The translations under genes and the position numbers were made by a program. 64,000 bases of DNA from Pseudomonadota bacterium (GTDB lineage: Bacteria > Pseudomonadota > Gammaproteobacteria > Pseudomonadales > Moraxellaceae), in the NCBI GenBank assembly GCA_021804565.1, contig JAJZHK010000002.1, positions 1-64,000 on the forward strand, written 5' to 3'. Positions 1 through 64,000 of this stretch are shown piece by piece. A model generated the notes under the pieces. The model was not told the origin of the DNA, searched no databases, and was given only the letters and a program-made list of their open reading frames with translations. How positions within the stretch are numbered: the first letter of the stretch is position 1; every line of letters begins with the position of its first letter.

Positions 1-1
1 G

Positions 2-2434
2 GTTCATTACCGTGGACGACTACTCAAGGAGTTTGACCTCCAAAAAGCACTGGAATTTGGCGTGGCCAAGCCCGGCGCGCTGGTTCTGGTGGACGAGCTA
101 GCCCATAGTAATGCGCCTGAGTCCCTCCACCCCAAGCGTTGGCAGGATGTTGAGGAACTTCTCAACGCCGGAATTGACGTCTGGACAACCATGAACGTCC
201 AGCATCTGGAAAGCCTTAATGATATTGTGAGTGGTATTACGGGTATCCGGGTCTGGGAGACCGTGCCTGATCGAATTTTTGATAAGGCTGATGAAGTCAT
301 TGTTGTTGATCTTCCCCCGGATGAACTGATTGAGCGTTTGCACCAGGGTAAAATTTATGTGGCGCATCAGGCGGAGACAGCCACGCGAAATTTCTTTCGT
401 AAGGGCAATCTGCTGGCACTGCGCGAACTGACCCTTCGCCGCACAGCGGATCGGGTCGATGGCGAAATGCAGGCTTATCGCATGCGTTCATCTGTATCCC
501 CGGTATGGCCTAACCGGGAGTCTTTACTGGCTTGTGTGGGCCCGGGTATGCATGGCGAGAAAGTTGTGCGCACTTGCGCTCGTCTTGCTGCGCAGCTTGA
601 TGTGGCTTGGCATGCTGTGTTCGTCGATGTGGCCGGGACACATATGACCTCAGAGTATCAAAAGGATCAGATTCTGAATGTCCTAAAACTGGCCAATGAA
701 CTGGGTGGGGTTACCGCCACCGTGCCTGCTGCCAGGGTGGCAACAGCTCTTGTCTGCTATGCGCGTGAGCACAATCTATCTCGACTTGTTATTGGCCGAT
801 CTTCCCGACACTGGCCGTGGCGCAGCACATTAAGCGATGCCATTGAAGCAGAGGCTGACGATCTTGATGTGCTACATATTGCCTTGCCATTGTCGACTCC
901 GCGGCGACACAGTCGTCCGGCAAATGCGACACATTGTGCACCGGTGATCTGGTCAGACTATGCTGCCTCCACTGGAATATGTGTCTTGACGGCCATGGCG
1001 TCTACCCCGTTACTGGGAGTCATTTCACTGACCAATATTGTCATGTTGTTCCTGTTGGCAGTCGTAGGTGTGGCATTACGCTATGGTCGGGGGCCCGCTA
1101 TTCTTGCGTCCTTTGTCGGTGTTGGACTATTTGACTTCTTTTTTGTTCCGCCACGATTTTCATTCGCTGTTTCAGATGTTCAATATCTGATGACCTTCCT
1201 GGTGATGCTGGCTGTAGCTCTAGTTATCGGACAGCTGACCGCTGGTTTAAAGGCCCAGGCTGAGTCGGCCACGGAACGAGAACGCCGGGTTCGTGGTTTG
1301 TATGAAATGTCACGCGATCTCTCAGCAGCACTTATGATGGAACAGGTGGGGGAAATCGCCGACCGTTTTTTGAGAAGTGAGTTTGCTGTGGATAGTGCCC
1401 TTCTAGTGGCTGATGACAATGATCAATTACAAGTCATGCCGGGGGCTAGGGCACAGGTGGATATGGGTGTCGCACAGTGGGCATTTCAGCGTGGCGAGGC
1501 GGCAGGAAGGGGAACCGATACACTCCCTGCTAGTTCTTGTCTGGTGTTACCACTCAAGGCGACCATGCGTTTGCGGGGAGTTCTTGCCCTGGATCTATCT
1601 GCATCACTACCAATCAGTTTGGAGCGTCGCCGAATCTTGGACACCTGCGCTTCATTACTGGCGATTTCTATTGAACGAATTCATTATATCGATGTGGCAC
1701 AGAAGTCTACGGTTCAGGTCGAGTCTGAGCGACTGCGAAATTCTCTACTCTCAGCCATATCACATGATTTGCGCACGCCAATTGCGTCTGTTGTCGGTTT
1801 GGCTGAAACAATCAGAATGACGAAACCTGCACCCAGTGCGCAGCAGCAGGAGTTGCTGGACAGTATTTTTCAGGCGGCTTTACGCATGAAATCCCTGGTC
1901 AATAATCTCCTCGATATGGCCCGATTGGAATCTGGTGCCGTTCACCTGAACCGACAGTGGCAGCCTCTTGAAGAGGTCATCGGCAGTGCACTGGAGGCTT
2001 GTAGCTCCATACTAGATGAGCGTCATGTTCAAGTTCACTTGCCCGCAGATTTACCTCTTTTACACATCGATGCCGTTCTGATGGAGCGGGTTTTTGTGAA
2101 TCTTCTTGAGAATGCCTGCAAATATACGCTGCCCATGACGCCTGTTTCGATCACCGCAGAAGTTGCTGCTGACAAAGTGATCATCTGTGTTGATGACCAG
2201 GGCCCTGGCCTTCCACTTGGCCGAGAAGAAACTATTTTTGAGAAATTTGAACGGGGCAGCAAGGAAAGCGCCACAGCTGGTGTAGGGCTGGGACTCGCAA
2301 TTTGCCGAGCCATTCTGCATGCCCATCAGGGTACAATTCGCGGGCTGAGTCGTGAACAGGGGGGAGCCCGATTCATATTGATCTTGCCCGTGGGTGTTCC
2401 TCCCTCCAGTACGCCAATAGAGATGGAAGCATGA
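2..2434 (+). CDS. kdpD: Sensor histidine kinase KdpD (5' end outside window)
   Basis: Membrane sensor kinase that controls the Kdp high-affinity potassium uptake ATPase with KdpE. The reading frame is open from the first bases, so the N-terminal Walker-type part lies upstream. Visible in order: end of the KdpD N-terminal domain (LVDELAHSNAP, HPKRWQDVEELL, VWTTMNVQHLESLND), a universal-stress-like domain, four closely spaced hydrophobic segments (roughly window residues 315-400), a GAF-like region, then the kinase core with H-box AISHDLRTP (His at window residue 588), N-box NLLENACKY and G-box VGLGLAICR. All catalytic boxes are intact. The stop overlaps kdpE by 4 bp (ATGA), so the two are translationally coupled. 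Base composition is lower in GC than the rest of the window (30 of 60 at 2101-2160). kdpABC is expected upstream but is not visible. Confidence 0.97.
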   Translation, partial: VHYRGRLLKEFDLQKALEFGVAKPGALVLVDELAHSNAPESLHPKRWQDVEELLNAGIDVWTTMNVQHLESLNDIVSGITGIRVWETVPDRIFDKADEVIVVDLPPDELIERLHQGKIYVAHQAETATRNFFRKGNLLALRELTLRRTADRVDGEMQAYRMRSSVSPVWPNRESLLACVGPGMHGEKVVRTCARLAAQLDVAWHAVFVDVAGTHMTSEYQKDQILNVLKLANELGGVTATVPAARVATALVCYAREHNLSRLVIGRSSRHWPWRSTLSDAIEAEADDLDVLHIALPLSTPRRHSRPANATHCAPVIWSDYAASTGICVLTAMASTPLLGVISLTNIVMLFLLAVVGVALRYGRGPAILASFVGVGLFDFFFVPPRFSFAVSDVQYLMTFLVMLAVALVIGQLTAGLKAQAESATERERRVRGLYEMSRDLSAALMMEQVGEIADRFLRSEFAVDSALLVADDNDQLQVMPGARAQVDMGVAQWAFQRGEAAGRGTDTLPASSCLVLPLKATMRLRGVLALDLSASLPISLERRRILDTCASLLAISIERIHYIDVAQKSTVQVESERLRNSLLSAISHDLRTPIASVVGLAETIRMTKPAPSAQQQELLDSIFQAALRMKSLVNNLLDMARLESGAVHLNRQWQPLEEVIGSALEACSSILDERHVQVHLPADLPLLHIDAVLMERVFVNLLENACKYTLPMTPVSITAEVAADKVIICVDDQGPGLPLGREETIFEKFERGSKESATAGVGLGLAICRAILHAHQGTIRGLSREQGGARFILILPVGVPPSSTPIEMEA

Positions 2435-3129
2435 GCAATCCGGAAATCAAAACCAGGGTACTGATTGTCGAAGATGAGAAGGATATCCGCCGTTTTGTTC
2501 GCATGGCGCTTGAGGATGCAGGCTACGACATCATGGAGGCTGACAATGTACGAAGAGCCTTGATTGAGGCTGCATCACGTCAACCGGACTTGGTTATTCT
2601 GGACCTTGGCCTGCCAGATTCGGATGGTTTAAATTTTTTGAGAGATTTTCGAAATTGGTCCGCTGGACCTGTTGTCGTTCTTTCTGCACGCAGCATGGAA
2701 ACTGACAAGGTTGAGGCACTTGATGCTGGCGCCGATGATTATCTGGTCAAACCTTTTGGTGTCAATGAGCTTCTTGCCAGGGTACGGGCACAACTCAGAC
2801 GTGGAGTACAGCCGAGCACACTTATAGGTAATTATCTGCAGTTCGGTGAAATTACCCTGGATCTTGGACGGCGTGTGGTAGAGCGCAAGGGCGAACCCTT
2901 GCATCTGACGCCCATTGAGTACCGCATACTTGCATTTTTGGCAGCCCAGCCGGATCGGGTGATCACTTATCGGCAATTATTGAAGTGTGTATGGGGCCTG
3001 ACTCACGGTGAGGATATTCACTATGTACGGGTTCATATGGCCAATTTACGCAAGAAAATCGAGGAAAGGCCGTCACAACCTCGTCACCTTATTACTGAAA
3101 TAGGCATCGGTTATCGATTTGTTTATTGA
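2431..3129 (+). CDS. kdpE: Response regulator KdpE
   Basis: OmpR/PhoB-family response regulator, 232 aa, partner of KdpD and activator of the potassium-transport operon. The receiver domain has the acidic pair VEDE near residue 14, the phospho-acceptor Asp58 in LVILDLGLPD and Lys107 in LVKPFG. The C-terminal winged-helix domain carries the usual LTPIEYRILAFL and HYVRVHMANLRKKIE signatures. The ATG sits inside the kdpD stop overlap. The same reduced GC seen in kdpD continues through this gene. Its end faces the convergent TetR gene about 50 bp away; no clear intrinsic terminator is visible between them. Confidence 0.96.
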   Translation: MSNPEIKTRVLIVEDEKDIRRFVRMALEDAGYDIMEADNVRRALIEAASRQPDLVILDLGLPDSDGLNFLRDFRNWSAGPVVVLSARSMETDKVEALDAGADDYLVKPFGVNELLARVRAQLRRGVQPSTLIGNYLQFGEITLDLGRRVVERKGEPLHLTPIEYRILAFLAAQPDRVITYRQLLKCVWGLTHGEDIHYVRVHMANLRKKIEERPSQPRHLITEIGIGYRFVY

Positions 3130-3179
3130 TCGCTCCAGCCAACCATGTTTTGTGAAATCACTACGAGCAGGTGAGGAGC

Positions 3180-3842
3180 TCAGGACAATTCATGGTTCCT
3201 GTAAAGTTGCAGCATCGCAATGACCATGGCGCAAGTCATCTGACACTGCTGCTCAGCGGCGTCCTGGGCCACCGGATAGTCGCGTAGCAGTATGGCCCCG
3301 GCGCATTCTATCCAGCTCACCAGGGTTTCAATAGCACGTCGTGAGACACCACTCATCCCCAGACTGAGGGCCTGCTGCTCCAGAAGGCTGACGACAGCCT
3401 CTACCGTTTGCTGTCGATAGCGGTAGGGGACCGAGTCCTCATAAAATCCTTCCCGGTAGATCGCCTGCGCCACCGGTCCCATCGCGATACCCCAGTCAAA
3501 GTAAGCCTTGATGCCGGCTCTTATACGCTCTTCGGCCGTCTGGCTGCGCCCTATGGCCATGAGTATGGCCGCCATGAGCGAGGTATTGGCCTGCGAAATC
3601 AGCATGTCGAGAACCTGCCCCAGACCACCGGGAAACCAGCGGTAAAAGGTGGGTTTGGAGGTGCCTGCGGCGGCGATCAGTTGATCGATGGTGATCGCGT
3701 TGGAGCGATGGCTGGCCAGCAGACGAGCGGCCGCCGCCAGCACCGACTGTTGTCGCAGGGTCAGTGCCTCACCGGCAACACGAGGGCGTCCACGTGCTCG
3801 CGTGCTCGGCATCACACCTGGCGCAGGAACTTTTTTTTTCAC
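3180..3842 (-). CDS. TetR/AcrR family transcriptional regulator
   Basis: DNA-binding repressor of the TetR family, 220 aa from a GTG start; an internal ATG at 3812 is an alternative. The N-terminus is basic (RARGRPRV), followed by the TetR helix-turn-helix around residues 49-71 (ITIDQLIAAAGTSKPTFYRWF). The C-terminal ligand domain is helical and not recognisable as to ligand. It is transcribed away from the GMC oxidoreductase cluster at 4244-7660, the usual geometry for a local repressor, and an inverted repeat at 4029-4045 in the shared upstream region is a reasonable operator. Regulation of that cluster is inferred, not shown. Confidence 0.88.
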   Translation of the reverse strand: MKKKVPAPGVMPSTRARGRPRVAGEALTLRQQSVLAAAARLLASHRSNAITIDQLIAAAGTSKPTFYRWFPGGLGQVLDMLISQANTSLMAAILMAIGRSQTAEERIRAGIKAYFDWGIAMGPVAQAIYREGFYEDSVPYRYRQQTVEAVVSLLEQQALSLGMSGVSRRAIETLVSWIECAGAILLRDYPVAQDAAEQQCQMTCAMVIAMLQLYRNHELS

Positions 3843-4028
3843 CGTGACGTCATCCTTGGGAGGCGAACCAAGCCGGCCCCCGGCTTCTTTATTGATCTAT
3901 CATCATAGTCATGTCAAGTCTTCGCCGCCACCATATTTGCGCTTGAGCTGAGCTGCCTGCTGCGGCTCATTCCTCCACGACAGGGTCGACAAGAATGCAC
4001 TTGATTCAAGTATGATAGAAATAAAAAT

Positions 4029-4045
4029 TATGTAAACAATACATA
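4029..4045. promoter_or_regulatory. Candidate TetR-type operator in divergent intergenic region
   Basis: In the 401 bp between the TetR start and the next gene, a markedly A/T-rich patch (about 3995-4060) holds the inverted repeat TATGTAAACAATACATA (6-bp arms, 5-bp gap), followed by a third TACATA-like arm at 4050-4055. A second perfect 11-bp palindrome, CTTGATTCAAG, lies at 4000-4010 next to a TATGAT hexamer. No other gene is seen in the gap. The operator assignment rests on symmetry and position only. Confidence 0.4.
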
Positions 4046-4243
4046 TCGATACATAGGATTATTGAAGTCAAATGAGAGGTATGGGAGGCAGCGCTCAGGT
4101 ACTGCAAGGGATGGCGACATGAGCAGATCTTGAGGACGGCAGACGCCCGATCAGCTACCGTTCGTCGCCGAAAATTGATATTACATATTGGTAACGATAA
4201 TGTTGCGTACAGGCCTTCACCACCACCCTCTTGGGAGCCGGGT

Positions 4244-4705
4244 ATGCGTTTCCACCCCGATCACTTCTATCGCCCCGTCGCCGAGTTGCGCCAGCTGTTT
4301 GCCCAGCTGGCGCCTCCTGAAGACGCTCAGCTGCAGGGTTTTTTTCGCGCCCACTGGATCGGTCCCTTGTGGATGCGCCGGTCGGGCCCGGCGACACTGG
4401 CCCTGACAGGTCTGCCGGGATGGCAAGGTAAACGCTTCCTGGGCCAGGGTCAGGCCACCAATGTGCTGAAGATGCGGGGACAAGAACTTGAGGCTTTGCG
4501 CATGCAGGTGGTGCACGGCCCGTCGCAGATCGATGCCCAGCCGGCCGCCTCTCTGCTCTACGGCGACGAGGCGCCGCGGCCCTGGCGCTGGGTGCGTGAC
4601 GAACTCCGCGCCCTGGATGAGCGGATGATACTCGGCATCACGATCGTCGACCGACCCTGGCTCAGACACTTTCATTTTCCTTTTCTCCTCGAGCGTGCCT
4701 CATGA
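4244..4705 (+). CDS. GXWXG/DUF4334-like small protein
   Basis: Protein of 153 aa with no signal peptide or membrane segment. The ATG at 4244 is preferred because a GGGAG ribosome site lies 6 bp upstream and clear protein-like composition begins there, although the frame is open further up. An N-terminal half with FFRAHWIGP and GWQGKRF and a C-terminal half with LGITIVDRP and FPFLLER resemble the paired GXWXG and DUF4334 domains found in small proteins of unknown function near oxidoreductases. This similarity is from motif spacing and is moderate. Its stop overlaps the GMC oxidoreductase start by 4 bp (ATGA), so both are co-translated and probably act in one pathway. Confidence 0.6.
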   Translation: MRFHPDHFYRPVAELRQLFAQLAPPEDAQLQGFFRAHWIGPLWMRRSGPATLALTGLPGWQGKRFLGQGQATNVLKMRGQELEALRMQVVHGPSQIDAQPAASLLYGDEAPRPWRWVRDELRALDERMILGITIVDRPWLRHFHFPFLLERAS

Positions 4706-6333
4706 GCGATAGCGGCTTTGATTATGACGTGGTCGTTATCGGTTCCGGCTTTGGCGGCAGTGTCAGTGCCTTGCGTCTGGCTGAAAAATCTTGGCGGGTG
4801 GCGGTTCTGGAACAGGGCCGCCATCTGGGGGAGGCTGATTTCAAGGCGGCTGCGGAGAGTCCTTCGGCGCTGGCATGGATGCCGGCACTGGGGATGAAAG
4901 GCTTTTTTGCGCAGGAAATCTTTCAACATGTCGCCATCCTGCGCGGGATCGGCGTCGGCGGTGGCAGCCTCGTCTATGGGGCCGTCCTGCTGGAGCCCCA
5001 GGTCAGCTTCTACCGTGATCCCGCCTGGGAAGGCAGCGGCGTGGACTGGCAAGACGCGCTGGCAGCGCATTTTGCCACCGCCAAGCGCATGCTCGGCGTG
5101 ACCGACAATCCCTATCGCGGGCAGCAGGACCACTGGCTGGAGCAGACTGCCGCGCGCATGGGGGCGGCGAGCACCTTCGCGGCGACGCCTCAGGGGATAT
5201 TCTTTGGTGATCCGGAGCGTCCCGCCGTCGATCCTTATTTTGCGGGAGCCGGCCCGCAGCGCCAGGGCTGTACACGCTGTGGTCGATGCTTTTCCGGGTG
5301 CGCCTATGGTGCCAAGAACAGCCTCGACAAAAACTATCTGTTTTTTGCCGAAAAAGCTGGCGTGCAGGTGCTCACCGAACGCCAGGTGACGCATGTCGAA
5401 GCGTTGCCGCAAGGGGGGTATCGCATACACCAAAAACATCCTTGGTCGAGCCGTATCCGCTATCAGCCCTTGCGTGCCGGCAAGGTGGTGCTGGCCGCAG
5501 GCGCTTTGGGCAGCATGGAGATTTTATTGGCATCGAGAGACCGCTATCGCACCCTGCCCAGGCTATCGTCCACCCTGGGGGCCAGGGTACGCACTAACAG
5601 TGAGGCGCTGGTCGGTATCCTGGCTCAAGACCCGACGCTGGACCTCACCCAGGGCACGTCCATTTCCACACACTTCTACCCTGATGCCATCACCCACATC
5701 ACCCAGAACCGCCTGCCGCCCAGCTACCGATGGATGCGCTTTTATATGGTCCCCATGGTTGACGGCAAGCATCCTTTAGGGCGTGCCTTGCGCACCCTGG
5801 GGGCGTATCTGGCGGCACCGATTTCCGCGTTTAGAGGGTATTTCGTTCGTCATTGGCACCAGCGCACCACCTACCTCACGGTGATGCAGCATGCCGACAA
5901 TGAACTCAAATTCAGCTATGGACGAAGCTGGCGACATGGTTTTCGCCGGGGTTTGAAGTCAGAACTGGGTCAGGGCGGACGAGCACCGACATTTCTGCCC
6001 CAGGCCAATGCGGCGGCGCGTCATTTCGCCGAGCTCAGCGGCGGTATCCCGCAGAACATGGCGGTGGAGAGTATCGCCAATATGTCGGTGACCGCCCATG
6101 TGCTGGGCGGTGCGGTGATCGCCGGAGGGCCGGAGCACGGCGTCATCGATGCCCGGCATGAAGTTTATGGCTATCCTGGACTTTTTGTTGTCGATGCGAG
6201 CGCCATACCGGCCAATGTCGGCGTCAACCCCAGCCTGACCATCGCCGCTTTGGCCGAACGCTTTGGATCTTTGTTTCCCGAGCGCGACAAAGCCGGCTTA
6301 GACCCCAGCATTTCTGCCACAGTGACCGAGTAG
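4702..6333 (+). CDS. GMC family FAD-dependent oxidoreductase (cholesterol-oxidase-like)
   Basis: Flavoprotein of 543 aa of the glucose-methanol-choline family, oxidising an alcohol group of an unknown, probably hydrophobic, substrate. The N-terminal Rossmann motif VIGSGFGGS (residues 12-20) binds FAD; RGIGVGGGSLVYGA follows. Cysteines 190, 193, 196 and 200 form the CxxCxxCxxxC cluster before GAKNS, common in the cholesterol-oxidase-like branch. The C-terminus has the expected VVDASAIPANVGVNPSLTI segment with the flavin-contacting Asn-Pro. No signal peptide. It sits between the GXWXG-like gene (4-bp overlap) and a DUF2505 gene 6 bp downstream, in an operon with an SDR. Confidence 0.9.
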   Translation: MSDSGFDYDVVVIGSGFGGSVSALRLAEKSWRVAVLEQGRHLGEADFKAAAESPSALAWMPALGMKGFFAQEIFQHVAILRGIGVGGGSLVYGAVLLEPQVSFYRDPAWEGSGVDWQDALAAHFATAKRMLGVTDNPYRGQQDHWLEQTAARMGAASTFAATPQGIFFGDPERPAVDPYFAGAGPQRQGCTRCGRCFSGCAYGAKNSLDKNYLFFAEKAGVQVLTERQVTHVEALPQGGYRIHQKHPWSSRIRYQPLRAGKVVLAAGALGSMEILLASRDRYRTLPRLSSTLGARVRTNSEALVGILAQDPTLDLTQGTSISTHFYPDAITHITQNRLPPSYRWMRFYMVPMVDGKHPLGRALRTLGAYLAAPISAFRGYFVRHWHQRTTYLTVMQHADNELKFSYGRSWRHGFRRGLKSELGQGGRAPTFLPQANAAARHFAELSGGIPQNMAVESIANMSVTAHVLGGAVIAGGPEHGVIDARHEVYGYPGLFVVDASAIPANVGVNPSLTIAALAERFGSLFPERDKAGLDPSISATVTE

Positions 6334-6339
6334 CTTGCC

Positions 6340-6843
6340 ATGAAGTTTAGTGCAATCAATACCTACCCCTTTGCCGCAGCAACGGTACTGCAGGTTTTTG
6401 CCGATCAGGACTACTTCCTGAACAAGTACCGGCAGGCCGGTGCCCGCAATATTCAGTTGTTGGAGCATCGGCAGATCGATGGCAAATCGACGATCACAAT
6501 CAGCCGGGATGTCCCTGTCGATGTCAATATACCCGCTTTTGCTCGACGCTTTGTGCCGCCGCAGATCACGATTATTCAATCCGATCACTGGGATCATGCC
6601 ACCCGCACCGGTCGTATCGATATCCAGTTCAAGGGCATGCCGGCCGAGGTCTGCTGTGCGATGAATCTGCAGGAGGAGGACGGACAAACCCGCCTGCTGC
6701 TTGACTTTGAAGTCAAGATTCATGTGCCCCTGGTCGGCGACAAGCTGGCGCTGGTGCTGGCTGAGGACCTAAAAAAGAAATTCCAGGCCGACTCAGCGCA
6801 GGCACAAAAAGTCATGGCGGATATTGCTGCCCGATACTGCTGA
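6340..6843 (+). CDS. DUF2505 family protein (START/SRPBCC-like fold)
   Basis: Protein of 167 aa matching the DUF2505 pattern: an N-terminal MKFSAINTYPFAAATVLQVFADQDYF-type opening seen at residues 1-26, central DVPVDVNIPAFARRFV and a C-terminal amphipathic helix DLKKKFQADSAQAQKVM. Families with this architecture adopt a helix-grip fold with a hydrophobic cavity, so binding of a lipid-like ligand is plausible. It lies 6 bp after the GMC oxidoreductase and 7 bp before the SDR, consistent with a substrate-handling role in the same pathway; this role is inferred. Confidence 0.82.
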   Translation: MKFSAINTYPFAAATVLQVFADQDYFLNKYRQAGARNIQLLEHRQIDGKSTITISRDVPVDVNIPAFARRFVPPQITIIQSDHWDHATRTGRIDIQFKGMPAEVCCAMNLQEEDGQTRLLLDFEVKIHVPLVGDKLALVLAEDLKKKFQADSAQAQKVMADIAARYC

Positions 6844-6850
6844 GGAAAGT

Positions 6851-7660
6851 ATGAATCGTTCACGCAAAGTCATCATTACTGGCGCTTCATCCGGCCTCGG
6901 CCTGGCCTTGGCAGAAGCCCTGTTGCGGCGCGGCGACCACGTCACCCTGGTGGCTCGGGACCGTGACAAGCTTGCGGCGGTCTGCGTTCGATTAAGGCAG
7001 CAGCTGGCAGGTGCCCGGCTCGAGCAGCTGCCCCTGGACGTCAGCGCAGCGGAGCTTGAAAAGACCGTCGCCAGCGCTGTCGCCGCCATGGCAGGCATCG
7101 ATCTACTGATCAATTGCGCCGGCATTTTGCGTGAAGGGTATGTGGAGCAGTTGTCGGAGCAGGACTATCGGCAGACCTTCGACATCAATTACTTCGGGGC
7201 GCTGCGCATGATACGCGCCACTCTGCCTGATCTGAAAGCCTCACGCCAAGGGCAGATCGTCAATATCGCTTCGGTAGCTGCTCTCACCGGGGTTTTTGGC
7301 TACAGCGCCTATTGCAGTTCCAAGTACGCTCTGCTCGGACTGTCCGAGGCGCTCAGAGCGGAACTGAAACCACAAGGCGTCAAAGTCCAGATCGTTTGCC
7401 CACCTGAGTTTGACTCCCCCATGGTGGATGCTCTGGATCAGACACGTACACCTGAAAATAAAGCGCATACTCTCAGCATCCCGAAGCTGACGCTCGCTGC
7501 TGTTGTCGAGGACGTCGTCGCCGGCATGGAGCAAAACCACTTCATGATCATTCCCGGCCGCAAGACCCGCCTGATGGTGCTCGGTATCCGCCATTTTCCG
7601 GCCCTCAGCCGTTGGCTGGCCGATCACCGCATCCACGAGGTCTACCAAGGTCCTCCTTGA
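6851..7660 (+). CDS. Short-chain dehydrogenase/reductase
   Basis: Classical SDR of 269 aa. The NAD(P) motif TGASSGLG is at residues 10-17, NCAG at 88-91, and the catalytic Ser141, Tyr154 and Lys158 are all present (YCSSK). An acidic-free loop after the first beta strand with VARDRDK suggests NADP(H). The C-terminal half (PPEFDSPMVD, PENKAH) resembles 3-ketodihydrosphingosine-reductase-like SDRs, which would fit a long-chain lipid substrate. ATG 6851 is chosen for the GAGGAAAG ribosome site just upstream; an in-frame TTG at 6824 overlaps the previous gene. Last gene of the TetR-associated operon. Confidence 0.88.
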   Translation: MNRSRKVIITGASSGLGLALAEALLRRGDHVTLVARDRDKLAAVCVRLRQQLAGARLEQLPLDVSAAELEKTVASAVAAMAGIDLLINCAGILREGYVEQLSEQDYRQTFDINYFGALRMIRATLPDLKASRQGQIVNIASVAALTGVFGYSAYCSSKYALLGLSEALRAELKPQGVKVQIVCPPEFDSPMVDALDQTRTPENKAHTLSIPKLTLAAVVEDVVAGMEQNHFMIIPGRKTRLMVLGIRHFPALSRWLADHRIHEVYQGPP

Positions 7661-7713
7661 TGCGTGCAAAGGCGTCCCGCTGGGGGGGCGGTGGCAAACG
7701 CAAGCCTCGACAC

Positions 7714-8613
7714 CTAAGGAACGGGTCGAGCCATCGCCCCGATGAATGCGCCCAAAAACGTGATGCCGACCCCCACTGCGGTGCCACCGCTCAGCTGCTC
7801 GCCCAGCAAGGGGACCGCCAGCAGTGCGCCGACCACCGGAACCGCTGACATCATGATCACCACTTTCACGGTGCCCAGCAGTTCAGCGGCGCGGGCATAG
7901 GTCCACATGGCGATGCAGACCACGACCAGGCCCTGAAAAACAGCTTGGAGCGCGATGTCGTGCAAGGGCGCCCTGCTCAGGTGTTGGGGCAGAAAAAGCA
8001 GGTAGACGGGCAGATAGAGGATGGCCGATACCGCCACAACACCGAGGGTGACGTCGAAGGCTCGCACTTTCCAGTGCTTCAGCAGTACCGTGAACAGCGA
8101 CCACAGCATGCTGGCGAGCAGCAAAAGAGCGTCACCGAGAAGAACGTTCCGACCTGAGCCCGCAAGTGCCATGCTGTGGGCCAGCAAAGTCGCCACCCCC
8201 ACCATGATCAGCGCCAATCCGGCAAGGCGCACATGGCTGGGGCGCTCGCGCAGCATGAAGATGGCCAGCACCGAGGTAAAAAAGGGCAACATGCCGGATA
8301 TCAGGACCGCGCCATGACTGGCAGGCGCAAAGACAAAGCCGGTGTAGGCCACCAGGGGGTAAGCGATTCCTGCGAGCAGGGCCAAGGTCACCGACTGCAC
8401 GATGCTCAGCCGGCGCTGCTCGGGCCGGAACAGGCGTGGTAACCACCAGGGGGAGAGTGCCAGCGCTGCGCTACCTATACGCAGTGCAGCGATGTCAAAA
8501 GGGGTCAGAATGCCCTTGCTGCCATAGCGTGACACCACCACGAAACTGGACCAGATCAGCAAGGTGATGACGGCATAAAAATAGCCAGCATCGATGCTCT
8601 TTTGTTCCTGCAT
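7714..8613 (-). CDS. EamA/DMT family inner-membrane transporter
   Basis: Drug/metabolite transporter of 299 aa with about ten hydrophobic segments arranged as two EamA repeats (first repeat LLIWSSFVVVSRYGS, second repeat LLASMLWSLFTVLLK). Substrate cannot be predicted; family members export amino acids, metabolites or drugs. A GGAG site lies about 8 bp before the ATG. It follows the acyltransferase gene by about 30 bp on the same strand and probably shares its transcript. Its 3' end faces the SDR gene across about 50 bp. Confidence 0.88.
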   Translation of the reverse strand: MQEQKSIDAGYFYAVITLLIWSSFVVVSRYGSKGILTPFDIAALRIGSAALALSPWWLPRLFRPEQRRLSIVQSVTLALLAGIAYPLVAYTGFVFAPASHGAVLISGMLPFFTSVLAIFMLRERPSHVRLAGLALIMVGVATLLAHSMALAGSGRNVLLGDALLLLASMLWSLFTVLLKHWKVRAFDVTLGVVAVSAILYLPVYLLFLPQHLSRAPLHDIALQAVFQGLVVVCIAMWTYARAAELLGTVKVVIMMSAVPVVGALLAVPLLGEQLSGGTAVGVGITFLGAFIGAMARPVP

Positions 8614-8640
8614 ATCAAGTCTCCGGGGCAGGGTCGCTGC

Positions 8641-9498
8641 TCAGCCTACGTGATCCAATTCGTCTGTCGAGGTGCTGAGCCACCGCCGCAGACGGCTCCA
8701 ATAGACGGGTCTGTCGGTAGCACGGTATTTTTTTAACGCACAGAGCTGATCGCGCACACACTCGGCGACCGTTTCGCGTAGCGCCCATAGCGTAGCCTGG
8801 TCTGTATTGCCGGCCAGGTGCTGTGTGGCTATGCGCGCACCAAAACCAAAATAGATGCGCTCTGGACGGGGTAGCGGCGTGAATCCCAAGCCCTTGACCA
8901 GGGGAGGGATCATGTCACCACCGCGCGTCATACGGTCCAGTGGCAGTTTGTTTTTCAGCCAGCGCCAAGCGCGACTGGCCATGATATCGTTGGCATCAGC
9001 GACGATATCCAAGGCTTCGTCAGGTCCCAATGCAGCAAAAGGGATGATGTCATAGCCATGTTCGATAGCCATGCGGGCAAAACCCGTGCGTTGCTTCCAG
9101 ATCAGCTGATAGGCCTCGCCCTTGCGCCGCATCACCTCACGGCCACCTCCTGGGAAGACCAGGATATGCTGGCCACTCAGCATCAGCGCCTGACAATTTT
9201 CCGGACTCCCTGGCACCATACCGGCTTTGAGCAGCGCTTGACCCCAGAGCGGTACCTTGAGGTGGCCACGATCACCCAGCGCCCTGAGCATCACACCTTC
9301 CTGATAAAGTCGTTCACACAGCAAGGGGGTGTCGAGCATGGCATAGAGGGTGTGGTTGCCTACCCAAAGTGCTGGACGCTCAAGATCGATCTGCTGCAAG
9401 CCCAGAAAGACCGGATCGAAATAGGCTTTGTGCAAGGCTGTTGCCCAGTGGACGAGTCTTGCCGAGGGCGGGGTAAAGGTGTCGGGGATGGGCGGCAT
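8641..9498 (-). CDS. Lysophospholipid-acyltransferase-family protein (TMEM68/phytyl-ester-synthase-like)
   Basis: Acyltransferase of about 285 aa, probably esterifying an alcohol with an acyl group at the membrane. The acceptor motif is GNHTLYAMLDTP, followed by a glycine-rich block FPGGGREVMRRKGEAY and IIPFAALGPDEAL; this combination is typical of the TMEM68/PES (DGAT2-related) branch rather than standard PlsC. The ATG at 9498 is preferred because GGGAAGAG lies 5 bp upstream; an ATG at 9525 lacks a site. Placement beside the GMC/SDR/DUF2505 cluster supports a shared lipid or sterol-ester theme, though it is on the opposite strand. Confidence 0.8.
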   Translation of the reverse strand: MPPIPDTFTPPSARLVHWATALHKAYFDPVFLGLQQIDLERPALWVGNHTLYAMLDTPLLCERLYQEGVMLRALGDRGHLKVPLWGQALLKAGMVPGSPENCQALMLSGQHILVFPGGGREVMRRKGEAYQLIWKQRTGFARMAIEHGYDIIPFAALGPDEALDIVADANDIMASRAWRWLKNKLPLDRMTRGGDMIPPLVKGLGFTPLPRPERIYFGFGARIATQHLAGNTDQATLWALRETVAECVRDQLCALKKYRATDRPVYWSRLRRWLSTSTDELDHVG

Positions 9499-10195
9499 GA
9501 GACTCTTCCCTGGCCAAATAGCCATAAGGTCATATTGACGATGACCTTATCATCATCGGTGGGCACATAAAACCCTGGCATGGCAGGGATCTTGGCCGGC
9601 CATTGAGAAGTCTCAGGCCCGACGCGTATGAGAACGATAAAAGCGGCGCGCATCCAGCAATTGACGGTGAAGTGCTTCGCCATTCTATGGAGCACTGAAT
9701 GGCCCAGATCATCTACCGCCTTTCCATGGCCAAGGCCACCGTTTACCGACGGATCGTAAGCGCAGGATCTCATCTGGCGGATCATCCAGGTCCTGATCAC
9801 GTGCTTGCCGCATGTGCATAGGCAAGCATGCCAGCTCCGGCCAAGGCGGCACAGGCGCCGGGCCCAAGCGCAGATGTCCAGCTGAAGGTCTCGTGTTGCT
9901 TGGCGTATTCAGGCCGTGTGGCTGGATACCGAGCCGCCTGGCGCCTTGGTGTCTGTCGGTCGCAATATAATTTAACATAATATACATTATGCGAAGTTAT
10001 ATGAAGACTCATCCGCTGCCCAGTCTGGCCGGCAGCCCAGGCCTTGCAGAGCTGCTGCTCACAGCCGCTGGTATAACGAAAAACGGATCAAGATCTCCCT
10101 TGGCTATCTCAGCCCCATCGAGAAATGCTCTTGTTGCAAATCCGAGGCGCTGTACTATCTGTGGCTGTGGGCTCTTGGCTCTAAACTGTTGGCCG
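9499..10195. other. Gene-free stretch
   Basis: About 700 bp without a credible gene. Short open frames on both strands have biased composition, no ribosome site and no recognisable motif. It contains an A/T-rich patch near 9960-10000 and a short transposase-like scrap at 10066-10125, suggesting an eroded insertion region. No intrinsic terminator or riboswitch was recognised. Confidence 0.6.
10066..10125 (+). pseudogene. IS3-family transposase (OrfB) C-terminal remnant
   Basis: In the frame starting at 10066 the bases read RWYNEKRIKISLGYLSPIEK, closely matching the conserved C-terminal end of the IS3-family DDE transposase (the WYN..RI...LGY.SP.E block). Nothing recognisable of the rest of the transposase, and no terminal inverted repeats, is seen upstream or downstream. 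This is a decayed fragment of roughly 20 codons in the gene-free stretch. Confidence 0.6.
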
Positions 10196-11239
10196 CTAAA
10201 ACCCCTGCATCAGGCTTCTTGTCAAGCTGGCCGCAGGTATGGCTTGACAGCCACTGACATTCTGTCCAGCCCATAGTGGTGAAAAATCATGACGCCCCAA
10301 GGCTTCCGCCTGGGCTCGTAGTGGCGCCAAAGCGATGGATGCATAGGGAAAGGCCGGCGCTTGTTCATGCATGGGCCCCAATTCGCGTATCAGCCGGTTG
10401 ACGATGCTGCGGGCTGGGCGACCACTGAACAGTCGAGTGAGCACGGTTTCATAGGCCGCTGGACTGGCCAGCGCAGCACGATGAACCGCGCTGGTGTTGG
10501 CCTCGGGACACAAAAGATAGCTGCTGCCGATTTGTACCGCAGTGGCTCCCAAGTTCATGGCTGCCCGCACACCGCTGGAGTCGGCGATACCACCAGCGGC
10601 GATCACCGGCAGGCGCACGGCACGTACGACCTGCGGCAGCAAGGCAAAAGTACCCAACTGCGTGTTGATATCCATGTTCAAAAACATACCGCGATGACCG
10701 CCCGCTTCAAGACCCTGGGCGATGACTGCATCAACACCCCGCTCAGCCAGCCAAAGCGCTTCCGGCACGGTCGTCGCTGAGGCCCAGATCTGGGCGCCGC
10801 TGCGACGCACCATCGCCAGGAGCGCAGGCCGCGGCAGGCCAAAATGAAAGCTGAGCACAGTTGGCCGGAGCTCAACGACCAAGGCCGCCATCTCCGCATT
10901 AAAAGGCTGACGCAGCGTCGTCGTACGGGGCTCATCCACAGACAAGCCCATTTCCTCATAGTAAGGCTGCAAAAGTTGCTGCCATGCCTGCTCCCGGCGA
11001 GGCTCCGTAGCAGGCAGCTCATGGCAAAAGAAGTTCATATTGACGGCCTGCACCCCGGCCGCACGTACGGCCTGCACCTGGCGCCGGGCAGCTTCAGGGG
11101 TCCAGAGGGCACAGGGCAAAGAGCCCAGTCCCCCCGCTTGAGCGACAGCGATAGCCAGGGCGCTGTCCTGCACCCCGGCCATGGGCGCCTGGACGATAGG
11201 CAACTCGATGCCGAGCCTGTCCAGCCAGGATCTGTCCAT
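10196..11239 (-). CDS. Nitronate monooxygenase / 2-nitropropane dioxygenase-like flavoprotein
   Basis: FMN-dependent TIM-barrel protein of 347 aa of the NPD family, which oxidises nitronates such as propionate-3-nitronate or related flavin-dependent substrates. Motifs: IVQAPMAG near residue 14, VIAQGLEAGGHRG, and the phosphate-binding VIAAGGIADSSGV with GATAVQIGSSYL. The ATG at 11239 aligns with the family N-terminus and follows a G-rich ribosome site; the frame stays open to 11308 but the extra residues are not family-like. It lies 37 bp beyond the hairpin downstream of ppsA. Confidence 0.88.
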   Translation of the reverse strand: MDRSWLDRLGIELPIVQAPMAGVQDSALAIAVAQAGGLGSLPCALWTPEAARRQVQAVRAAGVQAVNMNFFCHELPATEPRREQAWQQLLQPYYEEMGLSVDEPRTTTLRQPFNAEMAALVVELRPTVLSFHFGLPRPALLAMVRRSGAQIWASATTVPEALWLAERGVDAVIAQGLEAGGHRGMFLNMDINTQLGTFALLPQVVRAVRLPVIAAGGIADSSGVRAAMNLGATAVQIGSSYLLCPEANTSAVHRAALASPAAYETVLTRLFSGRPARSIVNRLIRELGPMHEQAPAFPYASIALAPLRAQAEALGRHDFSPLWAGQNVSGCQAIPAASLTRSLMQGF

Positions 11240-11276
11240 ATGCCCCCACCCATGCATGAGCGGTCCACAAGGTCCC

Positions 11277-11301
11277 GGTGGGAGCCGATACGGCTCCCAC
11301 C
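11277..11301 (-). terminator. Perfect hairpin downstream of ppsA
   Basis: Perfect 10-bp inverted repeat GGTGGGAGCC / GGCTCCCACC around a 5-nt loop, located 9 bp beyond the ppsA stop and upstream of the next gene on the same strand. No T-run follows on the minus strand, so it is a strong but non-canonical terminator candidate or an mRNA 3'-end stabiliser. Confidence 0.6.
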
Positions 11302-11309
11302 ACAGCATT

Positions 11310-13685
11310 TCAGCGCTGACCGTGCTCTTGCGCCAGAAAGAACCAGGTGTCCAGCACCGAGTCCCGATTCAGGGAGATCGAGTCGATACCCTGATCCATC
11401 AACCACTTGGCCAGGTCAGGATGATCGGAAGGCCCCTGACCACAGATTCCGATGTACTTGCCCGCCTTGCGACAAGCTTCGATGGCGCGAGCCAACAAAA
11501 ACTTGACGGCAGGATCACGCTCATCAAAAAGGTGGGAGACGATGCCTGAGTCACGATCCAGCCCTAAAGTCAGCTGAGTCAAATCGTTCGAGCCTATAGA
11601 AAATCCATCAAAATGCTCGAGGAATTGTTCAGCCAGGATGGCATTGGTCGGCAACTCGCACATCATGATGATACGCAAGCCATTCTCACCACGACGCAAG
11701 CCTTTTTCTGCCAACAGCTCGATCACTTTACGCGCTTCACCGACCGTGCGGACAAAGGGAATCATGACCTCAACATTGGTCAGTCCCATGACATCTCGCA
11801 CTTTTTTCAGGGCTCGCACTTCCAGATCAAAGCAATCACGGAAATTGTTGGAGACATAGCGCGAGGCACCACGAAAGCCGAGCATGGGGTTTTCTTCTTC
11901 CGGCTCATAGAGCTTGCCGCCGACCAAGTTGGCGTACTCATTCGACTTGAAGTCCGACATGCGCACGATGACCCGCTGCGGATGGAAAGCGGCTGCCAGG
12001 GTGGCGATACCTTCCACCAGCTTGTCGACATAGAAGTCCACCGGTGAGCTGTAGCCGGCCCAGCGTTCATCAACCGCCTGCTTGATGTCGCGCGGCAACT
12101 GGTCGTAGTTGATCAAGGCTTTGGGATGGACACCAATCATACGGTTGATGATGAATTCCAGCCGCGCCAGGCCGACGCCCTGATTGGGGGTCTGGGCCGA
12201 AGAAAAGGCCTTGTCCGGGTTGCCGACATTCATCATGATTTTGAAAGGCAGCTTGGGCATGGACTCTATCGAATTGCGCTGCACTTCAAAGTCCAGCAAG
12301 CCCTCATAGATGAAGCCGGTGTCACCTTCGGCGCAGGAAACCGTGACCCCCTGACCGTCACGCAGCAGATCGGTGGCGTTACCGCAGCCGACGATGGCAG
12401 GAACGCCGAGTTCACGCGCGATGATCGCGGCATGACAGGTGCGTCCCCCCCGGTTGGTGACGATGGCCGCGGCACGCTTCATCACCGGCTCCCAGTCGGG
12501 ATCGGTCATGTCGGTGACGAGAACGTCACCCGGGCGAACTTTTTCCATATCACGCAGGCTGCTGACGACGCGCACTTCACCGGCACCGATACGCTGACCG
12601 ATGGAGCGGCCTTCACAGAGAACCTTGCCCTTTTGCTTGAGCAGGTAACGTTCCATGGTGCCGGCCGACTGCCGGCTTTTGACCGTCTCAGGACGCGCCT
12701 GGACGATGTACAGGCGGCCGTCATCGCCATCTTTGGCCCATTCGATGTCCATCGGCTGGCCATAATGCTGTTCTATGGTGAGCGCCTGACGGGCCAGGGA
12801 CTCGATCTCCTGCTCGCTGAGACAGAAACGCTGTTGCTCGGCGCGGTCGACATCGACGATCTGTGTCGATTTGCCGGCACGACCCGAGTTGGCGTAGATC
12901 ATTTTTTGCGCCTTGCTGCCCAGGGTGCGCCGCAAAATCGAAGGACGCCCCGCCACCAGGGTCGGTTTGTGGACGTAAAACTCGTCGGGGTTCACACTGC
13001 CCTGCACCACCATCTCGCCGAGACCATAAGAGGCGGTCAGAAAGACCACGTCACGAAAACCTGACTCGGTATCGAGGGTGAACATGACGCCGGCAGCTCC
13101 GGTTTCCGAGCGCACCATGCGCTGAATCCCCGCGGACAAAGCCACCTGCTTGTGGTCATAACCCTGGTGTTCGCGATAGGCGATGGCGCGATCATTGAAG
13201 AGCGAAGCAAACACCTCTTTCACCGCGATCAGCACATTATCGATGCCGCGTATATTCAGGAAGGTTTCCTGCTGCCCGGCAAAGGAGGCATCAGGCAGAT
13301 CCTCCGCGGTCGCTGAAGAGCGCACCGCCAAAGGCATGTCTTCCTGGCCTTGCGTCAGTTCAGCCCAGGCTTTGCGCAAATCTTGCTCCAAAGCCGGCAA
13401 AAGCGGCGTGTCGATGATCCACTCACGGATCTTGCGCCCCGTTTCTGCCAACTGCACGACGTCGTCAACATTGAGCGCGGCCAAAGCATCCTGGATACGA
13501 CGATTCAGCCCGCTTTGTTCGAGAAATTCGCGATAGGCCTGAGCCGTTGTCGCAAAACCACCAGGAACCGATACGCCCAGGGCGGACAGATGGCTGATCA
13601 TTTCGCCCAAAGATGCGTTCTTTCCACCGACGCGCTCCACATCGTGACGGCCAAGATGCTGCAAGCCTATGACGTTCTGTTCCAA
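11310..13685 (-). CDS. ppsA: Phosphoenolpyruvate synthase
   Basis: Converts pyruvate, ATP and water to phosphoenolpyruvate, AMP and phosphate for gluconeogenesis. 791 aa, essentially the length of E. coli PpsA (792). The N-terminal pyruvate-phosphate dikinase ATP-binding domain begins [12 protein letters not shown] and includes [24 protein letters not shown]; the swivelling domain has the phosphohistidine loop GGRTCHAAI near residue 420; the C-terminal barrel ends with [17 protein letters not shown]. The start is a TTG at 13685: AAAGGAG lies 7 bp upstream and the N-terminus then aligns with the family, whereas the open frame up to 13847 is not family-like. The regulator gene ppsR, often adjacent, is not here. 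Confidence 0.96.
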
Positions 13686-14308
13686 GATCGTGCTCCTTTG
13701 AAGCGACTGATGAGGATGGGGCGCATGGATCACACACACTCCACCGAGGCTGACCGGTTTGTGTTGAACCGGTGACATTACTTCGTCTGCGATCATTGCA
13801 GGCGACATTGCGATGCAGTGTAAACCATAGCCTGCCTGCGCGCTCAAATCAGGCCTGAGCGCTGCGCGATCACAGCAAGCACCACAGGATTCTCATTTTT
13901 TATTGCAATATCTTGATATAAAAGAACTTATCGCGATGATTTCAAACTTCGCAGGCGCTCAGTCCATGCACGGCCATTCATATCGCGAATATCGCTTATT
14001 ATTTATAATGATAATATGGCACTCCTCCGCGGAGCTTGCCGCCCGAAGTAGGGCCGCAGACAACCGGCTTTCAGCCAGGCCAAGGTGGTGTGGAGGCTGG
14101 AGTCCTGCGACGGAGCGCACGCCAAGGGCGCCGATCAGGATCGTGTCCCGCCGAGTGGTGTAAGAGCGTTGGCCCATGTTCTCTTCGGTAGGCATGGTTT
14201 GCTGTGACACCATGCCACACGGGCTGTGGCTGGAGGGACAGTCAGGACCCGCCGGGATGAGGATGCTTCGGCGACAACCCGGATCTCACCTTGAGCCCTG
14301 ACTCAGAG
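13686..14308. other. Gene-poor stretch with AT-rich core and Fur-like site
   Basis: About 620 bp between ppsA and the ParA gene, both leftward, with no credible protein gene. It contains a hairpin GCGCTCA / TGAGCGC at 13839-13861 and an A/T-rich core (about 13890-14020). Within it ATAATGATAAT at 14005-14015 matches most of one half of a Fur-box consensus. The rest, 14030-14300, is GC-rich with small imperfect repeats. An unannotated small RNA is possible but no poly-T terminator is visible. Confidence 0.4.
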
Positions 14309-15073
14309 TCAGACCGTGATCTCATCATAAAGAGCGGCATACTCTTCGCAGAGCTTATGTTTGGGCGACAGATGCACCAGCGGCAAAGACTTTTCATGCG
14401 ACTCGCGCATGATGACCGAAGAAGAAAGGGTGCTCTTGAGCACAGGCTGCCCCTCCTCGCGCAGAGCATCGACCAAACGCTGTGGCAGACTGGCACGCGG
14501 CTGAAATTGATTGACGACGATGCCTTCCACCCTGAGATCAGGATTATGGTCACGCTGGGTCTCAGCGATATTGTCGAGCAGGCTATAGAGCGCACGCCGA
14601 GAGAAGGCATCGCAGTCAAAGGGAATCAGACAGGTTTGCGCCGCGATCAGAGCTGACAGGGTGTAGAAATTAAAAGCTGGAGGCGTATCGATATAGACCT
14701 CGTCGTAGTTCTGCTGCAAGGCTTGGAGTGCCGCAGAAAACTTGTAGATTTTGTGCTTGGACTCCAACAGCTGTTCGATTTCCATGAGCTCAGGGTTGGA
14801 CGGTATGAGATCGAGGCCGCTAAAACGGGTGCCGTGTATATAGTCCGACAGGGGTTTTTCCTTCAGCTTGAAGGACAGGGTTTGCGCAAAGAACTGGCCT
14901 ATATTGGGCTCAAGTTCAGCGATCTCGCCGAGCAGATACTGGGTGGCATTGCATTGTGCATCCAGGTCGACCACCAGCACCCGTCGACCACGACTGGCAG
15001 CGATCGCCGCCAGATTGACGGCAATGCTCGATTTACCGACGCCGCCTTTTTGATTAAAAATGACACGTCTCAT
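14309..15073 (-). CDS. ParA/MinD-like ATPase (solo, no ParB)
   Basis: P-loop ATPase of 254 aa of the ParA family. The deviant Walker A motif is FNQKGGVGKSS (a Ser replaces the usual final Thr), Walker A' is VVDLDAQCNATQYLL, and the Walker B region is VYIDTPPAFNFYTL. No ParB-like gene or parS-like repeat is seen nearby, so it is not part of the main chromosome-segregation pair; such orphan ParAs position protein clusters or plasmids in other systems. Its neighbours (lipoprotein upstream, ppsA downstream) give no clear hint. A 13-bp palindrome TGACTCAGAGTCA spans the stop codon. Confidence 0.88.
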   Translation of the reverse strand: MRRVIFNQKGGVGKSSIAVNLAAIAASRGRRVLVVDLDAQCNATQYLLGEIAELEPNIGQFFAQTLSFKLKEKPLSDYIHGTRFSGLDLIPSNPELMEIEQLLESKHKIYKFSAALQALQQNYDEVYIDTPPAFNFYTLSALIAAQTCLIPFDCDAFSRRALYSLLDNIAETQRDHNPDLRVEGIVVNQFQPRASLPQRLVDALREEGQPVLKSTLSSSVIMRESHEKSLPLVHLSPKHKLCEEYAALYDEITV

Positions 15074-15245
15074 TCCCGACTCCCTTTGCTGGCGCCCATT
15101 GGTCTGGCTAGTCTAGCCAGTGCAGCGGGACAGATGCTAGAGCCTAGCAGCAGCATCGCGCCCTAAACAGGACTTTTTTGTCGGCGGAGTTCTGCAGACG
15201 TGCGATCTTGAGACCTGGCATTTCATAACGGACTGAATCCGCCCC

Positions 15246-16070
15246 CTAGGGAGCACAGTGCCGGGCCAGGTCGTGCTGCAGATCACCGACGATGGTGAAG
15301 GTCGCCTTGCGCGCCGAACTGTTCAGCAGCGCCGCCTGGGTGCTGTCGTTCATCTGCCAAAGATGCTCCCAGCGCCAACGAGCCATTCCCGTGGCTTGGT
15401 CATGCCAGACGATAGTACCGGTATGGGCATCAACAAGATCCGCCTCGATGCGGACAGGGCGGGACAGGCGGTTCAGTGCCCAGAATCCGGCATAGGCTTC
15501 AGAGAATTCCTCGGCCCCCTCCTCGATCAGATAAATGCCGGCGAGCGGACGCGTGAGCTTGTGGGCATAAAATGCGCCGGCAATGGCCAGGGTGCTCACC
15601 ACCTCGAAACCTACATAAGCCCCCTCCCAGCGCACCGGGGTTTCTCCATAATCGGTAACCCGCCAACGCAGATAAACGTCAGCGGGATAGAGCCTCTGCA
15701 AGGTGCCCAGGACCTGGACCGCAACGGGCCGACCGATAGGCTGCGCCGCCATGGAGGCGGGTGCCCTCGCCTGCCCCGCCATCTGCAGACCTGCCTGGCT
15801 TAAAGCGGCGGGCCACCATGCGCTCACCGATGGATCCATCTTTTGGCGATCTGCAGTCACTGCATCAGGATGGGCCTGCTCCTGCTGATGCAGCACCCGC
15901 CGCAAGGACGCAGCGGGCACCGTCGGCTCCAACTGCAAAACCATGAGACGCCCTGGATGGCATGCCGGCGCCTGCAGGGGTTGCGATGCGCAGGCCACCA
16001 GCAGGAGCGCCCCAATACCGCCGAAGACACCTTTGCGTCGATACACCATCAGTCGATACTTCCTGGGCAA
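15246..16070 (-). CDS. Putative outer-membrane lipoprotein
   Basis: Protein of 274 aa with a basic N-terminus, a hydrophobic segment and a lipobox LLLVAC (Cys at residue 27 if the first ATG is used; a second ATG at residue 8 is equally possible). The mature part includes VAVQVLGTLQRLYPADVYLRWRV-type strands and a glycine/alanine-rich stretch near the middle (TLAIAGAFYAHK). I do not recognise the family with confidence; the layout recalls DUF799-type lipoproteins, which act in envelope assembly, but this is a weak impression. It stands alone between the ParA gene and a c-di-GMP signalling gene on the same strand. Confidence 0.6.
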   Translation of the reverse strand: MPRKYRLMVYRRKGVFGGIGALLLVACASQPLQAPACHPGRLMVLQLEPTVPAASLRRVLHQQEQAHPDAVTADRQKMDPSVSAWWPAALSQAGLQMAGQARAPASMAAQPIGRPVAVQVLGTLQRLYPADVYLRWRVTDYGETPVRWEGAYVGFEVVSTLAIAGAFYAHKLTRPLAGIYLIEEGAEEFSEAYAGFWALNRLSRPVRIEADLVDAHTGTIVWHDQATGMARWRWEHLWQMNDSTQAALLNSSARKATFTIVGDLQHDLARHCAP

Positions 16071-16332
16071 AGGACAAGGCTTTTACGACATCGGGGTGAT
16101 TTTTTGATGACACCTTGATGACGACGGCTTCATGGAAGCTTGGATGCACCATAGCGCAAGGGCTGCTTCTGATCGGACCTGTGCGCTAGCCTTCCTTTGC
16201 CCTCCCTGCTGGCCCAGGGCCCGCGCCTGGATAAGCCGACAAGAAATAAAGGTTGATATAGATACCCATACCCTTGTGCGTGCTGTCGTACACGCGATTC
16301 CTCTGCACGTGCGTCTGTTGCAGACTCTGGCT

Positions 16333-18531
16333 TCAGTGCACCCGGGCGGCCTGCTGGCGTAAAAAATCAGCCATGGCGTCCACCTCAAGCGGCCGACTAA
16401 ACCAGTAGCCTTGCAAGATGTCACAGCCATGGGCTCGTAAAAGGTCGACCACTTCGACATTTTCCACCCCTTCGGCGACAACCTGCATCGACAGGCTATG
16501 CGCCAAGGCGATGATCCCTTGGGTAATGGCCTCATCCTTGCTGTTTTGATGCAGATCGGCGATGAACACCCGGTCTATCTTGAGCGACTGCACAGGCAGC
16601 TGACGCAGATAGGCCATGGAGGAGTACCCCGTACCGAAGTCATCGATAGACAGATTCACCCCCAACTGGCGCAGGTCGTGCAAAAGACTGGAGGTGGCCT
16701 CAGGATTTTCAACCAGCATGGACTCGGTGATCTCCAGTTCCAGACAAGCCGGAACGATCCCTTCCTCGCTGAGGATCTGCGCCAACGTCTGGGTAAAATC
16801 GCCTTCTTTCAACTGACGGACCGACAGATTGACCGCCATGCGCTGGTGCAGGGTGCAAAGACCCTGTTTTTGCCAGGCGACCATCTGACGGCAGGCCTCA
16901 CGGAGCACCCAGGCACCAATTTCAACGATCATCCCGGTGTCCTCGGCCAGCGGGATGAAACGCATCGGCGAAACCGATTCCATACCTTGTGGCGACCAGC
17001 GCAACAAAGCTTCAAAGCCGGAAATTTTGTCCGAGTTCAAGGCGTACTGCGGTTGATAGACCAAATAGAGCTCGTTTTGTTCGAGCGCCCTGCGCAAGCG
17101 ACCTTCCAGTCGCATCGTCTCGGTCAGCTCGTCTTCAATCTCAGCACAAAAGAACTGGTAATTATTGCGCCCCTGTTCTTTGGCGCGGTACATCGCCATA
17201 TCGGCACAACGCAGCAGATCGTAGGCATCGCTACGCCGCTGTGGATAGAGAACGATGCCTATGCTGGCTCCGGCATGGATTTCATGCTCGCCGAGATAAA
17301 ACGGGAACCTCATGCTTTCGATGATTTTATCGGCCACGATCGTCGAAGCGTGCTGGGCGTCACCGGCTTCCAGGATGATGGTGAACTCATCGCCGCCGAT
17401 ACGAGCGATGAAGTCCGTATCGCGCACACAGTGGCGCAAGCGATCCGCGATCATTTGCAGCAGGCGATCACCCTGATCATGCCCAAAGTTGTCATTGACC
17501 GCCTTGAATCGATCGATGTCGAGAAACATCAAGGCCAGCTGGTGACCACTGGTCTCAACCGCGAGCAGGCTTTGCACCAGCGTTTTGGAGAGCAGATTGC
17601 GGTTGGCCAGGCCGGTCAGCGTATCAAATTGCGCCATATGCTGCAGTTGACGCTCGGCTTCACGCCTATCGCTGATGTCACGAAAAACCAGAACCACCCC
17701 GGAAAAGCGCGCCTGCTCGCCGCCTCTGGACATCATCGGGGTGGCGGTGATCTCCAGGGGAAAGACCCTGCCGGCAGCGTGTGCGCTGTGGTGGCTGCGA
17801 TCGTGATAGCCCAGTCCTTGCCGGCATTGCTCGAGGATCTGCGACTGCTGCCACTGGAAGTCGGTGGTTTTGTCCTGACCGCTGCGCAACAAATGATCGA
17901 TATGCATTTTCAGCAGGCCACCGACACCATGACCCAGGGCTATTTCCGCCGCTGGATTGGCAAATTCCACATAGCCTTCGGTATCCAGGCCGAGGATGCC
18001 CTCACCCACCGAGCGCAAAAGCAGCTCATTACGATCACGAAGTTCCTGAACCTCGATCAGGCTCTGCCGGATCACCGCCAAATTATCACGCAGTTGCCGG
18101 TTCTTGGCGTCTATCTGCAAAAAGACCTGCACCTTGCGGCGGAGAATATCCGGCTCGATCGGCTTGCTCAGATAGTCGACAGCGCCGGCTTCATAGCCAC
18201 GGCTGATGTGACGAATCTCGGTGCTGATCGCGGTCACAAAGATGATGGGGATGTTTTGTGTCCGGCGTGACTTGCGCATCAAACTGGCGACAGCATAGCC
18301 ATCCATGTCCGGCATCTGCACATCGAGCAAGAGCAAGGCGATATCGTGCTTGAGCATCAAAGCCAAAGCGGCGTGCCCCGAACTGGCCATCAACAACTGG
18401 ACATCAAAATCCTCGAGCAGAGACTCGTAGGATAATAAATTGGCAGGCTGATCATCGACGATCAGGATGCACTGCTTGTCTTTATGATGAGTCACAGTAA
18501 TTTCAAGCACCTTATGCTGGGAAGACCACAT
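16333..18531 (-). CDS. REC-PAS-GGDEF-EAL cyclic-di-GMP signalling protein
   Basis: About 730 aa, with four domains in order: a receiver domain (ILIVDDQP, acceptor Asp in LLLLDVQMPDMDG, Lys in YLSKPIEP), a PAS sensor (approximately residues 155-270), a diguanylate cyclase domain with intact GGDEF and an upstream RDTD inhibitory site, and a phosphodiesterase domain with FEALLRW and DDFGTGYS. Both catalytic motifs look intact, so the net activity cannot be predicted. The start is uncertain: ATG 18531 overlaps the upstream gene by 20 bp, and GTG at 18510 or 18495 are alternatives; none has a good ribosome site, suggesting translational coupling. No histidine kinase partner is adjacent. Confidence 0.92.
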   Translation of the reverse strand: MWSSQHKVLEITVTHHKDKQCILIVDDQPANLLSYESLLEDFDVQLLMASSGHAALALMLKHDIALLLLDVQMPDMDGYAVASLMRKSRRTQNIPIIFVTAISTEIRHISRGYEAGAVDYLSKPIEPDILRRKVQVFLQIDAKNRQLRDNLAVIRQSLIEVQELRDRNELLLRSVGEGILGLDTEGYVEFANPAAEIALGHGVGGLLKMHIDHLLRSGQDKTTDFQWQQSQILEQCRQGLGYHDRSHHSAHAAGRVFPLEITATPMMSRGGEQARFSGVVLVFRDISDRREAERQLQHMAQFDTLTGLANRNLLSKTLVQSLLAVETSGHQLALMFLDIDRFKAVNDNFGHDQGDRLLQMIADRLRHCVRDTDFIARIGGDEFTIILEAGDAQHASTIVADKIIESMRFPFYLGEHEIHAGASIGIVLYPQRRSDAYDLLRCADMAMYRAKEQGRNNYQFFCAEIEDELTETMRLEGRLRRALEQNELYLVYQPQYALNSDKISGFEALLRWSPQGMESVSPMRFIPLAEDTGMIVEIGAWVLREACRQMVAWQKQGLCTLHQRMAVNLSVRQLKEGDFTQTLAQILSEEGIVPACLELEITESMLVENPEATSSLLHDLRQLGVNLSIDDFGTGYSSMAYLRQLPVQSLKIDRVFIADLHQNSKDEAITQGIIALAHSLSMQVVAEGVENVEVVDLLRAHGCDILQGYWFSRPLEVDAMADFLRQQAARVH

Positions 18532-19738
18532 AGCAGACAAGAACTGCCAGCAGCGCCCCACAGGCCTCGGTGAACAGTCCCAGGCTCAGGGCATAGGATC
18601 CACGACGTATGCCCACACTACCCAGGTAGACCGTCACCACATAAAATATCGTTTCCGTGCTGCCCTGCACGACGGCCGCCACCCGCCCGGCGAAAGAATC
18701 CACGCCCACACGCTGCAAGGTTTCCAGCAACAAGACCCGTGCGCCTCCACCACTGAAAGGTTTCATCAAAATCACGGGCAAAGCTGGCACAAAGCGCTGT
18801 GAAACGTGCATCCACTGCAGAGCTCCCTGCAACAAGGATAGTAGAAGATCAAAAAAGCCGCTGGCTCTAAATACCGCCAGTGCGACCCACATGCCGACCA
18901 AGTACGGCAGCAGGCGCAAGGTGGTCTGCAGGCCACGACCGGCTCCCACGATGAAGCTGTCATAGACCTCAACCTGGCGTCGCTGTGCGCTCAGCAACAG
19001 GGCCACCATGAGTCCTAGCAGCAAGGCGTTGCCAAACAAAGAGCTCCCATGCGCGAGCCTCGCGCTCCAGGCCGCCTGCCGATCGATCCAGGCCAGACAA
19101 GCCATCATCGCGACCACCCCCAGCGCGATGCCGAGCAGCAAGCGGTCGATACGCTGACCCTGCACGAACAGGGTCAGGGCAATAGCCCAGCTCAGGCCAA
19201 GCAAGCTGGAAATGACGATAGGCAAGAAGACCAGGGCGGGATCATGGGCCCCTGCCGCCGCGCGATAAGCAAAAATGCTCAAGGGCAACAAGGTCAGGGC
19301 ATTGCAATTGAGCATCAAGAACATGATTTGCGAGCGACTGGCCACTTCCGCCCGCTCATTGAGCTGCTGCAGTTCCTGCATCGCCCGCAAACCGAAAGGC
19401 GTCGCCGCTTGGTCCAGTCCCAGCATATTGGCGGCCAGGTTCATGCTGATCGCCGACATGGCCGGATGCTCGACCGGCACATCGGGCAGGAGCCGTCTTA
19501 ACAGCGGACTCATGATCCGGGCCAAACCCTGCATGGCACCCGAGCGCTCGGCGATCTCAAAAAAACCCATCCACAGACAAAGAGTACCGGCCAGACTCAG
19601 GCCGGTGCTGATCGCCGATTGCGACGCTTGCATCATGGCTGCATCAATGCGCGCAAAGACCTGCTCATCACCTTGAAAAAAATGCCAGCTGGCGCACAAA
19701 GCCCCCAAGACAAAAAAACTCATCCATAGACGATTCAC
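18512..19738 (-). CDS. Nucleoside-recognition/Gate-domain membrane protein (SpmA-SpmB-type fusion)
   Basis: Inner-membrane protein of 408 aa with about ten hydrophobic segments. The N-terminal half carries the SpmA-like block LPDVPVEHPAMSAISMNLAAN (residues about 85-105) and LGLDQAATPFGLRAM; the C-terminal half has the SpmB-like FSGGGARVLLLE and GSTETIFYVVTVYLGSVGIR motifs. In spore formers SpmA and SpmB are separate proteins; fused forms are widespread in non-sporulating Gram-negatives where their transport substrate is unknown. The gene overlaps the downstream c-di-GMP protein, which suggests a functional link. Confidence 0.87.
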   Translation of the reverse strand: MNRLWMSFFVLGALCASWHFFQGDEQVFARIDAAMMQASQSAISTGLSLAGTLCLWMGFFEIAERSGAMQGLARIMSPLLRRLLPDVPVEHPAMSAISMNLAANMLGLDQAATPFGLRAMQELQQLNERAEVASRSQIMFLMLNCNALTLLPLSIFAYRAAAGAHDPALVFLPIVISSLLGLSWAIALTLFVQGQRIDRLLLGIALGVVAMMACLAWIDRQAAWSARLAHGSSLFGNALLLGLMVALLLSAQRRQVEVYDSFIVGAGRGLQTTLRLLPYLVGMWVALAVFRASGFFDLLLSLLQGALQWMHVSQRFVPALPVILMKPFSGGGARVLLLETLQRVGVDSFAGRVAAVVQGSTETIFYVVTVYLGSVGIRRGSYALSLGLFTEACGALLAVLVCYVVFPA

Positions 19739-19845
19739 GATCTCAACCCAAGCCTCAGCCTCTCTTAGCCGTCCAGCATAACCTGCTCACGACGGACCCG
19801 GTAAAAATCAGGTACAATCGACCTATTTACTGCAGAGGAATACTT

Positions 19846-21240
19846 ATGGCGAAGCCTCCGGCCAGGGACCTAGATCGCATCAAGACCGGTGCCATGGAAC
19901 GAAGGTTTTCTCTGCTTAAAGCCGGTGTTGTGGCCAGCTCGCGTCTGGCCCTGTCATCGGCGGGCAGTGTCTTTGCCCCGGCGGCCGAACGCGATCAACG
20001 TCGGCGACGCTCCTTGCAGTTGCAAAGTGAGTATTTTGTCGATGAAATCGGCAAGCTCAAGGGCAGTGTCGTCAAAATTGGCCAGATGATGGCGCTCTAT
20101 GGAGAGCATCTCCTGCCTGCAGAGATGACCCAAGCCCTGCACCGCCTGCACGACTCGACCGCAGCCCTGGCCTGGCCGGCCATGGACAGCATCCTGCGTG
20201 AGGAGCTCAAGGCTCGCTATGAAGAGCTGGACATAGAAACCATCCCCCTGGGGGCCGCTTCCTTGGGACAGGTGCATCAGGCCCGGCGCAAGCGTGATGG
20301 TCGCGAGCTGTGTCTGAAGATTCAGTATCCCGGGGTGGCTGAAGCGATAGACAGTGATCTTGACCTGGTCACCCACCTGATGCGTCTGTCCCAGTTGCTG
20401 CCGCAGACACGCGAGTTTGAGGACTGGCTCCAGGAAGTGCGACTGATGATGCACCGCGAGGTCAACTACCCTCTGGAGCGGGAAACGACACGGCGTTTCC
20501 ACGACCTGCTTGCCGCAGATCGCCGCTATATCGTGCCGGAGATCTTTCCGGAGTACTGTACGGAGCACGTTTTATGCACCAGTTACGAGCCTGGCGTCAG
20601 TGTCAACGATGCCCTGGTACGCGCCCTGCCCCAGGAGCGCCGCGATCGCCTGGGAATGGCCGCGCTGGATCTGTGCGCTCATGAAATTTTTACCTGGGGG
20701 GAGATGCAGACCGACCCCAATTTTGGCAACTACCTGATACGTATCGACGCAACAGGTGATCAGGATCGTATCGTTTGTCTGGACTTTGGCGCGGTGCGTG
20801 ACTTTCCCGAGCCACTCATCCGTTTGGCGCGCGGCCTGACGCTGGCCGCTTTCAATCACGACATGCCGGCCATGCTGCGCGCCATGCAAGGCTACGAGTT
20901 TTTTGACCAGCTATCGCCATCAACACGGGAAAGTCTGGGTGAACTGCTGTTCCTCGCCATCGAACCTTTTGCAGACCCAAGCACGATCGATGCCCGCTAT
21001 CTCGACGAACAAGGCCATTACTGTTGGGCACGCAGCCAGCTGCATAGTCGCGCCATGGCCCGGGCTGCCCGCACCGCGACCCGCTTCGAATTCACCGCCC
21101 CCCCCAAGGAGCTGATGTTTGTCAGCCGCAAGCTGATGGGGGCCTACACCTTCATGACCGTCCTCGATGCCCATACCCAGGCACGACCGCTCCTCGACAG
21201 ACACCTGCAGCGTTACCTGCAGCAGCAAACTCAGGGCTGA
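19846..21240 (+). CDS. AarF/ABC1/UbiB family kinase-like protein
   Basis: Atypical kinase-like ATPase of 464 aa. Family signatures are present in order: KxGQ motif VVKIGQMMAL, Ala-rich loop GAASLGQVHQA, the ion-pair Glu in MHREVNYPLE, the catalytic-loop equivalent QTDPNFGNYL and the metal-binding CLDFGAVRDF. UbiB-type members support ubiquinone synthesis or lipid handling; without a C-terminal pair of membrane helices and away from other ubi genes, this is best called a generic ABC1 protein. A TACAAT hexamer at 19813-19818 and GAGG before the ATG fit a local promoter and ribosome site. The last 10 bp overlap the end of the convergent rmuC gene. Confidence 0.92.
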   Translation: MAKPPARDLDRIKTGAMERRFSLLKAGVVASSRLALSSAGSVFAPAAERDQRRRRSLQLQSEYFVDEIGKLKGSVVKIGQMMALYGEHLLPAEMTQALHRLHDSTAALAWPAMDSILREELKARYEELDIETIPLGAASLGQVHQARRKRDGRELCLKIQYPGVAEAIDSDLDLVTHLMRLSQLLPQTREFEDWLQEVRLMMHREVNYPLERETTRRFHDLLAADRRYIVPEIFPEYCTEHVLCTSYEPGVSVNDALVRALPQERRDRLGMAALDLCAHEIFTWGEMQTDPNFGNYLIRIDATGDQDRIVCLDFGAVRDFPEPLIRLARGLTLAAFNHDMPAMLRAMQGYEFFDQLSPSTRESLGELLFLAIEPFADPSTIDARYLDEQGHYCWARSQLHSRAMARAARTATRFEFTAPPKELMFVSRKLMGAYTFMTVLDAHTQARPLLDRHLQRYLQQQTQG

Positions 21241-22694
21241 TCCTGAGACGTCGACCAATCGAGCTCCAGCGCCGCCTTGGCGACCAGCTCCGGAGGCAGG
21301 CTTTCCTGGATGGCCACGCCGAGACGCTCAAACTGCTGGGCCTGATGGATCAGATTGCCACGACCCTGACAGAGCTGATTCATCGCCTTGTGGTAGGCAA
21401 GTTGTGCTTTTTCCAGCTGCTGACCGAGACCTTGCAGCGTTTCAACAAAAACACAGAGTTTTTTATAGACCTTGGCAGCGCTTTCAGCCAATTGTGCGCT
21501 ATGGACACTTTGCGTCTCAAAACGCCAAAGCTGGCGCACGATATGCAGACTGGCCAGCAATGTGCTGGGCGTGGCCAGCAGCACCCGCTGGTCCATGGAG
21601 CGCTCCAGCAGGCCAGGATCGGCGCGCATGGCCTCGGCAAACGCCGACTCTATGGGGATGAACATGAACACCACTTCCGGCGAACTCAGACCGGGTAACT
21701 GAAAGTAGTGCCGATCCGAGAGCTCCTGAAGTCGCGCCCGCATGGCCTGCACATGCTCTTGCAAAGCCTGACGCCGAGCCTCATCGCTATCGGCGTTGAC
21801 ATAGCGCGTGTAGGCGTTGAGTGAGACTTTGGCGTCGATCACCAGGTGTTTGTCTTGGGGTAAAAACAGCACCACATCGGGGCGACGGCGCCCCTCTTCG
21901 GTCGTAAAACTCATCTCTCTTTGATAGTCGATACCGGCACGCAGACCCGATCGTTCAAGCAGATTCTCGAGGATCAACTCCCCCCAGTGCCCCTGGGTTT
22001 TACTCTGCCCCTTGAGCGCTGTCGCCAAACCATGAGCCTCCTCGCTGATATGCCGGTTGAGCTCCATCAGCTGCACCAGCTCGGCACGCAGGCGGGCCTG
22101 TTGCTCAGTATCATGGCGGTGGATTTCCTCAACTTTGCTGCGAAACTCGGTGAGACGCTCCTTCAGCGGATCGAGCAGCTGCTGCAGCTGCGTTTGCTGC
22201 GCCTCCTGGACCCGCTCACTTTTTTCGTCCAGCACCTGACGGGCCAGCTGCTGGAACTGCAGGCTCAGCTCTTCCCTTGCCTTGTCGACCCAGGCCAGTT
22301 TCTCTTCATGGTGTTGCGACTCCACCTGCAGGCGCAGCCATTGGGCTTGCAAGGCCTGGTAGTCCGTCTGGACACGCGTCTGCTGGTTCTGCAACTGCTG
22401 GTAACTCTCCCGCAGACGCTGATACTGCTCCTGGGTGGCGCTGGCATAGGCTTCCTGACGCGCCATCTGTTGCGCCATGGTCATCAGCTGACGACTTTTT
22501 TCCTGCAGTTCGAGGGCCTGCGCCTGCACGCACTCCTGCAGCTCAGGCACACGTGCGGCGCGCTCCTGCCAGACACGAAGTTCACCCAGGCTGTGTTGAC
22601 GTTCCTGGAGCAGGACACGCCAGTGACGCAACCAGCCCAGCAGGGCGAGCAGAAGCAGCAGGGCGAGGACCCGATCGACGGCAGACATCAGCAT
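21231..22694 (-). CDS. rmuC: DNA recombination protein RmuC
   Basis: 487 aa. An N-terminal hydrophobic anchor (VLALLLLLALLGWL, residues about 9-22) is followed by a long glutamine-rich coiled coil to about residue 190 and then the RmuC nuclease-like core with GHWGELILENLLERSGL, RRRPDVVLFLP and LVIDAKVSLNAY. RmuC limits recombination at inverted repeats; its core resembles a restriction-endonuclease fold (Asp, and Asp-Ala-Lys). The start overlaps the recD stop by 7 bp, making rmuC the last gene of a recC-recB-recD-rmuC operon, which joins two recombination functions in one transcript. Its 3' end overlaps the convergent AarF gene by 10 bp. Confidence 0.93.
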   Translation of the reverse strand: MLMSAVDRVLALLLLLALLGWLRHWRVLLQERQHSLGELRVWQERAARVPELQECVQAQALELQEKSRQLMTMAQQMARQEAYASATQEQYQRLRESYQQLQNQQTRVQTDYQALQAQWLRLQVESQHHEEKLAWVDKAREELSLQFQQLARQVLDEKSERVQEAQQTQLQQLLDPLKERLTEFRSKVEEIHRHDTEQQARLRAELVQLMELNRHISEEAHGLATALKGQSKTQGHWGELILENLLERSGLRAGIDYQREMSFTTEEGRRRPDVVLFLPQDKHLVIDAKVSLNAYTRYVNADSDEARRQALQEHVQAMRARLQELSDRHYFQLPGLSSPEVVFMFIPIESAFAEAMRADPGLLERSMDQRVLLATPSTLLASLHIVRQLWRFETQSVHSAQLAESAAKVYKKLCVFVETLQGLGQQLEKAQLAYHKAMNQLCQGRGNLIHQAQQFERLGVAIQESLPPELVAKAALELDWSTSQDQP

Positions 22695-24568
22695 GGGCTC
22701 TCCTCCTGCATCGCTTCCTGCAGGGCTGGTGCAAGACCGCTGTGCCGTCGGCTGCGCCGTGCCAAGCCTTCACGCAGCAAGCCAGGACGCACACTGAGCA
22801 GGCTGACCTGGGTCTGCGCACGCGTCACGCCGGTATAGATGAGCTCGCGGGTCAGCGCAGGAGAGTCCGGTAAAATGAGCACGACATGGGCGAACTCCGA
22901 ACCTTGTGACTTGTGCACCGTCATCGCGTAAGCCGTTTCCGTTTCCGCCAAACGAGCGATCGCCACACTGTGCAAATGCTCGCCCTGGGCGAAATAGACG
23001 CGTGCACTTTCTCCTGGTGCGCTCATCACCATGCCGATATCCCCATTGTAAAGATCAATTTCCGCCTGGTTCTGGGTGATCATCAGCGGCCGGCCGATAT
23101 ACCAGGGGTTTTGCGGTGCAATCCAGCCGGCCTGGGCCAAAGCCGCCTCGATGCCCCTGTTGATCGCCGCCACACCCCACTCCCCGCCTCGCAAGGCACT
23201 GAGCAGCCGCAAACGATCAAAAAGCCTGAGGACATCGAGCATCCAGTCCTGCACGCTTTCGTCCACAGCAGGTCCATCGCGTAATCTCTCCAGATAGGGT
23301 CGATAACCCTCGACGGCCAGTTGTACAAGCAAAGCCGGCGAGCACGGCTCGTAAGCGCGCAGCACTGTTGAAGCGCCCGCAAAAAGCTGCAGGGCCTGTT
23401 CGTCATGGCCTTGCTGCAGCGCCTGCGTCCAGGTCGCCAGATCGCCCTGGAAGCGCTGGCTACGGCTGAGCATGGCACGGTGCTGCAACAGGGGCGAGGC
23501 CTGTTCATCGCGCATGCACTTTGGGATCTTGAAACCGAGGCGCTCGAGCTGTGCCACTTTTTCAGGGCGATAGCCATGGGTCTGTGCCTCCATGCACAAA
23601 TCGGAGAGCACCGATCCTGCCTCGACACTGGCCAGCTGGTCTTTATCGCCGAGCAGGACAATACGTGCCTGCACCGGCAGGGCGGCCAACACATGCATCA
23701 TCATCTCCAGGTGCACCATGGAGGCCTCATCGACGATGAGCACATCCAGGGGCAAAGGATGCGCCGCGTCGTGGACAAAGCGCCGTGTGTGCAGACGCGT
23801 ACCTAACAAACGATGCAAGGTCATGGCCGGGATGTCGGCCTCGAGTTCGACACCGGCGGCATGCAGCCCACCCATGGCCTTGCTGATCGACTGTTTGAGA
23901 CGCGCGGCGGCTTTGCCGGTGGGCGCTGCCAGCGCGATACGCAAGGGCCGCTCGCCACCATGCAGCAGATGCAAAATTGCCAGCAATCTGGCCACGGTAT
24001 AGGTCTTGCCCGTGCCTGGCCCCCCGGTGATCAGGCTCAGGCGACCGAGCATGGCGATGGCACAGGCCAGCTTTTGCTCATCGAGACCCTCATCATGCGC
24101 AGGAAACATGCGCGCCAGAGCTTGCGCCAAACGCGCTTCATCGACGTCGACATCGACCAGCCTGGCCACGATACTGCGCACCAGCTGCGACTGATAATGG
24201 TAATAACGGCGCAAATACAGACGATGGCCGTGCAGAATCCAGGGCTGACCTGCATCAGCCTGATGCTCTGGCAGCCACAAGGACTGAGCAGCGGCCAGCT
24301 CATGGCATAATTCGGCAGGATCCAGAGTGTGCAGGTAGGCGGCGAGGGACTGGCCGCTCTCAAAGAGGCTGTGCAGTGGCAGATCCAGATCGATGCATGT
24401 GTGACCACGGCTTTCCAGCTGCGACAGCAGTGCTGCACAAAGCGCCACCGTGGCGGAAGCCTCGGGCTCCAGGCTGACGATGAAGCGGGCAAAAGCCGCG
24501 TCGAGATAACGCAGCTCGGCACCCGCCACCCAGTTGTCGATGCGAGCCAGCATGCTGCTTGTACTCAT
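22688..24568 (-). CDS. recD: Exodeoxyribonuclease V alpha subunit RecD
   Basis: 626 aa, close to the usual size. RecD is the fast 5'-3' helicase of the RecBCD complex that resects double-strand breaks and degrades foreign linear DNA. Walker A is ITGGPGTGKTYTVARLL, Walker B LIVDEASMVHLE, followed by ARIVLLGDKDQLASVEAGSV; the C-terminal helicase motif is AYAMTVHKSQGSEF. The start overlaps the recB stop (4 bp) and the stop overlaps rmuC (7 bp). Confidence 0.96.
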   Translation of the reverse strand: MSTSSMLARIDNWVAGAELRYLDAAFARFIVSLEPEASATVALCAALLSQLESRGHTCIDLDLPLHSLFESGQSLAAYLHTLDPAELCHELAAAQSLWLPEHQADAGQPWILHGHRLYLRRYYHYQSQLVRSIVARLVDVDVDEARLAQALARMFPAHDEGLDEQKLACAIAMLGRLSLITGGPGTGKTYTVARLLAILHLLHGGERPLRIALAAPTGKAAARLKQSISKAMGGLHAAGVELEADIPAMTLHRLLGTRLHTRRFVHDAAHPLPLDVLIVDEASMVHLEMMMHVLAALPVQARIVLLGDKDQLASVEAGSVLSDLCMEAQTHGYRPEKVAQLERLGFKIPKCMRDEQASPLLQHRAMLSRSQRFQGDLATWTQALQQGHDEQALQLFAGASTVLRAYEPCSPALLVQLAVEGYRPYLERLRDGPAVDESVQDWMLDVLRLFDRLRLLSALRGGEWGVAAINRGIEAALAQAGWIAPQNPWYIGRPLMITQNQAEIDLYNGDIGMVMSAPGESARVYFAQGEHLHSVAIARLAETETAYAMTVHKSQGSEFAHVVLILPDSPALTRELIYTGVTRAQTQVSLLSVRPGLLREGLARRSRRHSGLAPALQEAMQEESPC

Positions 24569-27500
24569 CGTGACACTCCTGAGCCCGCAAAAAGACGACT
24601 CAGCTCATCAACCCAGGCGCCGGCGGCAAACTCCAGGCAAGCCCCTTGGGGACGTGCACAAGCACGCAGGAAATAGTTCATGCCACCCGCCAGATCGCGC
24701 TCGGGTTCGTAGCCTTGGCCCAGGCGCGCCTGCAGATGTCGATGCACCGCCACCAGATAAAGCGCCATCTGTACATCATAACGGTGCGTGAGTACCGCTT
24801 GCGCCAGGGCTGCAGGCTCGTAGCTGGCATCATCGGGTCCGAGGCGATTGCTCTTGTAGTCGACAACCCAGTAGCGACCCTGCCAATCACAAAAAAGAAG
24901 ATCGATATAGCCCATCAATAAACCGCGCAGACGCTGCGCACTGAGTTGGGGCCGCGACTGCCCCGGCAGGAGATGCTCCTGACAGATCGCATCGATGGCT
25001 TCAACATGAACAGGCTCCAGGGGGAGCCAAAACTCCAGTTCGGCGGCACAGGACGACAACTGACGCAGACTCTGCGCCGAGCTCCCCAAAGGGCTGGCGA
25101 CGATGCAACTTAACCATGCCAGCTGTTCGTCAGCGGCCGCCAGCTGCAAGAGACGCTGAAGCTCCTGCGGCGGGCTGGCGAAAGCTTTGTGCTCAGCCAT
25201 CAGGGCCAGCTGGTCATGGATGATGGTACCTGCCTGCGATCCTGCCGGCAGCGTGTGCCAGGGCTGCACCGACGCTGCCGGCAGGATCGTCGCGGGCTTG
25301 GGCGGCTCCGCAACATAGCCCGACAGGACACGGGTCAAGGACGAATAACTGACGATACGTTCATCGCGCTGAAAGCGCCCCTGATAGAGGCGCGGAGGCG
25401 CCAGCTCCTGCGGCAGAGACGGACGGGCGGACACCGGCTTGGCATTGAGCTGCTCGATATCGAGGTAGGCGACCGCATCACCGGGCTGAAAAATCGACGC
25501 CAGGATGTCGCGCCAAGACGCATCGGCGGTCCCCGCCAGCAGATAGGCCAGTGCCGTTCCCGGGCGAGGATGGGCCCCCAGTCCCAGCCAGAGCCGGTGG
25601 CGTGCGCGTGTGATCGCCACATAGATCAGACGCAGCTCTTCGCGCAGTTGCGCCGACGCATCGACCGGGGCGCTTGCCCACAGTTCATCCGGCTTGCGGC
25701 TGACGCGCGAGGATGGACAGTCACGCTCGATAAAGGGCAGATAAACGATGGGATACTCCAGGCCCTTGGATTTGTGGATGGTGATGATGCGGACCAGATC
25801 GGACTCACTTTCCAGACGCAAGAACTGATCCTCCTGACGGCCGCTCTGATCCTGCATGCGCTCGCTCATCAGCCGAATCAGCGCCTGCTCGCCGTGCAGG
25901 CCGGTACTTTCCTTTTGCAGCAGTTCGGCCAAGTGCAGCACATTGGTGAGGCGACGCTCGCCATCCTCGGCGAGCCGCCAGCGGCCCGGCAACTGCAGAC
26001 GAAACAGGGTCTGCCGCAACATGGCGAGTACGCCCTGCTCCTGCCAGAGCTGGTGCAGGTCTTGCAGAAGCTGCATGCGCTGCTCGAAGAAGTCGTCTTC
26101 ACTGCTCATCATCCTGAGCTCATCGAGACTGCAGGCCATCCAGGCACAGGCATAGGCGGCTCGCGCCAAACGCGTATCACGCGGACGGGCCACGGCTTGT
26201 AGCCAGATCAGGATGTCGCGGGCCTCGGCGCTGTCGTACACCGAGTTGTTCTGCGACAGATAGGTCGAGGCAATACCCTGGCGCAGCAGTGCGCTTTTCA
26301 TCTCTGCCGCCTCGTTGCGGTCGTAGACCAAAATCGCCACATCCGCGGCGGCCAGACGGCGAAAGACCCCCGAAGCGTCCTGCCAGCCGGTCTGATCATC
26401 GTCCAGGTGCTCACGCAGATCCCGCGCCGCAGCTTCAGCCATCAGGCGTCGACGGTCCTCCTTGTTGCCCAGCTGCTCTGCCGAGCAGGCCCAGACCCAG
26501 GCGGCTGTATCCTGGCCAGCCACCTGCAGGCGATCACGCCGCCCTTGGGCCTGTACAGGGCTGGCCAGCAAGCGCTCTCCATAGTAAAACGCGCCCTGCG
26601 CGGAACGACTTTGCGCTGCCGCATAGAAGCGATTGAGCACACCGATATAAGCCGTGCTCGAGCGGTAATTGACCTGCAAGCGATGATGCCGACCCTGTGT
26701 CGCCGCCTGCGCCTCCAGATAGCTCTCAATATCCGCGCCACGAAATGCATAGATGGACTGCTTGGGATCGCCGATCAGAAGCATGGTGGCTGCCGAGGCC
26801 GGCGCCGACAGCCCATACAGTTGCGCAAAAATAAGATACTGCAGACGCGAGGTGTCCTGAAATTCATCGATCAGAACCACCGGAAATTGCTGCACGATAC
26901 GGGCGCGCAGACGCGCACCCGCTGGCGCCGATAGGACTTGGGCCAGCTTTTTCTGGACATCCAGAAAGGTCCAGACCTGGGCGGTCTTTTTCAGGTTCTG
27001 ACAGCGCTCGCGCACACGCAGGGTGAGATCACGCAAAAGCCCCTGATAAAGGGCCTGCAGGCTGGCTCCCAGTCGCTCCAGGCCCCATTCCGGAATAGCA
27101 GGCGCCTGCTGGACTTTGAGTCTTTCCTGCAGCCATGCCGGCGAGCACCACTGCATCAACTGCTCGAGTCCCTCAGGCACCCATACGCCGGGCCCCTCCA
27201 GCCATCGCAGCCAGGCTCGCCAGTGTTTTTCCAGGGACTTCGCGGGCAGCTTGGTGCCATTAAAACAGGCTTTGTTGGCGCACAGCCACGCGTACCAGTG
27301 TTCGATCGGGGCGCGATAGTCGTCTTTCAAGCTCGCGACCTGACGCTCGAGCTGGTCATGGCTATCCTGCAAGCTGCCCAGCTCGGGCTGCGCCTCATCG
27401 TCCAGGTGTGCTAGCCAGGCAGCCATCTTGGCCTGCAACCGGCTCACATCACCGAGCACATCGCGCAGACGCTTCGATGCCAGCGGACTCAAAGGATAAA

Positions 27501-28023
27501 ATTGCTGGCGCCACACATCGAGCACCGCCTGCTGCAAAAACTGCGCGTCATCGTTTTGCAGTTCCAGCTCAGCGCTGGACATGCTCTCCAAAGCGTATTC
27601 ACGAAGCATACGGTGGCACCAAGCGTCGATGGTCTGGATGCTGGCCTGGTCCATACTTTCGGCGGCGAAGTCGAGTCGCCAGGCCGCCTCGGCGACGGCC
27701 AGCGGCGACTGCTCGCGATAGTGCTCGTAGAGGCCATGCATAAAGGCTTCACCAGGCTGTGCTGGCGGATGGCGCAGATAAGCGGCCGTCTCGAGCAGAC
27801 GCAAGCGGATGCGCTCTTTCAGTTCAGCGGTGGCTGCACGGGTGAAAGTCATCACCAGGATCTGCTCCGGACTCATCGCTGCCCGATCCGGATGACCGAG
27901 AATCAGGCGCACATAAAGCGCCGCGATCGTCCAGGTCTTGCCCGTCCCGGCACTGGCTTCGATCAACTGACTCGCTTGCAGGGGAAAGGTGAGCGGATCG
28001 AGGGTAAGCACAGGCTCATTCAT
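24565..28023 (-). CDS. recB: Exodeoxyribonuclease V beta subunit RecB
   Basis: 1152 aa. SF1 3'-5' helicase and nuclease subunit of RecBCD. Walker A is IEASAGTGKTWTIAALY, motif II LIDEFQDTSRLQYLIF, motif III LLIGDPKQSIYAFRGADI, and motif VI region LIYVAITRARHRLWLGLG. The C-terminal nuclease domain retains the catalytic block MGYIDLLFCD ... VVDYKSN (Asp, Asp, Lys). The ATG at 28023 overlaps the recC stop (ATGA) and gives the family N-terminus; the open frame extends 15 codons into recC. Confidence 0.97.
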   Translation of the reverse strand: MNEPVLTLDPLTFPLQASQLIEASAGTGKTWTIAALYVRLILGHPDRAAMSPEQILVMTFTRAATAELKERIRLRLLETAAYLRHPPAQPGEAFMHGLYEHYREQSPLAVAEAAWRLDFAAESMDQASIQTIDAWCHRMLREYALESMSSAELELQNDDAQFLQQAVLDVWRQQFYPLSPLASKRLRDVLGDVSRLQAKMAAWLAHLDDEAQPELGSLQDSHDQLERQVASLKDDYRAPIEHWYAWLCANKACFNGTKLPAKSLEKHWRAWLRWLEGPGVWVPEGLEQLMQWCSPAWLQERLKVQQAPAIPEWGLERLGASLQALYQGLLRDLTLRVRERCQNLKKTAQVWTFLDVQKKLAQVLSAPAGARLRARIVQQFPVVLIDEFQDTSRLQYLIFAQLYGLSAPASAATMLLIGDPKQSIYAFRGADIESYLEAQAATQGRHHRLQVNYRSSTAYIGVLNRFYAAAQSRSAQGAFYYGERLLASPVQAQGRRDRLQVAGQDTAAWVWACSAEQLGNKEDRRRLMAEAAARDLREHLDDDQTGWQDASGVFRRLAAADVAILVYDRNEAAEMKSALLRQGIASTYLSQNNSVYDSAEARDILIWLQAVARPRDTRLARAAYACAWMACSLDELRMMSSEDDFFEQRMQLLQDLHQLWQEQGVLAMLRQTLFRLQLPGRWRLAEDGERRLTNVLHLAELLQKESTGLHGEQALIRLMSERMQDQSGRQEDQFLRLESESDLVRIITIHKSKGLEYPIVYLPFIERDCPSSRVSRKPDELWASAPVDASAQLREELRLIYVAITRARHRLWLGLGAHPRPGTALAYLLAGTADASWRDILASIFQPGDAVAYLDIEQLNAKPVSARPSLPQELAPPRLYQGRFQRDERIVSYSSLTRVLSGYVAEPPKPATILPAASVQPWHTLPAGSQAGTIIHDQLALMAEHKAFASPPQELQRLLQLAAADEQLAWLSCIVASPLGSSAQSLRQLSSCAAELEFWLPLEPVHVEAIDAICQEHLLPGQSRPQLSAQRLRGLLMGYIDLLFCDWQGRYWVVDYKSNRLGPDDASYEPAALAQAVLTHRYDVQMALYLVAVHRHLQARLGQGYEPERDLAGGMNYFLRACARPQGACLEFAAGAWVDELSRLFAGSGVSR

Positions 28024-31000
28024 GAAGACTCTCCCGGGCCGCTGATCAGTTGAAAACCGGCCTCCCACTCCAGCATGGGTGCAAAGAGCTCCTGCGCGTA
28101 ACGCATAAATTCACCATTGGCACAAAGACTGGCGAAGTCAGGGTAAAGGCGTTGCAAGCCAGGTTCCTGACCCTCCCCCGGGGATTGAAAGGAGCCTTCA
28201 TAGCACAGCCGGGCTTTTTTACCGGGATCCTCCACCTCGCGCACCCAGACCAGCGCTGTGCGCGCAGCCCACGGCAAGGGTCGGCTGCGACTTTCCCGCC
28301 AGGCGGCGAACAGGGTGGCGAGATAGGCGGTGCAGCTCGCCGTATCGTCGATGGCGGGAATACGCACACTGACATCACGACCTATGAGCAGGGCCGACAC
28401 CGGCGTCCGCTGTGCCGCTGCCAGCACCTGAATCAGCCAGATTTGAAAAAATTTGTCCAAACGCCATGCGCCATTGCGGTCCTGCAGCGCTGAAGCGCTC
28501 ATCTGCACAAAAACGTCCTCGCGGCAGGATACCTCGACATCGATCGAGCCCCCCTGCCAGGCATGGTGCAAGCTGCGTATCTTCTCGGGTCCTTGAGCGT
28601 AGGCCCAGGCCGTTTGCAGCATACGGCTTGCCGTTTGCAGTTCCTGCTGCAGGTATTCCTGGCCGGCCTCGGCCCAGGGCAGGCTGCCCTGCAATAAAAT
28701 GCGCCCGGCACGCTGCGCCAGCACAGTTTCGATGGCCGCAGGCGCCGGCATGAAGGTCAGGCTATCGGCGAGCAGTTCGTTGAGGAGCTGGTACCGATCG
28801 AAGTTGTCGAGGACGAATTTTTCATCATCGGCGACCACCGTGTGGATGTTCTCGCGCTGATCGATGTGCAGGACTTCGCGCAGGTAGGTGCGCACGGGAT
28901 TTTTCAACAAAGCCTGCAATTGCAACAGATCGACGCTGGCCGCTGCAGCGGCAGCCGGCGCGATGCTGGCTGTCGGCTCGGGCGGGGGCAGGTACAACTG
29001 ACGCCACTCATAGGCATAGCTTGTCTCCCCACCGACGCTAAAGTATTTGCGGCTAAAAGGCTGCAGAGGATGGCGGTGTGTCAGCTGTTCGCAGACATCG
29101 CCTCCCGCCTCGCCCTGCCAGCCCTGTCGCAGGTAGTCACGCAACTGGGTGATCAGCAGGGACGGTGGACTGACCGTTCCCAGGGGCGCACTCCAGCTCA
29201 GGTAAAAACGCTCGCGAGCGCACATCAGGGCCTCGAGCAGGAGATAGCGGTCGTCAGCAAGACGCGATCGATCGCCGGGACGCTGCTGTCCTGGCCCGGC
29301 CATGAGATCCTGATCCTGGCGCTGCAGAGGGCGCGGATAGGCCTGCTCATTCATGCCGAGCAGACACACCACCTTGAAGGGCACCGAGCGCAAGGGCATG
29401 AAGTTGCAAAAGGTGACCCCGCCACTGAGAAAGCGCTGCTGGCCTTCGTTTTCCTGCAAACCGGACCACCAGGCCTCGGCCAGCAAAGGCAGTGACAGAG
29501 CCTGCTCATAGCGGGCACGGTGCAGTTGCGTACAGGCAAAATCGAGGGCTGCAAGCATCTGCTGCAAGAGCGCGTGCTCACTGTCCTCCTCGGCCTGCAG
29601 CAGATCCCCTAAGAGCTGCTGCGCCTGGATGCGCCAAGCATCGATGTCATGAGCGACGCGGGCAAATCGCCACCAGGCGCGCAGTATATCCAAAAGGCGG
29701 GCCAGTCCACCGACGGCTGCAGCTTCCAGACCGGCGACTTCGGCGTAAGGAGCCCGACCCGCATAGATCGGCCCATCACCTTGTGCATAGCCGAGAAGCA
29801 TGCGCTGCAAGGCAAAGTCCCAGCTATTTTGCTCACCACCCGCACCGAGTCCCAGGCTCTCGCGATGTTCAGCGTCGAAACCCCAGCGCAGGCCAGCCTC
29901 CTGCAACCAGACCAGGAGCTGGTCTTTTTCGCTGACGGATAACTGCAAGGCGCGCGCGATGGCAGGCACATCGAGCAGATCACACAACTCACTGGCCGTC
30001 CAGCGCCGCTGGCCGACGCTGAGCAGCATGTCCAGAGCAAGCAGCATGGGCTGGCTGTATCGAACCGGTAGATCGGCAATCGCAAAGGGAATATGACGGG
30101 CATCGTCCTCGGGATAGAGATTGAACACGGCATGGATGGCCGCCGCCATGGCACTGATGTCCGGACTCATCACGATGATATCGCGTGGCTGCAGGGTGCC
30201 GCTTTCCAGCAGTTGGAGCAAATGGTCATGCAAAACTTCAACTTCACGCAGGCTGTGTTCGGCGGTATGAAAACTCAGGCTGCGATCATCGGCCGCCACC
30301 TTGACGCCCGCATGCTCGCTGAGCGGACGCATATCGCGTATCGCCGCCTGCACCTGCTGCAAAAGGCTCTGCCCCGGCGCCTCATCGAACAGGGACAGGC
30401 GGACCACTTCACCGTCCTGCAGCGACAGAAGCTCTTCGGCGTGATCGAGCTGGCGCATGAAGTCACGGCCAAATCGGCCCCAGGCCATGAGCAAGGGATG
30501 GGCGTGCTGATGCATCTGCGCCAAAGGGACATCGGCCAGAGGACTCTTCTTGCGCAAGGAAGCCCATAGCTCGCGACCATCGATGATATCCGCCCAATGG
30601 TAACGACAGGGGTTGAAAGCCGCGATCACCACCGGAATGTGCCGGGACAGGGCCTGCAACACATCGAGCAGATCGGGCGCCAGCGCATTGGCGGCAAAAA
30701 AAGAAACACGGGCATGATCGAGCTTGGGCGGATGCGAAGCTGCGCTCAGGGCCTGGATCGCCTGGCGATGGATCTGCGGACGCAAGGAGCTCTGTTCCGT
30801 GCTTGCCAGATCATCCACCAGAAGTCGCCACAGCCGGGCCTGCCAGCCCTGCTCCACGCTCAAAGGCCGGGCCTGGCCGCGCGCATCGCGCAGCACATCT
30901 CGCCCCTCCTGCCAGTCCAACAACCAATCCGCACGATAGATCTGGTATTGATCAAACAGATCGGCGATGCGCTGGGCCAGATGCCAGGCATCGAGATCAC

Positions 31001-31373
31001 TGCCCTGCGCCAGGATGTTTCGCAACAGGGCGTCGCCTTCATCGGGCAGACCGTCCTGAAACAAACGCAACAGACGCCAGCTCATCTGTAGTTTGTTCAG
31101 GGGCGGCTCAACACACAGCCTGAGCTCAGGCAAGACCCGGGCGTAGACCTGCCAGGCAAAGCGGGCTGGCAAGTCCAGGCGCGTATGCGCATAAATACCC
31201 TGCTGTCGCGCCCGATGCTGCTTGAACCAGGAACCGACCCCATGCGAGGGAACGAGAACAAGCTCTTCCTGCAGGGGCGGCAAAGGATTTTCCGCCTGCC
31301 ATTGCCACAAGGCCTGTGCCAGATCCTCCAGTCGATGGCTCTGCAATACGAACAACTGTGGTGATGAACTCAC
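28020..31373 (-). CDS. recC: Exodeoxyribonuclease V gamma subunit RecC
   Basis: 1117 aa. RecC holds RecB and RecD together and scans the unwound strand for Chi. The N-terminus LFVLQSHRLEDLAQAL and LVPSHGVGSWFKQH are typical, as are the QVYARVLPEL region, EREVLHD-like segment (REVEVLHDHLLQLLESG) and VKVVCLLGMNE-type motif (FKVVCLLGMNEQAYP). The start is a GTG at 31373 with AGGGAAGG just upstream; the family-like sequence begins there. First gene of the recC-recB-recD-rmuC operon; no obvious strong promoter hexamers were recognised upstream. Confidence 0.95.
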   Translation of the reverse strand: MSSSPQLFVLQSHRLEDLAQALWQWQAENPLPPLQEELVLVPSHGVGSWFKQHRARQQGIYAHTRLDLPARFAWQVYARVLPELRLCVEPPLNKLQMSWRLLRLFQDGLPDEGDALLRNILAQGSDLDAWHLAQRIADLFDQYQIYRADWLLDWQEGRDVLRDARGQARPLSVEQGWQARLWRLLVDDLASTEQSSLRPQIHRQAIQALSAASHPPKLDHARVSFFAANALAPDLLDVLQALSRHIPVVIAAFNPCRYHWADIIDGRELWASLRKKSPLADVPLAQMHQHAHPLLMAWGRFGRDFMRQLDHAEELLSLQDGEVVRLSLFDEAPGQSLLQQVQAAIRDMRPLSEHAGVKVAADDRSLSFHTAEHSLREVEVLHDHLLQLLESGTLQPRDIIVMSPDISAMAAAIHAVFNLYPEDDARHIPFAIADLPVRYSQPMLLALDMLLSVGQRRWTASELCDLLDVPAIARALQLSVSEKDQLLVWLQEAGLRWGFDAEHRESLGLGAGGEQNSWDFALQRMLLGYAQGDGPIYAGRAPYAEVAGLEAAAVGGLARLLDILRAWWRFARVAHDIDAWRIQAQQLLGDLLQAEEDSEHALLQQMLAALDFACTQLHRARYEQALSLPLLAEAWWSGLQENEGQQRFLSGGVTFCNFMPLRSVPFKVVCLLGMNEQAYPRPLQRQDQDLMAGPGQQRPGDRSRLADDRYLLLEALMCARERFYLSWSAPLGTVSPPSLLITQLRDYLRQGWQGEAGGDVCEQLTHRHPLQPFSRKYFSVGGETSYAYEWRQLYLPPPEPTASIAPAAAAAASVDLLQLQALLKNPVRTYLREVLHIDQRENIHTVVADDEKFVLDNFDRYQLLNELLADSLTFMPAPAAIETVLAQRAGRILLQGSLPWAEAGQEYLQQELQTASRMLQTAWAYAQGPEKIRSLHHAWQGGSIDVEVSCREDVFVQMSASALQDRNGAWRLDKFFQIWLIQVLAAAQRTPVSALLIGRDVSVRIPAIDDTASCTAYLATLFAAWRESRSRPLPWAARTALVWVREVEDPGKKARLCYEGSFQSPGEGQEPGLQRLYPDFASLCANGEFMRYAQELFAPMLEWEAGFQLISGPGESS

Positions 31374-31444
31374 GAAGCCTTCCCTATGACATCCTGGCTG
31401 TATGCCTGTGCATTGTGCCACAAGCCACAACCATCATAGGTCGC

Positions 31445-31666
31445 TCAGTGACGTTCATACCAGCGGTGATCGCTGACCGCGCGTAAGGCCTGCTGTGCTT
31501 CCTGGCAGCCACCGTCCTGCTCACGTAGCGGTCGACGCTGCTCGCCCTCATGCACATAAAGCTGCAACATGGCGCCGCTGTCGTCATACTCGATACGCGC
31601 ACGCAGGCCCATGGCCTGCAACTTCCTATTGGCGTCGATCGCCATCACCTTCTGCTCTCTGGACAT
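31445..31666 (-). CDS. Small conserved-looking hypothetical protein
   Basis: 73 aa, soluble, mixed charge, ending in a basic HRWYERH. The ATG at 31666 has a GAGGGTAAG ribosome site about 8 bp upstream and is preferred over an ATG ten codons earlier. Predicted alternating strands around LRARIEYDD and MLQLYVHEG suggest a small alpha/beta domain. Family not recognised. It lies 70 bp upstream of recC on the same strand and diverges from the lipase gene, so it could be the leader gene of the recCBD transcript or stand alone. Confidence 0.55.
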   Translation of the reverse strand: MSREQKVMAIDANRKLQAMGLRARIEYDDSGAMLQLYVHEGEQRRPLREQDGGCQEAQQALRAVSDHRWYERH

Positions 31667-31993
31667 GAGCTTACCCTCAAAACAGATCCATTCCATTGTC
31701 GATACCCGGCCCAGTCAGGACTTGATCTATATCAAAAGCGTTACTCAATCCCCGGCAGCTGTTTCTTTGGGTAACAACTTGGGCAGCCGGCGATAGGGCT
31801 GCGCTCCCGAGGCCGTCGCCCAGACGGCTTCGCTTCCCCATGAACAGACCGCTTGCGACGCGCCTATAGACCGATCCTGTCAAGCGGGCATCCTGGCCAT
31901 CCCTGTGGCCACCCTGCGGCATCACTCCTGCATATCACCCACACCGAAGCCGCAGGCTTGAGGTTAATAAAAAACTATGACAAGGAAAAAACC

Positions 31994-32902
31994 ATGATAA
32001 AAAAATGGATGCTTGGCCTGCTAGGGATGGTCAGCTTGAGCGCCAGCGCCGACACCTATACACAAACCCGCTATCCGATCGTGCTTGTACCCGGGGTCCT
32101 GGGTTTTCAGCAGGTCTTTGGCATCGACTACTTTTATGACATACCACAGGCTCTGAGTGGCGGTGGGGCCCAGGTTTTTGAAACCTCAGCTTCTGCGCTC
32201 AACAGCACGACTGCACGAGGTGAAGAACTGCTGTCGCAGGTCGAGGATATTCTGGCGGTCACCGGTGCCAGCAAGGTCAACCTCATCGGCCACAGCCACG
32301 GTGGCGTCTCTGCGCGCTATGTCGCCGGCGTCTTGCCGCAGGCGGTGGCTTCCGTCACCACCATAGGTTCTCCGAATGCGGGCACCCCGGTGGCCGACGT
32401 TTTACTGGGGGTGACGCAGGTGCCGGGACTCGGCCAGCTGGCCCTCTCCATCACCGACGCCCTGGCTTCATTTTTTGATATCGCCGCAGGCACCCAGTAT
32501 GCAGAGAGCGCTCAAGCCGAGCTGATGTCGATGAGCACCGCCGGTCAAGCCAGCTTCAATGCTCAGTTCCCGGCCGGTATGCCGAGCACCCCCTGTGGGC
32601 AGGGCGCAGGATCGGCCCAGGGCCAGCTCTACTTCTCGATGAGCGGCACCGGTGTCTGGACCAATTTCCTCGATCCTACCGATCTGCTTTTTGGTGCCAC
32701 CTCCCTGGCCTTTGCCGGCGCCGCCAACGATGGCCTGACCGGACGCTGTAGCAGCCATTTTGGTCTCGTCCTGCGTGATGACTATCCGTGGAATCACGGC
32801 GATGAGATCAACCAGTTCATAGGGCTCATCGGCTGGTTTGCCCCCGACCCTGTCAGTGTTTACAGGACCCAGGCCAACCGTCTGAAAAACCAAGGGGTGT
32901 AA
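31994..32902 (+). CDS. Secreted triacylglycerol lipase, family I.1 (Pseudomonas type)
   Basis: 302 aa. The signal peptide is MIKKWMLGLLGMVSLSASA with likely cleavage near residue 19. The mature enzyme starts with YPIVLVPGVLGF (oxyanion region) and has the nucleophile elbow GHSHGG with Ser101, catalytic Asp246 in NDGLTG and His268 in WNHGDEIN. Cys201 and Cys252 correspond to the conserved disulfide of the family. Such lipases fold in the periplasm with a dedicated foldase (Lif) and leave by type II secretion. The foldase gene normally follows immediately; here a hairpin and an unrelated gene follow instead. The ATG at 31994 is set by the AAGGA site; the frame is open further upstream. Confidence 0.93.
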   Translation: MIKKWMLGLLGMVSLSASADTYTQTRYPIVLVPGVLGFQQVFGIDYFYDIPQALSGGGAQVFETSASALNSTTARGEELLSQVEDILAVTGASKVNLIGHSHGGVSARYVAGVLPQAVASVTTIGSPNAGTPVADVLLGVTQVPGLGQLALSITDALASFFDIAAGTQYAESAQAELMSMSTAGQASFNAQFPAGMPSTPCGQGAGSAQGQLYFSMSGTGVWTNFLDPTDLLFGATSLAFAGAANDGLTGRCSSHFGLVLRDDYPWNHGDEINQFIGLIGWFAPDPVSVYRTQANRLKNQGV

Positions 32903-32905
32903 AGA

Positions 32906-32945
32906 CTTGAGGGGGGGCAAGCCCAAGGCTGCCCCCCCCCTCAAG
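32906..32945 (+). terminator. Hairpin terminator candidate after lipase
   Basis: Starting 3 bp after the lipase stop, CTTGAGGGGGGGCA pairs with TGCCCCCCCCCTCAAG across a short loop (two extra C bulge). It is very stable and GC-rich but is not followed by a T-run, so it may act with Rho or in both directions. It separates the lipase from the leftward small gene and amidase. Confidence 0.55.
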
Positions 32946-32978
32946 ATGCGAAACCTGCCTGGGCGAGACGATGCATCG

Positions 32979-33107
32979 TCATCGTTCGATGACTTCGCTT
33001 TGGCGACTCCATTCGGTCTCCGCGATATCCAGGATGTCCTCGAGCTGATCACGCTGATCCGCATCCATCCACTCTTCCAGATACTCCTGACATTCCATCT
33101 TCTTCAT
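32979..33107 (-). CDS. Very small acidic protein, 42 aa (candidate)
   Basis: A short leftward frame with ATG at 33107 (alternative ATG at 33098, with AAAAAGGA 9 bp upstream) encodes an acidic, helix-prone peptide (EYLEEWMDADQRDQLEDIL in the middle). Composition is protein-like and the ribosome site is good for the second ATG. It lies 157 bp after the amidase on the same strand. Family not recognised; function unknown. Confidence 0.45.
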   Translation of the reverse strand: MKKMECQEYLEEWMDADQRDQLEDILDIAETEWSRQSEVIER

Positions 33108-33264
33108 TCCTTTTTCTAGCTTTCACCGCCTATTGAAGCGATAGCCTTTGACAGCTTGATGACAGTATCATCTCGGCCGTATGAAAAGCTGAGGACCGGG
33201 GCCTCAGCGACCCTGGCATACATCGGCTCAAGCAAACCCCAACGGGGCCCTCGCCGGCAAAACG

Positions 33265-34716
33265 CTAAGCCAGCGACTGCGTCCATGACTCGACGGACTG
33301 CGGATCGACCCAGCCCCCCCAGGCCTGTTCCAAGCGTGCCGCGACCGCCAGCCCAAGATGATCGCAGCCTGGCGCAGTGATGAGCTGCACACCGATAGGC
33401 AAGCCATCCAGCAAGCCCATCGGGCAAGCCGTGGCGGGAAGACGCAGGGCATTGTAGATGGCCGAGCGGACGAACTGGAAAGGCCTGAGCATGGCCCGAT
33501 AGTGCAGCGGTGCCTGGCGTGGGTAGGGAACATCGAGCAGCACACCATCATCGCCGAGCAGATCGGTGAGTTGCTGACGCAGCGCCTTGCCCTGTTCAAG
33601 CCAATAGCGCATACGCTCAGGCATGGCCTCAGGTACGCGCTCCAGGAGACTGAGCAGAATCAAAGGCAAGGTATGAGGTGAAGGATGCTGACGCAGCTGC
33701 CACAGTGCGCGCAAGCTCGAGCTGATCCGCCGATCACCGTACATCATCTCGGCAAAACTGGTGCTACCGGCCGAGCTGAGTGTGTGGGTCCAGATCTCAC
33801 GCGCCTGCGCCAAGCCTGGCAGGCTGCATTTTTGCAGGCGCGCACCCTGCTCCTGCAAGGCCTGGACAGCGCGCTGCAAAGCCAGGGACTGGGCACGATC
33901 AGCCTTGGGGGCGTAGTCCGAATCGAGGTGCAGGATACGCAGTTTTTTCACATCCACCGCCGCCACCCGCGCCGGTAAACCCGGATCGGCGGCGATCAGG
34001 CTCACCAGCAGGGGCAAATCGCTGGCACGCCGGCACAAAGGCCCCGTCGCCAGCATCTCCTGCGCGATGCCTTCGGGCCAGGGATATTGGCCGTCATTAG
34101 GGACCAGCCCTGGCGAGCCTTTGTGGCCAAAAACACCATTGAACAGTGCCGGCATACGTATGGAGCCACCGATGTCCGAGCCCAGACCAAACGGCGAAGC
34201 TCCAGAGCCGACGATGGCCCCTTCTCCACCTGAGGATCCGCCCGCTGTGCGTTCGCGGTCGTAGGCATTGTTGCTACGGCCATAAACAGGATTGAAGGAC
34301 TCCATCCACATGCACAATTCCGAGGTATTGCTCACCCCCAGGATGATCGCCCCGGCCTCACGCAAGCGTTTGACCACCGGTGCATCCTCGCTGCTGATGA
34401 CATGACGCCGGTGGATGGACCCGGCAGTCTGCGGCATACCGGCAACCGCCAGACTTTCCTTGATCGTACAAGGCACACCCCACAAAGGTGGCAGGGTATC
34501 GATCTCGTCATTTTCACGACGCGTCTGCAGTTGGGCATCACATATGTCGGCCTGCTGGCGTGCAGCGGCGTAACGATCGACGACGATGGCATTGATGCCA
34601 GCTTGAACCTGCTCGGAACGTCTGATGTGGGCATCGACAACAGCACGGGAACTGAAGCGGCCATGACGTATACCCGCGGCCAAATCCTCAGCGGAGAGTG
34701 CAATCAAATCATCCAT
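33265..34716 (-). CDS. Amidase signature family hydrolase
   Basis: 483 aa. The amidase-signature Ser-cisSer-Lys triad is complete: Lys in WGVPCTIKESLAV, the cis-Ser and Ser nucleophile in the GGSSGGEGAIVGSG / GLGSDIGGSIRMPA blocks, followed by FGHKGSPGLVP. Members hydrolyse aliphatic or aromatic amides; the closest look is to fatty-acid-amide-hydrolase-like or generic 'amidase' proteins rather than GatA, because no gatC/gatB genes are nearby. No signal peptide. Divergent from infA with a 188-bp shared upstream region. Confidence 0.92.
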   Translation of the reverse strand: MDDLIALSAEDLAAGIRHGRFSSRAVVDAHIRRSEQVQAGINAIVVDRYAAARQQADICDAQLQTRRENDEIDTLPPLWGVPCTIKESLAVAGMPQTAGSIHRRHVISSEDAPVVKRLREAGAIILGVSNTSELCMWMESFNPVYGRSNNAYDRERTAGGSSGGEGAIVGSGASPFGLGSDIGGSIRMPALFNGVFGHKGSPGLVPNDGQYPWPEGIAQEMLATGPLCRRASDLPLLVSLIAADPGLPARVAAVDVKKLRILHLDSDYAPKADRAQSLALQRAVQALQEQGARLQKCSLPGLAQAREIWTHTLSSAGSTSFAEMMYGDRRISSSLRALWQLRQHPSPHTLPLILLSLLERVPEAMPERMRYWLEQGKALRQQLTDLLGDDGVLLDVPYPRQAPLHYRAMLRPFQFVRSAIYNALRLPATACPMGLLDGLPIGVQLITAPGCDHLGLAVAARLEQAWGGWVDPQSVESWTQSLA

Positions 34717-34904
34717 GAAGGTCTATCTCTGAGCATGGGTTGGACTACCTTAGCAGTTCCTCCAGGGGATCTGCAGTCTCTGCGGGCTAAATTTATCGTA
34801 TACAATCGACGAAATGCAGGCAGAATACCGTGAAAAGCTTTGCTCGCCGGGAAAATTGAGGCAGAATCAGCGCCTCACAAAAGCGCCGTGGAGGCCGCGA
34901 CTGC

Positions 34905-35123
34905 ATGTCCAAAGAAGATACCCTTGAAATTGATGGCACCGTCATCGAAACCCTGCCCAATACGATGTTCCGTGTTCAGCTGGAAAATGGTCACATCGTC
35001 ACGGCCCATATTTCGGGCAAGATGCGCAAACACTATATACGCATCCTGACCGGCGACCAGGTCAAGGTTGAAATGACGCCTTATGATCTGAGCAAGGCTC
35101 GCATCACTTATCGTGTGCGCTGA
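34905..35123 (+). CDS. infA: Translation initiation factor IF-1
   Basis: 72 aa, the standard size. The OB-fold sequence [39 protein letters not shown], and [18 protein letters not shown] is unmistakable. IF-1 binds the 30S A site and assists initiation. A TACAAT hexamer at 34801-34806 is a candidate -10. It converges on clpA; a hairpin spans the intergenic gap. Proximity of infA to clpA/clpS/cspD is as in many gammaproteobacteria. Confidence 0.98.
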
Positions 35124-35160
35124 ACCGGACAGGCCAAGCACGCTGGCCTGCTACCGGTTC
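35122..35160. terminator. Bidirectional hairpin between infA and clpA
   Basis: GAACCGG (35122-35128) pairs with CCGGTTC (35154-35160), with an inner AGGCCA / TGGCCT stem. It fills the convergent gap between infA and clpA and could terminate both. No T-run is seen. Confidence 0.6.
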
Positions 35161-35173
35161 GGTGACATCCCAC

Positions 35174-37435
35174 TCAAGCCGTCTCGCTCTCTTCGACCGT
35201 CAAATCCAGGTGTTCGCCTTTGACGCCGACATGGACACGTCCACCGTGCTCTGCCAGCTCGCCGAAGAGAATCTTTTCCGCCAGGGACTTTTTCAGCTCT
35301 TCCTGAATCAGGCGAGCCATAGGTCGGGCCCCCATCTTGGCATCATAGCCATGTTCGGCCAGCCAGGCGCGTGCCTCCTCATCAACCTCCAGCAGGACCC
35401 GCTTGTCGTCCAGTTGAGCCTGTAGCTCGACGATGAACTTGTCGACCACGCTGGCGATGACATCCGGGGTCAAGGGCTGGAACTGGATGATGGCGTCCAG
35501 GCGGTTGCGAAACTCCGGCGTGAACATCTTGCGCAGAATTTCCATGCCGTCGCTGGAATGGTCCTGTTGCGCGAAGCCCATCGAAGCACGGCTGATCAAC
35601 TCGGCACCGGCGTTGCTGGTCATCACCAAAATCACATTGCGGAAATCGGACTTGCGGCCGTTGTTGTCCGTCAGCGTGCCATGGTCCATGATCTGCAAAA
35701 GCAGGTTGTAGACCTCCGGATGTGCTTTTTCGATCTCGTCGAGCAAGAGCACAGCGTGCGGATGCTTGACGATGGCCTCGGTCAGCAAGCCGCCCTGATC
35801 ATAACCGACATAGCCTGGCGGAGCACCGATAAGCCGTGACACGGTATGGCGCTCCATGTACTCGGACATGTCAAAACGGATCAGCTCGATGCCTAAAGAC
35901 TTCGCCAGCTGACGGGTGACTTCGGTCTTGCCGACACCGGTGGGGCCGGCAAAAAGGAAGCTGCCTATAGGCTTTTCCGGTGACTTCAGGCCGGCCCGTG
36001 ACAGCTTGATCGCCGAGGCCAGTGCCGTGATCGCCTCATCCTGACCAAAAACCGTCATACGCAGATCGCGCTCGAGGTTGCGCAGAGCTTCTTTGTCATT
36101 TGCCGAGACCGATTTGGGCGGTATCCGGGCGATGCGGGCGACGACATCCTCGATGTCTGCCACACCGATGATTTTCTTACGCTTGCTGGCCTGTTGCATA
36201 CGCTGAAATGCGCCGGCCTCATCGATCACATCGATCGCCTTGTCGGGCAAGAAGCGTTCATTGATGTAGCGCTCAGAGAGCTCAGCGGCCACCTGCAAGG
36301 CCTTGTCAGCGTAGCGCACCCCATGGTGCTCCTCGAAGCGACTTTTCAGACCTTTGAGGATCTGATAGGTCTCTTCGACGGAAGGCTCAGCGACATCGAT
36401 CTTCTGGAAGCGGCGAGCCAAGGCGCGATCCTTTTCAAAGACACCACGATACTCCTGATACGTCGTCGAGCCCATGCACTTCATCTGACCGGAGGCCAGC
36501 AAAGGCTTGATCAGGTTCGAAGCATCCATGACACCGCCGGAGGCCGCCCCCGCCCCGATGATGGTGTGGATCTCATCGATAAAGAGGATGGCACCTTCTT
36601 TCTTCTTCAACTCCGACAAAAGGCCTTTGAAACGCTTCTCAAAATCGCCACGGTACTTGGTGCCGGCCAGCAGCGCGCCCAGATCGAGCGCATAAACCGT
36701 CGATTGAGCGATAGCCTCAGGCACCTTGCCTTCGACGATCAACCAGGCCAGGCCCTCGGCGATCGCCGTTTTGCCGACACCCGGCTCACCGACCAGGAGT
36801 GGATTATTCTTACGCCGCCGGCACAAGACCTGGATCGCACGCTCGACCTCGGCCTCACGGCCAACGAGCGGATCGATACGCCCCTGCCGGGCCTGTTCAT
36901 TGAGGTTGCTGGTATAGGCGTCCAGCTGTGATGGAGCCGGCGCTTCGCCCATGGCCTCTTCATCTTGAGGATCCTGGGGGTCTTGCGACTGGGGATCATT
37001 GACCTTGGCGATACCGTGCGAAATAAAGTTGACGATATCGATGCGCGCCACCGACTGTTGCTTGAGGAAGTAGACCGCCTGCGACTCCTGCTCAGAAAAT
37101 ATGGCCACCAGAACATTCGCCCCGGTCACCTCTTTCTTGCTCGAAGACTGCACATGGAACACCGCACGCTGCAACACCCGCTGAAAGCCCAGGGTCGGCT
37201 GGGTTTCTTTGTGGGTATCGTGCACCGGGATCAGCGGGGTGGTCTCCTCGATGAAATGGGCAAGTTCCTTGCGTAACACGCTCAGATCGGCACCGCAGGC
37301 TTTGAGCACCTGCATGGCCGCCTCATTATCGAGCAGCGCCAGCAGGAGATGCTCGACGGTCATGAACTCATGACGCTTGGCCCGTGCATCGCGAAACGCG
37401 AGATTCAGGGTCAGTTCCAAATCCTTGCTGAGCAT
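35174..37435 (-). CDS. clpA: ATP-dependent Clp protease ATP-binding subunit ClpA
   Basis: 753 aa AAA+ unfoldase that feeds substrates into ClpP. An N-terminal Clp-N domain ([13 protein letters not shown]) is followed by AAA-1 with [15 protein letters not shown] and AAA-2 with [17 protein letters not shown], and the C-terminal D2-small domain. The ATG at 37435 has GAGGTAG upstream and matches the family start; the frame is open a further 12 codons. It lies 14 bp after clpS, forming the classic adaptor-unfoldase operon. Confidence 0.97.
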
Positions 37436-37449
37436 GATTGCTACCTCAT

Positions 37450-37812
37450 TCAAGCCAACTCGACCCGACACATCAGCGGGTGCTCATGACGTTGTGAAAA
37501 TTCTACGACCTGGATCGCCTTGGTTTCGGCGACATCGCGCGTATAACGCCCGACGCCCGCCTTGCCCTGTGTATGCACTTCCAGCATGATCCGTGTCGCC
37601 GCATCCCTCCCTAGGCTAAAAAACGACTCCAACACCAGAATGACAAAATCCATAGGGGTGTAGTCGTCATTCAAGATCACCACCTGATACATCGAGGGCG
37701 GTGGCGTCGGCTCCTCCTGGCTGTGCACGTGCACATGCTCACGCGGCTGAACCTCCTGCCCCGCCCTTATCTTCCATACTAGTCGAGTTTGTGCAGCTAT
37801 GCCTGTTCGCAT
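37450..37812 (-). CDS. clpS: ClpS adaptor protein
   Basis: 120 aa adaptor delivering N-degron substrates to ClpAP. The core [17 protein letters not shown] and [10 protein letters not shown] with EHPLMC at the end are diagnostic. The N-terminal tail is about 15 residues longer than in E. coli and carries [14 protein letters not shown], so the true start might be slightly downstream. Directly upstream of clpA on the same strand and divergent from cspD, the conserved arrangement. Confidence 0.95.
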
Positions 37813-38023
37813 GCGTCCTCATACCCCCGATTGAGCTTTGCGCAAAGCATCAAGCTTGCCCCCTGTCTACAGATAGATTGGGGGCTTGACAGCCTGATTG
37901 CAATGGCAGAAATTGTGTCATCATAGCGAAATAATTATAAAAACACGTCACCCAGCCAAGAAGGATGGCCCCGTATCGGGCCTCCTCTATCAAAAATAAA
38001 GGCCAAGACGCTAGAGGTAAGAC

Positions 38024-38251
38024 ATGACACAAGGAAAGGTCAAGTGGTTCAACAATGCCAAGGGCTATGGTTTTGTCCGCGCCGATGATGCCGATGAGGA
38101 CTTTTTCGTGCATCACTCCTACATCCTCATGTCCGGCTACCGCAGCCTGCGTGCCGGCGAGCGCGTCGAATTCGAGATCGAAACACGCTCGCAAGGACGT
38201 CATGCCATACATTTACGGCCCCTGGAGCGACTTGACACCCCCTTGGCATGA
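38024..38251 (+). CDS. cspD: Cold-shock-domain protein CspD
   Basis: 75 aa. RNA/ssDNA-binding cold shock domain with RNP-1-like KGYGFVRADD and RNP-2-like DFFVHHSYI, and the KVKWFNNAKG opening. The C-terminal extension and position opposite clpS identify it as CspD, a replication inhibitor in stationary phase. A perfect -35 hexamer TTGACA lies at 37886-37891 with a weak -10 (GAAATT) 17 bp on. A GGTAAG site precedes the ATG. Confidence 0.9.
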   Translation: MTQGKVKWFNNAKGYGFVRADDADEDFFVHHSYILMSGYRSLRAGERVEFEIETRSQGRHAIHLRPLERLDTPLA

Positions 38252-38258
38252 ACTGGGC

Positions 38259-39095
38259 TTACTGGCGTAACTGACGTGGCCAGAGACACTCCGGGGCCCA
38301 TGCGCGTGAAGCCCGCCAGGGGTTGATGTCGATACCGCCACGGCGGGTGTAGCGCGCCATCACCAAGAGCTCTTCGCAAGCCATGCTCTGCCAGAGGTCC
38401 ATGTAGATGCGCTCGACGCAATGCTCGTGAAAATCCGCGTGATCACGAAAGGCCAGCAGGTAATCGAGCAAGGCGCCGTGCTCAATGCCAGGCCCACGGT
38501 AGCGGATGAAAACACTGGCCCAGTCAGGCTGACCGGTCACCGGACAGTTGCTTTTGAAGAGGTGGCTGACCAGGGTCTCCGCCTTGGTCTCGGCACCCGC
38601 ACGCAATCGATGGCGATCCGGCAGCAGCGCACGCTCGTGACCCAGCTCGGCGGCATCGATACAAATAGCTTCCTCGACCGGCTGCGGCCTCCAGCAGGGC
38701 TCGTGCACATCGCCCAGATAGAGCTGCGGTGTCTCGCCCAGGCATGCCTCCAGGTCGGATTGCAGACAGAGCAGGAGCTCCTCACGCGAGGCAAACTTTT
38801 GGGCATGCAATGAGCACAGATACAGCTTGAGTGATTTGGATTCAACGAGACGCGGGCTGTGAGCGCTCACCTGCATTTGTAAAATGCCCACCTGCGGCCG
38901 TCCATCGGCCGCCAGCCAGGACAACTCATAGGCGGTCCACACATCACCGCCGTACGCCGGCCAGGCGGGCATCCCCCAAACCTGGCGGCCTGGCGCACGC
39001 TCCAGGCCCAGCAGCAGCTCAGGGTCATAGTGCTGCGGATAGGGGGTTTCTCGTCCCAGCGAACTTGCTGCGTAGTAGGGCTGATCGAGCGACAT
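38259..39095 (-). CDS. queF: NADPH-dependent 7-cyano-7-deazaguanine reductase (long form)
   Basis: 278 aa, the long gammaproteobacterial QueF, reducing preQ0 to preQ1 in queuosine synthesis. The catalytic Cys is in SNCPVTGQPDWAS; the substrate-binding Glu/His region is FHEHCVERIYMDLW. The N-terminal half carries the degenerate tunnelling-fold copy with YELSWLAADGRPQV. It follows the YadGH-like exporter genes by 3 bp on the same strand and converges closely on cspD (7-bp gap). Confidence 0.95.
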   Translation of the reverse strand: MSLDQPYYAASSLGRETPYPQHYDPELLLGLERAPGRQVWGMPAWPAYGGDVWTAYELSWLAADGRPQVGILQMQVSAHSPRLVESKSLKLYLCSLHAQKFASREELLLCLQSDLEACLGETPQLYLGDVHEPCWRPQPVEEAICIDAAELGHERALLPDRHRLRAGAETKAETLVSHLFKSNCPVTGQPDWASVFIRYRGPGIEHGALLDYLLAFRDHADFHEHCVERIYMDLWQSMACEELLVMARYTRRGGIDINPWRASRAWAPECLWPRQLRQ

Positions 39096-39098
39096 CGT

Positions 39099-39872
39099 TT
39101 ACTCCCGCAGGCCGGTACCACGGCGCAACAAGGTCCAGGCATAGAAAAAAAGGCCGATATTGAGTCCAATGAGAAGCGACAAGGCGATGGCGACCGACAC
39201 GTCGCTGCTACCGAGCACGCCGTAACGAAAGGCCTCCACCATATACAGGATAGGGTTGAGCAAGGCCAGACGCTGCCACAGGGGCGCGAGCATATGGATG
39301 GAATAAAAAACCCCACCCAGATAGGTCAGTGGCGTCAATACAAAGGTGGGGATGATGGAGATATCATCAAAACTCTTGGCGTAGATGGCATTGATGAATC
39401 CGCACAGTGAAAACAGCAGCGCCGTCAGCAAGACGGTGAAGACGACGATGCCGACGTGCATCAGATGCAAACGGGTAAAAAACAGGGACAGCAGGGTGAC
39501 GATCAGGGCTACAAACAAACCCCGAACCACCCCACCGGCCACATAGCCGGCAAGAATCAAGAGATGACCGATCGGCGCGACCTGCAACTCCTCGATGCTG
39601 CGCTGGAACTTGGCACTGTAGAAGCTGGAAACGACATTGGCATAACTGTTCTGAATGACCGCCATCATGATCAGGCCGGGCACGATGAACTGCATGTAGT
39701 CATAGCCTCCCATCGAGCCGACCCGACTACCGACCAGGTTGCCGAAGATGATGAAGTAGAGCGACATGGTGATCGCCGGGGGCAGCAGGGTTTGCACCCA
39801 GATGCGCGTAAAGCGGCGGATTTCCTTGATCAGCAAGGTGCTGAAGGCAATCCAGGCTTCATAGGCTGTCAT
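39099..39872 (-). CDS. ABC-2 type exporter permease (YadH-like)
   Basis: 257 aa inner-membrane protein with six hydrophobic segments, matching YadH in length. Signatures include RRFTRIWVQTLLPPAITMSLYFIIFG, seen at residues 16-41, and FGNLVGSRVGSMGGYDYMQFIVPGLIMM. Partner of the ATPase 11 bp upstream. The natural substrate of the YadGH exporter is not established. Confidence 0.92.
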   Translation of the reverse strand: MTAYEAWIAFSTLLIKEIRRFTRIWVQTLLPPAITMSLYFIIFGNLVGSRVGSMGGYDYMQFIVPGLIMMAVIQNSYANVVSSFYSAKFQRSIEELQVAPIGHLLILAGYVAGGVVRGLFVALIVTLLSLFFTRLHLMHVGIVVFTVLLTALLFSLCGFINAIYAKSFDDISIIPTFVLTPLTYLGGVFYSIHMLAPLWQRLALLNPILYMVEAFRYGVLGSSDVSVAIALSLLIGLNIGLFFYAWTLLRRGTGLRE

Positions 39873-39883
39873 GATGGATCTCC

Positions 39884-40807
39884 CTATGATCCCAAGGAAC
39901 GCTCGACACGAGCGACAAAAAGTTCTTCCAGGCGATTGGCCTTGTTGCGCATGCTGCTGATCTGGACGCCCTGCTCACTGAGCTGGGCAAAAACCTCATT
40001 GAGACTCTCGCCTCGACGCAAGGTCACCTCCAGGCTCATGCTGTCATTTTGTTTGAACGGCCAGGGCAGCTGCAAAGCCACCTGCAGCGGGGCGACCAGA
40101 TCAAAGACAAAAGTCTCGGCATGCAAGGTCGCCAGCAGCGAGCGCGTATCGGTGTCCTCAACCAGCCGGCCTTGGTCGATGATGGCAATGCGACGACAAA
40201 GCGCCTCGGCCTCTTCGAGATAGTGCGTGGTGAGAATGATGCTCGTCCCCTGCTTGTTGATCTGTGTCAGAAACTCCCACATCGAGCGACGCAGTTCGAT
40301 ATCGACGCCGGCCGTAGGCTCATCAAGAATCAGGAGTCTGGGCCGGTGCACCAGCGCACGCGCGATCATCAGGCGGCGCTTCATGCCCCCGGAGAGGGTG
40401 CGTGCCACGGCATGGCGCTTGTCACCGAGACCGAGCAGTTCGAGCAGTTCATCGCAGCGCTGCAGTGCCTCGCGACGCGGCATGCCGTAATATCCAGCCT
40501 GGGTCACGATGATATCGCTGACCTGTTCAAACTGACTAAAATTGAACTCCTGAGGGACCACCCCCAATTGCTTTTTGGCCAGCGACAAGTGGCGGTCGAT
40601 ATCATGACCGAAGACCGACACCTGCCCTGAGGTCTTGTTGACCAGAGAACTGAGGATACCTATGGTGGTGGATTTGCCGGCTCCATTGGGGCCGAGCAGA
40701 GCGAGGAACTCTCCCGCTTGCATGCTCAGGTCGATGCCACGTAAAGCCACTGTGCCACTGCGATAGACCTTGTGCAAATCCTTGATCAGCAAAGCCTCAT
40801 GACCCAT
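39884..40807 (-). CDS. ABC transporter ATP-binding protein (YadG-like)
   Basis: 307 aa, the size of YadG. Walker A GPNGAGKSTT, signature LSGGMKRRLMIARAL, Walker B LLILDEPTAGVD, and a C-terminal extension of about 90 residues typical of the YadG/DrrA group. The ATG at 40807 has a GGGAGCGG site upstream and gives the family N-terminus. Operon order is ATPase, permease, queF. The upstream gap is shared with a divergent MFS gene. Confidence 0.93.
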   Translation of the reverse strand: MGHEALLIKDLHKVYRSGTVALRGIDLSMQAGEFLALLGPNGAGKSTTIGILSSLVNKTSGQVSVFGHDIDRHLSLAKKQLGVVPQEFNFSQFEQVSDIIVTQAGYYGMPRREALQRCDELLELLGLGDKRHAVARTLSGGMKRRLMIARALVHRPRLLILDEPTAGVDIELRRSMWEFLTQINKQGTSIILTTHYLEEAEALCRRIAIIDQGRLVEDTDTRSLLATLHAETFVFDLVAPLQVALQLPWPFKQNDSMSLEVTLRRGESLNEVFAQLSEQGVQISSMRNKANRLEELFVARVERSLGS

Positions 40808-41041
40808 GCCCCGCTCCCATGACCGTTCTTCAAGGCAGGCATCATACCCAATCCAGAGCTCGCTGACCAAGAGACTCTCACGACAACAGACTTGTGCATC
40901 CGTCCTCCGTGTCGATCCAGCCGCCAGACGGGCCGTTCATACGAGGCTCAGGACACCGGCCGTAAAATTGACCTGAAACAACGAAATCCGTGCACCTATG
41001 CATATACAGTGGGCACCTCATTCCATCAACAGAGGTGAGGC

Positions 41042-42349
41042 ATGAACGGCGTGACATCCTGGGATACTTTGGCCCCCGATGAACAGCAACGACAGCGTGG
41101 TGTAGCGAGACGACATCTGGTCATTTCCAGCCTGGGCCTGATGCTGGGCCTAGGAATATGGATGACTTGGTCGGTTCTCGTGCTCTGGTTACCCGCCGTC
41201 GGCTTTCATCTCAGCACCGGAGAGTTGTTTGGTCTGACCACCGTCCCGGCCTTCACCGCTGCCCTGCTGCGCTTCATGTATGCCTTGGCGGCCAGCCGCC
41301 TGGGTGCCCGGCAGATGCTGCAGCTATCGACGTTAGCGCTGATCCTGCCGGCGCTCGGCATCAGCCTGGTCATGGGCCACCCCGAACTACCTTATATCGA
41401 CATCCTGGCAGTGGCCGCCTTGACCGGTTTGGGCGGTGCTTGCTTCAGTTCGGTGATGATCTCCACCAGCTATCAATTCCCCATGGCCATGCAAGGACGG
41501 GCTCTGGGCTGGACCGCAGGTCTCGGGCATCTGGGCATCGTGATGGTGCAGGCCTTGCTCCCCTGGGCCCTGATGCGTCCCCTGCTCGGCTATTTCTCGG
41601 GACCGGCATCGTCAGCTACCCACCATATGTGGATGCAAAATGCCGGCTTGATCTGGTTGCCTGGTATACTGCTGGTCCTCATCCTGGCCGAAATCGGCCT
41701 GCGTGATCAAGTACAGAGCAAGGTGACACGCAGCGTGCTGCGCGCCACTTTTTCCCGATTCGATAACTTTTTGCTGTCCTGGCTCTATCTCGGCAGTCTG
41801 GGTTCCCTGATCGGCTTTGCCTCGGTGGAGGCCCTGCTGACCCATACCCTGTTCAAAAATGCTCATCTTTCGAGCACTTATCTTGGGCCGCTGGCGGCGG
41901 TCATCGCCATCCCGGTGGGCGGCTACCTGTCTGATCGGCACCAGCGCGGCGCCCCACTGGCCGTCCTCATGTTCATGTTGACCATGGTCGCTGTCGGCGG
42001 CCTCTTCGTCAGCTTGCCGGTCGCAGATCTGGAGGGCAGTCTGCCGCTTTATGTCGGATGCTTCCTGCTGCTGTTCACCACCACCGGCATCGCCCAGGGG
42101 GCGACCCTGCAAATGATGGCCAAGCTCAGCGAAGAACAAAGCCCCGGGCACGGCCATGAAACCCTGTCGGTACTCCTGGGCTGGGGCAGCGCCATCGCCA
42201 CGGTGGGTGGCTTCTTTATCCCCGGCATGCTGGCCTCGTCGATGGCCATGTTCAACGGCACCGAGCTGGCGCTGTTTGGATTCGAGCTGTTCTATGCCAG
42301 TTGCCTGGTCATCGCTTGGTGGTTCTGGCGTCTGCGGGATCTCGGCTAA
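41042..42349 (+). CDS. MFS transporter, NarK/NNP-like
   Basis: 435 aa with about twelve membrane segments. The central part resembles the nitrate/nitrite porter (NNP) signature: GGACFSSVMISTSYQFPMAMQGRALGW then GLGHLGIVMVQ can be aligned (split here at residues about 131-175). However, the two invariant NNP asparagines of 'ALGxNAGxGNxGV' are Trp and His here, so nitrate transport is doubtful. No nitrate reductase genes are near. GAGG precedes the ATG. Confidence 0.82.
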   Translation: MNGVTSWDTLAPDEQQRQRGVARRHLVISSLGLMLGLGIWMTWSVLVLWLPAVGFHLSTGELFGLTTVPAFTAALLRFMYALAASRLGARQMLQLSTLALILPALGISLVMGHPELPYIDILAVAALTGLGGACFSSVMISTSYQFPMAMQGRALGWTAGLGHLGIVMVQALLPWALMRPLLGYFSGPASSATHHMWMQNAGLIWLPGILLVLILAEIGLRDQVQSKVTRSVLRATFSRFDNFLLSWLYLGSLGSLIGFASVEALLTHTLFKNAHLSSTYLGPLAAVIAIPVGGYLSDRHQRGAPLAVLMFMLTMVAVGGLFVSLPVADLEGSLPLYVGCFLLLFTTTGIAQGATLQMMAKLSEEQSPGHGHETLSVLLGWGSAIATVGGFFIPGMLASSMAMFNGTELALFGFELFYASCLVIAWWFWRLRDLG

Positions 42350-42355
42350 AGAGCT

Positions 42356-42371
42356 GGGGGGCAAGCCCCCC
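42356..42371. terminator. Short GC hairpin between convergent genes
   Basis: GGGGGG-CAAG-CCCCCC, 7 bp after the MFS stop and just before the end of the leftward binding-protein gene. It could halt transcription from either side, but lacks a T-run. Confidence 0.4.
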
Positions 42372-42374
42372 CGG

Positions 42375-43415
42375 TCACTCGTCCTGCTCGGCACACTCAC
42401 TACGCTGCGGCTCGCGCTTGCAGCGTATGAGTTTGAGCAAATGCATCATCTTGCGGTCGTAGTGACCATTTGCAGTCAATTGCAGGCGCGCCACCTTCAT
42501 CATCTGGGTGTATTTCTGCTGATCCTGAGCGCTCAATTCCATCCAGTACTTGGGATCGATGTTCTTCTCGCTACGCTCGATAAGTTTCCATGCACGCTCA
42601 TTTTCGCTCAGCGCATAGGTACGTAGAGCTGCGATACGCTGGTCAAGATCGGGAACCTGCTGGAGCAGACGATCACGATTGATGATGATGCTGGCGGTCA
42701 CCATGATCAGCGGGAAGTGGTAAATGGCACCTCGCTCCCCCAGGCCACGGTAGAGCTCCAAAGGCCGGTAAGTCACCGCCGGCGCGACGATGATGTCGAC
42801 CTGGCCATTGTTGAACTTGCCTCCAAAATTGGTGATATCCGAGGCGACCGGCTGCGCTCCCAGTTGCTGCACCATGAAGGCCTGCGACTTGTCCCACTCG
42901 AGGACGGCGATCTTCTTGCCCGCAGCCTTTTCCACCGAATTGATGCGCCGGTCATTGACGAAGACATACGCCCCCCCCAGCGGCACGACACCGATGACTT
43001 CATAGGGCCCCTGGATCATGTACGGCGCCAGCTTTGGCTGCGTCAAGGTCGACAACAGCAGGCGCAGGTCCTCGTAGCTGGGCACACCGCCTATCGAATC
43101 TATGCTACCGACAAACTTGTTGAACTGACGGGCCCGCAAAGTGGTCAGCGCCACCCCATCGCACTGGCCTGCCTTGAAGTCTTCGGCCGCCACCCCCTCA
43201 TCGGTGTAAACCTTGAGCGTCGCCATGATATTGAAACGACGTGCAGCCAAAGCCAGATCCTTGGCATTGGCATAGGCATCGCCCTGCTCACCGATGGGAT
43301 CGAAAATACAAAAGCGCAGATTCAAAGGCTGCGGCAAAGCTTCGACGGCCTGCGCCCCCCAGCTCAGCAGCAAAAGACTGGCAAGACACCCTGTTTTTAT
43401 CATTCTACGCAGCAT
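42375..43415 (-). CDS. AdeT1/2-like (DUF6091) periplasmic solute-binding protein
   Basis: 346 aa with a signal peptide ending near AQA (residue about 23). Motifs such as FCIFDPIGEQGDAYANAKD, AAEDFKAGQCDGVALTTLRAR, FNKFVGSIDSIGGVPS and GGKFNNGQVDIIVAPA match the AdeT1/2 group of putative transporters first noted in Acinetobacter. The fold looks like a TRAP/TctC-type binding protein; despite the AdeT name a transport or resistance role is not well established. No TRAP membrane subunits are adjacent, so any partner is elsewhere. It converges on the MFS gene. Confidence 0.82.
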   Translation of the reverse strand: MLRRMIKTGCLASLLLLSWGAQAVEALPQPLNLRFCIFDPIGEQGDAYANAKDLALAARRFNIMATLKVYTDEGVAAEDFKAGQCDGVALTTLRARQFNKFVGSIDSIGGVPSYEDLRLLLSTLTQPKLAPYMIQGPYEVIGVVPLGGAYVFVNDRRINSVEKAAGKKIAVLEWDKSQAFMVQQLGAQPVASDITNFGGKFNNGQVDIIVAPAVTYRPLELYRGLGERGAIYHFPLIMVTASIIINRDRLLQQVPDLDQRIAALRTYALSENERAWKLIERSEKNIDPKYWMELSAQDQQKYTQMMKVARLQLTANGHYDRKMMHLLKLIRCKREPQRSECAEQDE

Positions 43416-43516
43416 CGATACCTTGCTCCCTGGCTCAGATGAAGGCCATTGTCACACGCCGACACGAGCTGTCCATTGACGATGCTGCAAGGTTCCGATG
43501 TCAAGCCGGCCAGTTT

Positions 43517-43864
43517 TCAAGATCCTGGGGTGGTCGATTTGTGCATGACGATGGTGACCAGAACGACCGCATGGTCGATCGCCTGCAGGCCATGCGCCTG
43601 GTGGGCGGCCAAAAAAGTCATCTCATTTTCTCGAAGACGCGCCTGGCGTCCATCGACGTCCAGCAGGACCTCGCCTTCGACACACTGTACCGTACACTCT
43701 CCGACGTAATGGTGCTGACGCAAGACCTCGCCACGGGGCAAGACCAAGCGTATAACTTCCAGCTCCGGGGTACGTACCACGGCGCGTGAAAAGAACTCCG
43801 TATACTGCTCACCGGTCGGGTGAATATTGAAAACTTCACCGTGCTCAGGCCGACACAAAGCCAT
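43517..43864 (-). CDS. Cupin-domain protein
   Basis: 115 aa single cupin. The metal-ligand motif HHYVGECTVQCVEGEV is followed by a second motif LRENEMTFLAAHQAHGLQA; the His-His, Glu and distal His are present. Small cupins of this type bind a metal and act as dioxygenase-like or sensor proteins; its substrate is not evident. Located 101 bp upstream of the AdeT-like gene on the same strand and divergent from a small secreted protein gene. Confidence 0.82.
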   Translation of the reverse strand: MALCRPEHGEVFNIHPTGEQYTEFFSRAVVRTPELEVIRLVLPRGEVLRQHHYVGECTVQCVEGEVLLDVDGRQARLRENEMTFLAAHQAHGLQAIDHAVVLVTIVMHKSTTPGS

Positions 43865-44088
43865 GATACTCTCCTTGCTATCCCTATCCTCGCCTTCAGT
43901 ATAGCGTGGCGGATGACAACCCTGGGGTGCCGATGCGAGTCAAGCCGGCCGCGTACTCGTCCGGGCCTCCCGGGTTTTTTGCTAAGCCCTTGTTTGGACT
44001 ATTGTTCGCTGCATACGGCATTGACCATTTTCATCCCTATGTTACAATGGCCGTTTGCCTTATCCACAGCAGTTCGCCAGGAGGGATC

Positions 44089-44397
44089 ATGCGAACTCAG
44101 ACCCTGAGTATCTTTTTTCTGCTGGCCTTGCCAGCCTGCTTTGCTCATGGTCTCAGCGCACACGAGGGACGCTACAATGCCGACTTCAACCGCAACTTCC
44201 TGAGCGAGTTGCAGCGCCCTTTCAGCAGAATGGCCCTGGAACACCTGATCGGCGATAAAGGTCGCCAGATACGCCCGCACCACTACCATTGGGATGGCCG
44301 GCACGGCTCTTATCTCAACATCGATGCGCAAACCGATCACATCACCCATATCTCATTGCTGACACCGGATGGCGAGCTGATCGAGATCAGTGACTAA
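44089..44397 (+). CDS. Small secreted hypothetical protein
   Basis: 102 aa. The N-terminus TLSIFFLLALPACFAHGLSA is a clear signal peptide; LPAC could also be an imperfect lipobox. The mature part is histidine- and aromatic-rich (RPHHYHWDGRHGSY), which might bind metal. ATG 44089 follows a strong AGGAGGG site; the frame is open to 43906 but upstream sequence is not protein-like. Family not recognised. Its last 11 bp overlap the end of the convergent histidine kinase gene. Confidence 0.65.
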   Translation: MRTQTLSIFFLLALPACFAHGLSAHEGRYNADFNRNFLSELQRPFSRMALEHLIGDKGRQIRPHHYHWDGRHGSYLNIDAQTDHITHISLLTPDGELIEISD

Positions 44398-45532
44398 GCT
44401 GCGGCAAGCTGATGACAAACTGTGCCCCACCCCCCTCGCGTTGACGCGAGAAAACCTGACCGCCGTGCAGTTCCACCAAAGTGCGTACCACCGCCAGTCC
44501 CAGGCCGGCACCACCGGTATGACGGTTGCGCGAGGTATCGACACGGATGAAAGCACCAAACACTCGTTCATCCTGCCAGTCCGGTAAGCCTGGACCACGA
44601 TCGCTGACCAGGATCTCAACCCGCCCGTCATGCACCTGCATGTCGATATCGAGTGTGCCGCCTGAGGCGGCGTAACGCATGGCGTTCTCGATCAAATTGG
44701 TCAGCACCTGGCGCATGCGATCGACATCAGCAAGAACATAGGCGCTTTGGGTGTGACACTGAATCTGCATGCCCAAAGCCTGCGCCCGCTCGGCGAATAT
44801 AGGAATAAAATCGTGCAGAAAGATCTGCAGATCCAATTCTTCCTGGTGCAAGCTCAGCCGCTGCCCCTGCCCCTGCGCGATGACATTGAGATCATCCACC
44901 AGCCTGACCAAGTGCAGGACCTGATCGAGAAGACGCTGGTGCTCGCGGGCATTGCCGGTGAGCACGCCGTCGCACAAAGCGTGCAGGCGCCCCTGCAAGA
45001 TGGTCAGGGGCGTGCGCAGCTCGTGAGAGATGCTGGCGATCAATTCTTTGCGTTCGCTTTCTAGCCTGGCCAACTGGCCGGCCAGCATATTGAAGGCGCT
45101 TTGTACCCGCCCCAGCTCGCCCAGGGCATCTTCGCGCGCACGCACCCCGTAGTCCCCCGAGGTCATGCGTTCGGCGGCTTCCTCCAGTTCATCCAGCGGT
45201 CGCAAGAGCATGCGCCAGGCCCAGGCTGCCGTGCAGCCACCGATCAGTAAAGAACTGAGTATCAGCCAGAGCAGACGGTTGCGCTCATCAGGCTCAGGCC
45301 GGCTCATGAAATGATGACGGATGAGCACGGCTTCATCACTGAACTGCTGGTGCTGAGCCTGCAGATAGCGGTAGCGCTGCAGCACATCGATAGGCAGATT
45401 CTGCCAGAACGCCTGTTCAGCGCGATGCTGACGCTGCAACAGCCAGGCTTCGCTGACGAGGCCCAGGCACAGGCTCAGACTGGCGACCAGCAGCCCCAAA
45501 CGCCAGGCCGGGGTCAGGGTCAATCTGAACAT
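44387..45532 (-). CDS. Two-component sensor histidine kinase (BaeS-like layout)
   Basis: 381 aa. Two membrane segments (residues about 12-32 and 86-108) flank a short periplasmic loop of about 55 residues, followed by HAMP (RPLDELEEAAERM), H-box ASISHELRTP with His170, N-box NLIENAMRYA and G-boxes DRGPGLPD and GGAGLGLAVV. The gene overlaps the response-regulator gene by 13 bp. The pair diverges from a tripartite ABC efflux operon, as BaeSR-type or CpxAR-type envelope systems often do, so it probably controls that operon. Confidence 0.93.
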   Translation of the reverse strand: MFRLTLTPAWRLGLLVASLSLCLGLVSEAWLLQRQHRAEQAFWQNLPIDVLQRYRYLQAQHQQFSDEAVLIRHHFMSRPEPDERNRLLWLILSSLLIGGCTAAWAWRMLLRPLDELEEAAERMTSGDYGVRAREDALGELGRVQSAFNMLAGQLARLESERKELIASISHELRTPLTILQGRLHALCDGVLTGNAREHQRLLDQVLHLVRLVDDLNVIAQGQGQRLSLHQEELDLQIFLHDFIPIFAERAQALGMQIQCHTQSAYVLADVDRMRQVLTNLIENAMRYAASGGTLDIDMQVHDGRVEILVSDRGPGLPDWQDERVFGAFIRVDTSRNRHTGGAGLGLAVVRTLVELHGGQVFSRQREGGGAQFVISLPQLSH

Positions 45533-46218
45533 AGACGATAGCCCACACCGCGCACGGTCTCGATCAGATCACCACAACCGGCCATCTGCAGCTTTTTACG
45601 CAATTTGCTCAAGTGGCTGTCGACGACCCGATCCAGGGCATCGCTCTCCGGCATGCACGACTCGATCAGTTCATTGCGGCTAAAGCAGCGCCGGGGTTGA
45701 CGCGCCATATGGGCAAGCAGACGAAATTCGGTGAGGGTCAGGGGGAGTTCCTGTTCGACACCGTCGACTGGACAGGCGCGGGCAAGATGCATATCAAAGT
45801 CGATCGACAGGGCGCCCAGTCTTAAAGTCCTGGCGGTCGGCGTCGGGCTACTGAGCGACCGACGCAAGACGGCGTGTATACGCGCGATCACCTCGGCGGG
45901 ATTGAAAGGCTTGCTGATATAGTCATCAGCCCCCAGACGCAAAGCGAGCAAGGTGTTCACCTCATCGGTCAAGGCGGTCAGCATGATCACCGGCCAGTGC
46001 CCTTCGGCCCGCAAGGCTTGCAGCACATCGATGCCGTTCTGGCCCGGCAACCTGATATCGAGCAAGATGAGGGCGGGTTGCAGGCGTCGGGCCATCTGCA
46101 GTCCTTGACGCCCATCCATGGCGTGTGCCGCCTGAAAACCGTCTTGCTGCAGATAAAGCTGCAAAATCTCGGCGATCTCTTGCTCATCTTCGATGATGAG
46201 TATGCAATTTTCCGTCAC
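45520..46218 (-). CDS. OmpR-family response regulator
   Basis: 232 aa. Receiver domain with IIEDEQE, phospho-acceptor Asp54 in LILLDIRLPG and Lys103 in ISKPFNP; winged-helix effector domain with LTLTEFRLLAHMARQP and VDSHLSKLRKKL. The start is a GTG at 46218 preceded by GGAGGCGGG; the frame stays open for another kilobase across the divergent gene, but that part is an antisense shadow. Sits about 120 bp from the divergent efflux operon, with the binding site expected in that gap. Confidence 0.93.
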   Translation of the reverse strand: MTENCILIIEDEQEIAEILQLYLQQDGFQAAHAMDGRQGLQMARRLQPALILLDIRLPGQNGIDVLQALRAEGHWPVIMLTALTDEVNTLLALRLGADDYISKPFNPAEVIARIHAVLRRSLSSPTPTARTLRLGALSIDFDMHLARACPVDGVEQELPLTLTEFRLLAHMARQPRRCFSRNELIESCMPESDALDRVVDSHLSKLRKKLQMAGCGDLIETVRGVGYRLCSD

Positions 46219-46341
46219 CCCGCCTCCGCCGTACCTGTGATAGGAGCCCTGACTCGATTCTAGCCCGTCTCTGGCCGCCATATCCACACAATCTCCATCA
46301 TCAATCCATGCAGGCGCAACGCCCTTGTGGACAATGAGGCC

Positions 46342-47748
46342 ATGCAAAACCTCAGGCCTTGGCGCCGCTCCTCCCTGGGAGCCTTGTTGTGGCTCATTGT
46401 GACCCTCGCTCTGGTGGGGTGCATGTCGGCACCCAAACCGGTGATCGTCGCCGACTACGCGCCCGACGCGGCGATGAACACCCAGGCCGACGCCAGCGGC
46501 TTGCCGCAGGATGACGCTGCCTGGTGGCAGGTCTTCAACGACGCCCTGCTGAGCGACCTGGTCAAGCATGCCCTGCATGACAATCTCGACCTGCAGGCAG
46601 CACAGCAACGCCTGCTCGCCGAACGCAGCCTCAGTCTGCAGGTCGGGAAGAACTATATGCCGCAAGTCGGCTGGCTGAGCCAAAGTGTGACCTCGGCCAG
46701 TGGCATCGATACTTTTTACCAGTACGGTTTCGACGTCAGTTGGGAGCTCGGCTGGTTTGGCCGGGAAGACAGCGAAAAGCTGATGGCCCAATCGGCACTG
46801 ATGGACAGCTCGGCCCGTCTGCACGCGATCAGGGTGACCCTGGTGGGTGACGTGGTGCGTGCCTATCTGCAACTGCGACAGGCTCAGCAAGCAGCCCGGC
46901 TGCAGACGGAGCTGGCGCATCTGATCGAGCAAAGACAAACACTCAAGCAGACCGGAGCCCGTCTTGGCCTGCTCAGCCGCCAGGCCGCTGAGCACGATCT
47001 GCAACCGCTCAACGCGGTGAAGATTCAGCAGCAGCATTGGCAGACCGAGGTAGAGCTGGCCAGCCGCCGCCTGGCCCTGCTGTGTGGACTGACACAACCG
47101 CAGGCCAGTTGGCTGCAAACTCATGACTTGCACCTGCCACGGCACTATCCGATAGCACGCCTGCCGGTAAAACTGCTCGATGCGCAACCCCTGGTGCAGC
47201 AGGCGCGTGCTCAACTCCTGCACAGCGCCGCCCGTGCCGGCCTCGCCCGCGCCGACCGTTATCCGTCCATCAGCCTGGGTGCTGGTTATTTTTACGCCTC
47301 GAACATCACCCGCAATATCGTCTTCGATGGTGACACCAACTCAGCACCCAGCATAGGCCCGGTCATCAATATCCCGATCTTTGACTGGGGGCGACGTCGG
47401 CATATCGAAAAAGCCCGGCAAATGGAGATGGACGCCGCCGGCCAGGACTACCGCCAGCAAGTGCGCAAAGCCTATGCCGAGGTCGAAGAGAACCTGCTTC
47501 AGCTCCATCAGCTGGAGACGACGATCGCCTTGCAGGACCAGAGCACATCACTCGCGGCCGAGGACTTGAACCGTGCCCGGGCGCGTGTCGAGCAAGGTCT
47601 CAGCGGTCAACTGCCGGTGATCGCCACGCAGGAGCAAGAGGTGCAGACACAAGAACAGCTGCTCGCTGCCGAGATGGACGCCGCTTTGGCTTATGTCAGC
47701 CTCTACAAGTCCCTGGGCGGTCCTGATGAGCACGGGAGTATAGACTGA
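46342..47748 (+). CDS. Outer-membrane factor lipoprotein (NodT/OprM-type)
   Basis: 468 aa from ATG 46342 (GTG 46327 is an alternative). Signal peptide with lipobox LALVGC, then two outer-membrane-efflux-protein repeats: WWQVFNDALLSDLVKHALHDN and LDLQAAQQRLLAERSLS in the first, VEENLLQLHQLE and RARVEQGLSGQLPV in the second. Such proteins form the TolC-like exit duct of tripartite pumps. First gene of an eight-gene operon; its stop overlaps the permease start (TGATG). Confidence 0.93.
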   Translation: MQNLRPWRRSSLGALLWLIVTLALVGCMSAPKPVIVADYAPDAAMNTQADASGLPQDDAAWWQVFNDALLSDLVKHALHDNLDLQAAQQRLLAERSLSLQVGKNYMPQVGWLSQSVTSASGIDTFYQYGFDVSWELGWFGREDSEKLMAQSALMDSSARLHAIRVTLVGDVVRAYLQLRQAQQAARLQTELAHLIEQRQTLKQTGARLGLLSRQAAEHDLQPLNAVKIQQQHWQTEVELASRRLALLCGLTQPQASWLQTHDLHLPRHYPIARLPVKLLDAQPLVQQARAQLLHSAARAGLARADRYPSISLGAGYFYASNITRNIVFDGDTNSAPSIGPVINIPIFDWGRRRHIEKARQMEMDAAGQDYRQQVRKAYAEVEENLLQLHQLETTIALQDQSTSLAAEDLNRARARVEQGLSGQLPVIATQEQEVQTQEQLLAAEMDAALAYVSLYKSLGGPDEHGSID

Positions 47749-48881
47749 TGGTCGCCCTGGCCCGTAAAACCCTGATCCGTGAATGGCCACGCTTCTTCCC
47801 GGCCATCATGGCCATCGGTTTTGCCGGACTCCTGCTCTTTGCCCAGGCTGCTTTGGTGATGGGTATTTTTGGTAGCGCCGCCGTCTATATCCATGACTCG
47901 GCGGGCGACCTTTGGGTCGGGTATCCCGGAACGCAAAGTGTCAATCTCGGCCGCTCCATCAACAATGACCTGGAAATACTGCTGCGTTCCTCTCCAGCCA
48001 TCGCTCAGGTTGAGCCCATGCTCTGGCTGGACAGCGACTGGCGGGCAGCTCACGGTCAAGGAGGCGTCTCCATCTCGGTCATCGGCATCAATGACCAGAG
48101 TCGTGGCCTGCTTTTTCAAAAGCTGCTGCTGCCGGCGGTACGCGCCGCCCTGCTGCAGCCGGCCGGGGTCATCGTCGATCGCGCCGATCTGGATCAACTC
48201 GGTGTGCGCCTGGGCGACATGGCCTGGATCGATAAACATCCAGTCCGGGTTGTCGCCACGGTCAGTGGCCTGCGCTCCTTGGGCGGCGTCAACGTCATCA
48301 CCTCGCTCAGTACCGCCCGCTGGCTGGCCGACAATCCCAGCGAGTCGCATCGGTCCACCTACTTTGTCGCACGCCTGCATCACCCTGAACAGGTGCAAGA
48401 AGCCATGGACATGCTCAAGGGGCACCCCAGTTTTGGTCCTTATGCCATCTGGAGCGCCCAGGATTTTTCCAGACGATCACAGCTGTTCTGGCTTTTTGAT
48501 ACCGGAGCAGGTGTTGCTGTGGGTTTTCTTGCCATCATCGTCTTTCTCGTCGGCGCCATCATCTCCAGCCAAGCCCTGATGGCGGTGATCATCGCCTCCT
48601 CACGCGAATACGCGACCTTGAACGCCCTGGGTGCCGGCATGCGCGCCCTGCGCTGGCTGGTCCTCGAACAAGCGCTGTGGATAGGCGGACTCGGACTGAC
48701 GCTCGGCGGCAGTCTCAGCCTGATTTTGCTGCCCATCGCCAGCACGCATGACGTCCCCGTGGCGATGAACCTACCGATCGCGCTGTCCTGTGCCGCCTTG
48801 GTGCTGCTCCTGTCGGTGATCTCCGGCCTGTTCGCCATGCGTGGCCTGATGCGGGCCGAGCCCGCACTTCTGCTGAGGTAA
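47748..48881 (+). CDS. ABC transporter permease, FtsX/DevC-like
   Basis: 377 aa. One N-terminal membrane helix (RFFPAIMAIGFAGLLLFAQAA, about 14-34), a periplasmic MacB-like domain with DLWVGYPGTQSVNLG, and three C-terminal helices (FtsX domain, from about residue 255). DevC-type permeases work with an adaptor and an outer-membrane duct to push lipids, siderophore-like molecules or glycolipids across the outer membrane. The ATPase follows 7 bp later. Confidence 0.9.
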   Translation: MVALARKTLIREWPRFFPAIMAIGFAGLLLFAQAALVMGIFGSAAVYIHDSAGDLWVGYPGTQSVNLGRSINNDLEILLRSSPAIAQVEPMLWLDSDWRAAHGQGGVSISVIGINDQSRGLLFQKLLLPAVRAALLQPAGVIVDRADLDQLGVRLGDMAWIDKHPVRVVATVSGLRSLGGVNVITSLSTARWLADNPSESHRSTYFVARLHHPEQVQEAMDMLKGHPSFGPYAIWSAQDFSRRSQLFWLFDTGAGVAVGFLAIIVFLVGAIISSQALMAVIIASSREYATLNALGAGMRALRWLVLEQALWIGGLGLTLGGSLSLILLPIASTHDVPVAMNLPIALSCAALVLLLSVISGLFAMRGLMRAEPALLLR

Positions 48882-48888
48882 GGAGACC

Positions 48889-49653
48889 ATGAGCGCCCTG
48901 CAACCCGGATTACTGCCCAGCCACAGCCCATGTACGCTGGAGGCACGCTTGATCAGCAAGTCCTTTCAGTCCGGACGGCTGCAGGTCAATGTCCTGTCCG
49001 AGCTGTCGCTGTCGGTGGCGCCGGCCGAGCTGACCCTGATCGTCGGTCCTTCCGGCTGCGGCAAAAGCACCTTGCTGTCTATCATCAGTGGCCTGCAAAA
49101 CCCCGACCAGGGCCGCGTCATTGCGCTGGGAGAAGACATCAGCAAGGCCAGCCGGCGGACTTTGGAGCAGTTTCGCCTGCACCACACCGGGTTTGTCTTC
49201 CAGGGCTACAACCTGTTCCCCGCCCTCACCGCCCATGAGCAGGTTGAACTGCCCCTGTCTTACATGCATCTGTCGCGCGCCGAGATACGCCAAAGAGCTC
49301 GTGCAGCACTCGATGAAGTGGGACTGGCCAGCAAGGCACACCGCCTTCCCGCCGAACTGTCGGGTGGCGAAAAGCAGCGGGTGGCGATCGCTCGTGCCCT
49401 GGCCAAACGTCCTGATCTGCTGTTTGCCGATGAACCGACCAGCGCCCTCGATGCCGCCAGTGGCCAGACTGTGATCGATCTGCTCCATCGCATCGCCCGC
49501 CAGCATGGGACGACGGTGCTTTGTGTCAGCCACGATCCACGCCTGATCCGCCATGCCGACCGCGTTCTGGCCATGGAAGATGGCGTGATCCACCGTGACT
49601 GGCGTGGTGAGACGCCCACGATACCCGTCCGCCTTGAGGAAATCGAACGATGA
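48889..49653 (+). CDS. ABC transporter ATPase (DevA/LolD/MacB type)
   Basis: 254 aa. Walker A VGPSGCGKSTLL, Q-loop GFVFQGYNLFP, signature LSGGEKQRVAIARAL, Walker B LLFADEPTSALDA and switch His in CVSHD. This group couples to FtsX-type permeases rather than classical importers. Overlaps the adaptor gene by 4 bp (ATGA). Confidence 0.95.
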   Translation: MSALQPGLLPSHSPCTLEARLISKSFQSGRLQVNVLSELSLSVAPAELTLIVGPSGCGKSTLLSIISGLQNPDQGRVIALGEDISKASRRTLEQFRLHHTGFVFQGYNLFPALTAHEQVELPLSYMHLSRAEIRQRARAALDEVGLASKAHRLPAELSGGEKQRVAIARALAKRPDLLFADEPTSALDAASGQTVIDLLHRIARQHGTTVLCVSHDPRLIRHADRVLAMEDGVIHRDWRGETPTIPVRLEEIER

Positions 49654-50543
49654 GATCCTGGCTTAAGATTCTGCTCTTCTCGGCATCAGGCCTGCTTGCA
49701 GCCTGCAGCCAGGATCATAAAAATGCGGCCCAGGAGATCAGCAGCAACCGTCTCCTGACCCATGCCATGGCACGCGGGCGCGTCGATGTCGAGGGGGGAC
49801 TGCTCGAACTGCGCGTACCGGTACGTGGGCAAGTGAGCCATCTCGAAGTGGGTCTCGGACAAGACATCCATCGGGGGCAGCAACTGCTCGACCTCGATGC
49901 CCAAAATGCCAAACTGGGGCTTGCCCTGGCGCAGGGCGAACTGGCTCATGCGCGCGCTGCCGCCGCTGTCTTGCAAGCGGCCCTGCCGCATTTGCGTCGC
50001 GACAGCCTTAGGCAGGAGGCTGCTGCACACAGCGGACTGGGCAGCGAGGATGACGCTGAACAGGCCGCCACACGTCTCGCCGAACAAATAGCCCGCCTGC
50101 AACTGGCACAAAGCGATATCGAACTGGCACAGATCCGCCTCGATCAGGCCCGTCACCTGCTGAAGCAGTACAGCCTGAGCGCGCCCATCGACGGCCGCAT
50201 CGTCGAACTGCACGCACAGACAGGCGCCCTCCTCGATCCGCAAGACAGTCTGGCGGCCATGGTCATCGCTCCGCAACGGCCACTGATCGTCCATGCCGAG
50301 GTCAATGAAGCCTTTATCAACAGACTGCATCGCGGCCAAGCCGCGCGCGTCGACATCGATCTCGATGGCAGCAGCGAGCACTACGACGCCCGTCTCGAAC
50401 ACATCGGAGAAATGCTGGTCAAAGGTCATCTCAGCGAGGACCCGCAAATGGCCCATGCTTTCGACTGCCAGCTCACCCTTTTGCCCCACCCCCATCAAGC
50501 GCCCTTGCGCATCGGCCAGACCGTTATGGTGACCTTTTTATGA
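49650..50543 (+). CDS. HlyD/MacA-type periplasmic adaptor lipoprotein
   Basis: 297 aa. Signal sequence with lipobox LLAAC (Cys20), so the adaptor is lipid-anchored instead of membrane-spanning. The barrel-sandwich half-motif VPVRGQVSHLEVGLGQDI is followed by a coiled-coil hairpin (about residues 85-165) and the second half SAPIDGRIVELHAQTGALL, then a beta-barrel domain. Completes the tripartite pump with the preceding genes. Overlaps the phosphatase gene by 4 bp, which ties that gene and those after it to the pump transcript. Confidence 0.92.
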   Translation: MRSWLKILLFSASGLLAACSQDHKNAAQEISSNRLLTHAMARGRVDVEGGLLELRVPVRGQVSHLEVGLGQDIHRGQQLLDLDAQNAKLGLALAQGELAHARAAAAVLQAALPHLRRDSLRQEAAAHSGLGSEDDAEQAATRLAEQIARLQLAQSDIELAQIRLDQARHLLKQYSLSAPIDGRIVELHAQTGALLDPQDSLAAMVIAPQRPLIVHAEVNEAFINRLHRGQAARVDIDLDGSSEHYDARLEHIGEMLVKGHLSEDPQMAHAFDCQLTLLPHPHQAPLRIGQTVMVTFL

Positions 50544-51277
50544 AAACAATCAGCCCCAGCCAGCCTGTCGTCTATGTACCCGGGCACCACAAGCGCCCAC
50601 CCCATGAGCTGTCCTGGGTCATCCTCAGTGACTTTGACGGCACGATCAGCCGGCAAGACGTGACCGACACACTGATCGACGCTTTCGGTAATGAGCGCTG
50701 TCGTGAGCTTGAGTCTCGCTGGGAAGCCGGCGAGATCGGCTCACGCGAGTGTATGGCTGGCCAAATTGCCGAACTGCGCGCCAGCCCTGCCGAGCTGGAC
50801 GCCTGTATCGACAGCATCAGCCTGGATCCGGATTTCGCTGATTTTGTGGGAGACGCCAAAACGCGTGGACTGGAGGTGCGCATTTTGAGCGATGGCCTCG
50901 ATCGCGCCATCCACCGCCTGCTGCATCAGCATGATCTCGCGCATCTGCAGGTGACCGCCAACAAACTCAGCTACCGTGGCCAGGGCCGCTGGCATCTGGA
51001 CTTCCCCTATGCCGACCCGGATTGCCGCAAACGCAGCGGTCATTGCAAATGCATGCAGCTTGAGCGCTGTCAGCAGGCCGGCGAACATGTGCTCTATATC
51101 GGTGATGGCAGTTCTGATTTTTGTGTCAGTGGCGAAGCCGACATGATTTTTGCCAAGGACAAGTTGCTCAGCTATTGCCAGCAGCACCACCTCTATCATC
51201 ACGCCATCCACGGCTTCGCGGCGGCGCGAGCGCTGCTTGATCAAGCCCTGTCCCTGCACCGGGAGCGCCGTGCATGA
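50540..51277 (+). CDS. HAD-IB phosphatase, MtnX-like
   Basis: 245 aa. Motif I DFDGT (Asp31 nucleophile, Asp33), motif II Ser117 in ILSDG, and motif IV GDGSSD (188-193) are intact. MtnX-family enzymes dephosphorylate small phosphate esters; true MtnX acts in methionine salvage, but no mtn genes are present, so the substrate is open. Several cysteines cluster around CRKRSGHCKC (162-171). The gene is locked into the efflux operon by 4-bp overlaps on both sides, so its product likely acts on a compound handled by the pump. Confidence 0.88.
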   Translation: MKTISPSQPVVYVPGHHKRPPHELSWVILSDFDGTISRQDVTDTLIDAFGNERCRELESRWEAGEIGSRECMAGQIAELRASPAELDACIDSISLDPDFADFVGDAKTRGLEVRILSDGLDRAIHRLLHQHDLAHLQVTANKLSYRGQGRWHLDFPYADPDCRKRSGHCKCMQLERCQQAGEHVLYIGDGSSDFCVSGEADMIFAKDKLLSYCQQHHLYHHAIHGFAAARALLDQALSLHRERRA

Positions 51278-52110
51278 TAGAAAATGCTGAGTTTTATCTT
51301 CAGGGAGACTCCACTGTCGGCGTTCTTTTGATCCATGGCCTGACCGGAACCCCCAAAGAGATGCGCTTCGTCGGTCGCGGCTTGCACCGTGCCGGCCATA
51401 CCGTTTTGGGGATGCAACTGGCAGGTCACTGCGGCGATGAGGACGACCTGCGTGCAACGGTATGGCAGGACTGGTACGCCAGTGTCGAAGCTGCTGCCCA
51501 GCGTCTGCTGGCGGTGACCGACCGCATCTTCGTCGCCGGGCTGTCCATGGGGGCTCTGCTGGCACTGCGCTACGCTGCCTATCATCCTGAACGTATCCTC
51601 GGGGTGGGCGTCTACGGACCGACCTTCCGCTATGACGGCTGGAGTATTCCTCTTTATGCCCGCTATCTTTACCCCTTGCTACGGGTCGTCCAGTTTTTCG
51701 GCATTTGGCAAGACAAACATTTCGCTGAACAAGAGCCCTACGGCCTCAAAGATGAGCGGCTACGTGCCCTGATCTCGAGCAGCATGCAGGCCGGCGACAG
51801 CGCTGCCGCCGGCCTGGCGGGCAACCCCTACCCCTCACTGGCGGAGATGCTCAAACTGGCCGCCTGCCTGAAACGTGAGCTGCCACAGGTGACCGCACCC
51901 TGCCTCATCATCCATGCCCGCCATGATGACGTCGCCGACATCAGCAACTCACGCCTGGTTGAGCGGCGGGTCAGCGGGCCCACCCATTTTGTTATCCTCG
52001 AGAACAGCTATCACATGATCACCATCGATCTTGAGCACAAGCAGGTCATCCGCGAGAGTGCCGATTTCATCGCTGCGCAAGCCGGCCTTGCCGACAAGGG
52101 TGGGGCATGA
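51274..52110 (+). CDS. Alpha/beta hydrolase (carboxylesterase/monoacylglycerol-lipase-like)
   Basis: 278 aa, no signal peptide. Oxyanion region LLIHGLTGTPKEM (19-30), nucleophile elbow AGLSMG with Ser91, a cap region with a hydrophobic segment (YARYLYPLLRVVQFFG), acid residue in ARHDDVAD and His in NSYHMITID. The pattern resembles Est30/YvaK carboxylesterases that cleave short acyl esters. Embedded in the operon by 4-bp overlaps with the phosphatase and the first SMR-like gene. Confidence 0.88.
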   Translation: MIENAEFYLQGDSTVGVLLIHGLTGTPKEMRFVGRGLHRAGHTVLGMQLAGHCGDEDDLRATVWQDWYASVEAAAQRLLAVTDRIFVAGLSMGALLALRYAAYHPERILGVGVYGPTFRYDGWSIPLYARYLYPLLRVVQFFGIWQDKHFAEQEPYGLKDERLRALISSSMQAGDSAAAGLAGNPYPSLAEMLKLAACLKRELPQVTAPCLIIHARHDDVADISNSRLVERRVSGPTHFVILENSYHMITIDLEHKQVIRESADFIAAQAGLADKGGA

Positions 52111-52466
52111 GCACCGGCCTGCTCCTGCTCTGGCTGAGCAATATCGTCTTTGATACGCTAGGGCAGTTGCTGTTCAAGGCCGCCGCGATGCAGGAACACC
52201 CCAGCCAGGGCCTGGCCTACTGGCTGTACATCATCAAACAGCCTTATATCCTGGGGGGCATACTCTGTTATCTCCTCGAGTTTCTGCTATGGCTGGCTTT
52301 CCTCGCCAGCGTTCCATTATCCCTGGCCGTATTGCTCGGCTCTATCAACATCGTGACCCTGATGCTGGCGGGCCACTTCCTGTTTGCAGAGCGCCTGGGT
52401 TCCTGGCGTATCCTCGGCATGTTGCTGGTGGCGTCAGGGGTGGCTTTGAGCGGAGTGGGCAGCTGA
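52107..52466 (+). CDS. SMR/EamA-type half-transporter, first of a pair
   Basis: 119 aa with four membrane helices. The first helix contains FDTLGQLLFK, placing Asp16 where EmrE-type exporters have their essential Glu14; the last helix is LGMLLVASGVALSGVG. Paired small proteins of this kind form hetero-dimers that flip lipid-linked or polyamine-like substrates (ArnEF, MdtIJ). Overlaps the next gene by one base (TGATG). Confidence 0.85.
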   Translation: MSTGLLLLWLSNIVFDTLGQLLFKAAAMQEHPSQGLAYWLYIIKQPYILGGILCYLLEFLLWLAFLASVPLSLAVLLGSINIVTLMLAGHFLFAERLGSWRILGMLLVASGVALSGVGS

Positions 52467-52858
52467 TGCTCTTTTATATTTTGGGTTTTGGCATTCTGGT
52501 GTTTTTTGACACGCTGGCACAGCTGTCTTTCAAGATGAGCGCCCTGCAGGCTCTACCGGCCCAAGCCGATCTCGCCTGGCTGTTGCGGGTCCTGCATACG
52601 CCGTGGATTTATGGTGCCATCGCGGGCTATGTCGGTTCATTCTTTACCTGGGTCACCCTGCTCCGCCGGGTTCCCGTCGGACCGGCTTTTGCCGCCTCCT
52701 ACCTGGAGGTGGTCAGTGTCCTGATCTGCTCAGCCTGGTGGTTTCATGAACGCTTGACGCTGGCACGCATCCTCGGTGCCTGCTTGATCGTCAGCGGCAT
52801 CGTCGTTCTCGCCTATGCCGAGTCACGGGATCTGCGTCGTCAGACCGAACCCACCTAA
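52466..52858 (+). CDS. SMR/EamA-type half-transporter, second of a pair
   Basis: 130 aa with four membrane helices. FDTLAQLSFK in helix 1 places Asp15 at the position of EmrE Glu14, matching its neighbour; helix 4 is ILGACLIVSGIVVLAYA. The ATG at 52466 is fixed by the overlap with the preceding stop. Presumed hetero-dimer partner of the preceding gene. Its final 4 bp overlap the end of the convergent ureohydrolase-like gene, so two operons meet here with no terminator. Confidence 0.85.
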   Translation: MLFYILGFGILVFFDTLAQLSFKMSALQALPAQADLAWLLRVLHTPWIYGAIAGYVGSFFTWVTLLRRVPVGPAFAASYLEVVSVLICSAWWFHERLTLARILGACLIVSGIVVLAYAESRDLRRQTEPT

Positions 52859-53724
52859 GTGGCCGCCAGGCTGGCGATGATGGCCCGATTGACCTGTCTT
52901 TGCTGCTCCTGCCAGTGCGACAAGGTGGCGGCATCTGGAGGCGCTTGCAGTTCCTGCCCATCCAGCTGGCTCAAATAGCGTTTCCAGAGACTCTGGTAGC
53001 GATAGGCGGAAACATCACCGGTGACGTCAACGGCGACGATGCGATCGCGCAAAGCCTGCACGAAGGCCAGCATGGCGCTGCTGCGCATACAGCCCTGGTC
53101 CCAGTTGGTGCGCACGTCGCACGTGTCCAGCACATCCTTATCGATAGAAAGATAGAGCGGCTCATCACCAGCTTGCAGATCCGCCAAGCTAGCCTGCAAG
53201 AGCTGCTCGGCATGCGTGTAACTACGGACCGCCCGCTCCAGACGCAAGCGCCGCCAAGCACCCAGATCAAGCCCGATCGCGCCATAACGCAAACGGCCAC
53301 GCCATAAAGGCGCAAGATTGTTTTCCAGCACATGCAGGCCGACGATATCCGAGGACGTGATACCGATGACATCGATGCCTAGCACCCCCGGCATGCGCGC
53401 CGCATCACGCACCCAGGAGCCACAATGAACCCCCCAGGGGTAACGCATATTGTCGGGATGGTTATCGAGCACCAGCACTCTCAACGGACCATGCCTCGCG
53501 ATACTGCGCTGGATCAGGGGCAGACTCAAATGATGGAAATCACCACTGCCGATAAAGACCGGACCATCACCACAGGCCTGCGGCAGGCGATCACCCCAGG
53601 CACGCAACTGCGACCGACGGCAAGCAAAACGCAAGCTTTCCTGGTGTGCCGACATGTCCAGACGGCGCTCCTCAGGCAAGCTGCCGACGGAGGCGTCAAA
53701 ATCGATGACCCAAGGGGCTTTCAT
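52855..53724 (-). CDS. Ureohydrolase (arginase/agmatinase)-fold protein with altered motifs
   Basis: 289 aa. It keeps the arginase-superfamily layout but with changed signatures: GSGDFHH (59-65) in place of GGDHS, DNHPD (87-91) in place of DAHxD, and SIDKDVLD (193-200) in place of SFDxDxxDP. Enough Asp/His ligands remain for a two-metal site. Substrate is unknown; superfamily members hydrolyse guanidino groups or amides. The ATG at 53724 follows GAGG at 5 bp and lies 37 bp after the acyltransferase gene. Third gene of a leftward operon with an aminotransferase and a FemAB-like acyltransferase. Confidence 0.8.
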   Translation of the reverse strand: MKAPWVIDFDASVGSLPEERRLDMSAHQESLRFACRRSQLRAWGDRLPQACGDGPVFIGSGDFHHLSLPLIQRSIARHGPLRVLVLDNHPDNMRYPWGVHCGSWVRDAARMPGVLGIDVIGITSSDIVGLHVLENNLAPLWRGRLRYGAIGLDLGAWRRLRLERAVRSYTHAEQLLQASLADLQAGDEPLYLSIDKDVLDTCDVRTNWDQGCMRSSAMLAFVQALRDRIVAVDVTGDVSAYRYQSLWKRYLSQLDGQELQAPPDAATLSHWQEQQRQVNRAIIASLAAT

Positions 53725-53761
53725 CGTGTCCTCATGCTCGATACTCCTCGGCTCGACCCGC

Positions 53762-54847
53762 TCAAACCTTGAGGCCCGGATCGTCTTGCGCCAAGGCCTG
53801 CAAGGTGGCGGCGTCGGACTCAAACCAGGCACGCAGAGGTCGCAAGAGGGTGCGCATGAGGGGGTTGCGAAAATAGACCAGGTGGCGGGTCATGGCAAAG
53901 CGCGCACCCAGATAAGCCTTGACCTCAGGATCGGTCCACCCGGCCACATAGAACTTCAGCCCGCGGGCGCGGGCATAAGCCAGGTTATGAAACCAGCTGA
54001 CGAAATAAAGATTGCATTGCCGCGCTTGCGGATAACTCAGGCCAATGTATTTATCGATCAGCAGGCCCTGCCACTCAAAACAGATGTTGTAGCCGATCAA
54101 CTCATCAGCCTGATGGTAGGTAAAAACCACCGCACCCGTGCCGGCCTGCAAAATGGCCTGAAAAAACTCCGGGCTGAGCTTATCAAAGTGGATCTGGCTC
54201 TGCTCATAGACCTGCTCGTAGAGCCGGTAGAAATGCTGCAAGCGCTGGGCATCGAGAAGACGCGGATCACCGGCATGAAGAGCGTCGATACGCAGCTGCT
54301 CGCGCTGCCGCAACTTGCGGCGCAAATCCTTGCGGTGGGCACGCGAGAACTGCGCCAGATAAGACGCTTCCTCGTAGCCCTCGATGGGCACCCAAGCCAA
54401 GGCTTGTCCGGCCACCTCGATAAAGCCCAGATCACGCGCCTGTTGCGCCAGTTGAGCGGCTGCTTCCTGATCCGCTCTCGACAGCAGACTGGACTGAGCC
54501 GGCAGGTCCTTGATGATCATCAAAGGGTAATCACGCCGGGCTTGCCGGACCCAGGTCGCCAGTGCACCCGGCTCCAGCAAGGCGGCCGACCAGCAGGCGT
54601 ATTCGCTGACGGTGCTGCCCACAAAAAGGGTCAAAGGCGTCAGCAAGGAGCGCACCCAGGGGTACCAGAACTGTTTGAGCAGAACTTGCCTATGCTGGGC
54701 ATCCAGGGTGGTTGTGAGATCGTAAGGCGTCACAAAAGCTGGAGTCCCCGCATGCCAAAAACTTTGAAAGCCCAGCGGAGGATGCTTGAGGAAAGCCTCG
54801 AGCACGATGGGTGGCTCGAGGCTGCCGTGGAGAAGCTCAGTGCTCAC
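53762..54847 (-). CDS. GNAT/FemAB-like (BioF2-type) acyltransferase
   Basis: 361 aa. The C-terminal half has the BioF2/FemAB GNAT features: RAHRKDLRRKLRQREQL, FYRLYEQVYEQS, and VVFTYHQADELIGYNICFE followed by IDKYIGLSYPQAR. These enzymes transfer aminoacyl or acyl groups to amines, including in peptidoglycan bridges and lipid or siderophore assembly. The N-terminal about 150 residues are not recognised. It starts with a GTG inside the aminotransferase stop region (11-bp overlap), so the two are translationally coupled. Confidence 0.82.
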   Translation of the reverse strand: MSTELLHGSLEPPIVLEAFLKHPPLGFQSFWHAGTPAFVTPYDLTTTLDAQHRQVLLKQFWYPWVRSLLTPLTLFVGSTVSEYACWSAALLEPGALATWVRQARRDYPLMIIKDLPAQSSLLSRADQEAAAQLAQQARDLGFIEVAGQALAWVPIEGYEEASYLAQFSRAHRKDLRRKLRQREQLRIDALHAGDPRLLDAQRLQHFYRLYEQVYEQSQIHFDKLSPEFFQAILQAGTGAVVFTYHQADELIGYNICFEWQGLLIDKYIGLSYPQARQCNLYFVSWFHNLAYARARGLKFYVAGWTDPEVKAYLGARFAMTRHLVYFRNPLMRTLLRPLRAWFESDAATLQALAQDDPGLKV

Positions 54848-56234
54848 GCTTGGCGCGCGTCAGCAGTTGATCGAGCAGGAACAAGGCCTGATCGATCTCA
54901 TCATCGCTGATATGCAAAGAGGGCGCCAGGGTGATGACATTCTTGTAGTAGCCACCGACATCGAGCACCAAACCCATCTTCTCCCCCTTCCAGTCGAGGT
55001 CACCGGAGAGGCCGATATGAACCATGCGATCCAGCAGTTCCCGGTCAGGCGTATAGCCATCCGGTTTACAGATCTCCGCACGCAGGGCCAAACCCAGGCC
55101 ATCGACATCACCGATCTCGGGATGACGCTTTTGCAGATCCTGCAAACCGGCAAGAAAATGGGCTCCGGCGCGCATGACCCTGGCCTCATAGTCCTCCTCT
55201 TCGAGCATCTTCACCACTTCCAGCCCGAGGGCCGTCCCCAGCGGATTGGAGGCAAAGGTGGAGTGCGTGGATCCTGGCGGGAAGACCGTCGGATTGATCA
55301 GCTCTTCACGGGCCCACAGACCGCCGAGCGGGTTGAGACCATTGGTCAAGGCCTTGGCGAAGACCAGCACATCCGGAGTAACCCCGAAATGTTCGATCGC
55401 CCACATCTTGCCGGTACGGTAAAAACCCATCTGTATCTCATCGACGACCAGCAAAATACCGTGTTCATCGAGCACTTTCTTAAGCCCGGTGAAGAACGTC
55501 CTCGGCGGCACGACGTAACCACCGGTACCCTGGATGGCTTCGATGTAGAAAGCCGCGTACTCCGACTGACCGACCTTGGGATCCCAGACGCCATTGTATT
55601 CCGTCTCAAATAGACGGGCGAATTCGCGAACACACTTTTCGCCATACTCATCTGCGGTCATACCCCGCGGGCGGCGAAAAGGATAGGGAAAAGGAATGAA
55701 CTGAGCCCGCTCACCGAAATGGCCGAAGCGCCGGCGATAGCGGTAACTGGAGGTGATCGCCGATGCGCCCAAGGTACGGCCATGATAGCCGCCTTCAAAG
55801 GCGAACATCAGGCTCTTGCCTTCACGGGCATTGCGCACCAGCTTGAGGGAATCTTCGATGGACTGCGAGCCGCCCACATTGAAGTGGACACGTCCGTCAA
55901 GACCAAACTTGCTCTTCATGCCGACAGCGATACGTTTGGCCAGTTCGATCTTGGTCGGATGCAGGTATTGGCTCGCCACTTGCGGTAAGACGTCGATCTG
56001 CTTTTTGAGCACCGCATTGAGACGCTCATTGGCGTAGCCAAAGTTGACCGCCGAGTACCACATCTGCAGATCCAGGTAGGGAATACCGTAGGGATCGTAC
56101 ATATAGCTGCCTTGGCAGCGCTCAAAAATCTTGGGCGGATTGACATAGTGCACCGTATCCCCAAATGAGCAGTATTTCGCTTCATCCGCCAGCAGCGCAG
56201 CCTGCTCGCGATCTATATCTTCACGCATGACCAT
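54837..56234 (-). CDS. Class III PLP-dependent aminotransferase
   Basis: 465 aa fold-type I aminotransferase. The active-site Lys is in VFAKALTNGLNPLGG, the PLP phosphate-binding stretch is NVGGSQSIEDSLKL, the aromatic stacking region FEGGYHGRTLGA, and the cofactor Asp lies in VVDEIQMG. Class III enzymes move amino groups from the omega position of diamines, ornithine, beta-alanine and related compounds. The start is ATG 56234 or 56228, both near GGATGG. First gene of a coupled operon ending in a ureohydrolase-like protein, suggesting synthesis of an aminated or guanidino compound. Confidence 0.93.
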   Translation of the reverse strand: MVMREDIDREQAALLADEAKYCSFGDTVHYVNPPKIFERCQGSYMYDPYGIPYLDLQMWYSAVNFGYANERLNAVLKKQIDVLPQVASQYLHPTKIELAKRIAVGMKSKFGLDGRVHFNVGGSQSIEDSLKLVRNAREGKSLMFAFEGGYHGRTLGASAITSSYRYRRRFGHFGERAQFIPFPYPFRRPRGMTADEYGEKCVREFARLFETEYNGVWDPKVGQSEYAAFYIEAIQGTGGYVVPPRTFFTGLKKVLDEHGILLVVDEIQMGFYRTGKMWAIEHFGVTPDVLVFAKALTNGLNPLGGLWAREELINPTVFPPGSTHSTFASNPLGTALGLEVVKMLEEEDYEARVMRAGAHFLAGLQDLQKRHPEIGDVDGLGLALRAEICKPDGYTPDRELLDRMVHIGLSGDLDWKGEKMGLVLDVGGYYKNVITLAPSLHISDDEIDQALFLLDQLLTRAKREH

Positions 56235-56520
56235 CCCATCCTATTGGTACAGCCCGGCATAGTGCACCGGCAATATGACCTTCTTGTGCATGAGATATTG
56301 AGATCCTGTGGAGCCGCGTGATGCAGTCGTCGCTCGACGCTGCGCCGTTATCACCGGCCAAGCACGATCGCTGACAGGGTCGGGCCGGCAAGCTCCAGTC
56401 GCAACAGCAAAGTTTGCTCTGCAAGCTGGGCAAAACCGGCATAAAAGCTCAGAATCATCGGAGTGACGGTGACCTGGCGGCCGCCTCGACACGCTGACCA
56501 CCACATTGCAGAGCCCAGCC

Positions 56521-58818
56521 ATGTCTCCCAGCCGATGGATCAACCTTCTCCTCCTCAGTGTCGCCACGCTGACCCTGCTCAGCGGACTTCTGCTGGCTGC
56601 CAGGGGCCAGCCGGCATGGGCCGCCCATCTCTGGCTGCTGGGCGCCCTGCCGGTCATGCTGGCCCTGCTCATCGGCATGGCCAGAACCCTGGCACGCGGT
56701 GAAGGTGGCCTGGATCTGCTGGCGGTGGTCGCGATAGGCGCAGCTGCGTTTCTTGGCGAGATGCTGACGGCTGAAGTGATTGCGCTCATGCTGGCCAGCG
56801 GCCGCGTGCTTGAGGATTACGCCGAAGGCCGCGCCCAAAGGGCCATGACGGCTCTGTTGCAAGGGGTACCGACCAGCGCCTACCGCTACGAGCACGGGCA
56901 ACTGGTGCAGGTTCCCCTGGCCGCACTACAGGTGGGCGACCGCCTGCTGGTCCGCGTGGGGGAGGTACTGCCGGTCGATGGTACCTTGCTGGCAGCAGCT
57001 GAGCTGGATGAATCGACACTGACCGGTGAGTCTCAGCCGGTCCACTATGCAGCAGGCCAGATGGTGCGCAGTGGTAGTCTGAATGCGGGGGCTGCTTTTG
57101 AGCTGCTGGCGAACACCACCGCGGCGGCCAGCACCCTGGCCGGTATCGTTCGCCTGGTCGAATCGGCGCAACACAGTCGGGCACCTGCGGCGCGACTGGC
57201 GGACCGCTACGCACTGCTGTTTGTTCCCTTCGCCTTGGGCTTGGCCGGTTTGGCCTGGTGGCTGTCCGGTCAGGTCATGCGTGCCCTGGCGGTGCTGGTG
57301 GTGGCGACGCCCTGCCCCCTGCTCTTGGCGGTTCCGGTGGCCATCGTCTCCGGCATGTCCTGCTGCGCGCGACGCGGGATACTGATCAAAAGTGGCCGTG
57401 CCCTGGAAAATCTTGCGCGCGCCCAGACCATCTTCTTTGACAAAACCGGGACACTGACCGGCGGTCGGGCACGGCTGGTCAGCATCGAGACGGCTCCCGA
57501 CATTACCCCGTCGCGAGTCTTGCAACTGGCGGCATCCCTGGATCAGGCCGCCAACCATGTCATCGCGGAGGCTGTGGTCTTGGCCGCCCGGGAAAAAAAC
57601 CTGCCGCTGAGCCTGCCTGGCGATCTGAGCGAGCAGGCGGGTGCCGGCGTGAGCGGCATGGTGGACGGCCTGCGCATCAAGGTCGGCACCTGGAACTACG
57701 TGACGGCAGCGATCCATCCACCCGACTGGGCCCTGCGGCTTCTGCCGCGTCTCGGCCAAGAGGGCAGCTCAGGCGTGTTTGTCGCCGTCGATGGCATCCT
57801 CGCTGGCGTCCTGGTATGGGCCGATGAAATTCGTCTGGAAACCCCTCGCGCCCTGCGCCAGTTGCGTGCTGCCGGTATCCAGCGCACGGTCATGCTGACC
57901 GGCGACCACGCGGATGTGGCCGAGGCCATAGGCGCGGCTTTGGGCGTCCACGAGGTCATGGCCGAGCAGACGCCGGCTGGCAAATTGGCCGCCATCACCA
58001 CGGCCAAAGCGCAAGCCATCACCCTCATGGTCGGTGACGGCGTCAACGATGCGCCAGCGCTGGCCTGTGCCGACGTCGGCATCGCCATGGGCGCTCGTGG
58101 CGCCGCGGCAGCGGCTGAAGCCGCAGACGTGGTTCTGCTGGTGGATCGTCTCGATCGCCTGGCAGAAGCTATACGTATCGCCCGTCACACCCGCCGCATC
58201 GCCCTCCAGAGTGTCATGCTCGGCATGGGCTTGTCGCTGCTGGCCATGCTGGCGGCTGCACTGGGCGCTTTACCGGCACTGGCCGGGGCGATACTGCAAG
58301 AACTCATCGACGTTCTCGCCATACTCTATGCCCTGCAAGCCCTGCACCTGCCAGGTAGCAAGCCTGTTGCCAGTCTGTCCGCAGCTGAGCTGCAGGCCCT
58401 GAAGGAGGAACACCAGGCGCTGCAACCGCTACTGGCCTCCCTCAGCCAGCTGGCTGAGAAACTCAGCCTGATGCCGGGCCCCGCCATCGTCGCCGCCCTC
58501 AGCGAACTCAATGAAGCCCTGGCAGCACAGCTGCTACCGCATGAGCGCCGCGATGACCTGCAGCTTTACCCAGGCCTGGCCCGCATGCTCGGCGGCGACG
58601 ATCCGATGGCGGCCATGAGCCGCGTGCACCGGGAAATCTTCCTGCTCAGCCGTCGACTGCGCCAGCTCAGCGCGGCTCTTGAGCCGGCAGTTCCGAACGC
58701 TGCGGCGCTGCAGGAGGTGCAAGCTTGCCTGTACAGCCTGAACGCCATCCTCAAGCTGCACTTCTCCCAGGAAGATGAGATCTATCACGCGCTGGGAGAC
58801 GCTCCTTCGGGGGCTTGA
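56521..58818 (+). CDS. P1B-like metal-transporting P-type ATPase with hemerythrin-like C-terminal tail
   Basis: 765 aa. Actuator motif TGES (168-171), TPC transmembrane motif ATPCPLLLAVPVA (Cys265), phosphorylation site DKTGT (Asp307), and GDGVND (505-510) are all present, so it is a functional-looking ATPase. There is no N-terminal HMA metal-binding domain, and the usual CPC is TPC. From about residue 660 a helical tail has His674-Glu675, His703, His747 and Glu751, in the spacing of hemerythrin HHE cation-binding domains. This tail suggests iron or oxygen sensing attached to the pump. No good ribosome site precedes ATG 56521; TTG 56506 is an alternative. Followed by iron-uptake genes. Confidence 0.9.
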   Translation: MSPSRWINLLLLSVATLTLLSGLLLAARGQPAWAAHLWLLGALPVMLALLIGMARTLARGEGGLDLLAVVAIGAAAFLGEMLTAEVIALMLASGRVLEDYAEGRAQRAMTALLQGVPTSAYRYEHGQLVQVPLAALQVGDRLLVRVGEVLPVDGTLLAAAELDESTLTGESQPVHYAAGQMVRSGSLNAGAAFELLANTTAAASTLAGIVRLVESAQHSRAPAARLADRYALLFVPFALGLAGLAWWLSGQVMRALAVLVVATPCPLLLAVPVAIVSGMSCCARRGILIKSGRALENLARAQTIFFDKTGTLTGGRARLVSIETAPDITPSRVLQLAASLDQAANHVIAEAVVLAAREKNLPLSLPGDLSEQAGAGVSGMVDGLRIKVGTWNYVTAAIHPPDWALRLLPRLGQEGSSGVFVAVDGILAGVLVWADEIRLETPRALRQLRAAGIQRTVMLTGDHADVAEAIGAALGVHEVMAEQTPAGKLAAITTAKAQAITLMVGDGVNDAPALACADVGIAMGARGAAAAAEAADVVLLVDRLDRLAEAIRIARHTRRIALQSVMLGMGLSLLAMLAAALGALPALAGAILQELIDVLAILYALQALHLPGSKPVASLSAAELQALKEEHQALQPLLASLSQLAEKLSLMPGPAIVAALSELNEALAAQLLPHERRDDLQLYPGLARMLGGDDPMAAMSRVHREIFLLSRRLRQLSAALEPAVPNAAALQEVQACLYSLNAILKLHFSQEDEIYHALGDAPSGA

Positions 58819-58865
58819 GTCCAATCTAAAGCACCGACGATGAGAGACGGCGCACCGATAGCGCC

Positions 58866-58912
58866 TTGACATGAGCCTCTTAAATGATGAGAATGGTTAT
58901 CGTTAGCACTAT
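58866..58912 (+). promoter_or_regulatory. Promoter with Fur-box-like element before FTR1
   Basis: TTGACA at 58866-58871 is a perfect -35 hexamer; a weak -10 (GAGAAT, 58889-58894) lies 17 bp on. Overlapping it, GATGAGAATGGTTATCGTTA (58886-58905) resembles the 19-bp Fur consensus with GAGAAT and GTTATC half-sites. A repressor there would shut the iron-permease genes when iron is plentiful. The arrangement is visible; Fur binding is inferred. Confidence 0.55.
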
Positions 58913-58926
58913 CATTTGGAGTCGGT

Positions 58927-59739
58927 ATGCTCAGCAGCGCCCTGCTCGTCTTTCGTGAAATTCTCGAAGCCGCCTGTGTCATCTCGGTGCTGGCAGCAGC
59001 CAGCCGCGGTTTACCAGGGCGCGCCGGAATACTCAGCGGCGGTATCGCCTTGGGGGTTCTCAGCGCCGTGCTCCTGGCTTGGCTGATGACAGGCTGGAGC
59101 ACCCATATTCATGGCACGCAGCAGGCGCTGTTCAACGCCGGCACGCTCATCGCCGCCTGTCTGCTGATCACCTGGCATCTCCTCTGGGTGAGCCGCCGCG
59201 GTGCAACCCTGAGCGCCGAGCTGCGTCGTTACGGTCACGACCTGCAGCAGGGCCTGCACCCTCCCCGGGCCCTGGCTATCGTCATCGCCCTGGCAGTCGG
59301 CCGTGAAGGCGCTGAGATCGTGATCTACTTGCAGAGCATGTATGCAGAAGGCGAACCCACCCAGCCCCTGCTCTGGGGGGCCTGTATAGGCTTGCTGGGC
59401 GGATTCCTGTTTTCCTGGCTGATCTACCTGGGCATACTGCGTATGGCCCTGGCGCCGGTATTTCGCATCACCCAGACCCTCTTGCTGCTCGTCGCCGCCG
59501 GCATGTGTGCACGTGCCGGTGCCATTCTACTGCAGGCTGGACTGCTCCCCAGCCTGGGCTCGCGCCTGTGGAACAGCTCAGCGTGGATTGCCAATGACTC
59601 CATCCTCGGACGCGTGCTCAGCACCTTCGTAGGCTACGACGCTCACCCCAGTGGCCTGCAACTGCTGCTGTTTATGGCGACCCTGAGTGCCCTGATCCTG
59701 CTTCAGCGTACAAAACCGTCTTCGGCAACGAACACCTAA
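58927..59739 (+). CDS. FTR1-family iron permease
   Basis: 270 aa with seven hydrophobic segments. Both iron-binding REXXE motifs are present: FREILEA (Arg10-Glu14) in the first helix and GREGAE (Arg126-Glu130). FTR1/EfeU proteins move ferric iron across the inner membrane, usually after oxidation by a periplasmic partner; a cupredoxin-like gene follows 32 bp later. GGAG lies 6 bp before the ATG. It heads a three-gene operon behind a Fur-like promoter. Confidence 0.93.
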   Translation: MLSSALLVFREILEAACVISVLAAASRGLPGRAGILSGGIALGVLSAVLLAWLMTGWSTHIHGTQQALFNAGTLIAACLLITWHLLWVSRRGATLSAELRRYGHDLQQGLHPPRALAIVIALAVGREGAEIVIYLQSMYAEGEPTQPLLWGACIGLLGGFLFSWLIYLGILRMALAPVFRITQTLLLLVAAGMCARAGAILLQAGLLPSLGSRLWNSSAWIANDSILGRVLSTFVGYDAHPSGLQLLLFMATLSALILLQRTKPSSATNT

Positions 59740-59771
59740 ACCCACCTTGATCCCCGCACAGGAGTTTCACC

Positions 59772-60095
59772 ATGCGCGCGCTCAGCATTGGCCTAGCGAT
59801 CCTCGCCGTATCAGCTCAGGCCGAGCCCCGTCCAAGCGTCAGCCTGCAAATCGATGAACAGGGCTTCAGGCCTGGCCTGCTCCAGCTGCACCCGGCCCTA
59901 TCGTACCGCCTGCAACTGAACAACCTCAGCGGCAGGGCCATCGAATTTGAAAGCCCTGATCTCTCCCGTGAGGTCATCGTCCCTGCCCATAGTCAGGTGA
60001 ATATTTTCTTACCGGCGCTTCAACCGGGTCACTATGTCTATTTTGATGACTTTCATCCGCAAAACCGTGGTCAGATCCTGATCCCCTCCACCTGA
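59772..60095 (+). CDS. Periplasmic cupredoxin-like protein of the FTR1 system
   Basis: 107 aa. Signal peptide ends at AQA (residue about 17). The mature part is a beta-sandwich with FRPGLLQLHPALSYRLQL and IVPAHSQVNIFLPALQPGHYVYF, resembling the EfeO-type cupredoxin domain and other small partners of FTR1. Classical type-1 copper ligands are not complete: no Cys is present, so it may bind iron or act structurally. AGGAG precedes the ATG. Confidence 0.78.
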   Translation: MRALSIGLAILAVSAQAEPRPSVSLQIDEQGFRPGLLQLHPALSYRLQLNNLSGRAIEFESPDLSREVIVPAHSQVNIFLPALQPGHYVYFDDFHPQNRGQILIPST

Positions 60096-60111
60096 ACCTG
60101 GGTACCCTGTC

Positions 60112-60840
60112 ATGTTCTTCACTCGCAATATCAAGGCACTGGCATTACCCGGCTGGCTGCTATGGCCAGCCGGCCTGGCCATGGCCAATGACTATATCGT
60201 CTATTCGCCGCTGGTCGTGGCCGGGCAAAACGAGATCGAGTCACGTGCCTATCTGAATCAGGATGGACAAGGACCCGGCCATGGTCTTTGGGAAAACGAT
60301 GTGTCTCTCGCTCACACCCTCAACAGCTGGTGGAAAACTGAAGTTTACGTGCTCGAGCTCGCCGGCGCCCAGCAAACAGCCCAGCAAAGACTCGGCTATG
60401 AGTTTGAAAACACCTTCCAGCTGGCCGAGCTCGGCCGCTACGCCTGGACGCCAGGATTTTTACTGTCTTATGAAAAATCGACACGCGCATCGGTGCCTGA
60501 TCATCTCGAAGCCGGTCCTCTGCTGGAGCGCCAGGATGGCCGCATCCTCCAGGATCTCAACCTGATCTGGGAGCATGAGATCAGCCCCCGCTTTGCCGGC
60601 AAGCCTGGCTTGCGCACCAGCTATAGCTGGCATTTTCGTTATACCGACCTGTTGCAACCCGGCCTTGAAGCCTACCTGCGCCCTAGCGACCAAAGCTATC
60701 AGTTGGGCCCGACACTGCATGGTGAGCTGCCCGGTGCCTCAGGGCATGAGCTTGAATACAGCCTGGGCGTGGTTTTTGGGTGCAACAGCGATGCCCCGGC
60801 GATGACCTGGCTGGCCCATATCGAGTACGAGTTCTTTTAA
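60112..60840 (+). CDS. Putative outer-membrane beta-barrel protein of the iron operon
   Basis: 242 aa. Signal peptide up to about AMA (residue 25), then alternating hydrophobic strands and a C-terminal strand ending LAHIEYEFF with terminal Phe, the usual outer-membrane assembly signal. Interior strands such as LGYEFENTFQL and LRTSYSWHFRYTDLL fit a small barrel of about ten strands. No TonB box or plug domain is seen, so passive diffusion of metal or a structural role is more likely than TonB-dependent uptake. Third gene of the FTR1 operon, before a terminator. Confidence 0.72.
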   Translation: MFFTRNIKALALPGWLLWPAGLAMANDYIVYSPLVVAGQNEIESRAYLNQDGQGPGHGLWENDVSLAHTLNSWWKTEVYVLELAGAQQTAQQRLGYEFENTFQLAELGRYAWTPGFLLSYEKSTRASVPDHLEAGPLLERQDGRILQDLNLIWEHEISPRFAGKPGLRTSYSWHFRYTDLLQPGLEAYLRPSDQSYQLGPTLHGELPGASGHELEYSLGVVFGCNSDAPAMTWLAHIEYEFF

Positions 60841-60865
60841 AAACGACAGCGCGGCTTTCTTGCAT

Positions 60866-60902
60866 GCCTGCCTGACATGGCCTATTGTCGGCGGGCCTTT
60901 TC
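60866..60902 (+). terminator. Intrinsic terminator of the FTR1 operon
   Basis: GCCTGCCTGACA (60866-60877) pairs with TGTCGGCGGGC (60886-60896), with one G-T pair and one bulged T, followed at once by CTTTTCT. This is the most canonical rho-independent terminator in the window. Confidence 0.65.
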
Positions 60903-60920
60903 TGCGAGCGATCATCCCAG

Positions 60921-61751
60921 ATGCTGGAACTGCTTTGCCCCCTCTGCCAGACACCGCTCACAACGCTATCCCCCACCTGGCACTGTCAGCGCGGCCATAC
61001 TTTTGATGTGGCCCGGGAAGGCTATGTGAATCTGCTCCCGGTACAGCATCGACGCAGTCTGCACCCAGGTGACGATGATGCCGCCTTGCAGGCGCGCCGG
61101 CGCTTTCTTGACGGTGGCCACTACGAGCCACTACGGCTGGCCTTGCAGGACATGGTGGCATCCTGCCAGGGGGCGAACTGGCTGGATGTCGGCTGTGGCG
61201 AAGGCTATTACACCGCCACCTTGCACGCTGAGGGGCGCCAGATCTACGGCATCGACATCGCCAAAACCGCCGTACGCATGGCCGCTAAACGCCATCCCAA
61301 CATCCATTGGTTGGTCGCCAGCGCAGCTCGCCTGCCCTGCGCCGCACAAACGCTGGATGCTGTCTGCAGCCTTTTTGCGCCCATCGCACAGGCTGAATTG
61401 TGCCGTGTTCTCAAGTCCGGCGCCTACCTGATCCATGCCACACCCGCCGAGCAGCACCTCCAGCAATTACGCGCCGCTCTGTTTGCCGAGGTCCATCCGC
61501 ACCAGCCGCAGCGGCATCTGCAGGCACTGCAAAAGGACTTTCATCTGGAACATACGCTATGTGTCGAGGCCGAGCTCGATCTGCATGCTGACGCGCTCGC
61601 CGATCTCATCACCATGACCCCTTACGCCTGGGCGGCCAGCGCCGAACGCCGGGCAGAGCTGCTCGCACGTGCCAGGCTGCGCACCCAGATGCAGGTGCAG
61701 CTCAGCTTGCTGCGCCGTCTCGAGACGGATGCGACGCCGCGATCCAATTGA
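60921..61751 (+). CDS. rlmA: 23S rRNA (guanine-N1)-methyltransferase RlmA
   Basis: 276 aa. The N-terminal zinc site is LLCPLCQTPL and WHCQRGHTFDVAREGYVNLL (four cysteines plus His), the SAM-binding motif is WLDVGCGEGYYT, and IYGIDIAKTAVRMAAKR and CSLFAPIAQAE follow. RlmA(I) methylates G745 of 23S rRNA in gammaproteobacteria. ATG 60921 gives the family start. Its last 50 bp overlap the convergent glutaredoxin-like gene. Confidence 0.92.
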   Translation: MLELLCPLCQTPLTTLSPTWHCQRGHTFDVAREGYVNLLPVQHRRSLHPGDDDAALQARRRFLDGGHYEPLRLALQDMVASCQGANWLDVGCGEGYYTATLHAEGRQIYGIDIAKTAVRMAAKRHPNIHWLVASAARLPCAAQTLDAVCSLFAPIAQAELCRVLKSGAYLIHATPAEQHLQQLRAALFAEVHPHQPQRHLQALQKDFHLEHTLCVEAELDLHADALADLITMTPYAWAASAERRAELLARARLRTQMQVQLSLLRRLETDATPRSN

Positions 61752-61953
61752 GCAGATCGAGCAGCGAAAATGGCGCATCGAGGCTGTGCCCCTGGGCATC
61801 GACCACAACCGGTATACGTGCCTGGTAGCGCGCGAAATTGCTGGGGTCGTCGACGATATCATGGAAGGTGTAGCGCAATCCTAGGCTTTGCAGGTCACGT
61901 TCGGCCTGCTCGCAGAGATGACAGGCCGCCGTTCCATAAAGCTGATAGTCCAT
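61702..61953 (-). CDS. Glutaredoxin-like thiol protein (DUF836 type)
   Basis: 83 aa thioredoxin fold. The CxxC motif is AACHLCEQA near residue 11, and the cis-proline is in ARIPVVV. These small proteins reduce disulfides or bind thiols; partners are not known. It follows rlmKL by 4 bp on the same strand (the end of rlmKL is at 61958), so both are co-transcribed. ATG 61953 follows GGAGGCTTGAGG. The 3' end overlaps rlmA by 50 bp, which is large and worth checking. Confidence 0.85.
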   Translation of the reverse strand: MDYQLYGTAACHLCEQAERDLQSLGLRYTFHDIVDDPSNFARYQARIPVVVDAQGHSLDAPFSLLDLLNWIAASHPSRDGAAS

Positions 61954-61957
61954 AGCC

Positions 61958-63946
61958 TCAAGCCTCCCCATGCGCACAGAAAAAGCGCAGGTGACCACGC
62001 AAGCGGTGCAAGCCGACAGGCAGCAGATCGTGCTCGATGAGGGTGCTGTCAGGATGCGGATGAAAGCCTTTCTCATCGAGAGCCCACCACAGTTCACCGC
62101 CTGACTTGAGCAGGTGGCGGAGATGGCGCGTCCACGGGATGTGCTGCTCACGCCAGCGAAAACCCTGGCGTTTCTGTTCGGCATGGTGGCTGTGCGGCGG
62201 CGTGATAACGATGCAGTCGAAGGGCTCGCGATCGGCCAGAATTTCCAGGGGATCGCCCTGCAACCAGGCCAGATCGGAGGGCGCATAGCCGTTCAAGGCC
62301 CATTGGATCTGTGCCCACGACTGCATCGCCGGACGACGGTCCCAGCAAAGCACCTGGGCCTGCGGCAGGCGCAAGGCCAGGCTGGCGTTGCCGGCAAACA
62401 GATGCAGAACGCGACGCGGCGCCCGCGCTTGCAGATGGGCATAAAGCCCCTGCAAGGGCAGATGCCAGCCGCTATCGTCGGTGCGCCCCATATCGAGTCG
62501 ATAGATCTGGCCGGCGATCTCCACGTCCTGCCAGTCGTGCTGATCGCTGCGCGAAGAGCGGGCCAGGCGCAGCTGCTCTTTACGCGCAGCAAACAGCGCC
62601 CGCAGAGGAGCGAGCCGGCTGCTCCAGGGCGACTGTTCGTCTTGAACGACCACTTTCAGCAAGGCGCCATAGTATTCGATGCGCACATCATGAGCATCAT
62701 ACAGACAGGCCACAGGAGCGCTACGTTCTTGCCAGGCGCTGAGCACCTCTTGCAGCCAGGGCTCTTCGGGGCTCAGCACCGGCGTCAGAACGGGTGTCGG
62801 TTTGGCGGCACGAATGAGACCATGACGCACATAGCGCAGGATGCCACCGTGCTGGAAACGCCCGGACTGAAGCGCTTCGAGCGCCAGAACGTCGAGTATC
62901 TCGGCACTGGGCGCGATGACGGTGAGCCCCGCGCCAGGGGCGTGAAGACGGGTCAGACGACCGAGCGCCTGGTACAGCGCCCGCGCGCTGTCATCGGCAC
63001 TCAAACGCTCACCATAAGGGGGATTGCAGATGATCAGGCTATCCTCAGCCAGGTCGGGAAAGTCGTGCAAAGAAGCCTGCTGCAACTGCAGGTGTCCGCG
63101 CAAGCTATGGAGATTCGCCTCGGCCAGCTTGAGAACGGAGGCATCGGCATCACGCCCGACAAAGCTTAGACTAAGCGTTTGTTGACCTCGCTCTGCCCGC
63201 TCCCTGGCCTCCTGCAAGAGAGACTGCCAAGCCTCCGGTTCATGATAATGCCAATGCAAAAAGCCGACACGCTCATGACGCAACAAGCCTGGGGCCGTAT
63301 CGGCGGCCATCATCCAGGCTTCGAGCAGCAAGGTCCCTGATCCACACAGAGGATCGACGATACGCTGGTAGCGGCCAGGCCAGCCGCTCATGCGCAGCAT
63401 GGCGGCCGCCAGGGTCTCCTTGATCGGTGCTGCACCGACCTGGATGCGCCAACCACGACGGTGCAGGCTGCCCCCCGACAGGTCCAAGCCGACGACCACT
63501 TCACCGGCCTCGGCATGGAGGAACAAGGGCACCTGCGCTTGATCAGGATCGACCGATGGCCGCGCCCCGCTTTCCTGACGCATACGATCGACATAACCGT
63601 CTTTGCACTTGAGCGCACAAAGCTGGGCCGGCCATCCGGACATCCCCCCGGTGCTGGCGCGCACCGACAAGGTCGCCGTGCTGGGAAAGTGCTGCTCCCA
63701 GGGCAGGCTGCGGACCCAGGGTGTCAATTCATCGAGGTCACGCATCGAGGTCCGGTAAAAGGGCATCAGCACACGTGACGCCAAACGGGACCAAAGCACC
63801 GCCCGATAAGCGGCAGCCAGTTCGCCCTGGGCCAGCACGTAAGCGCGGCCGCGCTCGATCACACTCAGGCCCAGTTCTTGCAGTTCCTCGGCAAGCCAGA
63901 ATTCCAGGCCTTCTGAGCAGCTGATCGAGTAATCGTAAGTATCCAT
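61958..63946 (-). CDS. rlmKL: Bifunctional 23S rRNA methyltransferase RlmKL
   Basis: 662 aa, about 40 residues shorter than E. coli RlmKL. The N-terminal THUMP domain and RlmL half carry VDPLCGSGTLLLEAW and IICNPPYGERL, which target G2445. The C-terminal RlmK half (G2069) has LHLFAGNASLAL, but where typical RlmK has DPPTFSNS this protein has TPPHSHHA, so that half may be altered or inactive. ATG 63946 is near the window end and has GGGATATGG upstream. Confidence 0.92.
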   Translation of the reverse strand: MDTYDYSISCSEGLEFWLAEELQELGLSVIERGRAYVLAQGELAAAYRAVLWSRLASRVLMPFYRTSMRDLDELTPWVRSLPWEQHFPSTATLSVRASTGGMSGWPAQLCALKCKDGYVDRMRQESGARPSVDPDQAQVPLFLHAEAGEVVVGLDLSGGSLHRRGWRIQVGAAPIKETLAAAMLRMSGWPGRYQRIVDPLCGSGTLLLEAWMMAADTAPGLLRHERVGFLHWHYHEPEAWQSLLQEARERAERGQQTLSLSFVGRDADASVLKLAEANLHSLRGHLQLQQASLHDFPDLAEDSLIICNPPYGERLSADDSARALYQALGRLTRLHAPGAGLTVIAPSAEILDVLALEALQSGRFQHGGILRYVRHGLIRAAKPTPVLTPVLSPEEPWLQEVLSAWQERSAPVACLYDAHDVRIEYYGALLKVVVQDEQSPWSSRLAPLRALFAARKEQLRLARSSRSDQHDWQDVEIAGQIYRLDMGRTDDSGWHLPLQGLYAHLQARAPRRVLHLFAGNASLALRLPQAQVLCWDRRPAMQSWAQIQWALNGYAPSDLAWLQGDPLEILADREPFDCIVITPPHSHHAEQKRQGFRWREQHIPWTRHLRHLLKSGGELWWALDEKGFHPHPDSTLIEHDLLPVGLHRLRGHLRFFCAHGEA

Positions 63947-64000
63947 ATCCCCTGACTCCCGGGTCTACGGCCTCCCCTGCTCATAGCGAAATGCTCATAG

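Follow-up and report, generated by a model that had tools for sequence, protein, structure and literature searches.

The stretch of DNA analysed here (the window; 64,000 nt of contig JAJZHK010000002.1, assembly GCA_021804565.1, Moraxellaceae) carries a gene for a P1B-5-type heavy-metal ATPase that extends at its C-terminus into a hemerythrin-like domain. Downstream of this gene, and on the same strand, lie genes for an FTR1/EfeU-like iron permease, a small cupredoxin-like protein, and an uncharacterised protein (Table 1). The pump reading frame starts at an ATG; an alternative in-frame TTG at position 56506 would lengthen the product to 770 a.a. The permease scored 8.5e-39 against the EfeU model NF041756 (NCBIfam), yet fell below the curated cut-off of that model, and the product of the 60112–60840 gene displayed no Pfam match at E ≤ 0.1.

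Table 1. Positions of the pump gene, its motifs, and the downstream features in the window.
Feature	Position (nt)	Strand	Basis
P1B-5-type metal ATPase with C-terminal hemerythrin domain, 765 a.a	56521–58818	+	Open reading frame, Pfam and NCBIfam matches, tree
TPCPL motif, membrane metal site, residues 263–267	57307–57321	+	Invariant, 9/9 alignment rows
DKTGT phosphorylation motif, residues 307–311 (D307)	57439–57453	+	Sequence and alignment
QELID (QExxD), residues 593–597, last TM helix	58297–58311	+	Alignments
Hemerythrin HHE domain, residues 625–757	58393–58791	+	PF01814, ligand conservation, four-helix-bundle model
Sigma-70-like promoter TTGACA-17-GAGAAT before FTR1	58866–58894	+	Consensus scan, 10/12
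Fur-box-like 7-1-7 site TGAGAATGGTTATCG, overlapping the -10	58888–58902	+	3 mismatches to TGATAATNATTATCA
FTR1/EfeU-like iron permease	58927–59739	+	PF03239, 2.8e-29
Cupredoxin-like small protein	59772–60095	+	PF13473, 5.6e-17
Uncharacterised protein gene adjoining cupredoxin	60112–60840	+	Side by side with cupredoxin in two congeneric genomes

The features expected of a P1B-type ATPase are all present in the pump, namely a P-type core, in which Pfam recognised the E1-E2_ATPase actuator domain (1e-37) and the HAD hydrolase catalytic domain (4.2e-24), the DKTGT motif, and an intramembrane xPC motif (as TPC). In NCBIfam, the core scored 507.4 bits against TIGR01525, the general heavy-metal P-type ATPase model (cut-off 346.25), and 454.2 bits, also above cut-off, against the cadmium-family model TIGR01512. 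No HMA domain was found in the pump among the Pfam models at E ≤ 0.1. The TPCPL motif (T263-P264-C265-P266-L267) lies in TM4, and the Q, E, I, and D of QELID are invariant in two alignments (9/9 and 16/16 rows). P1B-1 and P1B-2 ATPases carry a CPC motif, which is absent from the pump, with TPC found instead. The signature of the P1B-5 type is TPCP in TM4 combined with QExxD in the last TM helix; the pump has both, and the aligned relatives agree. The preliminary description of this locus had already read the gene as a heavy-metal ATPase with TPCPL and without an HMA domain, and both points are borne out.

The hemerythrin-like tail

The same description had proposed a hemerythrin-like C-terminal tail from the spacing of His674, His703, His747, and Glu751. 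Pfam recognised PF01814 at residues 625–757 of the pump (E = 3.2e-14; scoring 54.0 bits where the cut-off is 25.3), and this profile matched all 16 aligned tails (that of the window and 15 relatives). The candidate ligands in the tail are H631, H674, D678, H703, E705, H747, and E751. Across 27 aligned tails (the window and 26 distinct relatives), His stands at positions 631, 674, 703, and 747, Glu at 675, 705, and 751, and Asp or Glu at 678 without exception, a full conservation that is favoured because the tailed relatives were gathered partly by profiles of the tail itself. The four residues first named were correctly numbered and are invariant in both the 9-row and the 16-row alignments; H631, D678, and E705, which are equally conserved, had been missed. 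Given the PF01814 match and the ligand conservation, a chance pattern of His residues is ruled out.

The ligand pattern in the window reads H631, H674xxxD678, H703xE705, and H747xxxE751-D752. This follows the variant motif published for the P1B-5 class (H-HxxxE-HxE-HxxxxD; PMC9388753), with Asp678 replacing the Glu of the second motif. The third motif of canonical hemerythrins, HxxxH, is not found, position 707 being Phe; by the motifs given in the available text of PMC9388753, the HxE at this place sets the P1B-5 tail class apart from canonical hemerythrins. Position 752 varies across the 27 tails (Asp, Glu, Leu, or Asn), with Asp in the window, Leu in the Sinorhizobium meliloti pSymA homologue (L034), and Asn in L155. 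As the Asp of the published HxxxxD falls at this variable position (D752 in the window), the exact ligand set is uncertain; judging by the alignment, the fourth motif may instead be completed by the neighbouring, invariant E751.

Modelled alone with AlphaFold2, the tail is predicted to form a four-helix bundle (mean pLDDT 86.0, pTM 0.79) with helices at model positions 13–42 (broken once), 45–81, 89–110, and 119–151, and the same helices appear beyond the last TM helix in the full-length model (pLDDT 78.3, pTM 0.59). The hemerythrin assignment of the preliminary description, which stood or fell with a profile match and a four-helix bundle, thus holds on both counts. A profile built from the 16 tails matched YtfE at E = 4.4e-6 over profile positions 25–116 of 159, not reaching the fourth helix. 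The YtfE/RIC di-iron repair proteins, the best relatives of solved structure by profile, share a hemerythrin-like domain with the tail but are stand-alone repair proteins, whereas the tail is carried on a pump; against the NCBIfam RIC model, the tail of the window pump got no better than E = 0.0059. The single tail sequence returned only a chance-level match among solved structures, and a Foldseek search of the tail model against the PDB returned nothing at E ≤ 0.001, its matches being mostly generic four-helix bundles. With VIA-align, the hemerythrin domain of FBXL5 came 46th (Z = 11.2), and its score was equalled or exceeded by those of designed and FAT-type bundles. Because hemerythrins rank here among generic four-helix bundles, the fold search backs the bundle and not the family.

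Four more hemerythrin-domain matches were noted elsewhere in the same genome (contigs C52, C48, C61, and C39; loci L001, L003, L004, and L005), in open frames of 134–518 residues.

Known relatives and distribution

P1B-5 ATPases that carry a hemerythrin-like C-terminal tail in some members are an already described class (PMC9388753). The tailed form was first characterised in Acidothermus cellulolyticus (Traverso 2010) and then in S. meliloti (Zielazinski 2013), the content of both studies being cited here via PMC9388753, PMC4932525, PMC6044271, and PMC4965479, and the class is treated in a 2022 review. The novelty of the fusion that the preliminary description had implied is thereby lost: as the fusion is already documented, the window gene adds a member to the known tailed P1B-5 architecture, and the arrangement itself is not new.

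According to the available text of PMC4932525, S. meliloti Nia is the only biochemically characterised P1B-5 ATPase, with Ni2+ and Fe2+ as substrates; both metals induce nia expression, and a nia mutant accumulates both. In S. meliloti CCNWSX0020, the same text reports that deletion of nia left tolerance to Cu, Zn, Cd, Pb, and Ni unchanged (for Ni, also PMC6044271), so that an efflux role is not firmly general and a simple resistance role is weakened. Nia (SMa1163) shares with the window pump the TPCP and QExxD sites and a hemerythrin tail with the same ligand positions. The tailed pSymA homologue, 48% identical to the window pump over the alignment, is taken to be Nia, as the tail query matched no other place in the pSymA record, which is without gene labels. 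It has Asp in the second ligand motif, as in the window, but differs in the Leu at 752, opposite the Asp of the window, and in the lack of FTR1 in its fetched flank or elsewhere on pSymA. The A. cellulolyticus P1B-5 ATPase (UniProt A0LQU2), compared by published description and motif, likewise has a hemerythrin-like C-terminal domain but Glu in the second motif, where the window has Asp. A tail-less TPCP/QExxD ATPase of Defluviimonas sediminis (L049) has the same membrane core (51% identity over the matched part) but stops soon after the last TM helix, its end lying 48 residues beyond the QExxD Gln.

A tail-plus-TM profile matched 27 of 398 genomes of the phylum at E ≤ 1e-15, the match covering the tail in nine (own genome included) and the membrane part only in 18, which suggests that the tail is dispensable for the core. 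Within the family, four of 61 genomes have the tailed form, again counting our own. Among the 194 genomes of the order, with up to five candidates scored per genome, 21 matches besides our own at E ≤ 1e-80 carried CPCA (19) or SPCA (2); these are other P1B types, and we ruled them out as members of the same family. Matches to the tail query were present in 77 plasmid records, including those of Sinorhizobium, Cupriavidus, Caballeronia, Rhodococcus, and Streptomyces, and a scan of genome contigs for relatives, which is no census, gave at least 80 loci.

In the tree, the window pump clusters at 100/100 with L153 and L154, both from its own family and ~77% identical to it by BLAST, inside sets of nine and ten tailed rows. 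The "Hr/noHr" labels on the tree came from a narrow pattern that wrongly marked L129–L132 (= L159–L162) as tail-less, their tails being 168–169 residues long with every ligand candidate present, and eight loci were entered twice (L126–L133 = L156–L163); owing to the four mislabelled and eight duplicated loci, the tree was used for placement of the window only and not for counts of gain and loss. L057 is probably another tailed relative (its match runs to query residue 735), but the gene, on a contig of 3.6 kb, is not covered by any single open frame and is absent from the alignments; the L041 row was dropped as a repeat of L035. L040 aligns well in its motifs and tail, but its first ~200 residues align poorly in the 9-row alignment, which may reflect a frameshift in the N-terminal part.

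Tailed P1B-5 ATPases were also seen on named plasmids. In the Klebsiella quasipneumoniae plasmid pC3001-4-KPC (typed conjugative; L036), genes for a VIT-family protein, cytochrome b562, and a cation diffusion facilitator lie near the pump. In the Pandoraea vervacti plasmid pPV15 (L039), the pump lies amid universal stress protein genes and ~3 kb from the hydrogenase maturation genes hypE, hypD, hypC, and hypF. A universal stress protein gene directly adjoins the pump in four tailed loci (L035, L039, L040, and L156), which may point to low-oxygen regulons. Ten pump-near genes in five relatives had no family in common via Pfam.

Neighbouring genes and proposed function

The preliminary description had noted genes for iron uptake next to the pump. 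FTR1 and the cupredoxin gene are indeed there, but their link to the pump is weak, given the promoter-like and Fur-box-like sites of FTR1's own and the absence of FTR1 from the fetched flanks of 26 other tailed pumps. Promoter-like sites numbered 2 in positions 56100–61000 against 1.1 expected, which is not proof of function. For Fur-box-like sites, 0.75 were expected in the window and 3 were present, as many as in 5 of 100 shuffles. Neither site is strong alone; what makes both plausible is their placement within the 108 bases between the pump gene and that of an iron permease. The genome itself encodes one Fur family protein, and FTR1 probably forms a separate, Fur-repressed uptake unit.

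FTR1 was found in none of the fetched flanks of the 26 other tailed loci (BLAST, E ≤ 1e-4 and 1e-3), flanks that were unequal in length (the contig of L043 measures 7.2 kb in all, little sequence follows the gene in L046, and in L153 it breaks off after ~75 bases). Repeating this search at E ≤ 10 with a check for REGxE gave nothing beyond short stretches at chance level and three motif matches that look unrelated. By profile, FTR1 occurs in eight of 29 whole genomes or records, own included; it lies beside the pump in our genome and on contigs other than the pump's in two (G547 and G418), and in the five reached via named loci the flanks examined did not contain it. As, among the flanks fetched, adjacency to FTR1 was found at the window locus alone, the genes for iron uptake beside the pump are a trait of this locus and not a mark of the family, and a conserved operon with FTR1 was rejected. 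Two congeneric genomes (G035 and G211) have neither the tailed ATPase nor FTR1; in both, the aminotransferase, the cupredoxin, and the homologue of the 60112–60840 gene stand together, with ~600–660 bases between the aminotransferase and unknown-gene matches compared to ~3.9 kb in the window. With both absent and the flanking genes kept, the ATPase and FTR1 may have been gained or lost together.

Building on the architecture, motifs, conservation, predicted fold, and tree placement described above, we consider it very probable that the window gene encodes a Nia-like P1B-5 exporter of Fe2+ and/or Ni2+ whose di-iron tail couples the pump to oxygen, redox, or iron status. The pump would drive the export of a transition metal with ATP through the TPCP/QExxD membrane metal site and, by analogy with S. 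meliloti Nia, would carry Fe2+, Ni2+, or both from the cytoplasm. The cytoplasmic C-terminal four-helix bundle would hold a non-heme di-iron centre, probably via H631, H674, D678, H703, E705, H747, and E751, through which pump activity could respond to one of these signals. Going by the named relatives, this substrate, direction, and di-iron binding are the most likely ones. How the di-iron tail acts on transport is a question for the tailed P1B-5 class as a whole, the candidate signals being oxygen, redox, and iron, and the available text of the review (PMC9388753) leaves oxygen/redox or iron sensing undecided; the 27-tail alignment supplies a ligand set for tests of the role of the tail.

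An exporter of Co2+, Zn2+, or Cd2+, with the tail as a mere structural or metal-storage appendage, would agree with the scores of the core above the TIGR01525 and TIGR01512 cut-offs and with the many membrane-part-only matches in the phylum. We regard this as unlikely, as the TPCP/QExxD site and the tail fit the Nia class, with its reported substrates of Ni2+ and Fe2+ (PMC4932525), and the conserved ligand candidates argue for a working metal centre. The adjacency of pump, FTR1, and cupredoxin on one strand, and the absence of both the ATPase and FTR1 from G035 and G211 with the flanking genes retained, could also be read as a single import/export iron cassette in which the tail senses iron to balance both activities. 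This seems quite improbable to us: FTR1 is missing from all 26 fetched flanks, including those of the two family members ~77% identical to the window pump, and the promoter-like and Fur-box-like sites for FTR1 come after the ATPase stop codon. More speculative still, and very improbable in our judgement, is that the ATPase and FTR1 together (~3.2 kb, nt. 56521–59739) form a recently gained iron valve, in which a Fur-repressed importer sits beside an exporter gated by its di-iron tail via oxygen or iron.

In the two congeneric loci (L170 and L171), near-perfect Fur-box-type palindromes were seen by eye before the cupredoxin gene. As these palindromes occur there without FTR1 or the ATPase, the cupredoxin and the gene that follows it may themselves form an iron-repressed unit.
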